The notes beneath the pieces were generated by a model that saw only the letters and a list, made by a program, of their open reading frames with translations, had not been told where the DNA came from and did not search any database. Shown piece after piece: positions 1-64,000 of a DNA stretch of 64,000 nt. Position 1 is the stretch's first letter. Each line of letters opens with the position of its first letter. Made by a program: the position numbers and the translations under genes. Source of the DNA: Erythrobacter tepidarius (GTDB lineage Bacteria; Pseudomonadota; Alphaproteobacteria; Sphingomonadales; Sphingomonadaceae); NCBI RefSeq assembly GCF_002155695.1, contig NZ_MUYJ01000009.1:62001-126000 (forward strand). The letters run 5' to 3'.

Positions 1-708
1 GGGGACGACGACGGCATAGGGCGGGACTTCGCCCATGTAGACCCGACCGGTGGCGCGATCGACGATCTTGGTCGATGCGCCGAGATAGACACCCATCGAA
101 AGCACCGCGCCTTCGCCCACACGCACGCCTTCGGCGACTTCCGCGCGCGCGCCAATGAACGCGCCGTCACCGATGATCACGGGCTCGGCCTGAAGCGGTT
201 CGAGCACACCACCGATCCCTGCGCCGCCCGAAATGTGGACATTGGCACCGATCTGGGCACAGGATCCGACCGTTGCCCAGGTGTCGATCATCGTGTTCTC
301 GCCAACGTAAGCGCCGATGTTGACGAAGCATGGCATCAGCACCACGCCCTTGGAAATATGCGCGCCGCGACGGACAACCGCGCCCGGCACCACCCGGAAG
401 CCGGCTTGCTTGAAACGGTTCTCGCCCCAGCCGGCGAACTTCAGCGACACCTTGTCATAGGCCGGCGCGCCTGCCGCGCCGCCATCCATGACGCGGTTGT
501 CACTGAGCCGGAAGCTCAGCAACACCGCCTTCTTGAGCCATTGGTTGACAGTCCAGCCGCCTTTTCCGTCAGGCTCGGCCACGCGCGCCTCGCCGCTGTC
601 GAGCAGCGCCAGCGCATCGGCAACCTGATGGCGCACCTCGTGCCCCGGCGTAATCTCGGCGCGGTTCTCCCAAGCCTCTTCGATGGCAGCGATCAGCGTA
701 TCACTCAT
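1..708 (-). CDS. dapD: 2,3,4,5-tetrahydropyridine-2,6-dicarboxylate N-succinyltransferase, C-terminus cut by window edge
   Basis: DapD transfers succinyl from succinyl-CoA to tetrahydrodipicolinate in the cytoplasmic succinylase branch of lysine and diaminopimelate synthesis. The visible 236 codons start [19 protein letters not shown] and carry the N-terminal helical domain followed by left-handed beta-helix hexapeptide repeats, including [20 protein letters not shown] and [18 protein letters not shown]. There is no stop inside the window, so roughly the last 40-50 residues are missing. The ATG at 708 has GGAG a few bases upstream. It lies 62 nt downstream of the APH-like gene on the same strand, but no functional link is evident. 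Confidence 0.93.
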
Positions 709-770
709 GGCGTTCTCCGGCGGACAATTGCGCCAGCGCGCCTAGCCGCGCAGGAGAGCCTCGGCAAGCG

Positions 771-1841
771 TCACGCAGGCATCCCCGCCGCCAGCGCGAA
801 CTGGTAGGCGCGCTCGGCCAGCGGTCGCACGCGATCGCTCATCGCTTGGGCGTGGGCGCTGGAAGCGGTGCCGTCGATCACCCGTTTCTTGATGCCCTGC
901 ATAATCCCGGCGAGGCGAAACAGGTTGTAGGCGAAGTACCAGTCCATGGGCGGCACCGGAAAGCCGGTACGCGCCACGTAGCGATCGACCGCTTCCTGCT
1001 GCGAGGGGATCCCGAGCGCGGCGATATCCAGCCCCAGCAGCCCCGCGCGGCCATCGGCGGGGTTGTGCCAGTTGAGCATCAGGTAGCTGAAATCGGCAAT
1101 CGGATCGCCCAGCGTCGACAGCTCCCAGTCGAGCACGGCGATGATGCGCGGTTCGTGCTTGTGGAAGATCACGTTGTCGAGCCGGTAATCGCCGTGGACC
1201 ACGCTGGAACGGTGCTGCGGCGGGACGGTCTGCGGCAGCCATTCGATCAGGCGCTCCATCTCAGGCATGTGCTCGGTTTCGGAGAGCTTGTACTGCTTGG
1301 TCCAGCGGGCGATCTGGCGTGCGCAATAGTCGGTCGGCTTGCCATAGTCGCCCATCCCGATCGCGTCGGGCTGGTGGAGATGCAGATCGGCGATGGTGTC
1401 AATCAGCGCGTTGTAGATCGCGCGGCGCTCGTCCGGGGTCATGCCCGGAAGCGCGCCGTTCCACAACGAGCGGCCATCGGCCATGCTCATAACGAAGAAC
1501 TTCGCGCCGATGACATCGACATCCTCGCACAGGCCATAGGTGCGCGGTACCGGGAAGCCGGTGGGATAGAGCCCGGTCATCGCGACATATTCGCGATCGA
1601 CCGCGTGGGCCGAGGGCAGCAGCTTGCCGAAGGGCTGGCGGCGCAGCACGTAGGACGTCTTGGGCGTGTCGATCCGGTAAGTCGGATTCGACTGGCCGCC
1701 CTTGAACTTGGTATAGCTGATCGGCCCTTCGAAGCCTTCGACATTGGCCTCGAACCAGCGGGTCAGTGAAGCGAGGTCGAGCGCGTCCTTCCCGGTCACC
1801 TCGACCGTGCCGACCATCTCCTTGTCGAAATCGATTTCCAT
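771..1841 (-). CDS. APH-fold phosphotransferase family protein (ACAD10/11-type kinase)
   Basis: 356-residue protein of the aminoglycoside phosphotransferase (choline kinase-like) fold. The glycine-rich ATP-binding segment GGQSNPTYRI is near residue 48, the Brenner catalytic motif HGDYRLDN at 216-223 and the metal-binding DWE at 238-240. Family members fused to or beside acyl-CoA dehydrogenases are thought to phosphorylate hydroxylated acyl-CoA intermediates (ACAD10/11 in animals). The linkage here to an alcohol dehydrogenase and an acyl-CoA dehydrogenase fits that role rather than antibiotic resistance. Its ATG overlaps the TGA of the upstream alcohol dehydrogenase by one base, implying translational coupling. 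The exact substrate is unknown. Confidence 0.85.
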   Translation of the reverse strand: MEIDFDKEMVGTVEVTGKDALDLASLTRWFEANVEGFEGPISYTKFKGGQSNPTYRIDTPKTSYVLRRQPFGKLLPSAHAVDREYVAMTGLYPTGFPVPRTYGLCEDVDVIGAKFFVMSMADGRSLWNGALPGMTPDERRAIYNALIDTIADLHLHQPDAIGMGDYGKPTDYCARQIARWTKQYKLSETEHMPEMERLIEWLPQTVPPQHRSSVVHGDYRLDNVIFHKHEPRIIAVLDWELSTLGDPIADFSYLMLNWHNPADGRAGLLGLDIAALGIPSQQEAVDRYVARTGFPVPPMDWYFAYNLFRLAGIMQGIKKRVIDGTASSAHAQAMSDRVRPLAERAYQFALAAGMPA

Positions 1842-2929
1842 CAGTCGAACACCACAACAGTGCGGGCCGAATTTCCGGCGCGCATGGTATTGAAGCCTTC
1901 ATTCACCTGGTCGAGCGCAATGCGCTCGGCGATGATTGTGTCGAGATCGAGCAGTCCGCGCAAATAGAAGTCGACGAGGCGCGGCAGGTCGACCGGGAAG
2001 TGGTTCATCCCCATCAGCGCCCCCATCAGCTTCTTGCCGCTCAGCAGATCGAAAGCCGAAAGCCCAACCTTGCAATCGAGCGGCATCATGCCGAGGATCA
2101 CGGCCGTGCCCCCGCGCCGCAGCGAGGCGACAGCAAGATCGGCGGAGGCCGGCCGACCGACCGCCTCGATCCCCCAGTCGACCCCGCCGTTCGAAATGGC
2201 GATGATCTGCTTGGCCGCATCCGGATCAAGCGCATCCACGGTGTGGGTCGCGCCCAGCACTTCGGCCAGCGCACGCTTCTCGGGCAGCGGATCGGCGGCG
2301 ATGATCTTGCCTGCTCCGGCGATCTTGGCCGCGTTGATCGCGGCCAGACCCACGCCGCCGCAACCGACCACCAGCACGGTTTCGCCGGGGGTCACCTTGC
2401 AGGCGTTGAAGATCGTGCCCGCGCCGGTCGTCACCGCGCAGCCGAGCAGCGCGGCGCGATCGAACGGCATCGCCTTGTCGATCGCGACGCAGGCGTGCTC
2501 GTGGATCAGCATTTGCTCCGACAGGGCGGAGAGGTTGAGCATCTGGTTGACCGGCGCCCCATCGGCAAAGGCGATGCGCGGCGTCTCGCCCTTCTGACGA
2601 CGGGTATCGCCACCAAGGCACAGCGCCATGCGGCCCGTCACGCAGAACTCGCAGTGGCCGCAGAAGGCCGAAAGGCACGAGACGACGTGATCACCCGGCT
2701 TCACGGTGCGAACCTCGCTGCCGACCGCGCGCACGATCCCCGCCGCCTCGTGCCCCGGAATGCAGGGCAGAGCGTGGGGATAGTGTCCGTCGATGAAGTG
2801 CAGATCCGAATGGCACAGCCCGCAGGCCTTGGTGTCGATCAGCACCTCATGCGGGCCGGGCTCGGCATAGGTCACTTCGGCAATGTGAAGGCCCTGGCCA
2901 GGGGTTTCGAGGATTGCGGCTTTTGCCAT
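1841..2929 (-). CDS. zinc-dependent medium-chain alcohol dehydrogenase
   Basis: 362-residue medium-chain dehydrogenase/reductase that oxidises an alcohol with NAD(P). Catalytic zinc ligands are visible in CGLCHSD (near residue 39) and GHEAAG (His60). A structural zinc lobe is formed by Cys90, Cys93, Cys96 and Cys104 in CGHCEFCVTGRMALC. The Rossmann glycine motif is VVGCGGVGLAAI. I chose ATG 2929 because AAGGAAATGAC lies just upstream and the protein then begins MAKAAILETP, as expected for the family. It is translationally coupled to the APH-like kinase downstream and sits 143 nt from the upstream acyl-CoA dehydrogenase, so it is probably part of one alcohol/fatty acyl catabolic operon. Confidence 0.88.
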   Translation of the reverse strand: MAKAAILETPGQGLHIAEVTYAEPGPHEVLIDTKACGLCHSDLHFIDGHYPHALPCIPGHEAAGIVRAVGSEVRTVKPGDHVVSCLSAFCGHCEFCVTGRMALCLGGDTRRQKGETPRIAFADGAPVNQMLNLSALSEQMLIHEHACVAIDKAMPFDRAALLGCAVTTGAGTIFNACKVTPGETVLVVGCGGVGLAAINAAKIAGAGKIIAADPLPEKRALAEVLGATHTVDALDPDAAKQIIAISNGGVDWGIEAVGRPASADLAVASLRRGGTAVILGMMPLDCKVGLSAFDLLSGKKLMGALMGMNHFPVDLPRLVDFYLRGLLDLDTIIAERIALDQVNEGFNTMRAGNSARTVVVFD

Positions 2930-2946
2930 GTCATTTCCTTGTCCAT

Positions 2947-3065
2947 TCCCGCCTGCGGGAGGCGAGCGAGACGTGGGCCTGCCTCGCAAGTCCTGTTCGC
3001 TGCGGGGTGGTCCCTTGCGGGCCCATGCCCACCCCCGCCCCTTCCCGCACAAGGGAAAGGGGAGA
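2947..3065. repeat. intergenic inverted repeats (REP-like)
   Basis: A 14-bp palindrome, TCCCGCCTGCGGGA, lies at 2947-2960. A second hairpin-forming stretch (CCCCTTCCC paired with GGGAAAGGGG) lies near 3040-3065. Both are between the acyl-CoA dehydrogenase and the alcohol dehydrogenase. A nearly identical CTCCCGC/GCGGGAG palindrome recurs at 46575-46590. They may be dispersed intergenic repeats or mRNA-processing hairpins. Confidence 0.4.
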
Positions 3066-3072
3066 CTCTTGC

Positions 3073-4410
3073 CTAGCGCGCCACGCCCATGTCGCCCGAG
3101 CTGAAGCTCTGGCCGTCATTGGCGGCGCGCCCGTGGTTGCCCCGCAGGGCGTTGGCGGTCGGGCCGGGGACGGGCGCGTGCTTGGCGAATTCCATCTGGG
3201 CGATCGAGCGAGCGTGGACTTCATCCGGCCCGTCGGCAAGGCGCAAGGTGCGCTGGTGGGCATAGGCCGAGGCGAGGCCATAGTCCTCCGACACGCCGCC
3301 GCCGCCATGGGCCTGGATGGCATCGTCGATGATCTTCAGCGCCATGGTGGGCGCCTGCACCTTGATCATCGCGATTTCCTGCTTGGCGGCCTTGTTGCCG
3401 ACCTTGTCCATCATGTCGGCAGCCTTAAGGCACAAGAGCCGGGTCATCTCGATATCGATGCGCGCGCGCGCCACGCGCTCCTCCCAAACCGAGTGCTTGT
3501 AGATCGGCTTGCCGAAGGCCTCGCGCTCCTGCAGGCGGCGGCACATCTTGGCCAGCGCCTCTTCGGCCACCCCGATGGTACGCATGCAATGGTGGATGCG
3601 GCCCGGCCCGAGCCGCCCTTGCGCGATCTCGAAGCCGCGGCCTTCGCCCAGCAGCATGTTGGTGACGGGGACGCGCACGTTGACCAGTTCGACTTCCATG
3701 TGGCCGTGTGGTGCATCGTCATAGCCGAAGACCGGCAGGTGGCGGATGATGTTCACACCGGGGCTGTCGATCGGCATCAGCACCATCGACTGCTGGGCGT
3801 GGCGCTGGGCGCTGAAATCGGTCTTGCCCATCACGATCGCGATCTTGCAACGCGGATCGCCGAGGCCCGAAGACCACCACTTGCGCCCGTTGATAACGTA
3901 GTGATCGCCGTCGCGCTCGATCCGGGTCTCGATATTGGTCGCGTCCGACGAGGCGGTGTAAGGCTCTGTCATCAGGAAGGCCGAACGGATCTCGCCGTTC
4001 ATCAGTGGGCGCAGCCAGGCTTCCTTCTGCTCACGGGTGCCGTAGCGGTGGAACACCTCCATGTTGCCGGTATCGGGCGCCGAGCAGTTGAACACCTCGC
4101 TCGCCCAGCCGATGCGGCCCATCTCCTCGGCGCACAGGGCATATTCGAGATTGGTCAGGCCCGGCCCTTCGAATTCGAAGCTGTCATCGACATGGTGATG
4201 GCTGTCGTTGCGCGGCGGCATGAACAGGTTCCAGATGCCTTGCGCCTTGGCCTTGGCCTTCAGCTCCTCGACGATCGGGAGCACCTTCCAGCGCTCGCCC
4301 GCGCGGTCCTGTTCCTCATAGGTCTTCATGTTGGGGCGCACATGCGCCTCGATGAAGTCGCGCACGCGGTTGCGCCAATAGACCTGCCGCTCGGTAGGCT
4401 CGAAATCCAT
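3073..4410 (-). CDS. acyl-CoA dehydrogenase family protein
   Basis: 445-residue FAD flavoenzyme that introduces an alpha,beta double bond into acyl-CoA thioesters. The N-terminal helical domain begins [18 protein letters not shown]. The middle beta-domain has [15 protein letters not shown] and the substrate/FAD loop [16 protein letters not shown]. The C-terminal helical domain has [19 protein letters not shown] 4410 is preceded by GAGAGGAC. It resembles the ACAD11-type enzymes that act with APH-like kinases, and it heads the operon with the alcohol dehydrogenase and the kinase. Chain length specificity cannot be read from the sequence. Confidence 0.9.
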
Positions 4411-4485
4411 GAAAAGTCCTCTCGTCCGTGATTGCCATCGAATCCGCGCCCGAGCGTGGCAGAGCATCCGCCGGGCGCCAAGCTC

Positions 4486-5919
4486 TCATTTGTGCGGCGG
4501 CGCCCGCGTCGCCCCGAGCCGGGCGAGGCGATCGGCATGGTCCGCCTCGCCCAGCGGAAAGCGCAGGAACACCAGCACCGCCCCGCTCACCAGCATCGCG
4601 GTGAGCAGGGTGTAGAGCAGCATCAGCCGCTCGATCACCGTGCCATCGACCGCGCCGGGCTGGGCATTGGCGGGAAAGCCCACCGCGCTGATCAGGCTGC
4701 CGGCGGCAAAGGTGCCAAGCCCGGTGACGCATTTCTGCATGAACAGCATCCCGGCAAAGAACAGGCCTTCCTCGCGGTGGCCGGTCTTGATCTCCGAATC
4801 CTCGACCACATCGGCCAGCATCGATCCGGTGAGCATCATCGGGCACACGCCGATGCCGGTTGCCAGCGTGGCAAAGCCGAGGAACAGCGGCAGCGTGGCC
4901 GGCTCGCCATTGGCCGGAAACAGGCCGGCAAGGCGCAGCACATAGGGCGCAAGGCCGATGGCCATGGCCAGCGCCGCCATGATCGCCGCGGCGTTCTTCT
5001 TGCCCCAGCGGCGCGAGACGATCGGGGCGAGCACGAAGCCCATCACCACCCCGGCAAGCAGGGTGACCGGCCACACCGCCAGCGCCCAGCCGGGAAACTC
5101 CCACACATAGGTCTGCATGTAGGTGCTGGTGGCAAAGTTCAGCCCCTGGTTGGCATAGGCAAACACCCCGGCGCCCATCAGCGTGAGGAAGGCGGGGTTG
5201 CGCAGCGTGCGGCGCATCGCCTTGAGCTCCTCTGCCAATGGCAGGCGCGGGGGCAGCTTGGCCGGGGGCCGGGCGAGCGCGCGATGGGTGCCGAGCGAGA
5301 CGGTGAGGATCGCCACGGTCATCAGGATCACGCCGGCCCAGGCATAGGCATCATAGCCCTCGCGCCGCAGCAGCCCGGCCGGCTGCTCGGGCGTGGGCGC
5401 GAGGAACACCCCATAGGCGAGGAACAGCAGCAGCAGCCCGCCCGCCCAGCCGAACAGGAAGCGGTAGCGGATCACATCGGTACGCTCGTGATAGTCCTGG
5501 GTGATCTCGGGCAGCATCGCGAGCGAGGGCACCTCGTTCAAGGCGATCGCGGTGCGCACCAGGATTGCCGCGCAGGTGAGATAGACCAGCATCGCGGTCT
5601 CCCCCCAGGCGGGGGGGTGCCAGAGCATGAACCACGACAGGCCCACCGGAAGGATCGAGGCATAGAGCCAGGGGTGGCGCCGCCCCCAGCGGGTATTGGT
5701 GCGGTCGCTCAAATGGCCGATCACCGGATCGATGAAGGCATCGATCACCAGCGCCACCATCACCGCCAGACCCACGAGGTTGGCGGGAAGGCCCATCACC
5801 TGATTGTAGAAGATCAGCAGGAACACGGCAAAGCCGTTGTCCTTGATCCCATAGGCAACGGCCCCGGCGCCATAGGCGAGCTTGAGCCGATAGGGCACCT
5901 TGGCATCAGCCGCGCTCAT
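4486..5919 (-). CDS. GPH-family (sugar:cation symporter-like) MFS transporter
   Basis: 477-residue polytopic protein with about twelve hydrophobic segments. It starts MSAADAKVPYRLKLAYGAGA, a hallmark of glycoside-pentoside-hexuronide:cation symporters. The cytoplasmic loop DPVIGHLSDRTNTRWGRRHP (about residues 67-86) is the family-typical loop 2-3 motif. Family members import sugars with Na+ or H+, but many proteobacterial members have no known substrate. It stands divergently from an acyl-CoA dehydrogenase, with a 215-bp shared control region containing two candidate operators. It ends 75 nt before the start of the downstream acyl-CoA dehydrogenase on the same strand. Confidence 0.85.
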   Translation of the reverse strand: MSAADAKVPYRLKLAYGAGAVAYGIKDNGFAVFLLIFYNQVMGLPANLVGLAVMVALVIDAFIDPVIGHLSDRTNTRWGRRHPWLYASILPVGLSWFMLWHPPAWGETAMLVYLTCAAILVRTAIALNEVPSLAMLPEITQDYHERTDVIRYRFLFGWAGGLLLLFLAYGVFLAPTPEQPAGLLRREGYDAYAWAGVILMTVAILTVSLGTHRALARPPAKLPPRLPLAEELKAMRRTLRNPAFLTLMGAGVFAYANQGLNFATSTYMQTYVWEFPGWALAVWPVTLLAGVVMGFVLAPIVSRRWGKKNAAAIMAALAMAIGLAPYVLRLAGLFPANGEPATLPLFLGFATLATGIGVCPMMLTGSMLADVVEDSEIKTGHREEGLFFAGMLFMQKCVTGLGTFAAGSLISAVGFPANAQPGAVDGTVIERLMLLYTLLTAMLVSGAVLVFLRFPLGEADHADRLARLGATRAPPHK

Positions 5920-6000
5920 CCGCGCGCCGCCCCACGGCCCTGTGCCGCCCGTGCGAATCCTCTCACCATTCCCTCTCCACTTTCGGTTGCAATGCTAGAC

Positions 6001-6022
6001 CGATTGACCCCCGCGTCAATCG
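6001..6022. promoter_or_regulatory. perfect inverted repeat, candidate operator
   Basis: The arms CGATTGAC and GTCAATCG are exact complements separated by CCCCGC. They lie in the divergent region between the MFS gene (start 5919) and the acyl-CoA dehydrogenase (start 6135). Size and symmetry suit a TetR-type repressor. The regulator is not in the window. Confidence 0.5.
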
Positions 6023-6089
6023 CGCCGCGCCTGACGCTACGGCATCGCCGGGCGGGAGATCGGCGCTTGCAGCCGCCGACAAATTGCCA

Positions 6090-6105
6090 CTAACGTAAGC
6101 GTCAA
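6090..6105. promoter_or_regulatory. LiuR-like (MerR family) operator candidate
   Basis: On the minus strand the site reads TTGACGCTTACGTTAG. It resembles the TTGACG..nACGT.AA motif that I recall for MerR-family LiuR regulators of branched-chain amino acid and acyl-CoA catabolism. It ends 29 nt before the acyl-CoA dehydrogenase start codon. This is a motif resemblance only. Confidence 0.35.
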
Positions 6106-6134
6106 GTGAGGCCCGAGAGAGAGGAGAATCGGCC

Positions 6135-7328
6135 ATGGCCGACCTGGAGACGTTCCGCGCCGAAACCCGCGCCTGGCTCGAGGCGAATTGCCCGCCGGAA
6201 ATGCGCGAGCCGGTGCGCGACGAGGATGACATCTATTGGGGCGGCCGCCGCGCGCGCTTCAAGAACGCGGCGCAGCAGGCCTGGCTCGAGGCGGCGATCG
6301 CCAAGGGCTACACCGTGCCCTCGTGGCCGAAGGAATATGGCGGGGCGGGGCTTTCGCCGGCCGAGGCCAAGGTGCTGCGCGAGGAAATGGCGCGCATCAA
6401 TGCCCGCCCACCGCTCAGCTCCTTCGGCATCTGGATGCTTGGCCCGGCGCTGCTGCATTTCGGCACCGAGGGGCAGAAGCGCCGCTTCCTTAACGAGATT
6501 GCCCGCGGCGAAATCCGCTGGTGCCAGGGCTATTCCGAGCCCGGCTCGGGCAGCGACCTGGTCAGCTTGCAGACCTTTGGCGAGGACAAGGGCGATCACT
6601 GGGTGGTCAATGGCCAGAAGATCTGGACCAGCTATGCCGATCAGGCCGACTGGATCTTCTGCCTGGTGCGCACCGACAAGACCAACAAGTATCAGGGCAT
6701 CACCTTCATGCTCTTCGACATGGCGAGCGAGGGGGTGACGACCAAGCCGATCAAGCTGATCAGTGGCTCCTCGCCCTTCTGCGAGACCTTCTTCGACAAT
6801 GTCAAGGTGCCCAAGTCCTATGGCGAGGACGTGCCGGCCTATGTGGGCGAGATCAACCGCGGCTGGGACGTGGCCAAGTATCTGCTCGGGCACGAGCGCG
6901 AGATGATCTCGGGCGCCGGCGGGAGCGAGCGGGCCGCGGCGATCGGCGCGGCGATGAAGCGCCTTGCGGCAAAGAACGGCGATGAAATCGATCCGGTCTT
7001 GCGCGCCGAGCTCGCCATGTTCGATGTCGATGCGCTGGCCTATGCGGCGATGGGCGAGAAGTTCCTGGACGAGATCAAGGTCGGCAAGGCCCATCCGGCC
7101 CAGCCCAACATGATGAAATATGTCGGCACCGAGCTGAACAAGCGTCGTCACGAGCTGATGATGGCCGTCGGGGGTTCGCGCTCGCTCGAATGGGAGAGCG
7201 AGGAGACCGGCGGGGGCAAGCCGGCCCGTAACTGGCTGCGCACCAAGGCCAACTCGATCGAGGGCGGCACCTCGGAAATCATGCTCAACGTGATTTCCAA
7301 GCGCATCCTCAACCTGCCGGGTGCCTGA
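6135..7328 (+). CDS. acyl-CoA dehydrogenase family protein
   Basis: 397-residue acyl-CoA dehydrogenase. The N-terminal domain starts MADLETFRAETRAWLEANCP. The FAD/substrate motif region is CQGYSEPGSGSDLVSLQTF, followed by VVNGQKIWTSYADQADW. The C-terminal SIEGGTSEIMLNVISKRIL is the conserved cofactor/dimer segment. GGAG lies 11 nt before the ATG, within GAGAGAGAGGAGAATC. It is followed after 110 nt by a second acyl-CoA dehydrogenase and then an SDR. That arrangement (two dissimilar acyl-CoA dehydrogenases in tandem) is typical of heteromeric FadE-like pairs used for sterol or branched substrates. The specific substrate is inferred only at that level. Confidence 0.9.
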   Translation: MADLETFRAETRAWLEANCPPEMREPVRDEDDIYWGGRRARFKNAAQQAWLEAAIAKGYTVPSWPKEYGGAGLSPAEAKVLREEMARINARPPLSSFGIWMLGPALLHFGTEGQKRRFLNEIARGEIRWCQGYSEPGSGSDLVSLQTFGEDKGDHWVVNGQKIWTSYADQADWIFCLVRTDKTNKYQGITFMLFDMASEGVTTKPIKLISGSSPFCETFFDNVKVPKSYGEDVPAYVGEINRGWDVAKYLLGHEREMISGAGGSERAAAIGAAMKRLAAKNGDEIDPVLRAELAMFDVDALAYAAMGEKFLDEIKVGKAHPAQPNMMKYVGTELNKRRHELMMAVGGSRSLEWESEETGGGKPARNWLRTKANSIEGGTSEIMLNVISKRILNLPGA

Positions 7329-7348
7329 GACAACATAACAGCAATTCG

Positions 7349-7378
7349 TCATCCGCGCCGGCGCGGGGATCCATTCTG
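7349..7378. repeat. intergenic GTCATCC...GGGGATCC palindromic repeat
   Basis: GTCATC, the 14-bp perfect palindrome CCGCGCCGGCGCGG (7353-7366), then GGATCC. This is the layout of the short hairpin repeat common between genes of sphingomonads. It lies between two co-oriented acyl-CoA dehydrogenase genes and could act as an mRNA-stability hairpin. Confidence 0.45.
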
Positions 7379-7438
7379 CCGAGCAAGTGCGAATGGCCCC
7401 CGCCGGAGCAGCGCTGACGCAACCAGAGGAGGGAACCA

Positions 7439-8578
7439 GTGCCCCTGTATCACAACGAAGACCAGGCGATGCTCGCCGACACTGCGCGCAGCTTCATGGC
7501 CGAGGAAGGCAATATCGCCAAGCAGCTGCGCCACTGGCGCGACCTGGGCTGCAAGGACGGCTTCGGCCACGCCCTGTGGAAGCAGATGGCCGAAATGGGC
7601 TTCACCGGGATATTGGTGGACGAGGCCGATGGCGGGCTCGGCATGGGCCATGTCGAGGCGGGGATCGTGCTCGAGGAAATCGGCCGCAACCTCACGCCCT
7701 CGCCGTTCCTGACCTCGTCGGTGCTGGCCGCGACCGCGCTCAAGCACGCTTCGGCGGAGTTGAAGGGCCGTTATCTGCCGGGCCTGATTGCCGGCGACAG
7801 CGTATTCGCGGTGGCGATCGACGAGACCGCCAAGCACCGCCCCTCGCGCATCGCCACCCGCGCCGAGAAGTCGGGCAACGGCTTCCGCCTGACCGGCTCC
7901 AAGAGCTTCGTCATCCACGGCGGCAGTGCCGACATGATCGTGGTCGCCGCGCGCACCTCGGGTGCGGATGAGGATGACGAGGGCATCACCTTGTTCGCCG
8001 TGCCCAAGGACGCGCGCGGCTTGTCGCACGATCATGTGCGTCTGGTTGACAGTTCGATGGCAACCCATACCAAGTTCAATGGTGTCGAACTCGATGGCGA
8101 TGCCGTGATCGGCGAGATCGACGGCGGGCGCGCCGTGCTCGACGCGATGCTGCTCGCAGGCCGCGTCGGCGCGGCGGCAGAAGGGGTGGGCGTTGCCCGC
8201 GGCGCGATGGACATGACCATCGACTATCTCAAGCAGCGCAAGCAGTTCGGGCGTTTGATCGGCGAATTTCAGGCGCTCCAGCATCGCGCAAGCCACCTCT
8301 ATTCCGAGGTCGAGATTGCCCGCGCGGTGACAATCAAGGCGCAGCAACTGCTCGACGCCGGCGCCGAAAGCGCCGATCTGATGGCCAGCGTCGCCAAGGC
8401 CAAGGTCGCCAAGGCCGCGCGGCTGGCGGTGCAGGAAGGTGTGCAGATGCACGGTGGCATCGGCATGACCGACGAATACGACATCGGCCTTTACATGAAG
8501 CGCGACCGCGCGCTGGCCGAATTCCTGGGCGATGCCTATTTCCACGCCAACCGCGTGGCGACCTTGAGCGGATACTAA
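7439..8578 (+). CDS. acyl-CoA dehydrogenase family protein
   Basis: 379-residue acyl-CoA dehydrogenase, more divergent than the preceding one. It starts MPLYHNEDQAMLADTARSFM from a GTG at 7439 behind an excellent GAGGAGGGAACCA ribosome site. Conserved pieces include GFTGILVDEADGGLGMGH, QFGRLIGEFQALQHR and QMHGGIGMTDEYDIGLYMKR. It lacks the strong FAD-binding signature of its neighbour, as is usual for the partner subunit in two-gene acyl-CoA dehydrogenase pairs, so a heteromer with the 6135 gene product is plausible. The SDR gene follows after only 3 nt, so the genes are probably cotranscribed. Confidence 0.88.
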   Translation: MPLYHNEDQAMLADTARSFMAEEGNIAKQLRHWRDLGCKDGFGHALWKQMAEMGFTGILVDEADGGLGMGHVEAGIVLEEIGRNLTPSPFLTSSVLAATALKHASAELKGRYLPGLIAGDSVFAVAIDETAKHRPSRIATRAEKSGNGFRLTGSKSFVIHGGSADMIVVAARTSGADEDDEGITLFAVPKDARGLSHDHVRLVDSSMATHTKFNGVELDGDAVIGEIDGGRAVLDAMLLAGRVGAAAEGVGVARGAMDMTIDYLKQRKQFGRLIGEFQALQHRASHLYSEVEIARAVTIKAQQLLDAGAESADLMASVAKAKVAKAARLAVQEGVQMHGGIGMTDEYDIGLYMKRDRALAEFLGDAYFHANRVATLSGY

Positions 8579-8581
8579 ATC

Positions 8582-9406
8582 ATGGACATTCAATCACTTT
8601 TCAGCCTCGAAGGGCGCATTGCCCTCGTCACCGGCGGCAGCCGCGGGATCGGCAAGATGTTCGTCGAAGGCCTCCTCGCGGCAGGCTGTGCGCGAGTCTA
8701 CATCTCGGCGCGCAAGATCGAGCAGATGCAGGCAACCATCGATGAGTTCGGCGCCGACGCCCAAGGAAATCCAAGGGTGATCGGCATCCCTGCCGACCTC
8801 AGCCAGATGGACGGGATTGTCAGCCTCGCCAACGAAATGAAGGCGCGCGAAAGCCGGCTCGACATCCTCATCAACAATGCCGGGGCGGCCTGGGGCCAGC
8901 CCTATCTGGAGTTCAGCGAAGCGGGCTGGCACCGCACCATGGACCTCAACGTCAAGACCCCGTTCTTCCTCACGCAGAAGCTCCATGATCTGTTGGTCGA
9001 AGGTGGCAAGCAAGGCCATCCGGCCAAGGTGATCCACGTCTCCTCGATCGACGGCCTGCGCATCAACCCTTGGGAAACCTATGCCTACCAGGCCAGCAAG
9101 GCGGGCGTGATCCAGCTCACCCGGCGCATGGCCGCGCGGCTGATTCAGGACAATATCGTCGTCACCTCGATCGCGCCGGGGGCCTTCCCGTCCGAGATGA
9201 ACCGGGCCGCCAAGAACGCACCCGAGACCAGCGCCGCCGGAATCCCGGCCAAGCGCATCGGCACGCCGGAGGACATGGCCGCGGCCGCGATCTACCTGTG
9301 CAGCCGCGCAGGCGACTACGTCGTGGGCGAGACGCTGACGGTCGACGGCGGGGTGGTCAACGCCCACCTACCGAGCCACTTCGCCGATCCTTCGGGCGGG
9401 CATTGA
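8582..9406 (+). CDS. SDR family oxidoreductase
   Basis: 274-residue classical short-chain dehydrogenase/reductase using NAD(P). Cofactor motif TGGSRGIG is at 17-24, NNAG at 98-101, catalytic Ser in HVSSIDGLR, and YQASK at 169-173 with catalytic Tyr169 and Lys173. The C-terminal VVGETLTVDGGVVNAHLP is the usual substrate-side end. It lies immediately behind two acyl-CoA dehydrogenases, so a 3-hydroxyacyl-CoA or hydroxysteroid-type oxidation in the same catabolic route is likely. Its substrate cannot be named from sequence. Confidence 0.9.
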   Translation: MDIQSLFSLEGRIALVTGGSRGIGKMFVEGLLAAGCARVYISARKIEQMQATIDEFGADAQGNPRVIGIPADLSQMDGIVSLANEMKARESRLDILINNAGAAWGQPYLEFSEAGWHRTMDLNVKTPFFLTQKLHDLLVEGGKQGHPAKVIHVSSIDGLRINPWETYAYQASKAGVIQLTRRMAARLIQDNIVVTSIAPGAFPSEMNRAAKNAPETSAAGIPAKRIGTPEDMAAAAIYLCSRAGDYVVGETLTVDGGVVNAHLPSHFADPSGGH

Positions 9407-9469
9407 TTCTGCTTCCGGAGGCGCAGGCCACCACGGGCACCGGACATTGCGGAAGGCGCCTGGGCATTG

Positions 9470-9504
9470 CCAGCGCGTGACACGATTCGATTCTGGCGCG
9501 CTGG
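9470..9504. terminator. hairpin between convergent SDR and motB genes
   Basis: CCAGCGCG at 9470-9477 pairs exactly with CGCGCTGG at 9497-9504 across a 19-nt loop. It sits in the 110-bp space between two convergent genes. There is no clear T-tract, so it is only a weak candidate bidirectional terminator. Confidence 0.3.
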
Positions 9505-9516
9505 AAAACGGCGTGG

Positions 9517-10491
9517 CTAGGGCTCCTGCGGCCGGGCGGGGGTGACCTGCGCGGGGCGCTTGGTGATCGCTCCGGCTGCGGCGCTGCGCACGGGCCCGCT
9601 TCGTCCGCCGCCACCCGCTGCGCCGTCGAGCAACAGCAGCGAGATGCGGCGGTTCCTCGGATCAGCGGGATTTTCGGCGACAAGCGGCTCCGTGTCGGCC
9701 ACGCCCTCGATCCGGGCGATGCGCGTCATCGGCACGCCGCCCAGCACCAGCGCCTGCCGGGTGGCCTCGGCGCGGCCGGTCGAGAGCGACCAATTGTTCG
9801 CCGTGACCCCGCTGCGCCATGGCAGTGAATCCGTGTGGCCGCGCAGGATCAGCGGCGCGCGCTCGTCCGCGAGGGTCTCGGCCATGACCTCCAGCAGGCC
9901 GCGCGCTTGCTTGGTCAGGATCGTCGTGCCCAGTTCGAACATCGAGAAATCGGCATTGTCCATCAGGTCGATGCGGATCCCCTCGGGCGCGCGCATCACC
10001 CGCACCTGACGCGCAAGGTGCGAGAGCTGGCGGCGCTGGACCAGCTTTTTGTCGATCTTGTCCCGCAATTCCCTGAGCTTTTCGGAGTCGAGTTCACCGC
10101 GACCGCCGCCCTCCACCGGCCCGCCGGTGACCCCGCGCGGGATCGTGATCGCGCGCGTGCCGGTCTGACCCATGGCATTGGGATAGTTGTCGGCGTCGGT
10201 GATCGAGGATCCGCCCAGCAGCCCGTCCGAACCAGCGCTTTCCTGACGCAGCTTCACCAGCGTGGGCGTAAAATAATCGGCGATGCCCTTGCGCTGTTTT
10301 TCCTCGGTCGCACCCAGCAGCCACAGAAGCAGGAAAAAGGCCATCATTGCGGTGACGAAGTCGGCATAGGCGACTTTCCACGCCCCACCGTGGTGCCCGC
10401 CCGCGACGATGGTCACTTTCCTGACGATGATCGGCGCCGGAAGCGTGGCCGCCGCGCCCTCGCCGGATTGAGTGGGATCGGACAGGGCCAT
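9517..10491 (-). CDS. motB: flagellar stator protein MotB
   Basis: 324-residue inner-membrane stator subunit that anchors the motor to peptidoglycan and carries the proton-binding aspartate. The cytoplasmic tail is followed by the single membrane span VAYADFVTAMMAFFLLLWLL with Asp44. The plug/linker follows, then a C-terminal OmpA-like peptidoglycan-binding domain (about 190-290) with LILRGHTDSLPW and the NNWSLSTGRAEATRQAL helix. It is the last gene of the flgBCDEFGHIJKL-motAB operon, 9 nt after motA. Convergent with the SDR gene. Confidence 0.95.
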   Translation of the reverse strand: MALSDPTQSGEGAAATLPAPIIVRKVTIVAGGHHGGAWKVAYADFVTAMMAFFLLLWLLGATEEKQRKGIADYFTPTLVKLRQESAGSDGLLGGSSITDADNYPNAMGQTGTRAITIPRGVTGGPVEGGGRGELDSEKLRELRDKIDKKLVQRRQLSHLARQVRVMRAPEGIRIDLMDNADFSMFELGTTILTKQARGLLEVMAETLADERAPLILRGHTDSLPWRSGVTANNWSLSTGRAEATRQALVLGGVPMTRIARIEGVADTEPLVAENPADPRNRRISLLLLDGAAGGGGRSGPVRSAAAGAITKRPAQVTPARPQEP

Positions 10492-10500
10492 CGTGCCGCC

Positions 10501-11364
10501 CTAGCGCCCGCGCATCATGTCGAGCAGATCGGTCAGCTTCGGGCGATGCGCGGGCGGCAGGCCCGAGCGCGCGGCCTCCAGCACCAACGGCTGCGGATAG
10601 CCGTGCAGGTTCGCGATGATCACCTGCTTGATCGAATGGAAGATCTGCTGGTCATGGGTGTTGATCTGCCTGAGCCTGCTGCCCAGCGGCGAGGCGAAGC
10701 CATAGGCGAGCAGCACGCCGAGGAACGTCCCCACCAGCGCCGAACCGATCATGTGGCCGAGGATCTCGGGCGGCTTGTCGATCGCGCCCATGGTCTTGAT
10801 GATCCCCAGCACCGCTGCGACGATCCCCAGCGCGGGCAGCGCGTCAGCGAGCGACTGGATCATGTGCGCCGGTTCGTCCAACTCGTGCAGCTGGGTCTTG
10901 ATTGCATTGTCGATCACCTCTTCCACCGCATGGGTATCGAGCGTGCCGGATGAGACCACTATCAGCGTCAAGGGATCGCAGATCATCGCCGTCACGGCGG
11001 GATCTTTCTGCAAGCGCGGATATTCGGAGAAGATCGCCGAGGAACCCGGCTCGGTGACATGGCTTTCGAGCGCCACGGCCCCTTCGGCACGCAGCAGCTT
11101 CATCAGCTTCGATGTCAGCGCGATCGCATCGATGTGATCCGCATCGGTGTATTTCGGCCCTTTGAATACCTTGACCAGACCTGCACCCAGCAGTTTGATT
11201 TCGTGCATCGAATTGCCGATCACCGTCGCACCGACCGCGGCACCGCCGATCATCATGAATTCGAACGGCAAGGCCGCCAGCACCGGGCCGATCGCGCCCC
11301 CCGCAAGCAGGAAGCCGCCGAACACCATCACCAGCAGCACGACAATTCCGATGGCTACGAACAC
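10501..11364 (-). CDS. motA: flagellar stator protein MotA
   Basis: 287-residue four-span membrane protein that forms the proton channel with MotB and contacts FliG in the rotor. It starts with a GTG (MFVAIGIVVLLVMVFGGFLL). The conserved third/fourth-span region is ALPALGIVAAVLGIIKTM and HMIGSALVGTFLGVLLAYGF. The charged cytoplasmic loop lies between spans two and three. It follows flgL after a 24-nt gap and precedes motB by 9 nt, at the distal end of the flagellar operon. Confidence 0.95.
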   Translation of the reverse strand: MFVAIGIVVLLVMVFGGFLLAGGAIGPVLAALPFEFMMIGGAAVGATVIGNSMHEIKLLGAGLVKVFKGPKYTDADHIDAIALTSKLMKLLRAEGAVALESHVTEPGSSAIFSEYPRLQKDPAVTAMICDPLTLIVVSSGTLDTHAVEEVIDNAIKTQLHELDEPAHMIQSLADALPALGIVAAVLGIIKTMGAIDKPPEILGHMIGSALVGTFLGVLLAYGFASPLGSRLRQINTHDQQIFHSIKQVIIANLHGYPQPLVLEAARSGLPPAHRPKLTDLLDMMRGR

Positions 11365-11388
11365 GTGTGACTTCTCCCTTGCAACCTG

Positions 11389-12309
11389 TCAGCGCAGCGC
11401 GTTGAACAGCGAGAGCGAACTCACCCGCGCGAAGGCGGCCTGGCTCGCCTCGAGTGCGGTGAGCGATTGCTGGAGCCGCGCGATCGCTTCGGCGATCTCG
11501 GTATCGCCCACCCGGCTGCGGCGCTCGGCCAGCGTCACGCCGCGATCGGCCTGCTGCTCCTGCACCTGTTCGACCCACGCCATGCGGGTGCCGAGGATCG
11601 TCTGCGCGCGACTGGTGGTATCAAGCGCGGCATCGATCCCCTCTAACGCGGCGAGCGCAGCCCCGGCCGGATCGGGCGAGCCGCCATTGAGGGCCGCGAC
11701 GAGTCCGCCAAGCACGGCAAAAGCGCTGGTGGGCATTCCGCCTGACACGAATTCGAACACCTCGCTGCCGGGCAGGCCGCGCTCGATCGCTGTGCCAGGT
11801 GCAACCGGCACCGCCCCGCTTTCGGGCGTACCGGCATAGCTGACATTGCCGGAGCCATCCCGGACAAAGGCCGGATCAGAGGACTGGCCGGCAAACAGCG
11901 GCTCACCCGTCAGCGTCGTGCCATTGGCGCGGCTGAACAGCTCCTCGTTGAGCTGCTGGAGTTCGAAGGCGATCGCCCGCCGCCCGTCCGCGCCGGTGGG
12001 GGTGCTGGCCGCCTGTACTGCCAGCTCGCGCGCGCGCTGGAGCAGTGCCGTGACGGCTTCGACTTCGGTCGAGGCAGCGGCCAGATCTTCTCCGAGCCGC
12101 GCGGCATTTTCGCGTTCCATGGCGGCCAGCGCATCGCGCCGCGCGAGGCTGCGCAGTTGCGCGGCAGCGGCGGGATCGTCCGAGCCGCGTTCGAGGCGCT
12201 GGCCAGTGGCGATCTGCGTTCGGGTGCGTTCGATTGCCCCGCGCAGCTCGGCCATCTGGGCGAGCGAGCGGTTGAAGAAGGATACGGTCGAAGTGCTGAC
12301 GAAACTCAT
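11389..12309 (-). CDS. flgL: flagellar hook-filament junction protein FlgL
   Basis: 306-residue flagellin-like junction protein exported through the flagellar type III apparatus and placed between FlgK and the filament. The N-terminal helical D0/D1 part starts MSFVSTSTVSFFNRSLAQMA and has ELRGAIERTRTQIATGQRLE. The C-terminal helix is LQQSLTALEASQAAFARVSS followed by LSLFNALR. It has a flagellin-like domain and no signal peptide, as expected. It lies 16 nt after flgK in the same operon. Confidence 0.93.
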   Translation of the reverse strand: MSFVSTSTVSFFNRSLAQMAELRGAIERTRTQIATGQRLERGSDDPAAAAQLRSLARRDALAAMERENAARLGEDLAAASTEVEAVTALLQRARELAVQAASTPTGADGRRAIAFELQQLNEELFSRANGTTLTGEPLFAGQSSDPAFVRDGSGNVSYAGTPESGAVPVAPGTAIERGLPGSEVFEFVSGGMPTSAFAVLGGLVAALNGGSPDPAGAALAALEGIDAALDTTSRAQTILGTRMAWVEQVQEQQADRGVTLAERRSRVGDTEIAEAIARLQQSLTALEASQAAFARVSSLSLFNALR

Positions 12310-12325
12310 GGCGCGCGGCTCCCGA

Positions 12326-13669
12326 TCACCTGAGGCCCAGCAGGGTGTCGAAGATTTCGGTGGCGACCTGGATCACCCGGCTGTTGGCCTCGAAGGCCTG
12401 TTGCAGCCGCACCAGATTGGCGGCCTCGGTATCGAGATCGACCCCGGTCTCGCGCAGCAGCTCGGCCTCGGCGCTGGCCGCGACGACGCCGAGGCCTTCG
12501 CGGCGCGTGTCGAGCGCGGCGACGCGGCTGGAGAGCCCCAGCAGCAGCGCGTCGGCTCCGGCGGCGGGACCGGTTTCGGCCCCGAGCGCCCCGAGCAGCG
12601 CGCCAAGATTGGCGGTATCGCGGCTGCCTGCGGGCGCCCCTGCGGGTGCTGTGGCAAGCCCTTCGGCCGTCGTCAGCGCAAGGTCGATATCGGCCGCGCC
12701 CGAACCGGAAAAAAATTGCCCGCCCGGGTTGCCGGCCGCGTCCACGCCCGCGGCTTGGGCGGCATTGGCGATGGCGATCACCGAAGCGGCGAGGCCATCG
12801 ATCCCGCCCTGGAGCCTGGCCATCTCCGTCAGCGCCGCCGCGCGTCCGGCCATGGCCCCGCCCGCAGGGGCAAAGGGGGTGCCGCCCAGATCGAAGGCAA
12901 GCGTGCCGTCAGGATCGAGACCGAGGGCAATGTTTGCAGCCACGCCGCCGGTCACCAGCGCGACTGCCGGAACGCCATCGATGATGACATCGGCGGTGCC
13001 GTTGGGGTTGATGGTGGTGGCGATGCCAAACTGTTCGGCCAGCCCGCGCAGCGCCTTGTCGCGCGCATCGAGCAGCGCCGCGTGCCCCGCCGTGCCCTCG
13101 CGCGCGGCAACCAGCTTGCGGTTGACCTCGGCCAAATCGGCGGCGCGTGCGTTGACGCTCAGCACTCCGGCCGCCGCCTCGGCCTGCACGAGGCTGCGGG
13201 CATTGGCGAGCGTGCCGCTGGCGACGCGGAAATTGCCCGCCATCTGGCGCGCGCTTTCGAGCGCGGCAATCCGCAGCGCAGGTTCGAGCGGATTGCCTTC
13301 CAGCCGAGTGAGCGCAGCTTCGAATTCAACGAGTCCGGTGAACAATCCTGATGTTTCAAGCGCGCTCTCGGCCTCGCGCAGGGCGAAGAATTCGGCTTCG
13401 GCTGCGGCCAAAGCCGCGGAGGCATCGCGCGCTTGGCGCTGCACCAGCGCGCTTTCGGCGCGTATGACCACGCCGGGACGGATGCCGCCGAGCGAATCCG
13501 CCGAGGCGCCGATGCCGATATTGCCGGTCATCACCAGCTCGCCCTGGGTCAACGTGCGCCGCGAATAGTCAGGGTTGACCGCATTGGCGATGTTCTGCGC
13601 GGTCAGCTCGAGGCTGAGGCGAGATGCGGTGAGGCCCGAGCGGCCGATGGTGAAGATCGCAGAAGGCAT
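12326..13669 (-). CDS. flgK: flagellar hook-associated protein FlgK
   Basis: 447-residue HAP1 protein that caps the hook and joins it to FlgL. The N-terminus has the rod/hook-type motif SRLSLELTAQNIANAVNPDY (about residues 17-36). The C-terminus ANLVRLQQAFEANSRVIQVA (close to the end) is the conserved terminal helix of axial proteins. Its ATG shares one base with the TAA of flgJ, indicating translational coupling. Alanine-rich central domain. Shorter than the enteric FlgK (about 547) but within the alphaproteobacterial range. Confidence 0.93.
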   Translation of the reverse strand: MPSAIFTIGRSGLTASRLSLELTAQNIANAVNPDYSRRTLTQGELVMTGNIGIGASADSLGGIRPGVVIRAESALVQRQARDASAALAAAEAEFFALREAESALETSGLFTGLVEFEAALTRLEGNPLEPALRIAALESARQMAGNFRVASGTLANARSLVQAEAAAGVLSVNARAADLAEVNRKLVAAREGTAGHAALLDARDKALRGLAEQFGIATTINPNGTADVIIDGVPAVALVTGGVAANIALGLDPDGTLAFDLGGTPFAPAGGAMAGRAAALTEMARLQGGIDGLAASVIAIANAAQAAGVDAAGNPGGQFFSGSGAADIDLALTTAEGLATAPAGAPAGSRDTANLGALLGALGAETGPAAGADALLLGLSSRVAALDTRREGLGVVAASAEAELLRETGVDLDTEAANLVRLQQAFEANSRVIQVATEIFDTLLGLR

Positions 13670-13986
13670 TAACCGTCACCCCTGGCAGGAAGATATTGCG
13701 CGAGGCTCGCCTCGATACTGCGGGCAAATCCGAAGGCGCCGCTGGCGGCGGCGAGATCGGCAAAGTGTTCGTCGCGCATCGCCTCGAACTGCTGCATCCC
13801 CCCGCCGGTGAGCGGGGTTTCCTCGGCGAAGCTGGCCGCGCGCGCGCTGGCGAGCAGCGTGCGGATCATGATCGCCTCGAAGCCTTCCGCGGCCTTACGC
13901 AGCTCGGCGCGCTCTGGCGAGAGCGCCGAGCTGCTTGCGGGGCCAAGCGCACGAGAAACGGGGAGGGAGGCGAACAGGCCGGTCAT
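13669..13986 (-). CDS. flgJ: flagellar rod-binding protein FlgJ (N-terminal domain only)
   Basis: 105-residue protein matching the rod-chaperone (Rod-binding) domain of FlgJ, with ELRKAAEGFEAIMIRTLLAS and the conserved TGGGMQQFEAMRDEHFADLA. It has no muramidase domain; enteric FlgJ is about 313 residues. A separate SLT-type transglycosylase gene at 23363 probably supplies the peptidoglycan-opening activity. The ATG overlaps the stop of flgI by 4 nt and its own stop overlaps the flgK start. Confidence 0.9.
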   Translation of the reverse strand: MTGLFASLPVSRALGPASSSALSPERAELRKAAEGFEAIMIRTLLASARAASFAEETPLTGGGMQQFEAMRDEHFADLAAASGAFGFARSIEASLAQYLPARGDG

Positions 13987-15098
13987 AGCACCACCATTTC
14001 GGCCTGCAACGCGCCTGCCTGCTTGAGGCTTTCGAGGATCACCACCAGATCGGACGCGCCGACGCCCAGCAGGTTGAGCGCATCGACGATCTCGGAGAGC
14101 GAGGCTGCACCGGGCATGTAGGCAACCCTTTGGGCGGTTTCCTCTACGGTGATGTCGGTCGCCTCCTCCACCACGGTCTGACCGCGGCTGAAGGGGGCGG
14201 GCTGCACCACCACCGGGTTCTCCTCGATCCGGATCACCAGCTTGCCGTGGCTCACCGCGGCAGGCGAGAGTTGCACCGCATCATTGATCACCACCGTGCC
14301 GGTGCGGCTGTTGACGATCACCCGCGCCGCGACGGGTGCGGGGGTGACGGCGAGCATCTCGATCTCGGCCATCACCGCCGAACGCGGATCATTGCCCTGC
14401 GGCAGGGCGAGTTCGATGCTCACCCCGTCGGCGATGGTGGCAATGCCCGGATAGCGCGCGTTGATCGCATCGCGGACGCGCGCAGCGGTGAGAAAATCGG
14501 CCTGGTGCAGGTTGAAGCGCAAGGTGGGGGACTGATCAAACCCGGTTGATACCGCGCGCTCGACCGTGGCCCCACCGGCGATCCGGCCAACGGTTGCGAC
14601 ATTGACCGAGACCTGCGAGCCGTCGCGCCCGGTGACGCCAAGCCCGCCGACGGCGACATTGCCCTGCGCCATGGCATAGATCTGCCCGTCCGCGCCATAA
14701 AGCGGGGTGAGGATCAGCGCCCCGCCCCGAAGGCTCAGCGCCTGACCCAGCGTCGAAACGGTGATGTCGATCCGCTGCCCCGGCTTGGCGAAGGGCGGCA
14801 ATTCAGCGGTGACGATCACCGCGGCGGCATTGCGCAGGATCGGGCTGATCCCGGGCGGCAATTGCAGCCCGAGCCGGCCCGAGACGCCCTTCATAGCCTC
14901 GGTCACATATTGCAGGTTGTTATCGCCCGTGCCCTGAAGGCCGACGACAACGCCGTAGCCGGTCAGCTGGTTGGCGCGCAGCCCCTCGAACTGGCCGAGG
15001 TCGCGGATGCGCTCGGCCGCGGCAGGCGCGGGGACCTGCCCGGCGATCATCGCGATCAGCAGGTAGAGGATCGGGGCGAGGATGCGGATGCGGTTCAT
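13983..15098 (-). CDS. flgI: flagellar P-ring protein FlgI
   Basis: 371-residue periplasmic P-ring subunit that surrounds the rod in the peptidoglycan layer. The Sec signal peptide is MNRIRILAPILYLLIAMIAG, with cleavage near APAAAERIRDLG. The conserved mature start is RIRDLGQFEGLRANQLTGYG, and VVGLQGTGDNN follows. The C-terminus ends in LVVILESLKQAGALQAEMVV. I chose ATG 15098 because it gives this signal peptide; a longer in-frame reading runs back into flgH and is not credible. It lies 14 nt after flgH in the operon. Confidence 0.95.
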   Translation of the reverse strand: MNRIRILAPILYLLIAMIAGQVPAPAAAERIRDLGQFEGLRANQLTGYGVVVGLQGTGDNNLQYVTEAMKGVSGRLGLQLPPGISPILRNAAAVIVTAELPPFAKPGQRIDITVSTLGQALSLRGGALILTPLYGADGQIYAMAQGNVAVGGLGVTGRDGSQVSVNVATVGRIAGGATVERAVSTGFDQSPTLRFNLHQADFLTAARVRDAINARYPGIATIADGVSIELALPQGNDPRSAVMAEIEMLAVTPAPVAARVIVNSRTGTVVINDAVQLSPAAVSHGKLVIRIEENPVVVQPAPFSRGQTVVEEATDITVEETAQRVAYMPGAASLSEIVDALNLLGVGASDLVVILESLKQAGALQAEMVVL

Positions 15099-15112
15099 GG
15101 GTTGCGGCTCCC

Positions 15113-15832
15113 TCAGAACGGCGAGATCATGTTGAAGAAGCGGCTGAGCCAGCCCGGACGGCTCGCCTGCTGCACCGCACCCTTGCCCGAATAGATGATC
15201 CGCGCATTGGCGACCTGCGAGGAGGCGAGGCGGTTGTCGGCGTCGATGTCGATCAGGCGGATGCGTCCGGCGAACTGCACCCATTCATCGCCCTGACTGA
15301 ACATCATCTGCTTTTCTCCGACCACTTCGGCGGTGCCGTTGGGGTATATCGCGGCGATGGTCACCGCGACGGCACCGTTGAGGCGGCTTTGCTGCGCGGC
15401 ATTGCCCCCACCACTGAACGACCCTTCGGCCGCGGCTTTAAGGGCTTCGGGGTTGAGGAAATCGAGCGGGCCAGCGGCAGGCGGCGTGATTCCGAAGCTG
15501 CCCGAGCGGTTGGTGGCGCCCGAGGTGCTCTTGGTGGTGGTGGTCGCCTCGGTGAGGATGATCGTCACCATGTCCCCGAGCTGGCGCGCGCGGGTGCCGG
15601 TGACGAGTCCGGCATAGCCGCTGCCAGCCTGGAAGATCGCGCCTGGGCTTGTCGCTGGAGCCACCGGCCGAGGCCCGACGACCAGCAGCGGATCCCCCGC
15701 ACTTGCGGCCACCAGCGGCGCGCCGGGCGGCGGCGGGGCGGCAAAGCCGGCCTGCGGCCCCGGCCCACCCAACCCGGCGCAGGCGGCAAGCCCCGGCACA
15801 GCGACAAGGAGGCAAAGATTTCGGCCCTGCAT
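15113..15832 (-). CDS. flgH: flagellar L-ring lipoprotein FlgH
   Basis: 239-residue outer-membrane lipoprotein that forms the L-ring. Its signal sequence ends with lipobox GLAAC, the lipidated Cys18, if translation starts at the second of two adjacent ATGs (15832). An AGGG lies five bases before it; the first ATG (15835) or an upstream GTG (15844) are alternatives. Conserved family segments include QLGDMVTIILTEATTTTKST and YPNGTAEVVGEKQMMFSQGD, and the C-terminal beta-rich part SSQVANARIIYSGKGAVQQ. It follows flgG directly. Confidence 0.93.
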   Translation of the reverse strand: MQGRNLCLLVAVPGLAACAGLGGPGPQAGFAAPPPPGAPLVAASAGDPLLVVGPRPVAPATSPGAIFQAGSGYAGLVTGTRARQLGDMVTIILTEATTTTKSTSGATNRSGSFGITPPAAGPLDFLNPEALKAAAEGSFSGGGNAAQQSRLNGAVAVTIAAIYPNGTAEVVGEKQMMFSQGDEWVQFAGRIRLIDIDADNRLASSQVANARIIYSGKGAVQQASRPGWLSRFFNMISPF

Positions 15833-15840
15833 CATGTCCC

Positions 15841-16632
15841 TCACAGCGTCTGGTTGGCGTTGCGCAGCATCTCGTCGACCGCGCTCACCATCTTGGAATT
15901 GATCTCGTAGGCGCGCTGGGCCTCGATCATCTCGACCAGCTCCTCGACCACGTTGACGTTCGATTGTTCGAGCATCCCCTGACGGATCTGCCCGCGCCCG
16001 TTCTCGCCCGCAAAGCCCAGCTCCGCAGGGCCGCTCGCGGCGGTTTCGACGAGGAAGTTGTCGCCGATCGCGCGCAGACCCGCCGGGTTGACGAAGCTCG
16101 CCACGGTCAGCTGGCCGAGCAGCGTCGGCGCGGCATCGCCGGGGGTCAGCGCGCTCACCGTGCCGTCAGGGGCGATGGTGATCGATTGCGCGCCGGCCGG
16201 GATCTGGAGCGGCGGCTGGAGCGCATAGCCCTGCGCGGTGACCAGTGTGCCATCGTTCGAGAGGGTGAAATTGCCCGCACGGGTAAAGCCCATCTGCCCG
16301 CCCGGCGGCAGCTCGACCTGGAAATAGCCGGGGCCATCGAGCGCCAGATCGAGCGGGTTGGCGGTGTTGTTGAGCGTTCCCTGCGCTTCGATCCGGGTGG
16401 TGCCCAGCAACTGCACCCCGGTGCCGAGATTGAGACCAACGGCAAAGGCGGTCTGTCCGGTGGATTGCTGTCCGGCGACACGCTGCTCCTGATAGGCGAG
16501 CGTGGCGAAGTCCGCGCGGTCGCGCTTGAAGCCAGTGGTGCCGATATTGGCGAGGTTGTTGGCGATCACGCGCATCCGTGCGTCCTGGGCCTCAAGGCCG
16601 GTGCGGGCGACGTGCAGGGCGGAGGTGGGCAT
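15841..16632 (-). CDS. flgG: flagellar distal rod protein FlgG
   Basis: 263-residue distal rod subunit exported by the flagellar type III apparatus. The N-terminal motif RMRVIANNLANIGTTGFKRD and C-terminal EMIEAQRAYEINSKMVSAVD are textbook FlgG. Length equals that of most FlgG proteins (about 260). It lies between flgF and flgH in the operon with short gaps. Confidence 0.96.
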   Translation of the reverse strand: MPTSALHVARTGLEAQDARMRVIANNLANIGTTGFKRDRADFATLAYQEQRVAGQQSTGQTAFAVGLNLGTGVQLLGTTRIEAQGTLNNTANPLDLALDGPGYFQVELPPGGQMGFTRAGNFTLSNDGTLVTAQGYALQPPLQIPAGAQSITIAPDGTVSALTPGDAAPTLLGQLTVASFVNPAGLRAIGDNFLVETAASGPAELGFAGENGRGQIRQGMLEQSNVNVVEELVEMIEAQRAYEINSKMVSAVDEMLRNANQTL

Positions 16633-16657
16633 GGGCGTTCTCCTGTCAGGTCAAAGG

Positions 16658-17404
16658 TCAGCGCAGCGTCATCAGGCTGCTGGAGGCTTCATCGAGTTCG
16701 CCCGCGGTGGCGATGATCTTGGCGCGCTGTTCGAAGGCGCGTTGGGCCTCGATCATCTGCACAAGCGTGTCGGCGGTCTCGACATTGGACATCTCGAGCG
16801 CGCCGGGTTTCAGCCGCGCGGTCGGATCGGGGGGCAGGACGCCGCCACCCGGCACCTTGAGGAAGCTGTCGATGCCCTTGGCGAGCGGGCTGCCCTCGGG
16901 ATCGACCAGCCGCAGCTTGTCGATCGCCTCGGCGGGCGCGTTGGGGGCTGCCGGATCGCGCGCCATGATCGTCCCGTCGGCAGCAATCGTGATGCTGAAC
17001 CCGGGCGGCACGGTGATCGGGGCGCCGCTTTCGCCCAGCACGGCCAAGCCCTCGCCATTCTCGATCACGCCCGAGGCTGCAACCTTCAGATCGCCGCGGC
17101 GGGAATAGACTTCCCCCTGCCGGTCGGGCGCCTGGAAGGCGAGCAGCGCCCTGCCTTCGAGCGCGACGTCGAGCGGATTGCCGGTCGGCACCGTGCGACC
17201 TGCGCGCATGTCCGCGCCGCGCACATTGCCGCGCGCCATCGCGCGGGCTTCGAGCGAGCCGTCCTTGAGCGTCGCCGGAGTGACCGCGAAGACTTCCTGG
17301 CGAAAGCCCGGCGTGCTGGCGTTGGCGAGATTGTTCGCCACGACTCGCTGCCGGTCCATCGCCGCGTTCATCGCGGTCATGGCGGTATAGATCAGCCGGT
17401 CCAT
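16658..17404 (-). CDS. flgF: flagellar proximal rod protein FlgF
   Basis: 248-residue rod protein. It starts MDRLIYTAMTAMNAAMDRQR and has the axial-family motif VVANNLANASTPGFRQEVFA near residue 21. The C-terminal segment is MIEAQRAFEQRAKIIATAGE. The central part carries the FlgE/F/G beta-domain. It lies 6 nt downstream of flgE and 25 nt upstream of flgG. Confidence 0.94.
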   Translation of the reverse strand: MDRLIYTAMTAMNAAMDRQRVVANNLANASTPGFRQEVFAVTPATLKDGSLEARAMARGNVRGADMRAGRTVPTGNPLDVALEGRALLAFQAPDRQGEVYSRRGDLKVAASGVIENGEGLAVLGESGAPITVPPGFSITIAADGTIMARDPAAPNAPAEAIDKLRLVDPEGSPLAKGIDSFLKVPGGGVLPPDPTARLKPGALEMSNVETADTLVQMIEAQRAFEQRAKIIATAGELDEASSSLMTLR

Positions 17405-17410
17405 CGAGGA

Positions 17411-18226
17411 TTACTGCTGCCGCAGGTTGATGACCGTGGTGGAGATCTGGGTCGCCGTGTCGATCGCGCGGGCGTTGGCCTGGAAGTTGCGCTGCGCCGT
17501 GAGCAGCGCGACCATCTCCTCGGCCAGATCGACATTCGAGCGTTCGAGCGCCCCGCTGATCATCTCGCCATTGTTGCCGATGCCGGGATTGCCGAAAATC
17601 GGCGGGCCGGATTCACCCGAGGCCTGCCACTTGGTCTGGCCGATCGCGCGCAGGCCACCGGTCGCGGCGAAGGTGGCAAGCGCGATTTGGCCGACCGGGG
17701 TCGTGGTGCCGTCGGCATAGGCCGCTCTGACGATCCCGCGGTTGTCGATCGTGACATTCGCCAGCGCCAAGCCCGATCCGTTGGTGAGCGGCACGACCAC
17801 GCTGGCCGGCACCGTCGAGGTCGGCACGCCCGCCCCGTCCACGGGAAAGGCCTGCAGCCGGTTGCCGCCGGAATCCTGCAACTCGCCATTGGCACGCAGC
17901 TGGAAATTGCCATTGCGGGTGAAGCTGAGATCACCCGACAGGGGGTTTTCGAGCGCGAAGAAGCCGTCACCGTCGATCGCGACATCGAGGCTGCGGCCAG
18001 TCTGTTCGAGCGGGCCAAGCGCGAAGTCCTGGGTGATTGCCGCCACGGTAGCGCCTATGCCCGGCGTGCGGCGCGGATCGCTCGGCGCGCCGCTGGCGAC
18101 GAGATCGGCGAATTGCGCCGAGCTCTTCTTGAAGCCCACGGTTTCCGCATTGGCGATATTGTGGGCAATCACCCGCAGGTCGGTGTCGGCGTTCTTAAGG
18201 CCGCTGAGGGAGGTGTAGAAAGACAT
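17411..18226 (-). CDS. flgE: flagellar hook protein FlgE (short form)
   Basis: 271-residue hook subunit. The N-terminus is MSFYTSLSGLKNADTDLRVI followed by AHNIANAETVGFKKSSAQFA. The C-terminus VALLTAQRNFQANARAIDTA and TQISTTVINLRQQ is typical of FlgE. At 271 residues it is shorter than the roughly 400-residue enteric FlgE, so an outer domain (D2) is reduced or absent. It is placed between flgD and flgF as in all flg operons. Confidence 0.9.
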   Translation of the reverse strand: MSFYTSLSGLKNADTDLRVIAHNIANAETVGFKKSSAQFADLVASGAPSDPRRTPGIGATVAAITQDFALGPLEQTGRSLDVAIDGDGFFALENPLSGDLSFTRNGNFQLRANGELQDSGGNRLQAFPVDGAGVPTSTVPASVVVPLTNGSGLALANVTIDNRGIVRAAYADGTTTPVGQIALATFAATGGLRAIGQTKWQASGESGPPIFGNPGIGNNGEMISGALERSNVDLAEEMVALLTAQRNFQANARAIDTATQISTTVINLRQQ

Positions 18227-18255
18227 GGCTGGTTGATCCTTGTGTTGGCAATGGG

Positions 18256-18579
18256 TCAGGGTTGAGCGGAGCTGGTGGACGCGGCCGGCTGGAGCGCGGC
18301 CTCTTGCACCGCGATCAGCCGATCGAGCTTGGCCGAGATGGCCTCGAGCGTGGCCCCGCTCGCGGTGGTCGCGGCGAGCGATGAGAATTGCGCCATCTGC
18401 GCCAGCATGGCCTCGTTATCGGCCGGCTCGAGCGGGTCCTGAAATGTCAGCTGGGTGGTCAGCAACCGCAGGAAATCGCTGCCGTCGAGCGTTGCCAGCC
18501 CCCCGCCCGACAGGCGCGAAGGCGTGTTCAGCCGGTCAAGCGTCGCCTGCGTGCCGGGGGTGATGGGGGTATCGGTCAT
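18256..18579 (-). CDS. flgD: flagellar hook-cap assembly protein FlgD (minimal form)
   Basis: 107-residue protein that keeps only the N-terminal FlgD domain: LDGSDFLRLLTTQLTFQDPL then EPADNEAMLAQMAQFSS, the classic hook-cap scaffold motif. The usual C-terminal Ig-like/Tudor part (family length about 220-230) is absent and the sequence ends in an Ala/Ser-rich tail. There is no continuation in other frames before flgE, so this looks like a compact version rather than a frameshift. It overlaps flgC by 4 nt. Confidence 0.88.
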   Translation of the reverse strand: MTDTPITPGTQATLDRLNTPSRLSGGGLATLDGSDFLRLLTTQLTFQDPLEPADNEAMLAQMAQFSSLAATTASGATLEAISAKLDRLIAVQEAALQPAASTSSAQP

Positions 18580-18995
18580 GACTGGCTCCTCAGGGTTTCG
18601 AGCATCAGCTGCTTGGCGGTCTGGAGCGCCTGAACGATGTTCTGGTACTGGCGTGCGCTGTCCAAGATCTCGACCATCTCGGCGGTCTCATCGACCGGGG
18701 CTTCGAACACGTTGCCTTGCGGATCGGCGAGCGGGTGCGAGGGATCGTAGCGCTTGGTCGGGGCAGTCTCGGCGCGCACCAGCCCGCTGGCGGTCACCCC
18801 GGCAAGGCCCGAGGCGCGATCGAGCGCGACCGCGAACACCGCGCGGATCGGGCGATAGGCCCCTTCCGCGGTGGAGGAGACCGAGCCGGCATTGGCGAGG
18901 TTCGATGTCGCCGCGTTCATCCGTACCATCTGTGCGCTCATCGCGCGGGTGGTGAGCGAGAAGAGCGTCATGGGTTCGCGCTGGGGCATGGTCAT
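18576..18995 (-). CDS. flgC: flagellar proximal rod protein FlgC
   Basis: 139-residue rod protein with SAQMVRMNAATSNLANAGSV near the N-terminus and the ATG-initial hydrophobic start TLFSLTTRAM. The C-terminal ILDSARQYQNIVQALQTAKQ and LMLETL is conserved. I chose ATG 18995 because it overlaps the flgB stop (ATGA) and has GAAGGGCGA directly upstream; ATG 18971 is an alternative that would give MTLFSL as first residues. Confidence 0.93.
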   Translation of the reverse strand: MTMPQREPMTLFSLTTRAMSAQMVRMNAATSNLANAGSVSSTAEGAYRPIRAVFAVALDRASGLAGVTASGLVRAETAPTKRYDPSHPLADPQGNVFEAPVDETAEMVEILDSARQYQNIVQALQTAKQLMLETLRSQS

Positions 18996-19348
18996 TCGCC
19001 CTTCAGCGCGCGGGTGATGGTGTTGACCTTGCCCTGCACGAAGCTGAGCGTGGCCGAATAGGCGACCGCGTTCTCGGCAAAGGCCACCTGTTCGCGATTG
19101 AGTTCGACGGTGTTTCCGTCGAGCGAGGGCATGGTCGGCGTGCGCCACACCAACCGCACGTCATCTCCCGCGACCGTCGCATCGCCGCGCGCGCGGGCGA
19201 GCCGGGCATCGAGCGCGGCGTTGAAGTCGATGTCGCGCGCCTTGTAGCCGGGGGTCGTGGCGTTGGCGATGTTGGACGCGATCAGGCCCATGCGCTGCGA
19301 ACGCAAGGTCAGCGCCGCGCCGTGGATACCGAAAAGTCTCTCGTTCAT
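18992..19348 (-). CDS. flgB: flagellar proximal rod protein FlgB
   Basis: 118-residue first gene of the long flg operon. Recognisable by QRMGLIASNIANATTPGYKA and RDIDFNAALDARL. The ATG at 19348 has GGAGA upstream and lies 66 nt downstream of the sigma-54 promoter at 19414-19429. The downstream gene flgC overlaps by 4 nt. FlgB forms the base of the rod on FliE/FliF, which are not in this window. Confidence 0.93.
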   Translation of the reverse strand: MNERLFGIHGAALTLRSQRMGLIASNIANATTPGYKARDIDFNAALDARLARARGDATVAGDDVRLVWRTPTMPSLDGNTVELNREQVAFAENAVAYSATLSFVQGKVNTITRALKGE

Positions 19349-19413
19349 GCGGGTCTCCGCTGGTTCGTGCAGCCATCCCGCCGGCCGGGGCGCGACGGGT
19401 GCGTCGCCGGTGC

Positions 19414-19429
19414 AGCAGGAAGCGTGCCA
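19414..19429 (-). promoter_or_regulatory. sigma-54 promoter of the flgB operon
   Basis: Minus-strand TGGCACGCTTCCTGCT matches the -24/-12 consensus TGGCACG-N4-TTGCW. The invariant GG and GC are present with the required 12-bp GG-to-GC register. It would start transcription about 50 nt before the flgB ATG. Confidence 0.8.
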
Positions 19430-19472
19430 ATCTGCGCGGCGCGGGGGGCAGGGCCTGGGTGAGCGCGGCAGG

Positions 19473-19511
19473 GCGGCAAGCGCTTGCCGCAAGACCGGCA
19501 AACCCCTGCCG
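19473..19511. promoter_or_regulatory. tandem GGCA/TGCC inverted repeats, candidate FlbD-type activator sites
   Basis: A perfect 18-bp palindrome, GCGGCAAGCGCTTGCCGC, spans 19473-19490. A second repeat, CGGCA-N6-TGCCG, follows at 19496-19511. They sit about 45-95 bp upstream of the flgB sigma-54 promoter, a position expected for an enhancer-binding activator. The half sites recall the ftr elements bound by FlbD in Caulobacter. The adjacent plus-strand gene (19600) might use them too. Confidence 0.5.
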
Positions 19512-19599
19512 AAACTACGTAAGTCCGGGCGCCACGCTTAATCGGCCCGGATCGCGGACGTTCTGGCAGGGCAAAGACCGCATCTGCGAGGGGTTCACG

Positions 19600-20274
19600 A
19601 TGCCGACGACTGCCAGCTCCCTGTTCGACCCGGGGGCCTTGACCATCGTGGTTTCGGGGACCGTGCTTGCCTGCGCCGCACGCTGCGGCTGGCGCGATTT
19701 CGGCGCGGCGCTGCGCGAGGCGAGCAGGCTGCTCCAACCCGCCTTCGACGAGGAGGCCAACCGCAAGGCGCTGGCGCAGGCGATCACCGCGATCCGCCGC
19801 GACGGATCGCATCGCGCCAACCCTGCCTTGCCGCCCGATCGCGCACTCGGCTTGATGCTGGAAACCTATCTGCGCCACGGCACGCTCGAAGCGCTGGGCC
19901 GTGTCCGCCGGGCCGAACGCGCGCGGGACGAGGCGCGGCGGGTCTCGGCCACGCAGGTGTTCGTGTGGGCCGGAGAGCTGGCGCCGGTGTTCGGGCTGAT
20001 TGGCACGCTCTACGGCTTCACCCGGCTCGCCCCGGCAAGCGGCCCCGAGGCGCTCGCGGCAACCATGGCGGCAATTGCCACGGCGGTGCTTTCGACGCTC
20101 TACGGTGCGCTGCTTGCCCACCTGCTGTGCCATCCGCTGGCGGGCGCGATCGAACGCCGCGGACTGGCGCGCGCGCAAAGCCGCGAGGCTTTGGCCGACT
20201 GGTTTGCGGAAGAGATCACCGCGTCCTCACTGTCGCTGGGGGATGCCCGTCCGCACCTGCGGGGTGTGGCATGA
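19600..20274 (+). CDS. MotA/TolQ/ExbB-like membrane channel protein
   Basis: 224-residue protein with three hydrophobic segments: near residues 10-30; VFVWAGELAPVFGLIGTLYG, which matches the MotA/ExbB third-span signature; and a final one around MAAIATAVLSTLYGALLAHL. These fit the MotA_ExbB proton-channel family. The chosen ATG at 19600 has GAGGGG upstream. It overlaps by 4 nt (ATGA) a gene for a one-span protein with a membrane aspartate, so the pair looks like a channel/anchor couple. It lies divergently from flgB and is probably flagellum-associated. It is not the canonical MotA, which is at 10501. Function unknown. Confidence 0.7.
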   Translation: MPTTASSLFDPGALTIVVSGTVLACAARCGWRDFGAALREASRLLQPAFDEEANRKALAQAITAIRRDGSHRANPALPPDRALGLMLETYLRHGTLEALGRVRRAERARDEARRVSATQVFVWAGELAPVFGLIGTLYGFTRLAPASGPEALAATMAAIATAVLSTLYGALLAHLLCHPLAGAIERRGLARAQSREALADWFAEEITASSLSLGDARPHLRGVA

Positions 20275-20729
20275 ACGCGGCAGCGCCGGTGCATCCCAAG
20301 GGCGGCAGCGGGAGCAGCAGTTGGCAGCTGATCCTTGCCGATCTGGCGCTGATCCTGTTCCTTGTCACTCTAAGCGCGCTTCCTCGGACCGCGGCCGACG
20401 CTGCACCGGGCCTCGCCGACCGACTCGCCCCGGCCCAGCGGCCCCGTGCCGAGATTGCCGCCGCGCAGGCGCTTTATCGGCCCGTGGCGGGCGGGCCGAG
20501 CCTCGGCGAATGGCTCGCGAGCCAGCCGCACGATCCGCGCGCGACGCTGACGATATTCGCGCTGCATCCGGCAGGCGGCGAGGCGGCGGCATGGGAAGCC
20601 GCGCGCCGGCTTGCAGCTTCTGCCCGCAGCAGTGGAGTGCCGGTGCGCACAATCATCACCAGCGCCGCAAGGGCCGATCTTTACGCCAGCCTCGCCTATG
20701 ACGCCGAGGTCAGCACGACCGGCGGATAG
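20271..20729 (+). CDS. ExbD/MotB-like one-span protein, uncharacterised
   Basis: 152-residue protein with one N-terminal membrane span, LILADLALILFLVTLSAL (about 20-38). Asp25 sits at the cytoplasmic end, where ExbD, TolR and MotB carry their proton-binding aspartate. The periplasmic remainder is Ala-rich with an alpha/beta-looking end, ATLTIFALHPAGGEAAAWEA and RTIITSAARADLYASLAYD, that vaguely recalls OmpA-like domains but is too short to be one. It is coupled to the MotA/ExbB-like gene. It ends only 3 nt before the convergent GGDEF gene. I do not recognise a named family. Confidence 0.6.
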   Translation: MNAAAPVHPKGGSGSSSWQLILADLALILFLVTLSALPRTAADAAPGLADRLAPAQRPRAEIAAAQALYRPVAGGPSLGEWLASQPHDPRATLTIFALHPAGGEAAAWEAARRLAASARSSGVPVRTIITSAARADLYASLAYDAEVSTTGG

Positions 20730-20732
20730 GAA

Positions 20733-21827
20733 CTAACCCATCATCACCCGGTTGCGACCTTCCTGCTTGGCCCGGTAGAGCGCGGCATCGGCCCGGGCAA
20801 GAGCGCTGCGGGTATCGGCATCCTCGGTCACTTCGGCGACCCCGGCAGAAAAGGTCACCCGCCCGAACGGCTTGCCGGTCTCGCGGTTTATCAGCTGGCG
20901 TGCGGCCTGCGCGCGGCGGATCGCATCCAGTCTCGTGCATGCCGCCGCCTTGTCCATGCCGTAGAACAGCATCACGAACTCCTCGCCGCCGTGACGGGCA
21001 ACGAAGCAGGCGTCACCCGCGTGCTCGTTGAGTGTCGCCGCGACTGCGCACAGCACGCGGTCGCCGGCGCTGTGGCCATGGGTATCATTGATGAGCTTGA
21101 AGCGGTCGACATCGCAGAAGGCAAGGCTCAGCGCCTCGCCCTTGGCGCGTGCCTCGAGCGCCGCCGAAACCAGCCGGCGTTCGAAAGCGCGACGGTTGGG
21201 CAGGCCGGTGAGATGATCGATATCGGCCTCCATCCGCGCCTTGGCGAGGTTTTCGCGCAGGCGATCGGTTTCCTCCTGGCTGCGCGCCATCGCGGCTTCG
21301 ACCTGCTCGATCCGCGCCAGCATCGCGCGCGACAGATCGAGCACCTGCGCCAGTTCGCCGGCGACGGCCGGCGGCACCGCGACTTCGGCAATCGCCTCGA
21401 TCTGTGCGCCCAGCGCGCCGCGGTGATCGCTGGTCTCGCTCTGCGCCGAACGCGCGGTCTGGGCAAAGCGCATCAGTGAATACTCGAGCTTGTCCATCAG
21501 CGCTTCAAGCGCGGCGATGCGCGAGTGGTTGTCAGGATCGAACCGCCCGAGCGTGTCGAGCCAGCGCTGGTCGATCGGCTCGCCGGCGATCTCGCGCGCG
21601 GTGAAGGCCTGCGCCAGTTCGGGGTGTGATCCCGACAGGCCGCCGCAGATGGTGGCCAGATTGCTGGCGGTGACGGGAAGATCATGCGTCTCCACGAACT
21701 GTGCGATCCGGGCCAGCAGCGCACGGCGCGCCTCCTTGGCGCGGCTTGGACCGGTGCTGTCCTGCGCCGCGGTATCAGCCTCGGCAAAGCGCGCGGGACG
21801 GGCAAGAATGCGGGAAGCGAAGGTCAT
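20733..21827 (-). CDS. GGDEF-domain diguanylate cyclase
   Basis: 364-residue cytoplasmic protein predicted to make cyclic di-GMP. The N-terminal 195 residues are helical without a recognised sensor. A short coiled-coil-like linker (about 175-200) follows. The GGDEF domain runs from DIDHLTGLPNRRAFERRL (202-219) through FCDVDRFKLINDTHGHSAGD to the active site RHGGEEF (Gly280-Phe284). The position where the RxxD inhibitory site should lie reads GDAC, so product inhibition is probably absent. Its location between two flagellar operons suggests control of the motile-sessile switch. Confidence 0.9.
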   Translation of the reverse strand: MTFASRILARPARFAEADTAAQDSTGPSRAKEARRALLARIAQFVETHDLPVTASNLATICGGLSGSHPELAQAFTAREIAGEPIDQRWLDTLGRFDPDNHSRIAALEALMDKLEYSLMRFAQTARSAQSETSDHRGALGAQIEAIAEVAVPPAVAGELAQVLDLSRAMLARIEQVEAAMARSQEETDRLRENLAKARMEADIDHLTGLPNRRAFERRLVSAALEARAKGEALSLAFCDVDRFKLINDTHGHSAGDRVLCAVAATLNEHAGDACFVARHGGEEFVMLFYGMDKAAACTRLDAIRRAQAARQLINRETGKPFGRVTFSAGVAEVTEDADTRSALARADAALYRAKQEGRNRVMMG

Positions 21828-21941
21828 GGCGAACCCCTGATGCAGGCCTGTGGTGTCTGCCTGTGGCGATAGCGCAGCCCATGCTTAATCCGGGCCATGC
21901 GAGGCCCTCGGGAAACTGCCTAGGCGCCAAAAGTCGCTGCT

Positions 21942-21957
21942 TGGCATGGCCCTTGCT
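21942..21957 (+). promoter_or_regulatory. sigma-54 promoter of flgA
   Basis: TGGCATGGCCCTTGCT has the invariant GG at 21943-21944 and GC at 21955-21956, 12 bp apart, matching TGGCACG-N4-TTGCW. It lies 42 nt before the flgA ATG. Confidence 0.8.
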
Positions 21958-21999
21958 GTGCCGAGATCATGATCTCTGGTGCATCACAGGAGTACACCG

Positions 22000-22536
22000 A
22001 TGGAACTGACCAACCCCTGGGCCGATGGCTGGCGCCTTGCCCCGCTTGCACTGACCATGCTGCTGCCGCTGTGCGACAGCCCGGCGCGGGCCTCGGACTT
22101 TACCGATCCGGCGATGATTGACCGCGCGGTGGCGGCCTTTACCGGCGCCGAGCCCGGCACGCCAGGTGGCGCGCGGATGCCGGTTGACCGGCGACTGCGG
22201 CTGGCCGTCTGCGCCGCGCCGCTGGCGGTGGCCTGGCACGGCACGGCGCACTCCGCGGTCAGCGTCGAATGTGCCGGCCCGCACAGCTGGCGGATTTTTG
22301 TCGCGGTGAATGGCGCAGGGTCTGCCGCGCCGGGACATGCCGCCGCCCCGGCGGTCAAGCGCGGCGATGCGCTTACCATCATGGTGCGCGGGCGCGGGTT
22401 TTCGGTGCAGCAGGCGGGCGAGGCCATCGAAGGCGGGATGGTGGGCGACTGGATCTTCGTGCGCACCGCGCGCAAGGCCGAGCCCGTGCGCGCCCGCATC
22501 GAACGCCCCGGCCTCGCGGTGATTCCCGTCAGCTGA
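22000..22536 (+). CDS. flgA: flagellar P-ring assembly chaperone FlgA
   Basis: 178-residue periplasmic protein that assists FlgI assembly. A hydrophobic signal segment LAPLALTMLLPLCDSPARAS is followed by the mature protein. The SAF-type C-terminal part holds VKRGDALTIMVRGRGFSVQQ and EAIEGGMVGDWIFVRTA, close to the conserved FlgA end. ATG 22000 was chosen for its CAGGAGT ribosome site. It heads the flgA-flgM-flgN group behind a sigma-54 promoter. Confidence 0.87.
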   Translation: MELTNPWADGWRLAPLALTMLLPLCDSPARASDFTDPAMIDRAVAAFTGAEPGTPGGARMPVDRRLRLAVCAAPLAVAWHGTAHSAVSVECAGPHSWRIFVAVNGAGSAAPGHAAAPAVKRGDALTIMVRGRGFSVQQAGEAIEGGMVGDWIFVRTARKAEPVRARIERPGLAVIPVS

Positions 22537-22614
22537 GAAATTCCTTGCAAGGCTCTTAAAGCCGGCCTCCGTCTGCCGTTCTGCCTGACACGAATTCCAC
22601 GAAGGACAACTGCC

Positions 22615-22914
22615 ATGCCCTCTGTCGAACTGAGCAAACTGCAAGGGATCGCCGCGCCGCGTGCCGTCTCGACCAGCGAACGCGCGCAGATCGAGACCCG
22701 CGCGGGCGCTGCCTCCCGTCCTGCGGCCGCTCCCGCTGGGGTAAGCGTCGAGGTCGGCGGCGCGGTGGATGTCGTGCGCCCCCCGGTCGATGCCGAGCGC
22801 GTCGCCGAAATCCGCGCCGCCTTGCAGGATGGCTCTTACCCCCTCGTGCCGACCAAGATCGTCGATGCGATGATCGCGGCGCAGGTGAGTTTCTCCGTGC
22901 CGGTGAAGGCCTGA
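22615..22914 (+). CDS. flgM: anti-sigma-28 factor FlgM
   Basis: 99-residue protein. The N-terminal half is low-complexity (Ala, Pro, Ser). The C-terminal half VDAERVAEIRAALQDGSYPL followed by VPTKIVDAMIA is the conserved FlgM helix region that binds FliA. FlgM is exported through the finished hook, releasing sigma-28. Here it lies 78 nt after flgA and 3 nt before flgN, while its target fliA is encoded 3.5 kb downstream. Confidence 0.9.
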   Translation: MPSVELSKLQGIAAPRAVSTSERAQIETRAGAASRPAAAPAGVSVEVGGAVDVVRPPVDAERVAEIRAALQDGSYPLVPTKIVDAMIAAQVSFSVPVKA

Positions 22915-22917
22915 TCC

Positions 22918-23256
22918 GTGGCTGGTGCTGCCCTGCCCGATCGCAGCGCGCTCGTCGCCAGCCTGCGGCAGATGATTGCCGTGCTCGAAACCGAGCGGCA
23001 AGCGCTTGCCGCGCTCAATGCCGACGCATTGATCTGTTCGGCGCGCGACAAGCAGGCGCTGTGCGATGCGCTGGCCATGATCGACCCGCAGGCGCTTGAT
23101 GCCGAGACGCGCGGTCTCGCCGAGACCGCGCGCCACCTCAACGAGGTCAATCGCCGGGTACGCAACCTGCTGGCCGCCAATGTCGCCGCGCGGCTCGACG
23201 CGCTGGGCGGTGTGCGCCGTGGGCCGCGCGCGACCTATGCGCCGCTGCGGGTTTAG
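22918..23256 (+). CDS. flgN: FlgN-like flagellar export chaperone
   Basis: 112-residue mostly helical protein starting from a GTG. Its heptad-like sequence SLRQMIAVLETERQALAALN and DKQALCDALAMIDPQ, followed by an ARHLNEVNRRVRNLLAANVA segment, matches the FlgN fold that escorts FlgK and FlgL to the export gate. The assignment rests on size, helix pattern and position directly after flgM. FlgN sequences are poorly conserved. Confidence 0.75.
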   Translation: MAGAALPDRSALVASLRQMIAVLETERQALAALNADALICSARDKQALCDALAMIDPQALDAETRGLAETARHLNEVNRRVRNLLAANVAARLDALGGVRRGPRATYAPLRV

Positions 23257-23288
23257 GTATTCGCACTAGGGTTCGAAGGCCGCCCATC

Positions 23289-23304
23289 TGGCATGGCGCT
23301 TGCT
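23289..23304 (+). promoter_or_regulatory. sigma-54 promoter of the transglycosylase-flhA-fliA operon
   Basis: TGGCATGGCGCTTGCT has GG at 23290-23291 and GC at 23302-23303, exactly 12 bp apart. It is almost identical to the flgA promoter and lies 58 nt before the TTG start of the transglycosylase gene. Confidence 0.8.
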
Positions 23305-23362
23305 GTCTTTCGCCTGAAGGCGTCGCCCCCGCGGCGCACGAGCAATCAGGCGGAACCACGCA

Positions 23363-24361
23363 TTGAGCACCTCTATCCCTACCTACTTGCCCTCGGGCTC
23401 GATCCGCAGCGGCTTTGAAGCTGCCGCGCGCGCACACGAGGCGGCGCGCGGCGGCACGGGCAGCGCGGTGCGCCAGATCGCGCCGCAGCGCGCCCCAGGC
23501 AGCCCGGTCGAAGCTGCAATCGCCCGCGCGGCCGAGAGAACCAGCGTCGATTTCGGTTACCTGCTTGCGCAGGCGGAGGTCGAGTCCGGCATGGATCCTG
23601 ATGCCCGCGCCAGCACCTCGAGCGCGACCGGGCTCTACCAATTCATCGAAAGCACCTGGCTCGACACGCTGAAGAAGCACGGTCCGCGCTTCGGTCTCGG
23701 CGCTCTGGCAGACCAGATCGGCGTGACCGCCTCGGGCAGGGCCTATGTCGCCGATCCGGCGCAGCGGCAGGCGATCCTCGCGCTGCGGGCCGACCCGGAG
23801 GTTGCCGCGCTGATGGCGGCAGGCCTCGCCGAGGACAACCGCGCGCAGCTCGCACCGATCCTTGGCCGTCAGCCCGGTCACGCCGAGCTTTACCTCGCGC
23901 ATTTCCTCGGTGCGAGCGGGGCGGCGCGGTTCCTTTCGGAAATGCAGGCCGATCCCTTGCAGAGCGCCGCCACGCTGTTCGCGCGGCCCGCGGCAGCCAA
24001 CCGCGCGATCTTCTACGCCCCTGACGGCTCCCCGCGCAGCCTTGCGGGTGTGATGGAGGTGTTGGCGGGCCGACTCGAACGCGCGCTCGACCGGGCTGGG
24101 CGCGGCCAAACCTTGCGCTTCGCCCGCGCCGACTACGGCCCGCCCGCCCTGCCCGCGGCATCGCCCTCCCCGATCGCGGGCGAGGCCGTGTTCGGCTCCG
24201 GCCCCGCGCCCGCGCTCACCGTGCCGCTGCGCTCCGCCGCCTCCCCGCAGCGCCGCGTGCCGATGTCGCAGGTTCTGGGTGCGGCGTTCGGCCATGATGC
24301 CAGCGCCACGCCCGCACAGGTCCGCCGTGCCTATCAACAGCTCAGGGCGTTCGGACTATGA
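23363..24361 (+). CDS. flagellum-associated lytic transglycosylase
   Basis: 332-residue protein with an SLT-type lysozyme fold. The catalytic-glutamate motif AEVESGMDPDARASTSSATG (Glu74 likely) is followed by LYQFIESTWLDTLKKHGPRF, the goose-lysozyme/SLT signature. It should open peptidoglycan for rod passage, complementing the truncated FlgJ. No obvious signal peptide is present, as for SltF-type or type-III-exported versions. Translation appears to start at TTG 23363, with a poor ribosome site. It overlaps flhA by 4 nt. Confidence 0.8.
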   Translation: MSTSIPTYLPSGSIRSGFEAAARAHEAARGGTGSAVRQIAPQRAPGSPVEAAIARAAERTSVDFGYLLAQAEVESGMDPDARASTSSATGLYQFIESTWLDTLKKHGPRFGLGALADQIGVTASGRAYVADPAQRQAILALRADPEVAALMAAGLAEDNRAQLAPILGRQPGHAELYLAHFLGASGAARFLSEMQADPLQSAATLFARPAAANRAIFYAPDGSPRSLAGVMEVLAGRLERALDRAGRGQTLRFARADYGPPALPAASPSPIAGEAVFGSGPAPALTVPLRSAASPQRRVPMSQVLGAAFGHDASATPAQVRRAYQQLRAFGL

Positions 24362-26481
24362 GCGCCGCCACCCGCTCCGCGCCGCTTTCCCGGCTGACCG
24401 CCATGCCCTCGGCGATGGCATTGCCGGTCGGCATCTTCGCGCTGCTGGCACTGATGGTGCTGCCGATCCCGGCGCTGCTGCTCGACGTGTTCTTCGTGCT
24501 CAACATCGCGATTTCGATCGCGGTGCTGATGGTCGCGCTCAACGCCCGCCGCCCGCTCGATTTCTCCTCCTTCCCCTCCGTGCTGCTGTTCGCCACCCTG
24601 CTGCGCCTGGCGCTCAACGTCGCCTCGACCCGCGTGGTGCTGGTCCACGGGCACGAGGGCGGTTCAGCGGCCGGGCACGTGATCGAAAGCTTCGCGGCGT
24701 TCCTGGTGGGCGGCAATTTCGCCGTCGGCCTGTTCGTCTTCGCGATCCTGATGATCATCAACATGATCGTCATCACCAAGGGCGCAGGCCGTGTATCGGA
24801 AGTCTCTGCGCGCTTCGTGCTCGACGCACTGCCGGGCAAGCAGATGGCGATCGATGCCGACATCGCCGCCGGGCTCATCACCGCCGACGAGGCGCGCGAA
24901 CGCCGCCGCGAGGTGACAATCGAGGCCGATTTCTACGGCTCGATGGATGGTGCCAGCAAGTTCGTGAAGGGCGATGCGATTGCCGCATTGCTGATCCTCG
25001 GGGTCAACATCATCGCCGGTTTCGCGCTGGGGATGATCAGCCATGGCCTGACGGCTGCCGAGGCAGGCGAGGCCTATGTGACGCTGGCGGTGGGCGATGC
25101 GCTGGTGGCGCAGGTGCCCGCGCTGCTGCTCTCGATTGCCGCCGCCGCGATCGTCACCCGGGTCGCCGACAACCGCGACCTGTCCGGGCAAATCGGCGGC
25201 CAGTTCGCCGATCCGCGCGGGTGGTTGCCGGTGGCGCTGATCCTCGGCGCGATCGGCCTCGTTCCGGCCATGCCGCAGACGATCTTCCTGCCCGGTGCCG
25301 CGATCACCGGCGCGATCTGGTGGCAGCTGAAGCGCCGCGCCGATCGGCCCGCGCCCCCGCCCCAACCAGTCGCCGAACCCGCCCCCGATGCCATCCAGCT
25401 TGCTGACGTGTCGGATCACACCCTTGTCACCATCGAGCTGGGCTTCGGTCTCGTCGGCCTCGTCGACGAAGCCCAGGGCGCCCCGCTGATCGCGCGCATC
25501 ACCGGCATCCGCAAGCAGCTGTCGCGCGATCTCGGCTTCGTCCTGCCGCAGTTCCGCATCCGGGATTCGCTCGATCTGGGGGCGCAGGACTACGTCGTCC
25601 TGCTCGGCGGGGTAAGCATCGCGCGCGGGGCCGTGCGCCCGGGCAAGCTGCTCGCCATCGACGCGGGCGAGGTGCGTGCCGGCCATGGGCTTGCTGGCGA
25701 AGCAACCCGCGACCCTTCCTTCGATTGCCCGGCCCTGTGGATCGCACCCGCAGCCCGCGACCACGCGATTGCCGAGGGCTTTCTGGTGGTCGACCCGGCC
25801 ACCGTCATCGCCACCCACGCCAATCAGGCGCTGACGGCCGAGGCGCACCAGTTGCTCGGGCCCGACGAGGTGCGCGAATGGCTCGACGGATTGAAGGCCC
25901 ATGCGCCCGCGCTGGTCGAGGCGGTAACCCCGGATCCGCTCGCGCTGCCCGCGCTCACCCGCATCCTGCGCGCGTTGCTGGCCGACGGGATCGGGCTTGC
26001 CCATCCCCAGCCGCTGTTCACCGCGCTGGCGCTGGCGCTGCAGAAGACCCACGATTTCGAGGCGGTAATCGATGCCGTGCGCGCCGACCTCGGCGCACGG
26101 TTGATCGCCCGCATCGCCGCGCCCGGCGAGCCGCTTAAGGTGGTGACGCTGGATGCCGGACTCGAGAGCGCGATCCTTGGCGGGATGGTGGACCCGGCCA
26201 CCGGCCAGCCGCTGATCGAGCCGGATTGCGGGACGATGATCGTGCGCGAGATCAACCGGATCGCCGATGCCGAAAAGGGCGCAGTGGCGCTGATCGTCCA
26301 GCCGCCCGCCCGCCGTGCGCTCGCCGCACTGTTGCGCCCGCGTGCGCCGCGCTGCCTTGTCCTGTCGATTGCCGAACTCCCGCCAACCCAACCTATCGCC
26401 GTGGTCGGCGTGATCGGTGACGCAGGCCAGCGCGAAGCCCCGGCGCTGCCCGTTCCCGAAACGATGGAACCTGCCCGATGA
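24358..26481 (+). CDS. flhA: flagellar export gate protein FlhA
   Basis: 707-residue inner-membrane component of the flagellar type III export gate. The N-terminal half has about eight membrane spans. The conserved FHIPEP-type loop is SSFPSVLLFATLLRLALNVA then STRVVL, followed by GDAIAALLILGVNIIAGFAL. The C-terminal cytoplasmic platform begins after about residue 330 and includes LDAGLESAILGGMVDPATGQ. It overlaps both neighbours by 4 nt: transglycosylase upstream and fliA downstream. Confidence 0.96.
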   Translation: MSAATRSAPLSRLTAMPSAMALPVGIFALLALMVLPIPALLLDVFFVLNIAISIAVLMVALNARRPLDFSSFPSVLLFATLLRLALNVASTRVVLVHGHEGGSAAGHVIESFAAFLVGGNFAVGLFVFAILMIINMIVITKGAGRVSEVSARFVLDALPGKQMAIDADIAAGLITADEARERRREVTIEADFYGSMDGASKFVKGDAIAALLILGVNIIAGFALGMISHGLTAAEAGEAYVTLAVGDALVAQVPALLLSIAAAAIVTRVADNRDLSGQIGGQFADPRGWLPVALILGAIGLVPAMPQTIFLPGAAITGAIWWQLKRRADRPAPPPQPVAEPAPDAIQLADVSDHTLVTIELGFGLVGLVDEAQGAPLIARITGIRKQLSRDLGFVLPQFRIRDSLDLGAQDYVVLLGGVSIARGAVRPGKLLAIDAGEVRAGHGLAGEATRDPSFDCPALWIAPAARDHAIAEGFLVVDPATVIATHANQALTAEAHQLLGPDEVREWLDGLKAHAPALVEAVTPDPLALPALTRILRALLADGIGLAHPQPLFTALALALQKTHDFEAVIDAVRADLGARLIARIAAPGEPLKVVTLDAGLESAILGGMVDPATGQPLIEPDCGTMIVREINRIADAEKGAVALIVQPPARRALAALLRPRAPRCLVLSIAELPPTQPIAVVGVIGDAGQREAPALPVPETMEPAR

Positions 26482-27227
26482 AGCATGATCATACCGCCTT
26501 TGCCGCGTCCTATGTGGCGCCCTATTCGCCCGACCGCGCCGCAGTGGAGGACCGGGTGCGCCGTTTTCTCCCGCTGGTGCGCCGCGCCGCTTGGCATATT
26601 CACGGCGGCGGCCGGGCGGAGGGGCGCGGCGGGCTGGAGATCGACGATCTGGTGCAGGCCGGAATCGTGGCGCTGACCGAATGCGCCCAGCGGCATACCG
26701 GGCCGACCGAGGACGGCTTTGCCGCCTATGCCAAGATCAGGGTGCGCGGGGCGATGCTCGACGAGGTGCGCCGCGCTGCCCAAGACACCCGCACCACCCG
26801 CCGCAAGCGCGCCGCCTACGACCGCGCCTGCGAGACCCTGCGCGGCCAACTGGGGCGCGAGCCGAGCCGGGCGGAACTGGCCCGCCTGCTGCAAGTGGAC
26901 GATGCCGAACTGCTGGCGATCGAAAACGCGATCGTCACCATCGCCCCGATTTCGGAGGAGTATGACGATACCTCGATCGCCTTCGCCAGCGAGGATCCCG
27001 ATCCCTTCGAGGCGCTGTGCGCCGCCGAGGACCGTGAACGGCTGGTGCGGGCGATGCTCCAGCTCCCCCATCGCCTGAAACTGGTGCTCCAGCTGTTCTT
27101 CGTCGAGGAGCTGAACCTCACCGAAATCGCCGCCGTGCTCGACGTCAGCGTGCCGCGCGTTCACCAGCTGCGCGCCAAGGCGCTCAAGGAGCTCAGGGCG
27201 TTGATGATGTTGGAGGAAGCGGACTAG
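26478..27227 (+). CDS. fliA: flagellar RNA polymerase sigma factor FliA (sigma-28)
   Basis: 249-residue sigma factor for late flagellar genes. Region 2 is seen in RFLPLVRRAAWHIHGGGR and LEIDDLVQAGIVALTECAQR, with KIRVRGAMLDEVRR following. Region 3 lies in REPSRAELARLLQVDDAEL. Region 4 is VEELNLTEIAAVLDVSVPRV then HQLRAKALKELR, a helix-turn-helix. It is the last gene of the sigma-54-driven transglycosylase-flhA-fliA operon and is the partner of FlgM (22615). Confidence 0.95.
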   Translation: MKHDHTAFAASYVAPYSPDRAAVEDRVRRFLPLVRRAAWHIHGGGRAEGRGGLEIDDLVQAGIVALTECAQRHTGPTEDGFAAYAKIRVRGAMLDEVRRAAQDTRTTRRKRAAYDRACETLRGQLGREPSRAELARLLQVDDAELLAIENAIVTIAPISEEYDDTSIAFASEDPDPFEALCAAEDRERLVRAMLQLPHRLKLVLQLFFVEELNLTEIAAVLDVSVPRVHQLRAKALKELRALMMLEEAD

Positions 27228-27631
27228 ACGCTGGCCCGCAGCGCCGGGGCCTTGATTGGAGAGGCGCGGCGATCCGCCAGCGCCGCCCGCGCCCAATGCG
27301 GTAGATGCGGCAATTTTCGAAGCAGTCGGGCGAGGTAAGATGGCGACCCTCACGCTGATCGAGGGCGAGCATCGTGCCCTCGGACGAGACGCCAACATCC
27401 GGTCAGGTTTCCTCTCAGGTCGTTATCGGCACCAGCTTCGCTACTGCGCCCTTGGGCGCCTCGACGCTCGATTTCTCCTCCGCCTTGGCCCGCGTACCCC
27501 TGGTCTGGGCAGCGGCGAGATCGGGCATGGAAAGGCTCCCGGTGTCGCTGCGACAGACTGGCAGCGCGCAAGGATATTGCTAGGGGAGGCAATGGCGCTG
27601 GTCGATAAAGGACGGCTAACCGGGGGACAAG
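27228..27631. other. 404-bp intergenic region without a confident gene
   Basis: Between fliA and the BASS transporter I see no conserved open frame. One short minus-strand frame (27415-27528, 37 codons, MPDLAAAQTRGTRAKAEEKS at its start) has GGAG eight bases before its ATG, but it is low-complexity and resembles nothing I know. No convincing terminator for fliA was found. Confidence 0.5.
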
Positions 27632-28594
27632 ATGCTGCGCACCATCACCAACAACTTCGCGCTGCTCACCGTGCTGGGCGTTGGCTGCGCGTGGTTTTTT
27701 CCGCCCGCTTTCACCTGGATGACCGACGGCAGCATCCGCGTGGCCGGCCAGCCGCTCCTCAGCCTCGCGCTTGGCACGATCATGCTGGCGATGGGACTGA
27801 CCTTGCGGTTCGAGGATTACCGCAGCCTCGTGCGGATGCCGCGCGCGCTGGTGGCGGGCGTCGCACTGCAATTTGCGGTGATGCCGCTGTCGGGCTTCGT
27901 CATCGCCCGCGCGCTTGATCTGGAGCCCGGCTTGGCAGTGGGCCTGATCCTTGTCGCCTGCTGCCCAGGCGGAACTGCTTCCAACGTGGTCAGCTTCATC
28001 GCGCGCGGGAACGTCGCGCTGTCGGTGGCGATGACCATGGCCTCGACGCTCGCCGCGGTGGTGCTGACCCCGGTGCTGACGGGCGTGCTGGCGGGGGCCT
28101 ATGTCGAGATTGACCGGCTCAACCTGTTGCTCAACATGCTGGCCATCGTGCTCGTGCCGGTGGTGGCGGGCACGCTGCTCAACCGCCTGCTCCCGCGCGC
28201 GGCGGAGAGGGTCAATGCCGTGCTGCCACTGGTGGCGATCGTGCTCGTGATCCTGATTGTCGGTGGGATTGTCGGCGGTTCCAAGGCGCAGATCATGGAG
28301 CACGCGGGCCTCCTCTTGCTGGCGACCTTCCTGCTCCACGCGGCTGGCTTTGCGCTGGGCTATGGGCTGGCGCGGGGGCTGAGACTTGGCGAGGTGGAGG
28401 CGCGGACGATCAGCATCGAGGTGGGGATGCAGAACTCTGGCCTCGGCTCAGGGCTGGCCAAGACCCCCGCCTTCGCCGCGCAATTCGCCGATGCGACGCA
28501 AGCCGCGCTCGCCCCGGTGCCAGCGGCGATTTCGGCGGTGTGGCACGTGCTGATCGGGACTTTGCTGGCAGGGTGGTGGAGAAGGCGAGGCTAG
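27632..28594 (+). CDS. BASS family (bile acid:sodium symporter-like) transporter
   Basis: 320-residue integral membrane protein with about nine or ten spans. The family hallmarks are GLILVACCPGGTASNVVSFI (about residues 106-125), the crossover motif with CCPGG, and the later VGMQNSGLGSGLAKTP segment. Members move bile acids, pyruvate, pantothenate or other organic anions with Na+. No substrate can be named. ATG 27632 follows GGGGGACAAG. The gene is convergent with the acyl-CoA dehydrogenase at 28596, ending one base before it. Confidence 0.88.
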   Translation: MLRTITNNFALLTVLGVGCAWFFPPAFTWMTDGSIRVAGQPLLSLALGTIMLAMGLTLRFEDYRSLVRMPRALVAGVALQFAVMPLSGFVIARALDLEPGLAVGLILVACCPGGTASNVVSFIARGNVALSVAMTMASTLAAVVLTPVLTGVLAGAYVEIDRLNLLLNMLAIVLVPVVAGTLLNRLLPRAAERVNAVLPLVAIVLVILIVGGIVGGSKAQIMEHAGLLLLATFLLHAAGFALGYGLARGLRLGEVEARTISIEVGMQNSGLGSGLAKTPAFAAQFADATQAALAPVPAAISAVWHVLIGTLLAGWWRRRG

Positions 28595-28595
28595 C

Positions 28596-29882
28596 CTAGC
28601 CGTACATCCCCCGCTTCGGCCCCAGATAGCCGAACAGATAGGCCCCCACCTTGCGCATCTGGATTTCTTCGGACCCTTCCGTGATCCGGTAGCGGCGGTG
28701 GTGGCGATAAATGTGCTCGAACGGCTTGTGGCGCGAATAGCCGATGCCGCCGTGGACCTGCATCGCCCTATCGGCCGCCTCGCACACCAGCCGGTTCGCC
28801 CAGTAATTGCACATCGAGACCTTGTCCGAGATTGTCCGCTCGATCTCCTCGTGGGGCATGTTGTCCATCTCCCATGCGGTCTTGAAGATCAGGAGCCGCA
28901 GCATCTCTGCCTGCGTCGCGAGTTCCACCAGCGGGAACTGGATCGCCTGATTGCGCGCAAGCTCCTCGCCGAAGGGCTTGCGCTCGCGGGCGTATTTCAC
29001 GCTCTCGTCGATGCAATAGAGCGCCGCGCCGCAGCTCGACGCCGCCTGGCGGATGCGGTTCTGGTGGACGAAGCTCTGCGCCAGCGCCAGGCCGCGCCCT
29101 TCCTGCCCAAGAATCGCCGAGTCGGGCACCCAGACATTGGTGACGCTGAGGCGCGGGTGATCGGTGGGCATGTTGAAGGTCCACATCCACTCCTCGATTT
29201 TGAGACCGGGGGTGGGGTTGGGGACGAGAAAGCAGGTGATCCCGCTGGCATCGCCCGCCTTGCCGCTGGTGCGCGCGAACATCGCGCAGTGGGTGGCGAC
29301 GTGCATGCCGGTGATCCACATCTTCTCGCCGTTGATCAGCCAGCCATCCACCCCGTCGCGCATCTCGCGCACAGCGACCGTTTCCATGTGGGTCGCATCC
29401 GATCCGTGGTGCGGTTCGGTCAGCCCGAAGGCAACGCGGCGCGTGCGCTCGAACCCGCCGAGGATGAATTCCTGCTTCTGTTCTTCCGTCCCCCACTGCT
29501 CGAACATGGCAACGAAAGGAAAGTTGCCAACGATCGAGTGTTCGTTCTGCAGATCGTTGTGCAGCCCAAGCCCCTTCCTGGCAAAATGCTCGCGGATCAC
29601 CGCCATCCACAGGTTGCTGCCGTCCTTGCCGCCATAGCGCTTGGGGGCGGAAAAGCGCCAATGCCCGGCCTTGTCGGCGCGGCGGGTGGCCTCCTGGAGC
29701 AGTTCCTCCCATTCGGGCCGGGGCAGTCCGCCGCGTTCCCAATCGGTGCGGGAATGCTCGCGGCGGTGGTCGAAGAAGCGGATGTTGTCGTCCTGGTTCT
29801 CGAGCGGTTTGATCTCGGCTTCGATGAAGGCGTCGAGTTCATCGAGATAGGCCTGAAGGTCGGGGGGAAGCGCGAAGTCCAT
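28596..29882 (-). CDS. acyl-CoA dehydrogenase family protein
   Basis: 428-residue acyl-CoA dehydrogenase. The N-terminus is MDFALPPDLQAYLDELDAFI. The middle domain has FGLTEPHHGSDATHMETVAV and LINGEKMWITGMHVATHCAM. The C-terminal MQVHGGIGYSRHKPFEHIYR and RITEGSEEIQMRKVGAYL are the conserved FAD-adjacent and terminal motifs. Its ATG directly abuts the TAG of the upstream APH-DUF6285 gene with no gap. It is a close functional parallel of the 771-4410 cluster. Confidence 0.9.
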   Translation of the reverse strand: MDFALPPDLQAYLDELDAFIEAEIKPLENQDDNIRFFDHRREHSRTDWERGGLPRPEWEELLQEATRRADKAGHWRFSAPKRYGGKDGSNLWMAVIREHFARKGLGLHNDLQNEHSIVGNFPFVAMFEQWGTEEQKQEFILGGFERTRRVAFGLTEPHHGSDATHMETVAVREMRDGVDGWLINGEKMWITGMHVATHCAMFARTSGKAGDASGITCFLVPNPTPGLKIEEWMWTFNMPTDHPRLSVTNVWVPDSAILGQEGRGLALAQSFVHQNRIRQAASSCGAALYCIDESVKYARERKPFGEELARNQAIQFPLVELATQAEMLRLLIFKTAWEMDNMPHEEIERTISDKVSMCNYWANRLVCEAADRAMQVHGGIGYSRHKPFEHIYRHHRRYRITEGSEEIQMRKVGAYLFGYLGPKRGMYG

Positions 29883-31250
29883 CTATTGCTCTCCGGTCCA
29901 TTTTCGGCGCGCGTGATCGAGCGCGGGATATTTCGGGATGTCGACCGCCAGTTTCATCAGCGCGAGGCGCTTGAGTTCGGCAAGCAATCCGGGCGCGTTC
30001 AGTCCCTTGCCCGCAAACAGCACGGCGCGGGCGAGATCGCGGTTCTCCGCAAGGTGCGCCGCCCCGCTGTGTTCGCGCCCGATGATGCGCAGGGCGTTGC
30101 GGGCGACCGCCCATTGGAAGCGGTCGTGCCCCTCCATGCGATCCCTGACGGTGTCCAGCCATTCGGCAACCGCAATCGCGATCTCCTGGGCCGAAGCCTC
30201 GCCGCGTGGCGCAGGCGCAATTGCCCCCACAAGCGCGGGCCGCGCCCGCTCCGCCTCGGGGGCATCCTCCTCCAGCAGCAGCAGCAGATCGAGCTCCTGC
30301 TCGCTCGTGCGGCGCGAGATCACCACACGTTCGAGCATCCGGTCGGCGCCCGAGCGCCATTGCGCGGCCATCTTGAGACAGCCCAAAGCCCACCACACGG
30401 TGCGGTAGATCGTCCAGAAGCGGAAACGCGCGGGGTCGATAGCGATACCCGCCTCGGCCTCGTAAGCGGCGATGTAATCCTCGATCCGCCCCAACCCCAG
30501 CGCAGGCCGATCATAGCGAGCAAAGCGCCACACCGCCATGCAGCCGAAAGCGAGGTCCTCGTGGGGATCGCCGAAATGGGCGATCTCCCAGTCGAGCACG
30601 CCGGTCAGCGTCGATCCTTCGACCAGCAGGTTGCCCATCCGGTAGTCGCCGTGGTTGAGCACCGGCTCCACCTCTGGCGGGCAATTGTCCTCAAGCCACT
30701 TCAGGCCCAGCGCAATGATCGGGCGATCCCCGCCCGCGTCCATGAATTGCTGCTTCAAGTCTGCGATCGCGGCGCGGTAGTCCATCACCGGCACGCCTTC
30801 CGGCACATCTGCCGGCCGCAAGCGGTGAATGCGGGCGAGGTCGCGGGCGATGCCGCGCAGCAGCCCGTCGGGATCGTCGCAAGCCAGAATGACCTTGGGA
30901 TCGGCCGTTCCCGGCAGTGCGCGCATGACGAAGCCGGAACCCAGACCGTCTGCCTCCTCCAGCACCGCCACCACTTGCGGTGCGGTGACGCCCCTCGCCC
31001 GCGCCGCCTCGATCAGCGCGGCCTCGGTGGAATGCCCGTAAGGCCGCCCTTGCATGAAGGCGCGGCTCGGCGCGCGGCGCAACACGTAATCGCAGCCGCT
31101 AGCGGCAAACCGCCAGCTTTCCATCACCGCCCCGCCGGTCAGGCGCTGCGGCGCAGTTGACAAAGCGCCAAGGCCAGCGCGGGCACATACCCGCGCCAAC
31201 CCGGCGCTCAGTTCCTCGACCGAAATCCCCACGGTCTTACGCGGGGACAT
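29883..31250 (-). CDS. APH-fold phosphotransferase with C-terminal DUF6285-like domain
   Basis: 455-residue two-domain protein. The first ~330 residues are an APH-like kinase: GGAVMESWRFAASGCDYVLR near residue 39, the catalytic loop LNHGDYRMGNLLV and metal motif GVLDWEIAHFGDPHEDLAFG. The last ~120 residues (SAQEIAIAVAEWLDTVRDRM, then FQWAVARNALRIIGREH) resemble DUF6285, a domain often found beside or fused to such kinases. It overlaps the aldehyde dehydrogenase gene by 14 nt and precedes an acyl-CoA dehydrogenase. A role in activating hydroxyacyl-CoA catabolites is inferred from this context. Confidence 0.8.
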   Translation of the reverse strand: MSPRKTVGISVEELSAGLARVCARAGLGALSTAPQRLTGGAVMESWRFAASGCDYVLRRAPSRAFMQGRPYGHSTEAALIEAARARGVTAPQVVAVLEEADGLGSGFVMRALPGTADPKVILACDDPDGLLRGIARDLARIHRLRPADVPEGVPVMDYRAAIADLKQQFMDAGGDRPIIALGLKWLEDNCPPEVEPVLNHGDYRMGNLLVEGSTLTGVLDWEIAHFGDPHEDLAFGCMAVWRFARYDRPALGLGRIEDYIAAYEAEAGIAIDPARFRFWTIYRTVWWALGCLKMAAQWRSGADRMLERVVISRRTSEQELDLLLLLEEDAPEAERARPALVGAIAPAPRGEASAQEIAIAVAEWLDTVRDRMEGHDRFQWAVARNALRIIGREHSGAAHLAENRDLARAVLFAGKGLNAPGLLAELKRLALMKLAVDIPKYPALDHARRKWTGEQ

Positions 31251-32664
31251 TGTCCTTCTTCACGGTGATCACCTGCGCATAGGTGAACTCCTTCAAGCCT
31301 TCCTTACCATATTCGGTGCCGAAGCCGGACTGCTTGTGACCGCCGAAGGGGGCGAAGGGCGAGAGGTGGAGATATTCGTTGATCCACACCGTGCCGGTTT
31401 CGAGCTGCTCGGCGATCTCGACCCCCTTCTCGGGATTGCCGGTCCACACGGCCCCTGCCAGCCCGTATTCGGAGTTGTTGGCGCGGGCGATGACTTCCTC
31501 TTCGGTCGAGAACTTCATCAGCGGCATGACCGGGCCGAACTGTTCCTCGGCGACGATGCGCGCGTCTTCGGGCGGATTGTCGAGGATGGTCAGCGGTATG
31601 AAGTAGCCGGTTCCGCTCGGATCGACATCGCCGCCGAGCAGGAACTTGTAGCCCTTTTGCTTGGCGTCCTCGATCAGCTCGATCACGCGCTCGTACTGCT
31701 TCTTGTTCTGGATCGGGCCGACGCCGGTGCCCTGCTCGCTGCCATCGCCGACCTTCACGGTCTTGGCATATTCGACGATCGCAGCGGCGAGTTCGTCATA
31801 GATGTCCTCGTGGATATAGACGCGCTTGGCCGCGACGCAGATCTGCCCCGCGTTGGAGAAGCTCGACCAGAACAGCTGCTCGGCGATCTTCTTGGGATCG
31901 ACATCGGGGAGCACGATCGAGGCGTCGTTGCCCCCCAGTTCGAGCGTGATGCGCTTGAGATCGGCCGAGGCACCCTCCATGATCTTCTTCCCCGTCGCAG
32001 TCGAACCGGTGAAGGTGATCTTGTCGATATCGGGATGGCTGGTCATCAGCGGGCCGAGATCGTCCTCGCCGGTGATGATGTTGACGACACCGGCGGGCAC
32101 CTTGTCGGCGATCAATTCGGCGATGCGCAGCGTGGTCAGCGGCGTGAAGGGCGAAGGCTTGAGCACGATGGTGCAGCCCGAGAGCATGGCAGGCACGATC
32201 TTCTGAATCGCCATCATGACGGGGAAGTTCCAAGGCACGATCCCCGCCACGACCCCCACGGGCACGCGGCGGGTGCGGCTCAAGCGGGTCTCGCTATCCT
32301 CGTTGATTTCTTCTTCGAGGCTAAGAGTCGATTGCGCTGCCGCCATGCCGGCCGCGCCGTAGATCTCGCCCCGGGCCTGATCATGCGGCTTGCCCTGTTC
32401 GCTGGTGAGCAGGCGGTAAAGCTCCTCGGCGTTTTCCTTGATCGTGGCCGAGATCGCCATGATCGCCGCGCGGCGTTGCTCGATGGGCGTGTTCTTCCAA
32501 GTCTTGAACGCCGCGCGGGCAGCGGCGACCGCCGCGTCCAGCTCGGCCTTGCCGCAGGCCGGCACCTGACCGATCACCTGCTCGTTGGCGGGGTTCACCA
32601 CGTCGAGCCAGCGGTCGGTGTGGACCAGCTTGCCGCCGATGAGGTTCTTGTACTGGGTGACCAT
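31237..32664 (-). CDS. NAD(P)-dependent aldehyde dehydrogenase
   Basis: 475-residue ALDH superfamily enzyme oxidising an aldehyde to the acid. Oxyanion Asn146 is in VPWNFPVM, catalytic Glu242 in LELGGNDASIV and nucleophile Cys276 in SNAGQICVAAKRVYI. The cofactor loop is ITFTGSTATGKKIMEGAS. ATG 32664 is preceded by GAGAGGAAC. It is first in a three-gene operon with the APH-DUF6285 fusion and an acyl-CoA dehydrogenase, pointing to stepwise degradation of an alcohol/aldehyde-derived acyl chain. Confidence 0.93.
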   Translation of the reverse strand: MVTQYKNLIGGKLVHTDRWLDVVNPANEQVIGQVPACGKAELDAAVAAARAAFKTWKNTPIEQRRAAIMAISATIKENAEELYRLLTSEQGKPHDQARGEIYGAAGMAAAQSTLSLEEEINEDSETRLSRTRRVPVGVVAGIVPWNFPVMMAIQKIVPAMLSGCTIVLKPSPFTPLTTLRIAELIADKVPAGVVNIITGEDDLGPLMTSHPDIDKITFTGSTATGKKIMEGASADLKRITLELGGNDASIVLPDVDPKKIAEQLFWSSFSNAGQICVAAKRVYIHEDIYDELAAAIVEYAKTVKVGDGSEQGTGVGPIQNKKQYERVIELIEDAKQKGYKFLLGGDVDPSGTGYFIPLTILDNPPEDARIVAEEQFGPVMPLMKFSTEEEVIARANNSEYGLAGAVWTGNPEKGVEIAEQLETGTVWINEYLHLSPFAPFGGHKQSGFGTEYGKEGLKEFTYAQVITVKKDNVPA

Positions 32665-32857
32665 GATTGTTCCTCTCTCGTCCTGTAAATTGGGGAGTCG
32701 TCTTGCGCCCGCGCAGACTGGCGCGTTGCATCCGAAAACGCAATCGCTGGCGTGGCCCCTTGTGTAAGCCGAACGCCAACCTTCATCGCCTAGCGATTGC
32801 GCTATTGCCCGTGCGGCTTATGGAGGCAGAAGACATTTGCCAACAAGAGAGCCTGCG

Positions 32858-33562
32858 ATGCGTGATTCCCGTCCCGATCTGGTCGTCTATGGCAGCCCCG
32901 TCTCGCCCTTCGTGCGCAAGGTGGCGGCGGTGTGTCTCGAAAAGGGCCTAGATTACGAAATCGAGGCGGTGAACGTGTTCGATCCGCCGGCATGGTTCCG
33001 CGATATCTCGCCGATGAAGCGCATCCCGGTGCTGCGCGACCGATCGGTGGCCGAGGAAGGCGTCGCCGGCACCATCGCCGACAGCTCGGCGATCTGCGCC
33101 TTCCTCGAGAAAAAGCACCCCGCCCCGGCGCTCTATCCGGCCGATCCGATGGCGCTGGGCGAGGCGCTGTTCATCGAGGAATATGCCGATACCGCATTGG
33201 CGATGGCGGGCGGCCTCGGCATCTTCCGGCCGATCTTCTTCGCGCTCAGCAAGGGCGAAGAACCGGGGCTAGACAAGGCGCGGGATGCCTGGGCGAATCA
33301 GCTGCCGCCGATCTTCGATGTGCTCGAAGCGCGGCTGGATGGCCGCGCCTTCTTCGCCGGGGATGCTTTCTCCATCGCCGACATTGCCGTCGCCTGCGTG
33401 CTTATGCAGGTGTCGCTGGTGGCCGAGACGCCGCTCGACAAGTGGCCCGGCCTTGCCGCCCACTTTGCCGCGATGCAGGTCCGACCGTCGATCGCGGCGC
33501 CTTATGCAGCGGCGGAAAAGTTGATCGGCCAGACCTTGCCGACCCGCTTCGACCTGACTTAA
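32858..33562 (+). CDS. glutathione S-transferase family protein
   Basis: 234-residue cytoplasmic GST-like protein. The N-terminal thioredoxin-like domain has VVYGSPVSPFVRKVAAVCLE (Ser/Cys position for glutathione), MKRIPVLRD with cis-Pro, and DSSAICAFLEKKHP. The C-terminal helical domain has FFAGDAFSIADIAVACVLMQ, the N-capping box. ATG 32858 with AAGAGAG upstream is preferred over an in-frame TTG 21 nt earlier. The substrate is unknown. It lies divergent from the aldehyde dehydrogenase and 42 nt before mtnP. Confidence 0.85.
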   Translation: MRDSRPDLVVYGSPVSPFVRKVAAVCLEKGLDYEIEAVNVFDPPAWFRDISPMKRIPVLRDRSVAEEGVAGTIADSSAICAFLEKKHPAPALYPADPMALGEALFIEEYADTALAMAGGLGIFRPIFFALSKGEEPGLDKARDAWANQLPPIFDVLEARLDGRAFFAGDAFSIADIAVACVLMQVSLVAETPLDKWPGLAAHFAAMQVRPSIAAPYAAAEKLIGQTLPTRFDLT

Positions 33563-33604
33563 GCCCCCACGGCCGACAGCGAACAAGGGAGCAGGCGAGC
33601 GCGC

Positions 33605-34471
33605 ATGGCGAGCGAATGGTGCATCGGGATCATTGGCGGGTCCGGCCTCTATGCGATGGATGGCATCGAGGAAGCGCAGTGGATCGCGATCGACACGCCG
33701 TGGGGCGATCCCTCGGACGAGATCCTTTGCGGCCGGATCGGCGCGGTCAAGGTGCGCTTCCTGCCCCGCCATGGTCGGGGCCACCCGATCAGTCCGACCG
33801 AGCTCAATTCGCGCGCCAATATTGATGCGCTCAAGCGCGCCGGATGCACCGATATCCTCGCGATCGGCGCGGTCGGCTCTTTGCGCGAAGAGCTGGAGCC
33901 GGGGCGCTTTGCCGTGGTCGAGCAGTTCATCGACCGCACCGTGCATCGTCCCAGCACCTTCTACACCAGCGGTTTCGTCACCCACGTCTCGATGGCTGAT
34001 CCGGTCTGCCCACGCCTGTCGGAGATGGCGGCCAAGGCAATCGCCCAGGCCAAGGGCAAGGTCGCGGTGGGCGCGACCTACCTTGCCATCGAAGGCCCGC
34101 AATTCTCGACCCGCGCCGAAAGCCGAATGTATCGCCAATGGGGCGCGGACGTGATCGGCATGACCGCGATGCCCGAAGCCAAGCTCGCGCGCGAGGCGGA
34201 GCTGCCCTATGCGCTGGTCGGCATGGTCACCGACTATGACTGCTGGCGCGAGGGCGAGGCGGTCGATGTCAGCCGGGTGATCGCGCAGATGCAGGCCAAT
34301 GGCGCGCTGGCCCGGGCGATGATCAAGAACTTCATCGCCGCTCTGCCCGAAACCCGCGAGCCTTCGCCGATCGACACCGCATTGGACGATGCGGTGATCA
34401 CCGCGCCCCAGGAGCACGATCCGGCCTTGCTGGCCAAGCTCGACGCGGTGGCCGGTCGGCTGTTCGCCTGA
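33605..34471 (+). CDS. mtnP: S-methyl-5'-thioadenosine phosphorylase
   Basis: 288-residue phosphorylase that cleaves methylthioadenosine to adenine and methylthioribose-1-phosphate in methionine salvage. Motifs: IGIIGGSGLYAMDGIEE at the start, the phosphate loop PRHGRGHPISPTELNSRANI, AIGAVGSLREELEPG, and the MTAP-type MVTDYDCWREGEAVD in which the Asp contacts adenine. Length is as expected for MtnP. It ends 18 nt before the convergent gmk gene. Confidence 0.92.
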   Translation: MASEWCIGIIGGSGLYAMDGIEEAQWIAIDTPWGDPSDEILCGRIGAVKVRFLPRHGRGHPISPTELNSRANIDALKRAGCTDILAIGAVGSLREELEPGRFAVVEQFIDRTVHRPSTFYTSGFVTHVSMADPVCPRLSEMAAKAIAQAKGKVAVGATYLAIEGPQFSTRAESRMYRQWGADVIGMTAMPEAKLAREAELPYALVGMVTDYDCWREGEAVDVSRVIAQMQANGALARAMIKNFIAALPETREPSPIDTALDDAVITAPQEHDPALLAKLDAVAGRLFA

Positions 34472-34474
34472 CGG

Positions 34475-34489
34475 CCGGCGCCCAGCCGG
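34475..34489. terminator. short hairpin between convergent mtnP and gmk
   Basis: CCGGC (34475-34479) pairs with GCCGG (34485-34489) in the 18-bp space between the two convergent stop codons. It is a weak candidate shared terminator with no T-tract. Confidence 0.25.
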
Positions 34490-35140
34490 TTAGCGCATCA
34501 ATTCGCGCACGAAGGGAATGAGCCCGGTCTGACGGGCGCGCTTCATGCGCTCGGCCTCGAGAATCGCGCGGACCTTGGCGAAGCAGACATCGACATCGTC
34601 GTTGATGATGACATAGTCGTAGCCGTCCCAGTGGCTGATCTCGGCGCGGGCCCGCTCCATGCGGGCGGCAATCACTTCGGCACTGTCGGTGGCCCGCCCC
34701 TTGAGACGGCGGTGAAGTTCCTCGATCGAGGGCGGGAGGATAAACACCCGCACCACGTCCTGCTGATCCTTCTGATAGAGCTGCTGGGTGCCCTGCCAGT
34801 CGATATCGAACAGGAAATCCTGCCCTTCCTTCAACCCGGTGCGGATCATCCCCTTGGGCGTGCCGTAGCGGTGGCCGAACACCTCGGCCCATTCGTAAAA
34901 ATCGTCCTCGTCGATCATCGCCTGAAAGCGTTCGGGAGAGACGAAGTGGTAATGCACGCCGTCGATCTCGCCCGGACGGGGGGGACGGGTGGTGACCGAG
35001 ACCGACAGCCTGATCTCGCTGTCATTGGCCAGCAGCATCCGCGACAGTGTCGTCTTGCCCGCGCCCGAGGGCGAGGACAGAATGAACATCAGACCGCGGC
35101 GCTGGAGCTTGTCGGCTGGATTGTGCGTAGCATCGCCCAT
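34490..35140 (-). CDS. gmk: guanylate kinase
   Basis: 216-residue kinase making GDP from GMP and ATP. P-loop LSSPSGAGKTTLSRMLLAND begins at residue 21. The GMP-binding region is SVTTRPPRPGEIDGVHYHFV, and the lid/LID-adjacent VRVFILPPSIEELHRRLKGR segment follows. The N-terminal extension before the P-loop is about 20 residues, so translation might instead begin at Met18; ATG 35140 gives a slightly longer protein. It lies 42 nt after a small hypothetical gene and sspB. Confidence 0.94.
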   Translation of the reverse strand: MGDATHNPADKLQRRGLMFILSSPSGAGKTTLSRMLLANDSEIRLSVSVTTRPPRPGEIDGVHYHFVSPERFQAMIDEDDFYEWAEVFGHRYGTPKGMIRTGLKEGQDFLFDIDWQGTQQLYQKDQQDVVRVFILPPSIEELHRRLKGRATDSAEVIAARMERARAEISHWDGYDYVIINDDVDVCFAKVRAILEAERMKRARQTGLIPFVRELMR

Positions 35141-35182
35141 AGGGCCCGTTGCACCATCGCGGGGGGTGAAATCAAGGGGCGC

Positions 35183-35569
35183 TCAGGATTCCTGAGCCTC
35201 GGCCTTGCGCGCAGCCCTTCTGGCGCGGCGCGTTGCCTCGATCTTCTTGCCACGATCATAGAGCACCTTGGCCGCCAGACCGCCCGCCACCAAGGCAAGG
35301 CCGACGGGCGAGCGGGTGGCCAGCCGGCTGGCCCCCCACAGCGCCAGCGCGCTCACCATGCCGCGGCCTTCGACCAGCCGCCTGGCCTTGTCGCCTTCAA
35401 GCTGACCGGTGAGCAGGCCCTTCTCCAGCCGCTGGCGCAGCAAGGAACCCGCGCCGCGCAGCACGATATCGGCAATCACGAGATTGGTGACGGGATCGGG
35501 CGACGGCAGGCGCGACCCGCCGGTGCCATCGGTGTCCTCGCGCGCACGCCTCGCCTTGCGCCGCGCCAT
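35183..35569 (-). CDS. small basic conserved protein with a hydrophobic centre, unknown function
   Basis: 128-residue protein with highly basic ends (MARRKARRARED at the start, RRARRAARKAEAQES at the end) and hydrophobic stretches SALALWGASRLATRSPVGLA and VAGGLAAKVLYD, which could be one or two membrane-associated helices. It is placed 5 nt after sspB and 42 nt before gmk on the same strand, so it is cotranscribed with them. I do not recognise a family; the codon use matches its neighbours. Confidence 0.65.
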   Translation of the reverse strand: MARRKARRAREDTDGTGGSRLPSPDPVTNLVIADIVLRGAGSLLRQRLEKGLLTGQLEGDKARRLVEGRGMVSALALWGASRLATRSPVGLALVAGGLAAKVLYDRGKKIEATRRARRAARKAEAQES

Positions 35570-35574
35570 AGGGG

Positions 35575-36054
35575 CTATTTCTTGCGCCCGAAATCGATCG
35601 ACACCACATTCGAACCATCGCCATCGCCATCGGGGCCGTCATTCTCGGCATCTTCGTGCGCTTCGGGCGCGAGTTCCTCGACCGCGGCCTGGAACTGCAG
35701 CCCGAAATCGACCGCCGGATCGACAAAGGCGGTGATCGCAGCAAAGGGGATGGTGAGCTTGGCCGGCACCTGGTTGAAGGTGAGGCTGACCGAGAAGGAA
35801 TGCTGCCCGACCTCGAGATCCCAGAACTTGTTCTGCAGCACGATCGTCATCTCGTCGGGGAAGCGTTCGCGCAGGTGCTGCGGAATCGACACCCCTGGCG
35901 CGCCGGTCTTGAAGGTGATGTAAAAGTGGTGTCCGCCCGGCAGCGTGCCACCAGCACTGACGATCGAACCCAGCACCCGGCCGACCACGGCGCGCAGGGC
36001 CTCCTGCACGATCTCGTCATAGGGGATCAGGCTGTCGGGCGTGTCATTGCTCAT
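35575..36054 (-). CDS. sspB: SspB-type ClpXP protease adaptor
   Basis: 159-residue alphaproteobacterial SspB that tethers ssrA-tagged proteins to ClpXP. Seen are IPYDEIVQEALRAVVGRVLG (N-terminal helix), LPGGHHFYITFKTGAPGVSI, and ERFPDEMTIVLQNKFWDLEV, the tag-binding core. The tail is acidic (DAENDGPDGDGDG) and ends VVSIDFGRKK, the ClpX-binding XB-type peptide. I prefer the ATG at 36054; a longer reading upstream lacks similarity to the family. Confidence 0.9.
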   Translation of the reverse strand: MSNDTPDSLIPYDEIVQEALRAVVGRVLGSIVSAGGTLPGGHHFYITFKTGAPGVSIPQHLRERFPDEMTIVLQNKFWDLEVGQHSFSVSLTFNQVPAKLTIPFAAITAFVDPAVDFGLQFQAAVEELAPEAHEDAENDGPDGDGDGSNVVSIDFGRKK

Positions 36055-36147
36055 GGCGTGGCGAACCGTGGCGGGCCGCGCGGGCTTGGTCAAGCCTTTC
36101 CGGTGTTGCGGCACGCGTTTGGCAGGGGATAGCACAGCAGCGCCGGA

Positions 36148-36164
36148 GCGCTTGTGGCAAGCGC
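36148..36164. repeat. short inverted repeat between sspB and hisB
   Basis: GCGCTTG-TGG-CAAGCGC is a perfect 7-bp stem with a 3-nt loop in the divergent region between sspB (start 36054) and hisB (start 36201). It could be an operator or leader hairpin; no specific regulator can be named. Confidence 0.3.
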
Positions 36165-36200
36165 TTGTCAGCGTCGCCGAGAGGACTATAGCGCCCCGCT

Positions 36201-36809
36201 ATGGCCACCATTCCCGCCCGCACCGGCTCGGTTGAGCGCAACACCGCCGAGACCAAGATCGCCATTGCCGTCAATCTCGACGGGAGCGGCGCCTATGACG
36301 TTTCCACCGGCATCGGCTTTCTCGATCACATGATCGAACAGTTCAGCCGCCATTCGCTGATCGACGTGACGATGAAGGTGAAGGGCGACCTGCATGTCGA
36401 CCAGCACCACACCACCGAGGATTCGGCGATCGCGCTGGGGCAGGCGATCGCGCAGGCGCTGGGCGACAAGGCCGGGATCGGGCGCTACGGCGCGGCCTAT
36501 TCGCCGATGGACGAGACGCTGAGCCGCGTCGCGCTCGACATTTCCGGGCGGCCCTACCTTGTGTGGAAGGCCGGGTTCACCCAGGAACGCCTCGGCGAAT
36601 GGGACACCGAGCTGATCGAGCACTGGTTCCATTCGGTTGCCCAGGCGGCGGGCATCACGCTGCACATGGAACTGCTCTACGGCACCAACAACCACCACAT
36701 CTGCGAAAGCCTCTACAAGGGTTTCGCCCGCGCGATGCGGCAGGCGGTGGAGCGCGATCCGCGCAAGGGCGGAGCGATCCCGAGCACCAAGGGGCAATTG
36801 GGTGGCTAG
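36201..36809 (+). CDS. hisB: imidazoleglycerol-phosphate dehydratase
   Basis: 202-residue enzyme of histidine synthesis that dehydrates imidazoleglycerol phosphate. The metal-binding His repeats are visible: [40 protein letters not shown], and the second repeat [19 protein letters not shown]. Monofunctional (no phosphatase domain), as in other alphaproteobacteria. First gene of hisB-yciI-like-hisH-hisA-hisF-hisE. Confidence 0.96.
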
Positions 36810-37098
36810 CATCTTCATTGCCTCGCTGACCTATACCGTGCCCATCGAACAGGTGGACGCGGTGCTTGCGGATCACCTCGCGTGGCTCAAGGCGGGCCAC
36901 GAGGCGGGGCACTTCCTCGCCTGGGGGCCAAGAGAGCCGCGCGATGGAGGGCTGATCTTCGTTAGGGCCAACAGCCGCGAGGCGGCGGCGAACCTGCTGA
37001 TGAGCGACCCCTTCATGCTCCACCAGCTGGCCGATCTCACCATCATCCAATGGACTCCGCGCTTCGTCGGCCCGGGACTGGAGGCCTTCGGTGGCTGA
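36802..37098 (+). CDS. YciI-like protein inside the his operon
   Basis: 98-residue alpha/beta-barrel (ferredoxin-like) protein of the YciI/YCII family. It starts at GTG 36802, eight nt after AAGGGG, overlapping hisB by 8 nt, and reads [20 protein letters not shown]. The conserved YciI core is [20 protein letters not shown] with the His-Asp dyad region, then [20 protein letters not shown]. Its end overlaps the hisH start. YciI proteins have few known activities (one is a dehydrochlorinase domain). Position suggests a role tied to histidine biosynthesis or simple hitch-hiking. Confidence 0.78.
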
Positions 37099-37717
37099 AG
37101 TTGTCGCGCTCGTGGATTACGGCGCGGGCAACCTTCACTCGGTTCACAATGCCTTGAGGGCAGCCGGGGCCGAGGTCACCGTCACCGCCGACCCCTACGT
37201 GGTGCGCGCGGCCGACCGCATCGTGCTGCCCGGCGTCGGCAGCTTCAAGGCCTGCGCCGAGGGGCTGCGCGCCATTCCGCACATGGTTGAGGCAATGCAG
37301 GAGCGCGTCCATATCGGCGGTGCGCCGTTCCTCGGGATCTGCGTGGGGATGCAGCTGCTGGCCGACAAGGGGCTGGAACACGGCGTGACCCCTGGTCTGG
37401 GCTGGATTGCCGGCGAAGTTCGGCTGATCCAGCCCTCCGACCCCGCCATCAAGGTGCCGCACATGGGCTGGAACGATGTCGCCATGCTGCCCCATGCCAG
37501 AAACCATCCGGTGATCGCGGAGGGCGAGGCCTATTTCCTGCACTCCTATCACTTCGCCGCGGCCGATCCGCGCCACATCGCCGCGTTGACCGATCACGGC
37601 GAGGGGCTGGTGGCCGCCGTCGCCCGCGACAACATCCTCGGCGTGCAGTTTCACCCGGAAAAGAGCCAGGCTTACGGTCTGGCGATGCTCCGGCGCTTTC
37701 TGGAGTGGCGTCCATGA
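37091..37717 (+). CDS. hisH: imidazole glycerol phosphate synthase, glutaminase subunit
   Basis: 208-residue class I glutamine amidotransferase that feeds ammonia to HisF. Nucleophile Cys84 is in FLGICVGMQLLADKG, and His188/Glu190 are in VQFHPEKSQ. It begins with GTG, overlapping the YciI-like gene by 8 nt: [20 protein letters not shown]. It is 13 nt upstream of hisA. Confidence 0.96.
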   Translation: MAEVVALVDYGAGNLHSVHNALRAAGAEVTVTADPYVVRAADRIVLPGVGSFKACAEGLRAIPHMVEAMQERVHIGGAPFLGICVGMQLLADKGLEHGVTPGLGWIAGEVRLIQPSDPAIKVPHMGWNDVAMLPHARNHPVIAEGEAYFLHSYHFAAADPRHIAALTDHGEGLVAAVARDNILGVQFHPEKSQAYGLAMLRRFLEWRP

Positions 37718-37730
37718 TTGGGAGTTTGGC

Positions 37731-38462
37731 GTGATCATCTTCCCCGCCATCGACTTGAAGGGCGGCCAGGTCGTCCGCCTTGCCGAAGGCGACATGGCCC
37801 GCGCCACTGTCTACGGCGATGACCCGGCCGCGCAGGCGCTGATCTTCGCCGAGGCCGGTGCCGAGCATCTCCATGTCGTCGATCTCGACGGCAGCTTTGC
37901 CGGTGAAAGCCGCAATCGCGCAGCCGTGGAGGCAATCGTCAAGGCCTTCCCCGGATATGTCCAGCTCGGCGGCGGCATCCGTGACGCCAAGGCCGTGGAG
38001 GACTGGTTCAACCTCGGCGTGGCGCGGGTGGTGATGGGCTCGGCGGCGCTTAAGAACCCTCAGTTCGTCAAGGACATGGCCCGCGAATGGGAGAACGGCA
38101 TCGTCGTTGCGGTGGATGCGCGTGACGGGATGGTGGCGACCGAGGGCTGGGCCGAAGTCTCCGACGTCCCCGTCGCCGACCTCGCCCGTCGTTTCGAGGA
38201 TGCGGGCGTTGCCGCGCTGCTGTTCACCGACATTGGCCGCGACGGCCTGCTCAAGGGCGTCAACATCGAGGCCACGGTTGACCTCGCCCGGCGGGTCGAC
38301 ATCCCGGTGATCGCCAGCGGCGGGGTGAAGGGGCTGGACGACATCCACGTCCTCTCGCTCCACGCGCATGAGGGGATCGAGGGGGTGATCACGGGCCGCG
38401 CGCTCTACGAAGGGCGGCTCGATCTCGCCGCGGCGATCGCGATGGGGGCGCGCGCGGCATGA
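37731..38462 (+). CDS. hisA: phosphoribosylformimino-5-aminoimidazole carboxamide ribotide isomerase
   Basis: 243-residue (beta/alpha)8 isomerase. Catalytic Asp8 is in [19 protein letters not shown] and the second acid in [16 protein letters not shown]. The phosphate-binding loops include [16 protein letters not shown] and [16 protein letters not shown]. Starts with GTG. Its stop overlaps the hisF start by 4 nt. Confidence 0.96.
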
Positions 38463-39223
38463 CCGTCCGCATCCGCGTCATCCCCTGTCTCGACGTGGCC
38501 GATGGCCGCGTGGTCAAGGGGGTCAATTTCGTTGACCTCAGGGACGCGGGCGATCCGGTCGAGCAGGCGCGCGCCTATGATGCGGCAGGCGCCGACGAGC
38601 TGTGCTTCCTTGATATCTCCGCCAGCCACGAGGGGCGCGGGACGCTGCTCGACATGGTGCGGCGCACGGCCGAGGTGTGCTTCATGCCGCTGACCGTCGG
38701 CGGCGGGGTGCGCAGCGCTGAGGACGCGCGCGCCTTGCTGCTCGCGGGGGCGGACAAGGTGGCCGTGAACAGCGCCGCGGTCGCCCGGCCCGAACTGGTG
38801 GGCGAGATCGCGGAGCGCTTCGGGAGCCAGTGCGTGGTCGCCAGCGTCGATGCGCGCCGCACGCCGCGGGGCAACTGGGAAATCTTCACCCATGGCGGAC
38901 GCAAGCCGACCGGGATCGACGCGGTGGAATACGCCTTGCAGGTCGCGGGTCTTGGCGCGGGGGAATTGCTCGTCACCTCGATGGATGGCGATGGAACCCA
39001 GCGCGGCTACGATCTTGCCCTCACCCGCGAAATCGCCGACGCGGTCGGCGTGCCGGTGATCGCCAGCGGCGGAGTCGGGAGCCTCGAACACCTCGTTGCG
39101 GGCGTGACCGAGGGCCATGCCAGCGCGGTGCTTGCCGCGAGCATCTTTCACTTCGGCCACCATACCATCGCCGAGGCTCATGCAGCATTGCGGGCGGCAG
39201 GCTTGCCCGCACGCAGCGTTTGA
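38459..39223 (+). CDS. hisF: imidazole glycerol phosphate synthase, cyclase subunit
   Basis: 254-residue (beta/alpha)8 cyclase that joins HisH. Catalytic Asp12 is in [20 protein letters not shown], and the second Asp in [10 protein letters not shown]. Other motifs: [34 protein letters not shown] and [16 protein letters not shown]. It is closely followed by hisE after 15 nt. Confidence 0.97.
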
Positions 39224-39238
39224 TGGAAAAGCAGGCGC

Positions 39239-39553
39239 ATGGACACCCTGACCCGCCTCGAAGCGACCATCGCCCAGCGCCTCACGGCCTCTCCCGAACA
39301 CAGCTATGTGGCGCAGCTCCACCACGAGGGCCTTGCCAGGATCGCCCAGAAGCTCGGCGAGGAAGCCACCGAGGCGGTGATCGCCGCGCTCGCCGGAGAC
39401 GAGGCCGAACTCGTGGCCGAGGCGGCCGACCTCTTGTTCCACCTCATCGTGCTGCTGTCGCACAAGGGCGTGAAGCTCGACCAGGTATTCGCCGAGCTCG
39501 ATAGCCGCGAAGGGCTGTCCGGCCTCGCTGAAAAAGCCGCGCGAATGGAATGA
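39239..39553 (+). CDS. hisE: phosphoribosyl-ATP pyrophosphatase
   Basis: 104-residue all-helical pyrophosphohydrolase acting on phosphoribosyl-ATP. The MazG-like metal-binding motif GEEATEAVIAALAGDEAELV and EAADLLFHLIVLLSHKGVKL is intact. Separate from hisI here. It precedes a HIT-family gene by 16 nt. Confidence 0.94.
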   Translation: MDTLTRLEATIAQRLTASPEHSYVAQLHHEGLARIAQKLGEEATEAVIAALAGDEAELVAEAADLLFHLIVLLSHKGVKLDQVFAELDSREGLSGLAEKAARME

Positions 39554-39569
39554 CCTCGCGGAGGAGAGA

Positions 39570-39947
39570 ATGCCGATCGACCCGACCTTGCCTTATGACG
39601 ACAACAACATCTTCGCGAAGATCCTGCGCGGCGAAATTCCCTCACGGAAGGTCTATGAGGACGACTGGGCCTATGCCTTCGAGGATATCAATCCCCAGGC
39701 CGAAGTGCACACGCTGGTGATTCCCAAGGGCCGCTATGTCAGCTGGGACGACTTTTCGGCCAAGGCCTCGGACGCCGAAATCGCAGGCTTCGTGCGCGCC
39801 GTTGGGGAGGTAGCGCGCATGAAGGGTCTGGTCGAACCCGGCTACCGTTTGCTTGCCAATATCGGCCGGCACGGCGGGCAGGAAGTGCCGCATCTTCATG
39901 TCCACATCTTCGGTGGCCAGCCGCTGGGACGAATGATTTGCAGGTGA
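39570..39947 (+). CDS. HIT-family nucleotide hydrolase
   Basis: 125-residue histidine triad protein, related to HinT/PKCI. It reads NIFAKILRGEIPSRKVYEDD and then EVHTLVIPKGRYVSWDDFS. The catalytic triad is in GGQEVPHLHVHIFGGQPLGR near the C-terminus. It hydrolyses AMP-lysine or adenosine phosphoramidates in known relatives. It follows hisE closely, and this his-HIT linkage is common in sphingomonads. A perfect hairpin (39949-39966) follows its stop. Confidence 0.92.
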   Translation: MPIDPTLPYDDNNIFAKILRGEIPSRKVYEDDWAYAFEDINPQAEVHTLVIPKGRYVSWDDFSAKASDAEIAGFVRAVGEVARMKGLVEPGYRLLANIGRHGGQEVPHLHVHIFGGQPLGRMICR

Positions 39948-39948
39948 C

Positions 39949-39966
39949 GCAGCCCCTGCGGGCTGC
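39949..39966 (+). terminator. hairpin after the his-HIT operon
   Basis: GCAGCCC-CTGC-GGGCTGC forms a perfect 7-bp stem one base after the HIT stop codon, followed by ATCATCC rather than a T-tract. A second perfect hairpin, CGGTCGC-TTT-GCGACCG, lies at 40025-40041. Confidence 0.4.
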
Positions 39967-40147
39967 ATCATCCTCGCTCACACGCCCAGAAGGCCGCGTC
40001 GCTGCGGGCGGCCGTTCGGCCTGGCGGTCGCTTTGCGACCGATGATCATGCGGCGTTGACCGCTCGCGGGACTCGTTCCACCGCTGTTCATCCAAAAATT
40101 GGAACACCTGTCTTTGCAGCGATTCCCCGGTCGGCTAGGTGGCACCC

Positions 40148-40597
40148 ATGACCTCTCCCCATCCCCCCGACGGCATCCTCGACGGTGCGCGGCATCTTTA
40201 TGCGGTGCGCGTCTATTACGAGGACACCGATCTGTCGGGGATCACCTACCACGCCAATTACTTGCGCTGGTTCGAACGTGCACGCAGCGATCTGCTGCGC
40301 CTGCTCGGGATCGACCAGCGCGCGGCGATCGAAAGCGGGCAAGGCGCCTATGCCCTGTCCGAGGTGAACCTCAAATACCTGCGCCCCGCCAGGCTCGATG
40401 ATGACGTGCTCATCGAGACCCGCTGCACCGAACTGGGTGCGGCCTCGTGCCGGATGCACCAAATCGCCCGCCGCGGGCACGATCTGCTGTGCGAGGCGCT
40501 GCTGCGGGTTGGCTTCATCACCTTGGACGGCCGCCCACGCCGCCAGCCGCCCGAATGGCGCGAGGCTTTCCGGAATTTCATGGACAAGGACAACTGA
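40148..40597 (+). CDS. ybgC: Tol-Pal-associated acyl-CoA thioesterase YbgC
   Basis: 149-residue 4-hydroxybenzoyl-CoA-type hotdog thioesterase. The catalytic Asp28 motif YYEDTDLSGITYHANYLRWF is followed by ERARSDLLRLLGID. The family acts on short-chain or phospholipid-linked acyl groups and is usually the first gene of the tol-pal cluster, as here. I chose ATG 40148; a GTG at 40139 is a possible alternative. It lies 5 nt before tolQ. Confidence 0.92.
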   Translation: MTSPHPPDGILDGARHLYAVRVYYEDTDLSGITYHANYLRWFERARSDLLRLLGIDQRAAIESGQGAYALSEVNLKYLRPARLDDDVLIETRCTELGAASCRMHQIARRGHDLLCEALLRVGFITLDGRPRRQPPEWREAFRNFMDKDN

Positions 40598-40602
40598 CCC
40601 CC

Positions 40603-41307
40603 GTGACCTTTGCTCTGCTCAGCGCCGCTGCCCCCGCCCCCCCTGCCCGGCTCGATCCGGTCGAGCTGTTCCTGCAGGCCGACATCATCGTGCAGGCGGT
40701 GATGCTGGGCCTGATCCTCGCGAGCGTGTGGGTGTGGATGATCATTGTCTCCTTCTCCTTGCGGATCGCCAGGCTCGACAAGGCCACGCGCGAATACGAG
40801 GGCGCGTTCTGGAGCGAGAGCGATGCCCAGGCGCTGGTGGGCAAGCAACAGCGCAAGGAAATCCCCGCTGCGCGGGTGGTGGGCGCGGGGCTCGACGAAT
40901 GGAAGAAGTCCACGGCCAAGCAGCCGGTCGACCGCGAGGCCACCCGCCAGCGAATCGGCGCGGCGATGGAAAGCCAGGTGGCCGAGGAAGCCGACGAACT
41001 CGCCAGAAGGCTCAACTTCCTTGCCACGGTCGGCTCGGTCGCGCCCTTCGTCGGCCTGTTCGGCACGGTGTGGGGGATCATGAATTCCTTTTTCCAGATC
41101 GGCGCGCAGCAGAGCGCATCTCTGGCCGTGGTCGCCCCCGGCATTGCCGAGGCGCTGTTCGCCACCGCGATCGGCCTGTTCGCCGCGATCCCCGCGGTGA
41201 TCGCCTACAACCGCTTTTCCGGCCTGGTGAACCAGTACGAGGCCAAGCTCCAGCGCTTCGCCGACAAGGTGCACGCCGGCCTCAGCCGCGAGCTGGACCG
41301 CGTCTGA
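40603..41307 (+). CDS. tolQ: Tol-Pal proton channel subunit TolQ
   Basis: 234-residue inner-membrane protein with three spans. The first lies near DIIVQAVMLGLILASVWVWM. The signature VGSVAPFVGLFGTVWGIMNS precedes the second/third spans, and ALFATAIGLFAAIPAVIAYN ends the region. It drives TolA through the proton motive force. It starts from GTG 40603 and its stop overlaps the tolR ATG by one base. Confidence 0.96.
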   Translation: MTFALLSAAAPAPPARLDPVELFLQADIIVQAVMLGLILASVWVWMIIVSFSLRIARLDKATREYEGAFWSESDAQALVGKQQRKEIPAARVVGAGLDEWKKSTAKQPVDREATRQRIGAAMESQVAEEADELARRLNFLATVGSVAPFVGLFGTVWGIMNSFFQIGAQQSASLAVVAPGIAEALFATAIGLFAAIPAVIAYNRFSGLVNQYEAKLQRFADKVHAGLSRELDRV

Positions 41308-41750
41308 TGGGGATGGGTGTTTCATCAGGCGGGCGCAATCGCGGTAAGCGCTCGCGCCGCGCGGCGATGGCCGAGATCAACGTGACGCCGCTGGTCGACG
41401 TGATGCTCGTGCTGCTGATCATCTTCATGGTGACGGTGACCCTGCCCGCGGTCGGGGTGCCGGTGGAACTGCCCGAAAGCCACGCTGCGCCGGTCGAGGA
41501 GAAGCCCGATCAGATCACCATCTCGATCGACCGGCAGGGCGTGATCTACATCGAGGACGCGGCCGTGCCGGCGGGCGGACTGCCTGGCGCGCTCGAGTCC
41601 TTGAAGCGCGGGGGCGAGCCGCCGCTGGTGGTGCTGCGCGGCGATCGCAGCCTTGATTATGGCCGGGTGATGCGGGTGATGGGCGAGCTGGGCCGCGCGG
41701 GTTTCACGTCGATTTCGCTGGTCACCGACGGTTCAGTTTCGGCCCCATAG
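41307..41750 (+). CDS. tolR: Tol-Pal proton channel subunit TolR
   Basis: 147-residue ExbD/TolR protein with a basic cytoplasmic tail and one span, INVTPLVDVMLVLLIIFMV, containing the functional Asp31. The periplasmic domain holds KPDQITISIDRQGVIYIEDA and VLRGDRSLDYGRVMRVMGE. It lies between tolQ and tolA. Confidence 0.96.
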   Translation: MGMGVSSGGRNRGKRSRRAAMAEINVTPLVDVMLVLLIIFMVTVTLPAVGVPVELPESHAAPVEEKPDQITISIDRQGVIYIEDAAVPAGGLPGALESLKRGGEPPLVVLRGDRSLDYGRVMRVMGELGRAGFTSISLVTDGSVSAP

Positions 41751-41762
41751 TCCGGGACCATC

Positions 41763-42581
41763 ATGGGAGACATCGCCCTTCGCCAAGAGGAAAAGATCGG
41801 CCTGCTGGCCGCACTGCTGCTGCATGGCGCGCTGGTGGCGGTGCTGCTTATGCAGACCGTGCGCTCCGAGGTTTCGGTCTTCCCCGAGCGCATGATGGTG
41901 AGCCTGGTGAACGAGGTCGGACGCGAGGCCGCGTCGCCCGAACCGGTGGCCGAAAGCCGCGCCGCGATCGCCCCGACCCTGTCGGAGCAACCTGCCCCCG
42001 CGCCGCGACCGACCGAACCAGAGCCTGCCGCGCGCGTCGCGCCCACCCCGCCCAAGCCCCCCGCGCCCACCGCGACCAGCCAGCCTGCACCCTCCCGCGA
42101 GCGCTCCCGCCCCGACCGCACGCCGCCCGCCCCGCGCCCCAGCGCCACACCCGCCAAGGCAGCGGAAAAGGGCGGCGGCAGCCGCGTCGGCGACGATTTC
42201 CTCGAAGGCCGGGGAAGCTCCACCTCCACCCGGGAAACCCGCATCCCTGCCTCACAGATCGGCGCGAGCGCCAAGGCCTCGATCGCGCAGGCGCTGGCCC
42301 GTCAGGTCAAGCCGCACTGGACCGCACCGCAGGGACTGGATGTTGACGAGCTGGTCACTCTGATCGATTTTGATCTCAATCCGGACGGCAGCCTGAAAGG
42401 CCGCCCGCGCGTGCGCAGCCAGAGCGGGATCACCGATTCCAACCGCGCTCAGGCCGCGCGCCATGCCGAAAACGCCATCCGGGCGGTGCAATTGGCCGCA
42501 CCGTTCGACCTGCCGGAAGAGTATTACGAGGCGTGGAAGTCCGTCCGCGGCGCTCGATTTGACAGGAACACCGCGCAATGA
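41763..42581 (+). CDS. tolA: Tol-Pal energy transducer TolA-like protein
   Basis: 272-residue protein with one N-terminal span (IGLLAALLLHGALVAVLLMQ). A long Pro/Ala/Arg-rich periplasmic linker (about 55-150) follows. The compact C-terminal domain has SIAQALARQVKPHWTAPQGL and LVTLIDFDLNPDGSLKGRPR, typical of alphaproteobacterial TolA/TonB-like transducers. It overlaps tolB by 4 nt. Shorter than enteric TolA (about 420), lacking the long helical domain. Confidence 0.88.
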   Translation: MGDIALRQEEKIGLLAALLLHGALVAVLLMQTVRSEVSVFPERMMVSLVNEVGREAASPEPVAESRAAIAPTLSEQPAPAPRPTEPEPAARVAPTPPKPPAPTATSQPAPSRERSRPDRTPPAPRPSATPAKAAEKGGGSRVGDDFLEGRGSSTSTRETRIPASQIGASAKASIAQALARQVKPHWTAPQGLDVDELVTLIDFDLNPDGSLKGRPRVRSQSGITDSNRAQAARHAENAIRAVQLAAPFDLPEEYYEAWKSVRGARFDRNTAQ

Positions 42582-43987
42582 AATCGCTTTTCGCTACCGT
42601 CCTGCTGCTGTCCACCACGCTCGCCGCCACTGCATCGGCACAAGATCTCGGCGCGCCGATCGGCGAGGATGGCGCGGTCGAAAAGGCCGCCACCGATGCC
42701 TCGGCCGCGCCGGCCGAGGAGGGCATTTCCTTCACCGTCACCGATGAAAGCGCCTGGCAGGACATCGGCATTGCCATCCCCGCCTTCGCCACCGACCGCG
42801 AGCGGGCCACGCCTGCCAACGAGGCCGGAACCGGCGCGCTGGGGCGCGAGATTGCCCGCGTCATCACCGCCAATCTCAGGAACAACGGGCTGTTCAAGCC
42901 CGTCGGCCCCGACAGCCTGCCGCAGCCGACCTTCAGCCAGATCACCGCGCCGGCCTTTTCCACCTGGAGCGGACGCAGCGCCGAGATGCTGGTGCATGGC
43001 TATGTCCGTGCGCGCGACGATGGCCGGCTGGTGGTCGGCTGCTACCTCTACGATGTCGCGCTCCAGAGCGAGCTGGCGCGCGAAGGCTGGGTGGTGGGCC
43101 CGGCCGACTGGCGGCGCGCGGCGCACAAGTGTTCCGACCTCATCTTCTCCCGCCTGACCGGCGAGAGCCCCTTCTTCGACAGCCGAATCGCCTATATCGC
43201 CGAGACCGGCCCCAAGGACCGCCGGGTCAAGCGCCTCGCGGTGATGGATTCTGATGGCGCGAACCACCGTTTCCTGACGCTCGGGAGCGCCACCGCGCTC
43301 ACCCCGCGCTTTTCGCCGGACTATTCGAAGATCCTCTATCTCTCCTATGTCGACGGCAATCCGCGCATCTATGTCTATGACATCGGCACCGGCAAGCAGA
43401 CGCTGGTGACCGAAAACCGCAACCCCACCCTCGCTCCGCGCTGGTCGCCCGATGGCAAGTTCATCCTCTATTCGATGGCGGTGGCCGGGAATACCGAGAT
43501 CTACCGCGTGCCGGCGACCGGCGGGCCAAGCATCAAGCTCACCAATTCGCCCGGTATCGATGTCGGCGGCTCCTACTCTCCCGATGGCAAGAAGATCGTG
43601 TTCGAAAGCGACCGCTCGGGCAGCCAGCAATGCTATGTGATGGATGCTGACGGATCGAACCAGAAGCGCATCAGCTTCTTCGGCGGGCGCTGCGCCACGC
43701 CCGAATGGAGCCCGCGCGGCGACCAGATCGCCTTCACCCGGATCGCGGGCGACTTCAACATCGCGGTGATGAACACCAGCGGCGGCAACATGCGCGTGCT
43801 GACCCGCGGCTGGCAGGACGAAGCGCCGACATGGGCGCCCAATGGCCGCATCATCCAGTTCTTCCGCACCGAGAAGAACACCGGGCGCTCGAGCATCTGG
43901 CAGGTTGACCTCACCGGCCAGAACGAGCGTCGCCTGCCGACCCCGGTCGACGCATCCGACCCGGCCTGGGGCCCGATCCGGCCGTGA
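42578..43987 (+). CDS. tolB: Tol-Pal periplasmic beta-propeller TolB
   Basis: 469-residue periplasmic protein with signal peptide (LLLSTTLAATASAQDLGAPI). The N-terminal domain includes IGIAIPAFATDRERATPANE. A six-bladed propeller follows, with repeated motifs such as LYLSYVDGNPRIYVYDIGTG and APRWSPDGKFILYSMAVAGN. It ends DASDPAWGPIRP. Binds Pal and TolA. Follows tolA with a 4-nt overlap; pal follows 84 nt later. Confidence 0.96.
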   Translation: MKSLFATVLLLSTTLAATASAQDLGAPIGEDGAVEKAATDASAAPAEEGISFTVTDESAWQDIGIAIPAFATDRERATPANEAGTGALGREIARVITANLRNNGLFKPVGPDSLPQPTFSQITAPAFSTWSGRSAEMLVHGYVRARDDGRLVVGCYLYDVALQSELAREGWVVGPADWRRAAHKCSDLIFSRLTGESPFFDSRIAYIAETGPKDRRVKRLAVMDSDGANHRFLTLGSATALTPRFSPDYSKILYLSYVDGNPRIYVYDIGTGKQTLVTENRNPTLAPRWSPDGKFILYSMAVAGNTEIYRVPATGGPSIKLTNSPGIDVGGSYSPDGKKIVFESDRSGSQQCYVMDADGSNQKRISFFGGRCATPEWSPRGDQIAFTRIAGDFNIAVMNTSGGNMRVLTRGWQDEAPTWAPNGRIIQFFRTEKNTGRSSIWQVDLTGQNERRLPTPVDASDPAWGPIRP

Positions 43988-44071
43988 CGACGGAGCGACC
44001 ACAATTCCGCCGCGTTTGTTTGCATGAGATTTTCTTTCCCAATTCCCCGCAATAACCAGAAAGGAATGGCG

Positions 44072-44590
44072 ATGAATCGGAACCTTACCACGATCGTGCT
44101 GCTCGCCTCGGTCACCACGCTGGCGGCCTGCGCCAAGAAGGCACCCGAGACCCTGCCGCCACCGCCCTCGCAGACAGTCACCCCGAGCCAGCCCAGCCCG
44201 CAGGTGCAGCCGGCTGGTCCGATGGTGGGTACGCAGGCGCATTTCGCCGCCGCGGTCGGCTCGGCCACCACGATCTATTTCGACACCGATCGCTACAACA
44301 TCGATTCGCAAGACGCCGCCGCACTGCAGGCACAGGCGCAATATTTCGCGCGCTATCCGCAGATCACCTTCACCATCGAAGGCCATGCCGACGAGCGCGG
44401 CACGCGCGAATACAACATCGCGCTGGGCGAAAAGCGCGCCAACGCGGCCAAGAACTTCCTGGTCAGCCTCGGGGTCGATCCGGGGCGCATCGCGGTGGTG
44501 AGCTACGGCAAGGAACGCCCGGTGGCGCTCGGTTCGGACGAGGCCTCATGGGCGCAGAACCGCCGCGCCGCGAGCGTCATCATCAACTGA
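44072..44590 (+). CDS. pal: peptidoglycan-associated lipoprotein Pal
   Basis: 172-residue outer-membrane lipoprotein. Signal peptide MNRNLTTIVLLASVTTLAAC ends at lipobox Cys20. A Pro-rich linker follows, then the OmpA domain with TTIYFDTDRYNIDSQDAA and FTIEGHADERGTREYNIALG (peptidoglycan-binding Asp and Arg). Met at 44072 is preferred since AGGA lies six bases upstream; ATG 44066 is an alternative. It ends the tol-pal cluster. No cpoB/ybgF gene follows. Confidence 0.95.
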   Translation: MNRNLTTIVLLASVTTLAACAKKAPETLPPPPSQTVTPSQPSPQVQPAGPMVGTQAHFAAAVGSATTIYFDTDRYNIDSQDAAALQAQAQYFARYPQITFTIEGHADERGTREYNIALGEKRANAAKNFLVSLGVDPGRIAVVSYGKERPVALGSDEASWAQNRRAASVIIN

Positions 44591-44593
44591 GCT

Positions 44594-44755
44594 TCAGCTG
44601 TTGCCAAGGTCGGGCGCAAGCCCGGCCTGCAGGGCGTAGGGCGCGGGCCGTGCCGCAACCTCGGCCCCGGCCCGCTCCCGCACCGACGTGGCAATGCACA
44701 GCCCGACCAGGGCGATCACGGAAAACAGGCTTGCAAGGGTAAGTTGCGGGCTCAT
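44594..44755 (-). CDS. small single-span membrane protein (53 residues)
   Basis: This frame begins MSPQLTLASLFSVIALVGLC and ends PDLGNS. The N-terminus TLASLFSVIALVGLCIATSV is a good transmembrane or signal-anchor helix, followed by a basic RERAG and an Ala/Pro-rich tail. It is convergent with pal, with three bases between the stops. The ribosome site is weak (AGAAAG). No family is recognised; a secreted small protein is possible. It may not be expressed. Confidence 0.45.
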   Translation of the reverse strand: MSPQLTLASLFSVIALVGLCIATSVRERAGAEVAARPAPYALQAGLAPDLGNS

Positions 44756-44953
44756 GCGGCGGTCTTTCTGGGATCGGCGGAAAGTCTGCCTTCACCCGAG
44801 GTTTATTGCAATGCAACATTTCACATTGCAACCGGTTCCCGTGCTGGCATGGCTTTGCTTTGCGCGCCATCTTGCCTAGATTGAACGCGTGATGGTTTCG
44901 ACCAACGACATTTGCCCGGCTGACGGGGCTGGCCCGATAATCGGGCGGCGCGC

Positions 44954-45487
44954 ATGAGCCGCGCACGCCGTTCGATCGACTGGGGCTTCCCGCGCTGGCG
45001 GGGTTATGGTGCCTCGCAAGAGGCGGCCAATGTTCGCATCTGCGATCGCCACGGCTGCAACGAGCCCGGCGATTGCCCTGCGCCCAAGGCACCCAACAGC
45101 CGCGAGCGGTGGTATTTCTGCCAGAAGCACGCGGCCGAATATAATTCCCGGTGGAATTACTTCGAAGGTCTGGAGCAGGCCGAAAGGGACGAACGCGTCC
45201 GCGCCGAGCGCCGCCAGAACACCGGCTATGCTGAGGCGGCGCATTATGGCTGGGCGAGATCGGGCGACGGCTCGCGCTCGGCCGATGAAATGCGCGCATT
45301 GGAAGTGCTGGGACTGGAGCCGGACGCGGATTTTGGCGCGGTGAAGAGGGCCTATCGTGCCCGCGCCAAGGAGGTGCACCCCGACGTGAAGCCCGGCGAT
45401 GCCGAGGCCGCCAAACGCTTCCTGTTGATCCAGACCTCTTACGAAGTCCTGCGCGCCGCCGAGGAACGGCGCGAATGGCGCGGGTAG
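44954..45487 (+). CDS. J-domain protein with an N-terminal Cys/His cluster
   Basis: 177-residue protein. The last ~65 residues form a DnaJ domain: ALEVLGLEPDADFGAVKRAY then RARAKEVHPDVKPGD with HPD at 142-144. The N-terminal part has Cys30, Cys35, Cys41, Cys56 and His59 in ICDRHGCNEPGDCPA and WYFCQKHAAEYN, which resemble a small zinc-binding knuckle. It should stimulate a DnaK-type chaperone; the cluster may bind client or metal. Known as a conserved alphaproteobacterial protein type without an assigned role. Confidence 0.82.
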   Translation: MSRARRSIDWGFPRWRGYGASQEAANVRICDRHGCNEPGDCPAPKAPNSRERWYFCQKHAAEYNSRWNYFEGLEQAERDERVRAERRQNTGYAEAAHYGWARSGDGSRSADEMRALEVLGLEPDADFGAVKRAYRARAKEVHPDVKPGDAEAAKRFLLIQTSYEVLRAAEERREWRG

Positions 45488-45494
45488 GGTGGTT

Positions 45495-45608
45495 TCAGAA
45501 CGCCAGCGGCGCGCCCGCCAGCGGGCCGCTCATGCTGCCTTGGAAACTGGCACCTTTCGCCTGGCGATCCAGCCACAGGTAGCGGTAGCCCGCTGAAAGC
45601 GTGAAGTT
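45495..45608 (-). pseudogene. remnant C-terminus of an outer-membrane beta-barrel protein
   Basis: The minus-strand frame NFTLSAGYRYLWLDRQAKGA and then FQGSMSGPLAGAPLAF ends at a TGA and carries the layout of a beta-barrel's last strands, including the C-terminal Phe. No barrel sequence precedes it: within a few dozen bases the frame turns into Cys/Arg-rich sequence and then runs antisense-frame into the adjoining SDR gene. So only the 3' end seems to survive. The assignment is by pattern only. Confidence 0.45.
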
Positions 45609-45723
45609 CCTCGCCGCCTGCGGAGCCTCCCTGACGTGATCAGACCCGCAGCATGCCAGTCCCGTTACTTGCTTTCCCCCAATCAGATTGCCCAAGGACC
45701 GTTTCCTGTAAGGCCTGCGCCTC

Positions 45724-46557
45724 CTAGTTCTTTGGCCCGGCAAAGCCTTTCCCGCGCGCGTCGATCTGGGGATCGGGATTGTCGTTCCACCACGCGACAT
45801 CGGTCCAAGGGCGGACATCGATCTCGTGGCTCCAGCAATTGCGCGGCTGGTGGGCAAGGTGCCAGTAGGTCTCGGCCAGCGCCGCCGGATCGATGATGCC
45901 ATCGGGGCCCTTGTTTGCCTTGAAGGTCTCGTAGCGGTCACCCAGCAACTTGCCGAGCGTGTCGGGCGCATCGACCGCGCCGTCGACCACCACGTGCACC
46001 ACGTGCACGCCTTGGGGGGCGAATTCGGCGTTGAGCGTCTGGCACAGCATCCGCCGCCCGCCCATCGCCGCGGCATGGCTGTGCTGTCCGGAATTGCCGC
46101 GCATCGCCGCGGTCGCCGAGGTGACCAGCAGCGTGCCGTGCGCACCGGTCTTCGCACGCTCCACCATCGCCGGAAACAGCGCATGGGCGAGCCGGAACAC
46201 CCCGAAGGTCGCCAGTCGCCAGCCAAGCTCGAAAATGCGGTGCGGGGTCTGATCGAGGCTGCGGTTCCCGATCTGCGCGCCGAGATTGTAGAGCGCGCAA
46301 CGGATCGGGCCGACATCGCGTTCGGTGCGCGAAACAAGCTCCTCGATCGCCCCGTCCTCGGCAGCGTTGAGCAGGGTGCCGCTGGCCGAACCGCCCGCCG
46401 CCTCGATCTGCCCGACGAGCCGCGCCAGACCGGCCCCGTCGCTGCGCCGCGCAAGCACCGCATGGTAGCCCCCGGCGGCAAAGCGCAGCGCGGCATGGCC
46501 CCCGATCCCGGCCCCTGCGCCGATGACAAGGAACACGGGCTTGCGGTTGTCGGTCAT
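45724..46557 (-). CDS. SDR-fold protein with an atypical active site
   Basis: 277-residue Rossmann-fold protein. The cofactor loop is VIGAGAGIGG at 11-20, and the later segment LLVTSATAAMRGN occupies the usual Ser position. Where the YxxxK motif should follow, the sequence reads GQHSHAAAMGGRRMLCQTLN, so neither the catalytic Tyr nor Lys is in place. It may be a non-catalytic or altered-mechanism SDR. Start ATG 46557 gives MTDNRKPVFLVIGAG. It sits 57 nt downstream of the PLP enzyme gene on the same strand. Confidence 0.75.
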   Translation of the reverse strand: MTDNRKPVFLVIGAGAGIGGHAALRFAAGGYHAVLARRSDGAGLARLVGQIEAAGGSASGTLLNAAEDGAIEELVSRTERDVGPIRCALYNLGAQIGNRSLDQTPHRIFELGWRLATFGVFRLAHALFPAMVERAKTGAHGTLLVTSATAAMRGNSGQHSHAAAMGGRRMLCQTLNAEFAPQGVHVVHVVVDGAVDAPDTLGKLLGDRYETFKANKGPDGIIDPAALAETYWHLAHQPRNCWSHEIDVRPWTDVAWWNDNPDPQIDARGKGFAGPKN

Positions 46558-46574
46558 GTCGGCCTCCTTTTCCC

Positions 46575-46590
46575 CTCCCGCTTGCGGGAG
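46575..46590. repeat. short palindrome (CTCCCGC/GCGGGAG)
   Basis: CTCCCGC-TT-GCGGGAG is a perfect inverted repeat between the PLP enzyme and SDR genes. It is almost the same as the palindrome at 2947-2960 and is probably a dispersed intergenic repeat. Confidence 0.4.
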
Positions 46591-46614
46591 AGCTCCGGGA
46601 TGGGCAAGTCTCAC

Positions 46615-47961
46615 TTACACCTGCTGGAGCGCCTGCGCGAAGTCGGCGATCAGGTCGTCGGCATCCTCGATCCCGATGCTGATGCGCACGAGATTGTCGG
46701 TGATGCCGAGCAGATCCTTGCGCGCCCGCGGCACCGACAGGTGGGTCATCGAGGCGGGGTGGCTGGCCAGCGTCTCCGTCCCGCCCAGACTTACGGCGAG
46801 CTTGGCGATGGTGAGGTTGTCGAGGAAACGGAAGCACTCCGCCTCGCCGCCCTTGATGAACAGCGAAAAGGTGCTGCCCGCGCCCAGACAATGCCGGTCA
46901 TAGATGTCCTGCTGGCGCGGATCGGTAATGAAGCCGAGATAGCCGAGGCCTTCAACCTTGGGGTGATCGCGCAGAAACGCGCAGACCTTGGCCGCGTTCT
47001 CGCCCGCGCGCTGCATCCGCAGCTCGACCGTCTCGAGCGAGCGCAGCAGCATCCATGCGGTGTTGGGATCGACGATCCCGCCCATGGTGTTGCGCAGCGC
47101 GCGCACCGGATCCATCCAGCGCTTGGCCCCGGCGATGCTGCCCGCGACGAGATCGGAATGGCCACCGACATACTTGGTCAGCGAATAAACGACGATGTCC
47201 GCCCCGTGCTCCAGCGGGCGCTGCCACAGCGGGCCGAGGAAGGTGTTGTCGATGGCGATGGGGCATTCTTGTCGGCTACCGCCTTGGGCTGCTTGAGCCG
47301 GAGGCAGGGCCGCATCGCGCGCATCGCGCACGGCTTCGATATCGACGAGCGCGTTGGTCGGGTTGGCCGGGCTTTCGAGGTAGATCATTGCCACCTTGCC
47401 GCCCTGCGCACTCGCTTGTGCCTTGGCCCTGGCCAGCACCACGTCGAGTTCCGAGCGGGTCGCGCCGGCGGGGAAATCGACATAGGTCACGCCGAAACGG
47501 CTCAGCACCCTGGCGACGAAGCCTTCGCTGGCCGCATAGAGCGGGCCGGAATGGACGATCACGTCGTTCTGGCCGCAATAGGCCAGCATCAGGATGCAGA
47601 TCGCCGTCATGCCGCTGGAAAAGGTCAGCGCGTCCTCGGCCCCGTCCCATACGGCAAGGCGATCCTCGAGGATCTCCTGATTCGGCCCGTTGAAGCGCGA
47701 ATAGACAAGGCCTTCCGCTCCGCCTTCGCGCAGGCCGGTGATGCCCTCGAAATGGCGCTTGCCCGCGGCCGCGCTTTCGAAGGCGAAGGTGCTGGTGAGA
47801 AAGATCGGCGCCTTGAGCGAGCCTTCCGAGAGCACCGGGTCATAGCCGTAGCCCATCATCAGGGTCGATGGCTTCAGCGGACGACCACCGATCTCGCGTC
47901 TGGCGGGCTTGGGCTTGCGGCGGGGGGTGGGGGTTTCGACAGCATCGACAGCGTCAGGCAT
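46615..47961 (-). CDS. Cys/Met metabolism PLP-dependent enzyme (methionine gamma-lyase or sulfhydrylase type)
   Basis: 448-residue fold-type I PLP enzyme. Motifs: FSSGMTAICILMLAYCGQND (cofactor phosphate region), AIDNTFLGPLWQRPLEHGAD with Asp238, and the Schiff-base lysine VVYSLTKYVGGHSDLVAGS (Lys263). Family members include methionine gamma-lyase, O-succinylhomoserine sulfhydrylase and cystathionine enzymes, which cannot be told apart here. A Gln/Gly-rich insertion (about 218-233) interrupts the usual loop before the Asp. ATG 47961 has AGGAAGGAC upstream. A potential structured leader lies at 48011-48070. Confidence 0.88.
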   Translation of the reverse strand: MPDAVDAVETPTPRRKPKPARREIGGRPLKPSTLMMGYGYDPVLSEGSLKAPIFLTSTFAFESAAAGKRHFEGITGLREGGAEGLVYSRFNGPNQEILEDRLAVWDGAEDALTFSSGMTAICILMLAYCGQNDVIVHSGPLYAASEGFVARVLSRFGVTYVDFPAGATRSELDVVLARAKAQASAQGGKVAMIYLESPANPTNALVDIEAVRDARDAALPPAQAAQGGSRQECPIAIDNTFLGPLWQRPLEHGADIVVYSLTKYVGGHSDLVAGSIAGAKRWMDPVRALRNTMGGIVDPNTAWMLLRSLETVELRMQRAGENAAKVCAFLRDHPKVEGLGYLGFITDPRQQDIYDRHCLGAGSTFSLFIKGGEAECFRFLDNLTIAKLAVSLGGTETLASHPASMTHLSVPRARKDLLGITDNLVRISIGIEDADDLIADFAQALQQV

Positions 47962-48010
47962 GAGCCATGTCCTTCCTGTGCTCACGCTCCCAGGAAGGCG
48001 GGAGCCGGTC

Positions 48011-48070
48011 GGCGGCGGGCAGGGCACCCGTTCCTAACCTCCGCAGGAACGCCTCTCCGCTGCCACCGCG
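48011..48070 (-). promoter_or_regulatory. candidate structured 5' leader of the PLP enzyme gene
   Basis: On the minus strand GTTCCT (plus 48045-48050) pairs with AGGAAC (plus 48030-48035) around a 9-nt loop. The pair is enclosed by GGCAG (plus 48060-48064) with CTGCC (plus 48018-48022), leaving a purine-rich CGGAGAGGC internal strand. It does not match a riboswitch consensus that I can recall, but it precedes a Met/Cys gene. Confidence 0.3.
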
Positions 48071-48128
48071 CTGCTGGGCGGAAAGCTAGCGCACGCGCAC
48101 GATCCTTTCAAGCACGGCAGCAAAGGTT

Positions 48129-49565
48129 TCACGCCAGCGCAGCAATCCCCCACACGATCCCGACCAGCAGGAACACGCCCGCGATGTCGAGCAGCGCCCC
48201 GGCGATGACCATCCGGTCGATCCGGATACGCCGCGTGCTCCAGGCAATCACGTTGGGGCCGGTGCCGGCCGGCAACATGAAGCCCCAGCTTGCCGCGAGC
48301 GCCGCCGGCAGGGCGAGCAGCACCGGATCGACCCCAAGCGCCACCACCAGCGCGGCGACGACAGGAACGATCCCGGTCGCGGTGGCGACATTGCTGGCAA
48401 ATTCGGTGACCGCGATGACCAGCGCGGTCACTGCCAGCGCGACAAGGATCAACGGCCAGCGTTCGAGCGGCAGCAGCGCCTCGCCAAGCCACGTGGTGAG
48501 GCCCGAGGCCTGCATCCCGCCTGCCAGTGCCAATCCGCCGCCGAACAGGAAGATCACGTTCCACGGGGCGGCTTTTGCCTCGTCCCACACCAGCAGGCTG
48601 CGCCCCGTGCCGTCAGGCAGCACGAACAGCGCCAGCGCGGCGATCGCGGCGATCGTGCCGTCGCCCCACGCTCCGGGCGGAAACAGCGGCGCCACCAGAG
48701 GCTGGGTGACCCATCCGGCCACCGTCAGAGCCACAAGCACCGCCAGCCGCTTTTCGGCACTGCTCCACTCCGTCTGGCCGGCAATCGCCGCGCGTGCCCG
48801 GTCGACATCGAAAGGATGGCGGGCGACATGCTGCACCCGGGCAATGATGAAGGCCGCCAGCGGCACGCCCAGCAGCACCAGCGGCACACCGTAGAGCGAC
48901 CATTCCAGGAAGCTGATCCGCACCCCGGCAATCTGGTCGAGCAGGCCCACCGAAATGGCATTGGTGGGCGAGCCGACCAAGGTGCCAAGCCCGCCAATGC
49001 TGGCCGCAAAGGCGATCCCCATCGGCAGCGCGCCGGCCAGCCCCTCCTGCGGCGGGTGTGGCTGCGGCGCTGTCGCCGTGCTGCCCGCGCGCTCGCCTCC
49101 TTCGAGCACGGCCAGCGCCATCGGCATCATGATCAGCGCGGTCGAGGTGTTCGAGATCAGCATCGACAGCAGTCCCGCCGCGATCATGAATGCCAGCAGC
49201 AGCCGACCCGGGCCGCCACGTTTGCCCGCCAGCCGGAGGATTGCGAGGCTCAGCCGGCGGTGGAGCGCTGTGCGCTCGATCGCCAGCGCGATGAAAGCCC
49301 CACCCAGCAGCAGGAACAGGATCGGCGAGTAGTAGTCGCTCGCCGTGTCCTCGGCGGAAGAAATGCCCGCCAGCGGCAGCACGAGAAAGGGCAGCACGGC
49401 GGTGACCTCCATCGGCACGGCCTCGGTCATCCACCAGGACGCCATCCACACCACCAGACCGGCGACCAGCCAGGCCGCCGCAGTCATGCCCGTGGGCGGC
49501 GCAAGCACCGCCGTGAGCGCAAAGACCGTCGGGCCAAGTCCAAGGCCGATCCGGCGCGCTGTCAT
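48129..49565 (-). CDS. DASS family (SLC13-like) anion:sodium symporter
   Basis: 478-residue membrane protein with about eleven to twelve spans. Family motifs: WWMTEAVPMEVTAVLPFLVL near residue 43 and LISNTSTALIMMPMALAVLE, the SNT loop. In the second half there is VTEFASNVATATGIVPVVAA, the matching SNVA/T loop, then LPAALAASWGFMLPAGTGPN. Such carriers take up di- or tricarboxylates or sulfate with Na+. ATG 49565 has CAGGAAT upstream. No substrate can be named. Confidence 0.9.
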   Translation of the reverse strand: MTARRIGLGLGPTVFALTAVLAPPTGMTAAAWLVAGLVVWMASWWMTEAVPMEVTAVLPFLVLPLAGISSAEDTASDYYSPILFLLLGGAFIALAIERTALHRRLSLAILRLAGKRGGPGRLLLAFMIAAGLLSMLISNTSTALIMMPMALAVLEGGERAGSTATAPQPHPPQEGLAGALPMGIAFAASIGGLGTLVGSPTNAISVGLLDQIAGVRISFLEWSLYGVPLVLLGVPLAAFIIARVQHVARHPFDVDRARAAIAGQTEWSSAEKRLAVLVALTVAGWVTQPLVAPLFPPGAWGDGTIAAIAALALFVLPDGTGRSLLVWDEAKAAPWNVIFLFGGGLALAGGMQASGLTTWLGEALLPLERWPLILVALAVTALVIAVTEFASNVATATGIVPVVAALVVALGVDPVLLALPAALAASWGFMLPAGTGPNVIAWSTRRIRIDRMVIAGALLDIAGVFLLVGIVWGIAALA

Positions 49566-49759
49566 GCCGTATTCCTGATCCCCGCCTCGGGGCGGATGTA
49601 GCAAGCGAAGCTTGCCTCCACAAGCTTGCGGCGGATCACTCCACCACGGTCTTCTTCAGACTTTCCCCTGGCAGAGGAGCCATGCCCGTCCGAAGAAAGG
49701 GCGCATATCAATCGGATAGACCGATCACGAACGGCCAATCAACGCGGCGCAGCGCGCGT

Positions 49760-50890
49760 TTACTCGACTTCGTCCTTGCTGTCGGGATCGCCCGGCAGGT
49801 CGATGTTGCTGAAGGTCACCGTACCGGTGCGCCCTTGGCGAATAAGCTCCTGGAACTTGGCCTCGCGCTCCTTCAGCAGGGCGGCGATGCTCTGCGGTAT
49901 GCGGAAGCTCACCGGCTGCCCGTTCGAGGTGACGTTCTGGTAGGTCGGCTCGCGCACGCCGCCTGCGAGATCGGCAATGTCATGCTCGGCGAGGACCGGC
50001 TCGGCCCCGGTGGTCTTGGCCAGCAGCGCGGCGGTCGGCGCGTCGGCATAGCGGGCGAGGTGGGCGCGCAGATCCGCCTCGAAATTGGGGAAATAGTAAG
50101 GTGCCGCCTCCTTGTAGAGTTCGGACACCTGGAGACGGTCGCCCAACTCCTGCGTGCCGCGCAGCGAATTGATGAAGTCGACGGCGCCGCGGGTCAGCAG
50201 CCGCCCGACATTATCGGCATTGAAGGCCTCCCGCTGGAGCGAGGGCCCGCCGATCTCGCCGCGCCAGAAGCCATAGATCACCGCCGGATCCTTCCAGTGG
50301 CGATAGACGATCTTCTCACGGATATCGCGCGGGCTGAGCTTGATGCCTTCGACCGTGATAAAGCGCGCTTCATCGAGCGGAACGCCGTCGATCCTGATCT
50401 CGCGCGGCTGGCGCACCGGCCAGGCTTTCGCGATCTGCTCGACCAGCGCGACATTGTGGAGATTGATCCAGTAGGCCAGCTGTTCGTTGCGCGCGAGCGA
50501 CTGGATATCGACAATGTTTGCGGTGTTCTCCAGATCCTTGCGATATTCGCCGAAGCTCGCGATCACTTCGGGGTCGAAGAAGCTGAACATCACCCGCGTT
50601 CCCTCGAGCCGGTAGCGGGAGACATGGCCGTACTGCCGGCGAGTGCCCAAGCTGGGATCGGGGCGCGGCGCGCCTTCGCGCAGGGACGGGCCCATCGACA
50701 CGACAATGTTTTTCATCGCCTCGTCCCAGATCGAATAATCGATCTTGTCGTTGTTGGGGGTCTTGGAGGGGGCGAAGGTGGCCAGTTCCGCTTCGCCAAG
50801 CGGCGGTTGGGCGGCTGCGGGCGCGGCGCCGGCGAGCGTCACCGGGGCAAGGATCGCGGGCAGAAGGAAGGCGCGGGGGAGAGAGGGCAT
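49760..50890 (-). CDS. DUF547 domain-containing exported protein
   Basis: 376-residue protein with an N-terminal signal peptide (RAFLLPAILAPVTLAGAAPA then AAQ). A DUF547 domain follows, recognised by LARNEQLAYWINLHNVALVE and ITVEGIKLSPRDIREKIVY, with VIYGFWRGEIGGPSLQREAF. DUF547 is a papain-like fold with unclear activity. Start ATG 50890 is chosen because it yields the signal peptide. It ends in a D/S/P-rich tail. It lies 230 nt downstream of infC. Confidence 0.82.
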   Translation of the reverse strand: MPSLPRAFLLPAILAPVTLAGAAPAAAQPPLGEAELATFAPSKTPNNDKIDYSIWDEAMKNIVVSMGPSLREGAPRPDPSLGTRRQYGHVSRYRLEGTRVMFSFFDPEVIASFGEYRKDLENTANIVDIQSLARNEQLAYWINLHNVALVEQIAKAWPVRQPREIRIDGVPLDEARFITVEGIKLSPRDIREKIVYRHWKDPAVIYGFWRGEIGGPSLQREAFNADNVGRLLTRGAVDFINSLRGTQELGDRLQVSELYKEAAPYYFPNFEADLRAHLARYADAPTAALLAKTTGAEPVLAEHDIADLAGGVREPTYQNVTSNGQPVSFRIPQSIAALLKEREAKFQELIRQGRTGTVTFSNIDLPGDPDSKDEVE

Positions 50891-51065
50891 GGTCGCGAGG
50901 TTTCCCGAGATGCTCGCCCCTCGGCCGGGGCTGGAGAGGGTGCGGAACAGGTTGATGGGGCAGGGTTTCAATAGCACCGACCTGGCCAACGATGTCGCCA
51001 GCAATCGGTTTCCATCAGCGTTTTGTCGAGCCGCCTAGCACTCATCCGCCGAGCACAATCGACAA

Positions 51066-51089
51066 GGGGCGAGCCCTGCGGCCCGCCCC
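51066..51089 (-). terminator. rho-independent-like terminator after infC
   Basis: On the minus strand GGGGCGGGCC-GCAG-GGCTCGCCCC forms a 10-bp stem with one G-U pair, followed by TTGT. It lies 31 nt after the infC stop codon. Confidence 0.55.
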
Positions 51090-51120
51090 CTTCGATCTGG
51101 TCACGCTGGGCGCGCTGCCC

Positions 51121-51663
51121 CTACTTCGGGGCGAGCACCATCAGCATCTGGCGGCCCTCGAGGCGCGGGAAGGCTTCGACCTTGGCGATCTCGGCAACAT
51201 CGTCCTGCACGCGCTTGAGCAGGTCCATGCCGAGGTGCTGATGCGCCATTTCGCGGCCGCGGAAGCGCAGGGTGATCTTCACCTTGTCGCCATGGTTGAT
51301 GAACTTCGTCACGTTGCGCATCTTCACGTCATAGTCGTGCGTGTCGATGTTCGGACGCATCTTCACTTCCTTGATATCCTGCGTCTTCTGGCTCTTGCGC
51401 GCGAGGTTGGCCTTCTTCTGGGCCTCGTAGCGATACTTGCCGACATCGAGGAACTTGCACACCGGCGGGTCCGCATTGGGCGACACCTCGACCAGGTTCA
51501 GGCCCTTTTCATTGGCCCGTTCGATCGCTTCGCGGGTGTACATCACACCCAGATTCTCGCCTTCGTCATCGATGACGCGGACCTTGGGAACCTGGATCAT
51601 GAAATCATAACGAGGGCCGCTTTTGACGGGCGGGGCCAACGAGCGCCGAGGTGGACGTGATAT
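51121..51663 (-). CDS. infC: translation initiation factor IF-3, apparently started at AUA
   Basis: 180-residue IF-3 that keeps ribosomal subunits apart and checks the start codon. The N-domain motif is [20 protein letters not shown] then [20 protein letters not shown]. The linker [10 protein letters not shown] follows, and the C-domain has [20 protein letters not shown]. There is no ATG or GTG in a suitable position. ATA at 51663-51661 has a perfect AAGGAG eight nt upstream and reads [24 protein letters not shown] at 51639 lacks any ribosome site. A rare start (AUU in E. coli) is the known basis of IF-3 autoregulation. Confidence 0.93.
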
Positions 51664-52016
51664 GGGGTATTCTCCTTTTGTGGCTGCGTACCGCAGCGCT
51701 CCTTAATCCGAAACCACCGCAGGCGCTAGGTGGAGAATATTTCCCCGACCGCCCCGACCTGCGCGCGGCGAGGATTGGCCAGATTTGCGCCTTCCCGCAT
51801 TTTTCCCCCAGTCTCGACTGGTGCGCCGCAGCGGCGGCAAGCGCGCCCAGGCACGGCTCAAGCGCACAGGCCACATCCCCTGGCCAGCGCCGATCCGTGC
51901 TTGCCAGGGCAACACCCCCTTTTCGATGCGGGAAGACTGTGGTGCGCGCCGAAAGATCGTGAAGGCAACGGGCGAGAAACAGCCTGAAACCATATTGGCC
52001 ATGCGCGGCCGTCCGG
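51664..52016. other. infC leader and intergenic region
   Basis: The 353 bp between ruvA and infC holds no credible gene on either strand. On the minus strand a perfect hairpin (GCTGCG-GTA-CGCAGC, plus 51683-51697) lies just upstream of the infC ribosome site, AAGGAG. This is a plausible leader structure; a promoter cannot be placed with confidence. Confidence 0.5.
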
Positions 52017-52628
52017 TCACCCCGCCGCCTTTTTCAGCGCCACGCGGATCAGCTCGCCCTCGCTCGCGCCTTCGCCCAGTTCCTCGAGCGCCCGCGCAAC
52101 CGCCTGCGCCGCGACGGCGGGCTTGAAGCCGAGGTTCTCCAGCGCGCTCGCCGCGTCTGCGCCCTTGCTGCCAAAGGGAGCGGATGCGAAGCTGGCCGCA
52201 AACCCGCCCGGCCCGGATGCCGGCATCGCGCCCGCCTTGTCCTTCAGCTCGTTGACGATCCGGCCAGCCAGCTTCGGCCCCACGCCCTGCGCCCGCGCCA
52301 CCATCGCCGCGTCGCCGCGCCCGCAGGCATCGCGCAATTCCCCGGTCGAAAGCGCCGAGAGGATCGCCAGAGCAACCTTGCTGCCCACGCCCTGCACGCC
52401 CGTCAGCAGCCGGAACCAGTCGCGCTCCGCGCTTTCGGCAAAGCCCAGCAGGCGCATATCATTCTCGCTCACCTGGAGTTCGGTGTGGACGGTGCATTGC
52501 GCGCCAATCTCGCCCAGCGCGGCGAGCGTGCGGCGGGAAGCATGGACGAGGTAGCCCACCCCGCCGACATCGACCACCGCCCAGTCCTCGCCGGTCGCAT
52601 CGAGCCTGCCTGAGAGCTTTGCAATCAT
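52017..52628 (-). CDS. ruvA: Holliday junction branch-migration protein RuvA
   Basis: 203-residue junction-binding protein. It starts [20 protein letters not shown] (OB-fold domain). HhH motifs follow at [19 protein letters not shown] and [20 protein letters not shown]. The C-terminal UBA-like domain is [20 protein letters not shown], which contacts RuvB. ATG 52628 gives the usual length. RuvB is not in the window, so the ruv genes are split or continue elsewhere. Confidence 0.95.
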
Positions 52629-52756
52629 GAATCCTTGCCGCGCCACCGCTTCGCTGCTTGAGCGCAAGGCTCCTGACCTAATCTGTCCGGCTTGGCTAGT
52701 GTTCTGCGGCACAAATCCCCGTTGGCATCGGGCGAAGCCGAGATGCATCCGTCAAG

Positions 52757-52784
52757 GTGTCTTGACTGCGCTCGACACGAACGG
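52757..52784. repeat. short intergenic repeat (GTGTC...GACAC type)
   Basis: GTGTCTTGACTGCGCTCGAC then ACGAAC has GTGTC/GACAC ends and belongs to the class of short hairpin repeats commonly seen in sphingomonad intergenic DNA. It lies in the 179-bp divergent region between ruvA and aroC. Confidence 0.4.
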
Positions 52785-52807
52785 GACTTTGGGTAAAAGC
52801 ACCGCCG

Positions 52808-53884
52808 ATGAGCTGGAACACCTTCGGGCGCGTGCTGCGCTTCACCACCTGGGGAGAGAGCCACGGGCCCGCGCTGGGCGCGGTCGTCGACGGGTGCCCG
52901 CCGGGGCTGACGATTTCGGAGGACTCGATCCAGCCCTTCCTCGATGCCCGCAAGCCGGGCACCAGCCGCTTCACCACCCAGCGGCGCGAGGATGATCTGG
53001 TGCGCATCCTGTCCGGCGTGTTCGAGGGCAAGACCACCGGCACGCCGATCAGCCTGATGATCGAGAACACCGATCAGCGGAGCAAGGATTACAGCGCCAT
53101 CGCCCGGCAATACCGCCCCGGCCATGCCGATTACGCCTATGATGCCAAATACGGCATCCGCGACTATCGCGGCGGCGGGCGCTCCTCGGCGCGCGAGACG
53201 GCGGCGCGGGTCGCGGCGGGCGCGGTGGCGCGGCTCGTCATCCCGGAAGTCACCATCACCGCTTACGTGTGCGAACTGGGCGGCGACCGGATCGACCCGG
53301 CGAACATCGATTATGGGGAGATCGCCAAGAACCCCTTCTTCTGCCCCGACGCACAAGCCGCGCAACGCTGGGAGAAGAAGGTCGATGCCGCGCGCAAGGC
53401 CGGTTCCTCGCTCGGCGCGATTGTCGAGTGCGTGGCGGAGGGCGTCCCCGCGGGCTGGGGCGCGCCGATCTATGCCAAGCTCGACAGCGACCTGGCGAGC
53501 GCGATGATGAGCATCAACGCGGTCAAGGGCGTCGAGATCGGCGACGGCTTCGCAGCCGCGCGCCTATCGGGCGAAGAAAATGCCGACCGGATGCGCCCTG
53601 GGCCGGACGGCAAGCCCGAGTTTCTGACCAACCACGCAGGCGGCACCGCGGGCGGCATTTCGACCGGGCAGCCGGTGGTATGCCGGGTCGCGTTCAAGCC
53701 GACCTCCTCGATCCTCATCCCGGTGGAATCGATCAACTCTGCCGGAGAGGCGGTGGAAGTCGTCACCAAGGGCCGCCACGATCCCTGCGTCGGAATCCGC
53801 GGCACACCAGTGGTCGAGGCGATGATGGCGCTGGTGCTGGCCGATCACAAGCTGCTGCACCGCGGTCAGATAGGAAAGCCCTAG
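52808..53884 (+). CDS. aroC: chorismate synthase
   Basis: 358-residue FMN-dependent enzyme that makes chorismate from EPSP, the last step of the shikimate pathway. Signatures: [20 protein letters not shown] at the N-terminus, RRGSRFTT-type [20 protein letters not shown], and [20 protein letters not shown]. The C-terminal [20 protein letters not shown] precedes [20 protein letters not shown]. All signature elements are intact. Divergent from ruvA. Confidence 0.97.
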
Positions 53885-54047
53885 CGCGAGGAAAACGCAC
53901 GCACATTGGGTAAGCCGGGCGCGTCGCGGACGGGCGGCGTTGAGGCAAGAGTTACTTCCGCCTTGCCGTCACGTCGCAGGTGCATTTGGCGGATTGCGGC
54001 AAAACATCGTCAAATCCGATTGGTTCCCGCGCCCATCATTGAAAAAA

Positions 54048-54064
54048 GCGATTTTAGCAATCGC
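54048..54064. promoter_or_regulatory. inverted repeat upstream of ahpC, candidate OxyR-type operator
   Basis: GCGATT-TTAGC-AATCGC is a perfect 6-bp inverted repeat in the 270-bp AT-richer leader region, 91 nt before the ahpC ATG. LysR-type OxyR would be the expected regulator of this cluster, but this sequence is not a known OxyR consensus. An AATCGATT palindrome occurs upstream of katG near 56595. Confidence 0.35.
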
Positions 54065-54154
54065 AACAATCATCTTTTGTGCAGCGCAATAATCCCTATT
54101 TCAGCGGCGTCGGTTTTTCACCATCCTCTCAACCCAACCAAAGGACAAACTTCC

Positions 54155-54721
54155 ATGGGTATCATCGGTTCGACCATCAAGCCGTTCACCGCCACCGCCT
54201 ACCAGAAGGGCAAGGACTTCTTCACCGTCACCGAGGCCGATCTCGCGGGCAAGTGGTCGGTGTTCTTCTTCTACCCGGCCGACTTCACCTTCGTGTGCCC
54301 GACCGAGCTTGAGGACATGGGCGAAAAGTACGCGACCCTCCAGGCGATGGGCGTTGAAGTCTATGCCGTCTCGACCGACACGCACTTCAGCCACAAGGCC
54401 TGGGCCGACACGTCGGACAAGATCGGCAAGCTGACCTTCCCGTTCCTGGGCGACCAGAACCATGTGCTGTCGAACAATTTCGGCGTCCTGCGTGAAGGCT
54501 CCGGGCTTGCCGACCGCGCGACCTTCGTGGTCGATCCGGACGGCGTGATCCAGATCATGGAGATCACCTGCGAAGGCGTGGGCCGCAATGCCAACGAACT
54601 GACCCGCAAGATCAAGGCTGCACAGTACGTACGCGCCAACCCGGGTCAGGTCTGCCCGGCGGCGTGGGAAGAAGGGGCTGACACCCTGGTTCCCTCGCTC
54701 GATCTGGTCGGCAAGATCTGA
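54155..54721 (+). CDS. ahpC: alkyl hydroperoxide reductase peroxiredoxin subunit
   Basis: 188-residue typical 2-Cys peroxiredoxin. The peroxidatic Cys48 lies in [20 protein letters not shown] and the resolving Cys167 in [18 protein letters not shown]. The core has [20 protein letters not shown]. It detoxifies H2O2 and organic peroxides. Start ATG 54155 is preceded by AAAGGACAAAC. It is the first of ahpC-ahpF, with three hairpins between the two genes. Confidence 0.97.
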
Positions 54722-54740
54722 GGTCTGACCTTACCGAACC

Positions 54741-54877
54741 GACCGGCCGGGGCTTCTCCCTCCCCCCCCCTCGGCCCCGCGCCGGTCGTAAAATCCCGAG
54801 GCTCTTTTATCCCTCGGGTCGTAGCCGGGACCGGATGCCCGCCCCTCCCCCCTATTGGGCAAGGCTGTCCGGTCCCG
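54741..54877 (+). promoter_or_regulatory. three consecutive hairpins between ahpC and ahpF
   Basis: Hairpin 1: GACCGGCCGGGGC (54741-54753) with GCCCCGCGCCGGTC (54774-54787). Hairpin 2: CCCGAGG-N10-CCTCGGG (54795-54818). Hairpin 3: CGGGACCGGA (54826-54835) with TCCGGTCCCG (54868-54877), with an inner TGCCC/GGGCA stem. They may terminate or attenuate most ahpC transcripts or protect the 3' end, giving excess AhpC over AhpF. Confidence 0.6.
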
Positions 54878-54936
54878 TGTTGCCCGCATCAGGATAATCC
54901 CATTCTCGCGCGCTCATCCGCGCCCGGAGGACACCC

Positions 54937-56526
54937 ATGCTCGACGCTGCCCTGCAGGCCCAGCTCAAGACCTATCTCGGCAATCTGCGCGAAGGCGTGG
55001 AACTGGTCGCCAGCCTCGACGACAGCGAGAAGGCGCGCCAGACCCGCCAGCTTCTCGAACAGATCGCTGCGCTGCATGATCTCGTCACCGCCCGCTTCGA
55101 CGGCACAGATGCGAGAAAGCCCAGCTTTGTCATCCGCCGCGCGCGCGATCCGGAAAAGTGGGTGCGCTTTGCCGGCCTGCCAATGGGCCACGAATTCACT
55201 TCGCTGGTGCTCGCGCTGCTGTGGGCTGGCGGCCACCCGCCCAAGGTCGATGCCGACCTGATCGAGCAGGTGCGTGCACTCGAGGGCGATTATCACTTCG
55301 AGATGTTCTTCTCGCTTTCGTGCCACAACTGCCCCGACGTGGTGCAAGCGCTGACCCTGATGGCGCTCGAAAACCCGCGCATCACCGCGACCCTGATCGA
55401 AGGCGGCACCTTCCAGGAGGAAGTCGAGCGCCGCGAGATCATGGCCGTGCCGGCGACCTTCCTCAACGGCGAGCCGTTTTACAACGGCAAGATGGAGCTG
55501 GCCGAGATTCTGGCGAAGCTCGACAAGAACGCTGATGCAAAGCAGGCCGAAAAGCTCAGCCAGAAGGCCCCGTTCGAGGTGCTGGTGATCGGCGGCGGCC
55601 CGGCGGGCGCGGCCGCGGCGGTCTATACCGCGCGCAAGGGCTTTCGCACCGGTATCGCGGCAGAGCGCTTCGGCGGGCAGCTGATGGACACGCTCGGGAT
55701 CGAGAACCTCCCCGGCACCCCCTACACCGAAGGCCCGAAGCTCACCGAGAGCCTCAGGCGGCACGTGGGCGAATACGAAATCGACCTGATGGACCTTGCC
55801 CGCGCGGTCGAACTCAAGCCCGCCAGGGATGGCGGCGGCTATCACGAGGTGAAGATGGCCAACGGCGCAACCCTGCGCGCACGTTCGCTGATCCTTTCCA
55901 CCGGCGCGCGCTGGCGCAATCTCGGCGTGCCGGGCGAGGCCGAGTATCGCAACAAGGGCGTGGCCTATTGCCCGCACTGCGATGGCCCGCTGTTCAAGGG
56001 CAAGCGCATCGCGGTGATCGGCGGCGGCAACTCCGGCGTCGAGGCGGCGATCGACCTGGCCGGGATCGTCAGCCACGTGACGCTGATCGAGTTCGACACC
56101 AGGCTGCGCGCCGACGAGGTGCTCCAGCGCAAGCTGCGCTCGATGCCCAATGTCGAGATCATCACCAATGGCCAGACCACCGAGATCCTCGGCGAAAACG
56201 GCAAGGTGACGGGCCTCGTGCTCAAGGACCGCGCCAGCGGGGACGAACGCCGCATCGCGCTGGAAGGCGTGTTCGTGCAGATCGGCCTTGTCCCCAACAC
56301 CGAATGGCTGCGCGAGACCGGCCTTGAACTGTCGAAGTTCGGCGAGATCGTGATCGACGGGCACGGCGCAACCAGCATCCCCGGCATCTATGCCGCGGGC
56401 GATTGCACCACCGTGCCGCACAAGCAGATCGTCGTCGCAATGGGCGAAGGCGCGAAGGCAGGGCTGGGGGCGTTCGACTTCCTGATCCGCAACGAGCCGG
56501 TCGAGGACATCGCTCAGGCAGCCTGA
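54937..56526 (+). CDS. ahpF: alkyl hydroperoxide reductase flavoprotein subunit
   Basis: 529-residue FAD/NADH disulfide reductase that recharges AhpC. The N-terminal double-thioredoxin domain has Cys129/Cys132 in [10 protein letters not shown]. The FAD motif [20 protein letters not shown] is near 216, the redox pair CPHC (345-348) in [20 protein letters not shown], and an NADH-binding [19 protein letters not shown] follows. The end is [20 protein letters not shown]. Start has CGGAGGAC upstream. It lies 215 nt after ahpC and before katG. Confidence 0.97.
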
Positions 56527-56653
56527 CAGCCGCACGCGCCCACCCTCTGCGTCACCCAACCAATAATCGTCTCTCTCAATCAATCACCGCGCATTAATCG
56601 ATTGGACGCGCCATCCTGAAAGCGTCATCTTCCTCGCATAGACCTGCCTCTGA

Positions 56654-58900
<2,247 letters not shown>

Positions 58901-58930
58901 GCCTTTTGGCGAGGCGTGAGCGACTGACAG

Positions 58931-58960
58931 AGGGCCTCCGGTAGCGATACCGGGGGCCTT
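58931..58960 (+). terminator. katG terminator hairpin with GNRA loop
   Basis: A 13-bp stem (two G-U pairs) formed by AGGGCCTCCGGTA and TACCGGGGGCCTT closes on a GCGA tetraloop and is followed by CTTC. It lies 30 nt after the katG stop. Confidence 0.75.
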
Positions 58961-59035
58961 CTTCGCGCCTGCATTCGGCCCGTCACCTGCCCGAAAGCGT
59001 TAACGGGGCTTTCACCAGTTCCTGATTAAAGTCCT

Positions 59036-59047
59036 GATACTAGTATC
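59036..59047. promoter_or_regulatory. 12-bp palindrome upstream of the cupin-like gene
   Basis: GATACTAGTATC is a perfect palindrome in an AT-rich stretch 27 nt before the ATG of the cupin-like gene. It may be an operator or overlap the -10 region. Confidence 0.3.
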
Positions 59048-59073
59048 TAATTTTACGCATCAGGGCCGCCGAA

Positions 59074-59907
59074 ATGTCGCTCGTCGATCCCGCATCGCTG
59101 TCGCTTCTGGCGGACAGTTACCCCCATCGTGCGGCAATGATCCGGCACCATCTCGCTGCCGAACCGCTGCTCGGCCATGCCGCGCTGGCGGCGGCGGCGC
59201 GCGATCTGCCGTCGGGAAAGGTCGAACGGCGGGTGCACAATGCCACCGATGGCGCGGGCTTCCGCCACCGCGCTGACGGCCGCGACCCGGCCGCCGCGAT
59301 TGCCGAGGGTGGCGACGCCGCGGCGTGGATCATGCTGCGCGGGATCGAGCAGCTGTCGGACTATAGCGCGCTGATTGAGCGCCTGCTGGCCGAACTCGCC
59401 CCGGTAATCGTCCCGGCGACCGGGCCGGTGCGCGACATCAAGGGCTTCGTCTTCGTCTCCGCCCCTGGCACCCACACCCCGTTCCACTTCGATGCCGAAT
59501 ACAACATCCTGTTCCAGATCGCCGGGACCAAGCTCTTCGCCACCTGCCCGCCGGTGCCACCCTTTCTCGACCTGGGGCAGCGCGAGGCCTACCATCTGGC
59601 CGGCGAGAACATGCTGGCCTGGCAGCCCGACTTCGCGCAGGCCGAGCAGCAGCACCAGCTGACGCCCGGCGATGCGCTATTCGTGCCTTTCGCGGCGCCA
59701 CACCGCGTGCTGGCGGGCGATGCGCCTTCGGTGTCGCTGTCGGTCACCTGGCAGAGCCGCGCCAGCCGCGCCGAGGCCGATGCGCTGGCGCTCAATCCGG
59801 TGCTGCGGCGCTGGGGACTGCCCGCGCATGATCCGGCGGCCGCGACGGGTGCGCCCTGGCTGCGGGCGGCGGTGCGCCGCCTCGGGCAGCGGATCGGTGT
59901 GCTATGA
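59074..59907 (+). CDS. cupin/JmjC-like Fe(II)-binding protein
   Basis: 277-residue protein with a double-stranded beta-helix. The metal-binding HxD is in GTHTPFHFDAEYNILFQIAG (His138, Asp140) and a likely third ligand His210 in FVPFAAPHRVLAGDAPSVSL. It also has AWIMLRGIEQLSDYSALIER. The layout fits JmjC-like (cupin_8) 2-oxoglutarate/Fe(II) hydroxylases. Its stop overlaps by 4 nt the start of a GNAT-like gene, so the two are coupled. Substrate unknown: hydroxylation of a peptide or a small molecule is possible. Confidence 0.72.
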   Translation: MSLVDPASLSLLADSYPHRAAMIRHHLAAEPLLGHAALAAAARDLPSGKVERRVHNATDGAGFRHRADGRDPAAAIAEGGDAAAWIMLRGIEQLSDYSALIERLLAELAPVIVPATGPVRDIKGFVFVSAPGTHTPFHFDAEYNILFQIAGTKLFATCPPVPPFLDLGQREAYHLAGENMLAWQPDFAQAEQQHQLTPGDALFVPFAAPHRVLAGDAPSVSLSVTWQSRASRAEADALALNPVLRRWGLPAHDPAAATGAPWLRAAVRRLGQRIGVL

Positions 59908-61106
59908 CGAAGCAGCCCGACACCGCCTTTGTCGCGGCCCCGAACCCGACAAGCTGGCTGCATCCCGATCGGGGCGGGACTGCGCTGACGGTCGATTTCC
60001 TCCATCCGGCCGCACTGCCAGCGGCCGAGCGCGCCCGCTGGGCGCGGCTCAGCGCGCGCGCCGCACCGGGCAATATCTTCGCGCAGGACTGGTTCATGGA
60101 GCCGGCCCTGCGCCATTGCGGTGAGGCGGCCACGCTGCGCTTAGCGGTGGTGCGACAGGCCTCGGGCGAGTGGCTCGGCGCCTTGCCGCTGGTGTTCGAG
60201 CCGAAGGTCGGGCGTTGCCCGCTGCCCAGCCTCCACAGCTGGCGCGCGAGCAACCAGTTCCTCGCCACTCCGCTGGTGTTGCCGGGCGCGGAGAAGGCCT
60301 TCTGGACCGGCCTGCTGGCGCGGCTTGACCGCCGCCCGGGGCTGGCGCTGGCGCTGTGCTGCAAGGATCTGCCGCTGGACGATCCGGCGACGCTGGCGCT
60401 GGTCAGCCTATGCGCCGAACAGGGGCGGATGATCGAGACGCTTGCCCGCTTCGTGCGCCCCGCTCGCCTGTCGGGTCGGCAGCGGCTGGTCGACCCGCGC
60501 GGACTGCACCGGCTCGACCAGCGGCTCGACGGATTGGAGCGCCGGCTGGGGCAGGCGCTCGGCCCGGTCAGCACCGTGATGCACTCCCCCGGCGAGGACT
60601 GCGAGGCATGGATCGCCGCCTTCCTCGCGCTCGAACGGGCGGGCTGGAAGGGCCGGGCACGCAGCGCGCTGGCCTGCGCGCCGGGAAACACCGCGCTGTT
60701 CCGCGAGGCGATCCGCCACGGCCACCGAATCGGTGCGGCGCGCCTCGCCAGCCTGCGCGCGGGCGACCGGATCGTCGCCATGTCAAGCTGGTTCGTCGCC
60801 CACGGACATGGCTTCGGCTTCAAGATGACCTATGACGAAGCGTGGCGGAAATTCGCGCCGGGGCGGCTGCTGATGCGGCAGGTCGCGCGGCTGAGCAAAG
60901 GCGAAGCAGAGCTGCTGTTCGACACCTGTGCCCCGGCAGGCAGCCCGACTGACGCGCTGTGGCCGCAAGCGCGCACACTCGGCTGCTTTGCGGTGGCGAT
61001 TGGGGGCAGCGCCCGGCGCCGGGGCCTGCGCGCGCTGATCGAGGCCCGCACCCGCTGGCACCGGCGCCGCACGCCGCGCACAGAAGAGCTTCCCGAATTC
61101 GCTTGA
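59904..61106 (+). CDS. CelD/BioF2-like (GNAT fold) acyltransferase
   Basis: 400-residue protein with a double-GNAT layout. The segment LSARAAPGNIFAQDWFMEPA followed by LRLAVVRQASGEWLGALPLV matches the CelD/BioF2-like N-part. The C-part has FLALERAGWKGRARSALACA, MSSWFVAHGHGFGFKMTYDE and WRKFAPGRLLMRQVARLSKG. These features mark acyl- or aminoacyl-transferases of the cellulose/exopolysaccharide (CelD) type. The Ala/Arg-rich C-terminus is low-complexity. It is coupled to the cupin-like gene. The acceptor is unknown. Confidence 0.65.
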   Translation: MTKQPDTAFVAAPNPTSWLHPDRGGTALTVDFLHPAALPAAERARWARLSARAAPGNIFAQDWFMEPALRHCGEAATLRLAVVRQASGEWLGALPLVFEPKVGRCPLPSLHSWRASNQFLATPLVLPGAEKAFWTGLLARLDRRPGLALALCCKDLPLDDPATLALVSLCAEQGRMIETLARFVRPARLSGRQRLVDPRGLHRLDQRLDGLERRLGQALGPVSTVMHSPGEDCEAWIAAFLALERAGWKGRARSALACAPGNTALFREAIRHGHRIGAARLASLRAGDRIVAMSSWFVAHGHGFGFKMTYDEAWRKFAPGRLLMRQVARLSKGEAELLFDTCAPAGSPTDALWPQARTLGCFAVAIGGSARRRGLRALIEARTRWHRRRTPRTEELPEFA

Positions 61107-61122
61107 CGCGCTCCTTCACCGG

Positions 61123-61146
61123 TATAATTATGATATCATAATTATA
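61123..61146. promoter_or_regulatory. 24-bp perfect palindrome upstream of the SPFH operon
   Basis: Half-site TATAATTATGAT is followed directly by its exact complement, spanning 61123-61146. The last base lies 19 nt before the SPFH gene ATG. TATAAT within it could be a -10 box; a TTGACG lies 14 nt upstream (61103-61108), a short spacer. It is AT-only apart from one G and one C, in a GC-rich genome. Confidence 0.7.
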
Positions 61147-61165
61147 TCGTTTTCGGAGAATCGTC

Positions 61166-62068
61166 ATGTCCCATGCTGATACCCCTGCCCTCAATCGTAG
61201 CCGCGAAGTCCCGGCCAACACCCAGAGCGGCTATGTGATGCTGGTGGTCAGTCTTGCGCTGGTCGGCCTGGCCGGGTGGCTGTTCATCAGCGCGATCGCG
61301 CCGGAGAAGGCTGACGTCCTGCAGGTGATCGGCGCGGGCCTGACCGGCGTTGTCGGCCTGCTCATCCTTACCGGCTTCTACATGATCAACCCCAACGAAG
61401 CCGCGGCGATCCAGCTGTTCGGCGCCTACAAGGGCACCGACCGCAATGAGGGGCTGCGCTGGGTGCTGCCGTGGCTAGGCAAGACCAAGATCTCGGTGCG
61501 CGCCAACAATGTGATTTCGCAGACGATCAAGGTCAACGACGCGCGCGGCAACCCGATTGAAATGGCTGCCCAGGTGGTGTGGCGCGTCACCGATACCGCG
61601 CAGGCGCTGTTCGACGTCGATGATTACCGCGAATTCGTCACCGCCCAGATCGAGGCCGCGGTGCGTTCGATCGGCTCGCGCTATCCCTATGACGACATCG
61701 AGCATCTCGAAGTCACCCTGCGCGGCAATCACGACGAGATCAGCGCCGAACTGCGCCTGGCGCTGATCGAGCGGCTGTCGGTAGCGGGAATCACGGTCGA
61801 CGAATGCGGCCTTACGCACCTCGCCTATGCCCCCGAGATCGCCGGTGCGATGCTGCGCCGCCAGCAGGCCGAAGCCGTGATTGCGGCGCGCAAGAAGCTG
61901 GTCGAGGGCGCCGTGTCGATGGTCGAGATGGCGCTCCACCAGCTCAGCGAGAAAGACGTCGTCCACCTCGACGACGAGCGCCGCGCGACGATGGTGTCGA
62001 ACCTGATGGTCGTGCTGTGCGGCGAGCGCGAGACCCAGCCGGTGGTCAACACGGGGTCGCTCTACTGA
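61166..62068 (+). CDS. SPFH/band 7 domain membrane protein
   Basis: 300-residue protein with two N-terminal membrane spans ([20 protein letters not shown] and [20 protein letters not shown]). An SPFH domain follows from about residue 75: [40 protein letters not shown] and [21 protein letters not shown] helical flotillin-like end has [20 protein letters not shown]. Such proteins form membrane rings or rafts. The gene has a palindromic operator ahead of it and is followed by an RHH protein gene and a small membrane protein. Confidence 0.88.
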
Positions 62069-62078
62069 CGATCCCGCG

Positions 62079-62294
62079 ATGTCGGCCAGGAAACCCTTTC
62101 CTCTGCGTCTCGATCCGGCGCTGCACGATGCGGTCCAGCGGCTCGCCGATGCCGAGCTGCGCAGCGTGAACGCCGAGATCGAGGTGCTGTTGCGCGAGGC
62201 GCTGGCGCGGCGCGGCGTGAAGGTCGCCCGCAGCACCACGCCCCGCCGCGGCCGTCCGCCGGGCACCACAGGCAAAGGAGGCGATGATGCGTGA
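62079..62294 (+). CDS. ribbon-helix-helix (Arc-like) DNA-binding protein
   Basis: 71-residue protein: beta-strand KPFPLRLDPALHDAVQRLAD, then helix RSVNAEIEVLLREALARRG, a complete RHH fold (residues 5-45). The tail is basic and Gly/Pro-rich. It lies 10 nt after the SPFH gene and overlaps the next gene by 8 nt, so it is cotranscribed. RHH proteins usually bind palindromes; the 24-bp palindrome at 61123 is an obvious candidate target. Confidence 0.85.
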   Translation: MSARKPFPLRLDPALHDAVQRLADAELRSVNAEIEVLLREALARRGVKVARSTTPRRGRPPGTTGKGGDDA

Positions 62295-62610
62295 TGGCGA
62301 CAAGCCCTTCCTCATGTTCCGTCGTAACTGGTTCATCCACAATATCACCCCGCGCAATGCTTCGGGCTGGATGCAGATGGGTGTGTGGATGGCGCTGTTC
62401 GCGGCCATGACCGTCGGCTTCGCGGCGTTCGACAGCGCCCGCCCGGCGGACAGCACCTTCGGGGCGCCCGACGCGGTGTTCCTCGTGGGCTTGCTGGTCT
62501 GGACGGTGGGCGGCATCTGGTGGATGAAGTCCCGCGCCGAGGTGATCGACGCCAACGAGGTGATCAGGCAGAAGCGCGAGGCCGAGCGCAAGAGCCGGCG
62601 CGGGCGCTAG
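62287..62610 (+). CDS. small membrane protein of the SPFH operon
   Basis: 107-residue protein with two hydrophobic segments: [20 protein letters not shown], and [16 protein letters not shown] near residue 68. It has a basic [13 protein letters not shown]-terminus. The ATG at 62287 has a strong AAGGAGG five bases upstream and is preferred to ATG 62284. It overlaps the RHH gene. Its last codons overlap by 4 nt the antiparallel bchE-like pseudogene. Function unknown; probably partners the SPFH protein. Confidence 0.7.
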
Positions 62611-63728
62611 TTGCCACGAGCGATCTGGTAGGCGAGCTGCTGGCGCAGGCCTTCGGCCCGGTCGATCATCCGGCAGGTGCAGTCGCCCGCGACCAGACGG
62701 CGATAGAGCCGGGTGAACACCGCCGCATACCAGTGAAACAGGCTATCGGGCAGCGGGATGATGTCCTCGGCCGCGCTGCGATCGGTGGTGAAGCCCCACG
62801 CCTCGCGCGGCACGAAAACGCCTGCACCCGCGAAGGTCCAGGCGTGCTTGCGGATCGCCGCCATCAGCACCGGCGCGGCGAGCAGCGCGGGCAGGTGCCG
62901 CAGCAGCCAGACGACCGCCGGGGGGATGCGCTTGGCAATGATGTAGTCCGCAGTGCGTGCGCCGGCTTCCTCGGCGATGGCATAGCACCCCATCGGCTCG
63001 CGCAAGGACAGCCAGCGATGCAGCCGGAGTGCCTGAATTTCATCGACCACGTCCCTGGGATCGCGCACGCGGTAATCGCGCCAGAACTTCCATTGCGTGC
63101 AGAAGGAACAGGTGAAGGGGCAGCCGCGCGCGAGGTTGGGAATGGCGACCCGGGTGCCGAGCGGAATATAGGTGAACTGCTTCCAGTCGAGCACGTCCCA
63201 ATGGGGCTTGATCGCGGCCATGTCCTTGATCGTCTCGGCCGCCTGGGTGGCGATCACGTTTTCACCTTCCCTGAAGGCGAGGCCCTTGATGGTGCGCGCA
63301 TCGGCGGGCCAGCGGCCCTGCTCGATGGCGGTGAATAGCTCAACCGCGATTTCCTCGCCCTCGCCGCGCACGATCACGTCGATATGCGGGGCCTCGGCGA
63401 GCACCTGCGCATACATGAAGGTCGCATGGATCCCGCCCAGCACCCGCACCGCCCGCGGCACGTGGAGCGCGGCGATCTCCAGCGCCCGCTCGGCGGCGTA
63501 GATCGAGGGGGTGATCGCGGTGGTGCCGACCACGTCGGGCTGGAGCGCGCATCCGCCCGGCCAGATCATCGTCCGACAGCCCCTCGGTCATGGCGTCGAT
63601 GAAGGTGATGTCGGTGAAGCCAGCGCGCTTGAGCGGGCCGGCGAGATAGGCGACCCATGCGGGGGCCAGGTTCCGGCAATCTCGGCCCCGCCGGAACGAT
63701 AGTTGGGATGAACGAACAGAATGCGCAT
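62607..63728 (-). pseudogene. bchE: decayed bchE fused to the rear of bchJ (bacteriochlorophyll synthesis)
   Basis: The N-terminal part matches BchE, the oxygen-independent Mg-protoporphyrin monomethyl ester cyclase. It has [20 protein letters not shown], then [20 protein letters not shown] in a second frame, and [20 protein letters not shown] in a third. Further on are [20 protein letters not shown] and an intact radical SAM motif [20 protein letters not shown]. Frameshifts lie at the G-run near 63661-63665 and near 63545-63552. After about 230 residues it switches at about 63030 to a sequence resembling Bch[19 protein letters not shown] then [17 protein letters not shown] deletion of the back of bchE and the front of bchJ is the simplest explanation. 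Not functional. Confidence 0.72.
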
Positions 63729-63784
63729 GGGCCAATCCCCCCTCCTGATCTGGCTCAAGATGGGGGAGCGGGCGCAATCACGCC

Positions 63785-63798
63785 TTGCGCTGAATCAA
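63785..63798. promoter_or_regulatory. FNR-like box upstream of the bchE relic
   Basis: TTGCG-CTGA-ATCAA matches TTGAT-N4-ATCAA in the second half-site but has two mismatches in the first. It lies 57 nt upstream of the pseudogene ATG and 11 nt after the VOC gene's stop. Anaerobic control of bchE would fit, but the match is imperfect. Confidence 0.3.
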
Positions 63799-63808
63799 GA
63801 AAAACGGA

Positions 63809-64000
63809 TCACCCTTTGGCCGCGTGCTGCGCCCTTGCAATCTCGTGGAGCCAGTCAGCATGGCGCGGGGCTTTCTTGGTCTGGCTCCATTCCTCCAGCA
63901 TCAGCGGCGCGACGCGGGCGAGTTCTTCATATTGCTCGGCCGTGCCGATATCGGCGGCAAGTTCGACCCGGTGGCCGTTGGGATCGAAGAAGTAGATCGA
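63809..64000 (-). CDS. VOC-family (glyoxalase/dioxygenase-like) protein, N-terminus outside window
   Basis: Only the last 63 residues are inside the window. They begin SIYFFDPNGHRVELAADIGT, the conserved FxDPNGHxxEL metal-ligand strand of the vicinal oxygen chelate superfamily (the Glu is a ligand). They end with a helical HADWLHEIARAQHAAKG tail. The family covers glyoxalases, extradiol dioxygenases and fosfomycin resistance proteins, which cannot be told apart here. Confidence 0.8.
   Translation of the reverse strand, partial: SIYFFDPNGHRVELAADIGTAEQYEELARVAPLMLEEWSQTKKAPRHADWLHEIARAQHAAKG

Follow-up and report, generated by a model that had tools for sequence, protein, structure and literature searches.

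The oxygen-independent Mg-protoporphyrin monomethyl ester cyclase, BchE, belongs to the radical-SAM enzymes and has a B12-binding domain. Most aerobic anoxygenic phototrophs are described as lacking bchEJ from the photosynthesis cluster or altogether, and the hypothesis offered in the passage cited is that the two genes bring little or no benefit in aerobic environments (PMC12654162). The gene acsF is stated to occur in all of these phototrophs (PMC4944227, which cites Boldareva-Nuianzina et al. 2013). In Bradyrhizobium, the presence of bchEJ is reported to vary between otherwise similar photosynthesis clusters (PMC10569730), and in Rhodoferax antarcticus bchE and bchJ are described as adjacent to each other and away from the photosynthesis cluster, which contains acsF (PMC5374385). 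A genus-level table, as given in the section cited, lists bchE as detected in genera having other bch genes (PMC7660246), and a further survey, by its own description, recorded BchE and AcsF as present or absent according to profile matches (PMC7947762), a procedure that would not reveal relics. Absence alone cannot separate loss of bchEJ from never having had it.

The window analyzed here is a stretch of 64,000 nucleotides from Erythrobacter tepidarius, located on contig 32 of a 3.2-Mb draft assembly of 32 contigs, and it contains wreckage that makes such a loss visible, in stages and by different lesions when relatives are considered. Positions 63728 to 62607 on the minus strand are a dead bchE-bchJ pair, in which the front of bchE and the back of bchJ are joined in frame. 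Aerobic anoxygenic phototrophs reported to be without bchEJ likewise keep acsF and the photosynthesis cluster, but the cited account speaks of absence (PMC12654162), whereas here the broken genes can still be read and, within one genus, several different lesions fall on one conserved site. In Bradyrhizobium, bchEJ lies inside the cluster and the passage cited makes no mention of a pseudogene (PMC10569730), whereas the pair studied here lies outside the cluster and has left relics. Rhodoferax antarcticus shares the layout of our locus, but both genes are annotated as genes there, and the paper states that no pseudogene of that genome is involved in phototrophic energy conservation (PMC5374385). 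Searching the literature by title or abstract start, we found no paper on a broken bchE in Erythrobacter/Porphyrobacter. The features of the locus and its surroundings, in coordinates of the window, are as follows.

63809 to 64000, minus strand: end of the upstream flanking gene, VOC/dioxygenase-like, used as a synteny marker
63785 to 63798, minus strand: Fnr/FixK-type box TTGATTCAGCGCAA, situated 70 nt before bchE begins, from a consensus search
63664 to 63728, minus strand: bchE relic, codons 1 to about 22, first frame, from the alignment with nine relatives
63663 to 63664, minus strand: frameshift 1, one base missing within a run of C, private to this genome among the ten aligned
63550 to 63663, minus strand: bchE relic, codons about 22 to about 60, second frame (TIGR02026 positions 18-61, E 1.2e-11; DNA alignment)
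63549 to 63550, minus strand: frameshift 2, loss of two bases, seen in this genome and in none of the nine relatives aligned with it
63032 to 63549, minus strand: bchE relic, codons about 61 to about 233, with the radical-SAM motif CPFTCSFC (TIGR02026 positions 60-235, E 2.3e-76; Pfam B12-binding and Radical_SAM)
63026 to 63041, minus strand: deletion junction, in an imperfect repeat common to bchE from codon 231 on and bchJ from codon 63 on (repeats 1099 bp apart in the intact G049)
62607 to 63031, minus strand: bchJ relic, codons about 64 to about 204, stop codon included (TIGR02019, 96.5 bits; 74% identity to the BchJ of G049)
62607 to 63569, minus strand: chimeric open frame of 320 codons, the product of the deletion, from the list of open reading frames and its translation
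62284 to 62610, plus strand: downstream flanking gene of 108 aa, convergent, with a 4-nt overlap with the end of the bchJ relic
62079 to 62294, plus strand: small downstream flanking gene, ribbon-helix-helix-like
61166 to 62068, plus strand: downstream flanking gene, SPFH-like, used as a synteny marker

The identity of the two parts comes from hmmscan against NCBIfam. In the open frame at 62607-63569, residues 7-182 correspond to positions 60-235 of the BchE profile TIGR02026 and residues 171-300 to positions 40-172 of the BchJ profile TIGR02019 (E 3.2e-28, 98.9 bits). BchE positions 18-61 are matched in another frame, within 63343-63777, and the BchE start lies in a third frame, from 63728, so that the bchE relic, which stands directly before bchJ, is spread over three frames. 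Codons 1 to about 233 of BchE thus remain, including the CxxxCxxC motif, which is intact in the translation, and BchJ remains from codon 63 or thereabouts. The Radical_SAM match reaches 29.9 bits against a Pfam cut-off of 29.5, and the Pfam B12-binding domain is also matched in the BchE part. This part scores 257.7 bits over positions 60-235 of 497 of TIGR02026, below the full-length cut-off of 481.35; profile positions 236-497 are absent and the 1-nt and 2-nt deletions interrupt its frame. The BchJ piece taken alone (62610-63038) matches TIGR02019 over profile positions 51-172 of 188 (E 1.7e-27) and lies above the curated cut-off of 74.3 bits, yet it is not a complete gene, having lost its first 62 or so codons and its own start and being read in frame with bchE. 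The same piece matches no Pfam family up to E 1. No further match to bchE or bchJ, and no intact second copy, was found elsewhere in this 32-contig draft genome, which is listed as 100% complete.

DNA alignment with nine relatives that have an open bchE places the missing base of the first frameshift after 63664 and the two missing bases of the second after 63550. The join between bchE and bchJ falls at 63041-63026, within an imperfect 16-nt repeat, the aligner itself having set the gap some 60 columns further on. In G049 the corresponding 16-mers of bchE and bchJ are similar and stand in the same reading phase. One deletion of about 1.1 kb, running from one such repeat to the other, accounts for the join as well as for its being in frame, and we infer repeat-mediated deletion as the mechanism.

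On its upstream side the relic is bordered by a VOC/dioxygenase-like pair and on its downstream side by three convergent genes; the names HPPD, VOC, SPFH and CopG for these flanking genes are provisional labels of our own. Intact bchE-bchJ orthologues are found between the same flanking genes in close relatives. In a tblastn survey of 21 sites, the same gene order with complete or nearly complete bchE and bchJ is seen in G049, G025, G039, G022, G041, G042 and G007. In G031, G034 and G055, bchE is complete or nearly so, and bchJ is frameshifted in the first of these and partly matched in the other two. The site in G059 is clean, with 13 nt between two flanking matches, both stop codons counted.

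We further note that a tblastn search with the chimera matched 34 of 100 genomes (own included), five of them by weak matches to other radical-SAM frames (E about 1e-12 to 1e-14). The named matches that rank highest, in a list that may omit the window's own record, are mostly from Porphyrobacter and Erythrobacter. In 78 of 80 named loci from this list, the BchE match is followed on its own strand by a BchJ match no more than about 250 nt away; of the other two, L093 has its BchJ match ahead of a truncated bchE, and L094 is cut off by its contig end. A bchE-bchJ fusion was found in no other species among the 100 relatives or the 114 genomes of the genus (own included in each). Two loci from Paracoccaceae/Rhodobacteraceae MAGs (L105 and L108) were considered as a second fusion and rejected, since in each of them bchE is full-length and bchJ stands apart from it; both also show an additional BchJ-like match immediately upstream of bchE. 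Separately, G014, a genome of about 290 contigs, carries two bchE-bchJ copies of different divergence on contigs 275 and 217.

Most of this had been anticipated by the original prediction, made from the letters of the window. It had placed a bchE-bchJ fossil at 62607-63728 on the minus strand, with BchE-like sequence around an intact CxxxCxxC and frameshifts at about 63663 and 63549, and the profile matches and the DNA alignment agree with it on each point. The BchJ assignment of the in-frame continuation, which it had called its weakest link, is upheld by the TIGR02019 score of the BchJ piece. One internal deletion in a pair with bchE followed by bchJ in the same direction, as it had proposed, is borne out by the gene order in the named loci and by the position of the junction in a repeat, and its view that BchE was once present beside AcsF agrees with a bchE relic in a genome with an open AcsF gene.

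The site has also been broken in other members of the genus. In G035, 302 nt are missing from bchE and a 2-nt insertion follows further on, but the bchJ frame remains open. G114 has lost codons 149-279 of bchE in frame, leaving a 406-aa product without the CxxxCxxC motif. In G052, bchE runs to about codon 70; unrelated sequence follows as far as the contig end, and the assembly yields no additional match to bchE or bchJ. (At this locus, L125, the stretch from the bchE break onward has no bchE-bchJ match and is perhaps one end of a mobile element.) The damage in G031 is a 1-nt insertion in bchJ, and its bchE is intact. Two further sites are nearly empty. In G023, roughly 80-95 nt of the bchE front are joined to the last 45 or so nt of bchJ, and this relic scores 55.4 bits against a shuffle maximum of 38.3, a score that 0 of 100 shuffles reach. 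In G016, about the last 60-75 nt of bchJ remain; this relic is weak by score (34.0 bits against a shuffle maximum of 32.6, with 0 of 100 reaching it, yet the shuffles of other gaps reach 38-42 bits), so that we rely on its position next to the downstream gene as well. Relics sought in the empty sites of G001, G010, G058 and G003 do not rise above shuffles (21, 56, 59 and 47 of 100 reach the score).

Because the lesions differ, the breaks are independent. In a tree of two upstream flanking genes from 29 sequences, in which many deep nodes have support of 22-66, G052 groups with G049 (support 92), G016 with G042 (98) and G035 with the named locus L041 (89), so that broken and intact genomes appear intermixed. 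These differing lesions also bear on whether the fossil could be an artefact of sequencing or assembly, with the frameshifts being base errors and the junction a collapsed or chimeric assembly. All lesions in our genome are known from one assembly, in 32 contigs, and frameshift 1 falls in a homopolymer. Against this, the join is single, in frame and inside a short repeat, both flanks are ordered as in relatives, the missing middle part is not found elsewhere in the assembly, and similar but different lesions are present at the same site in other genomes. We therefore regard an artefact as very improbable.

Conservation extends upstream of the pair. The bchE start could be placed with at least 250 nt of upstream sequence in 95 of 104 sequences, some genomes being counted twice (under a genome handle and as a named locus). 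A box of the form TTG[AC]-N6-[TG]CAA, which we take to be the Fnr/FixK consensus, occurs within 300 nt upstream of bchE in 88 of these 95 regions, at -62 to -90, and three of those regions have a second box near -30. Mononucleotide-shuffled regions contain the box in 1.1% of cases, and coding windows in 1 of 84. At 63798-63785 the fossil still has this box. FnrL and CrpK are reported to bind upstream of bchEJGP in Rhodobacter sphaeroides, although bchEJGP transcripts rose in an fnrL mutant there (PMC4263372). The conserved box, together with this binding, argues that bchEJ was most likely a low-oxygen operon with a predicted Fnr-type box.

Analysis of substitution patterns indicates that the remains still look constrained. 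Compared with 18 intact relatives, the bchE part has a mean dN/dS of 0.173 (0.139 for intact pairs); for the bchJ part, compared with 17, the value is 0.304 (0.265 for intact pairs). Either the death is recent, then, or the chimera is still of some use. Private changes in the bchE part are nonsynonymous to synonymous 5:1, as compared with a pooled 15:35 in the others (Fisher p 0.018); G007 supplies 8 of the 15 pooled nonsynonymous changes, and without it the comparison becomes 5:1 against 7:32 (p 0.003). The bchJ part shows no such shift (2:2 against a pooled 21:16, p 0.78), and the upstream control gene stands at 5:5 in this genome against 34:59 (p 0.31). The private changes in bchE may thus hint, weakly, at relaxed constraint, and the overall pattern suggests that the pair died recently.

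The other reading of these ratios is a working chimera, a 320-aa protein with the B12-binding domain and radical-SAM motif fused to a BchJ domain, perhaps a sensor, and expressed from the Fnr-type box. The frame is indeed open over 320 codons, dN/dS is far below 1 and the upstream box is retained. However, the start and first 60 or so codons of BchE are out of frame, the BchE profile past position 235 of 497 is gone, the fusion occurs in no other genome searched, and the bchE part carries its excess of nonsynonymous private changes. We give a functional chimera hardly more than a slight chance.

Genes for phototrophy are found on another contig. The pufM and pufL genes are open on contig 11 of the same genome, as is AcsF (477 bits against a cut-off of 192.5). 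Of thirty frames picked by length from 60 kb of contig 11 around pufL, pufM and AcsF, 18 match a photosynthesis or pigment family at 1e-20, namely AcsF, PuhA, PuhB, BchL, BchH, BchB, BchN, PpsR, BchG, BchP, PufM, PufL, BchZ, BchX, BchY, BchC, CrtC and CrtD. Sixteen of these open frames pass at least one curated cut-off, the others being BchN, which is cut by the edge of the stretch, and CrtC, which scores below its cut-off. Twelve frames have no such match, and some of them are probably antisense. By gene content, the organism, a member of the Erythrobacter/Porphyrobacter group, is a phototroph, presumably one that actually grows as such, and the fossil marks the loss of one oxygen-independent step rather than of phototrophy. 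The original prediction had gone wrong here in speaking of a former phototroph, and the search that it proposed for pufLM, bchXYZ, crt and acsF finds the genes open and phototrophy, by gene content, not lost. That the organism or a recent ancestor abandoned phototrophy, with the relic as a leftover, has one plainly dead bacteriochlorophyll gene in its favor and is rejected at the level of gene content by the 18 matches above, leaving it next to no probability.

The identities and position of the parts, their lesions, the open AcsF gene, and the intact copies and differing lesions at the same site in relatives can all be read from sequence, and we hold with high confidence that a living aerobic phototroph of the Erythrobacter/Porphyrobacter group here carries its bchE-bchJ operon as a pseudogene. 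In its ancestor, bchE and bchJ would have formed a unit of two genes, preceded by an Fnr/FixK-type box and separate from the photosynthesis cluster. Since AcsF performs the same step using oxygen, bchE would be dispensable in oxic life. A deletion of about 1.1 kb, probably between short imperfect repeats, one in bchE and one in bchJ, removed the latter half of bchE together with the beginning of bchJ, and the front of bchE was broken by two small deletions. We infer the order of these events, and likewise a relaxed need as the cause of the loss.

A search of 114 genomes of the genus, own included, places this decay in a wider context. AcsF is matched in 84 of them (83 over the cut-off; the 84th, G034, is a fragment), among which 42 have a full-length bchE, four a broken one and 38 none. 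The full BchE query matches 50 of the 114 genomes, the 42 full-length cases, the four broken ones (G000, G035, G052 and G114) and four weak matches to other frames. Every genome of the genus that carries bchE also matches AcsF, since the 46 with a full-length or broken bchE all fall within the 84, and none among the 30 that lack an AcsF match (Fisher p 8e-9). Matches to BchJ occur in 45 genomes, the 42 with full-length bchE plus G000, G035 and G114, and nowhere else in the genus. In the set of 100 relatives, matches of the Photo_RC (pufL/pufM) type occur in 52. G020 and G050 have four such matches each, making two pufL/pufM-type pairs, and on contig 63 of G007 the pufL- and pufM-type matches each lie in two pieces with a flanking gene split too, through poor assembly or decay.

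Among the AcsF genomes, full-length bchE goes with a hemN-like gene, being present in 41 of 65 genomes with a hemN-like match and in 1 of 19 without (p 9e-6, uncorrected for kinship). The split between 'with' and 'without' was set by us at a best E of about 1e-40, and the curated hemN cut-off is passed by 48 of the 114 genomes. Leaving aside eight genomes less than 90% complete, the association stands at 40 of 61 against 1 of 15. Of the 65 genomes with a hemN-like match, 24 are without full-length bchE, this genome among them, its hemN-like gene scoring 331 bits, over the cut-off. The association would fit a shared retreat from oxygen-free tetrapyrrole synthesis.

The need of BchE for B12, which we presume, is backed here by the Pfam B12-binding match. 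Cobyric acid synthase (cobQ) is over its cut-off in 3 of 114 genomes, all three with full-length bchE, which suggests that B12 synthesis is almost generally lacking in the genus. B12 synthesis finds no support as a discriminator between genomes that keep and lose bchE (cobQ against full-length bchE, Fisher p 0.24 among the 84 AcsF genomes). With cobQ missing in nearly all these species, a cyclase living on scavenged B12 may be costly.

We are evenly divided on whether the genus as a whole is midway in a repeated, convergent retreat from oxygen-independent tetrapyrrole synthesis, in which separate events (four different bchE lesions and two near-complete deletions) are disrupting, at a single conserved site, the operon of a B12-dependent cyclase under Fnr control, and the intact presence of this operon tracks hemN. 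The value of the present locus, an ordinary, well-preserved pseudogene, is comparative, for within one phototroph genus the bchE-bchJ operon has been broken independently several times, and this is one of those cases. The absence of bchEJ from aerobic phototrophs is already in print; here its decay is caught in progress. A genus in which 42 of 84 AcsF-bearing genomes keep a full-length bchE is a natural series in which to ask why an aerobic phototroph retains an anaerobic enzyme, whether through micro-oxic niches, B12 supply or chance.
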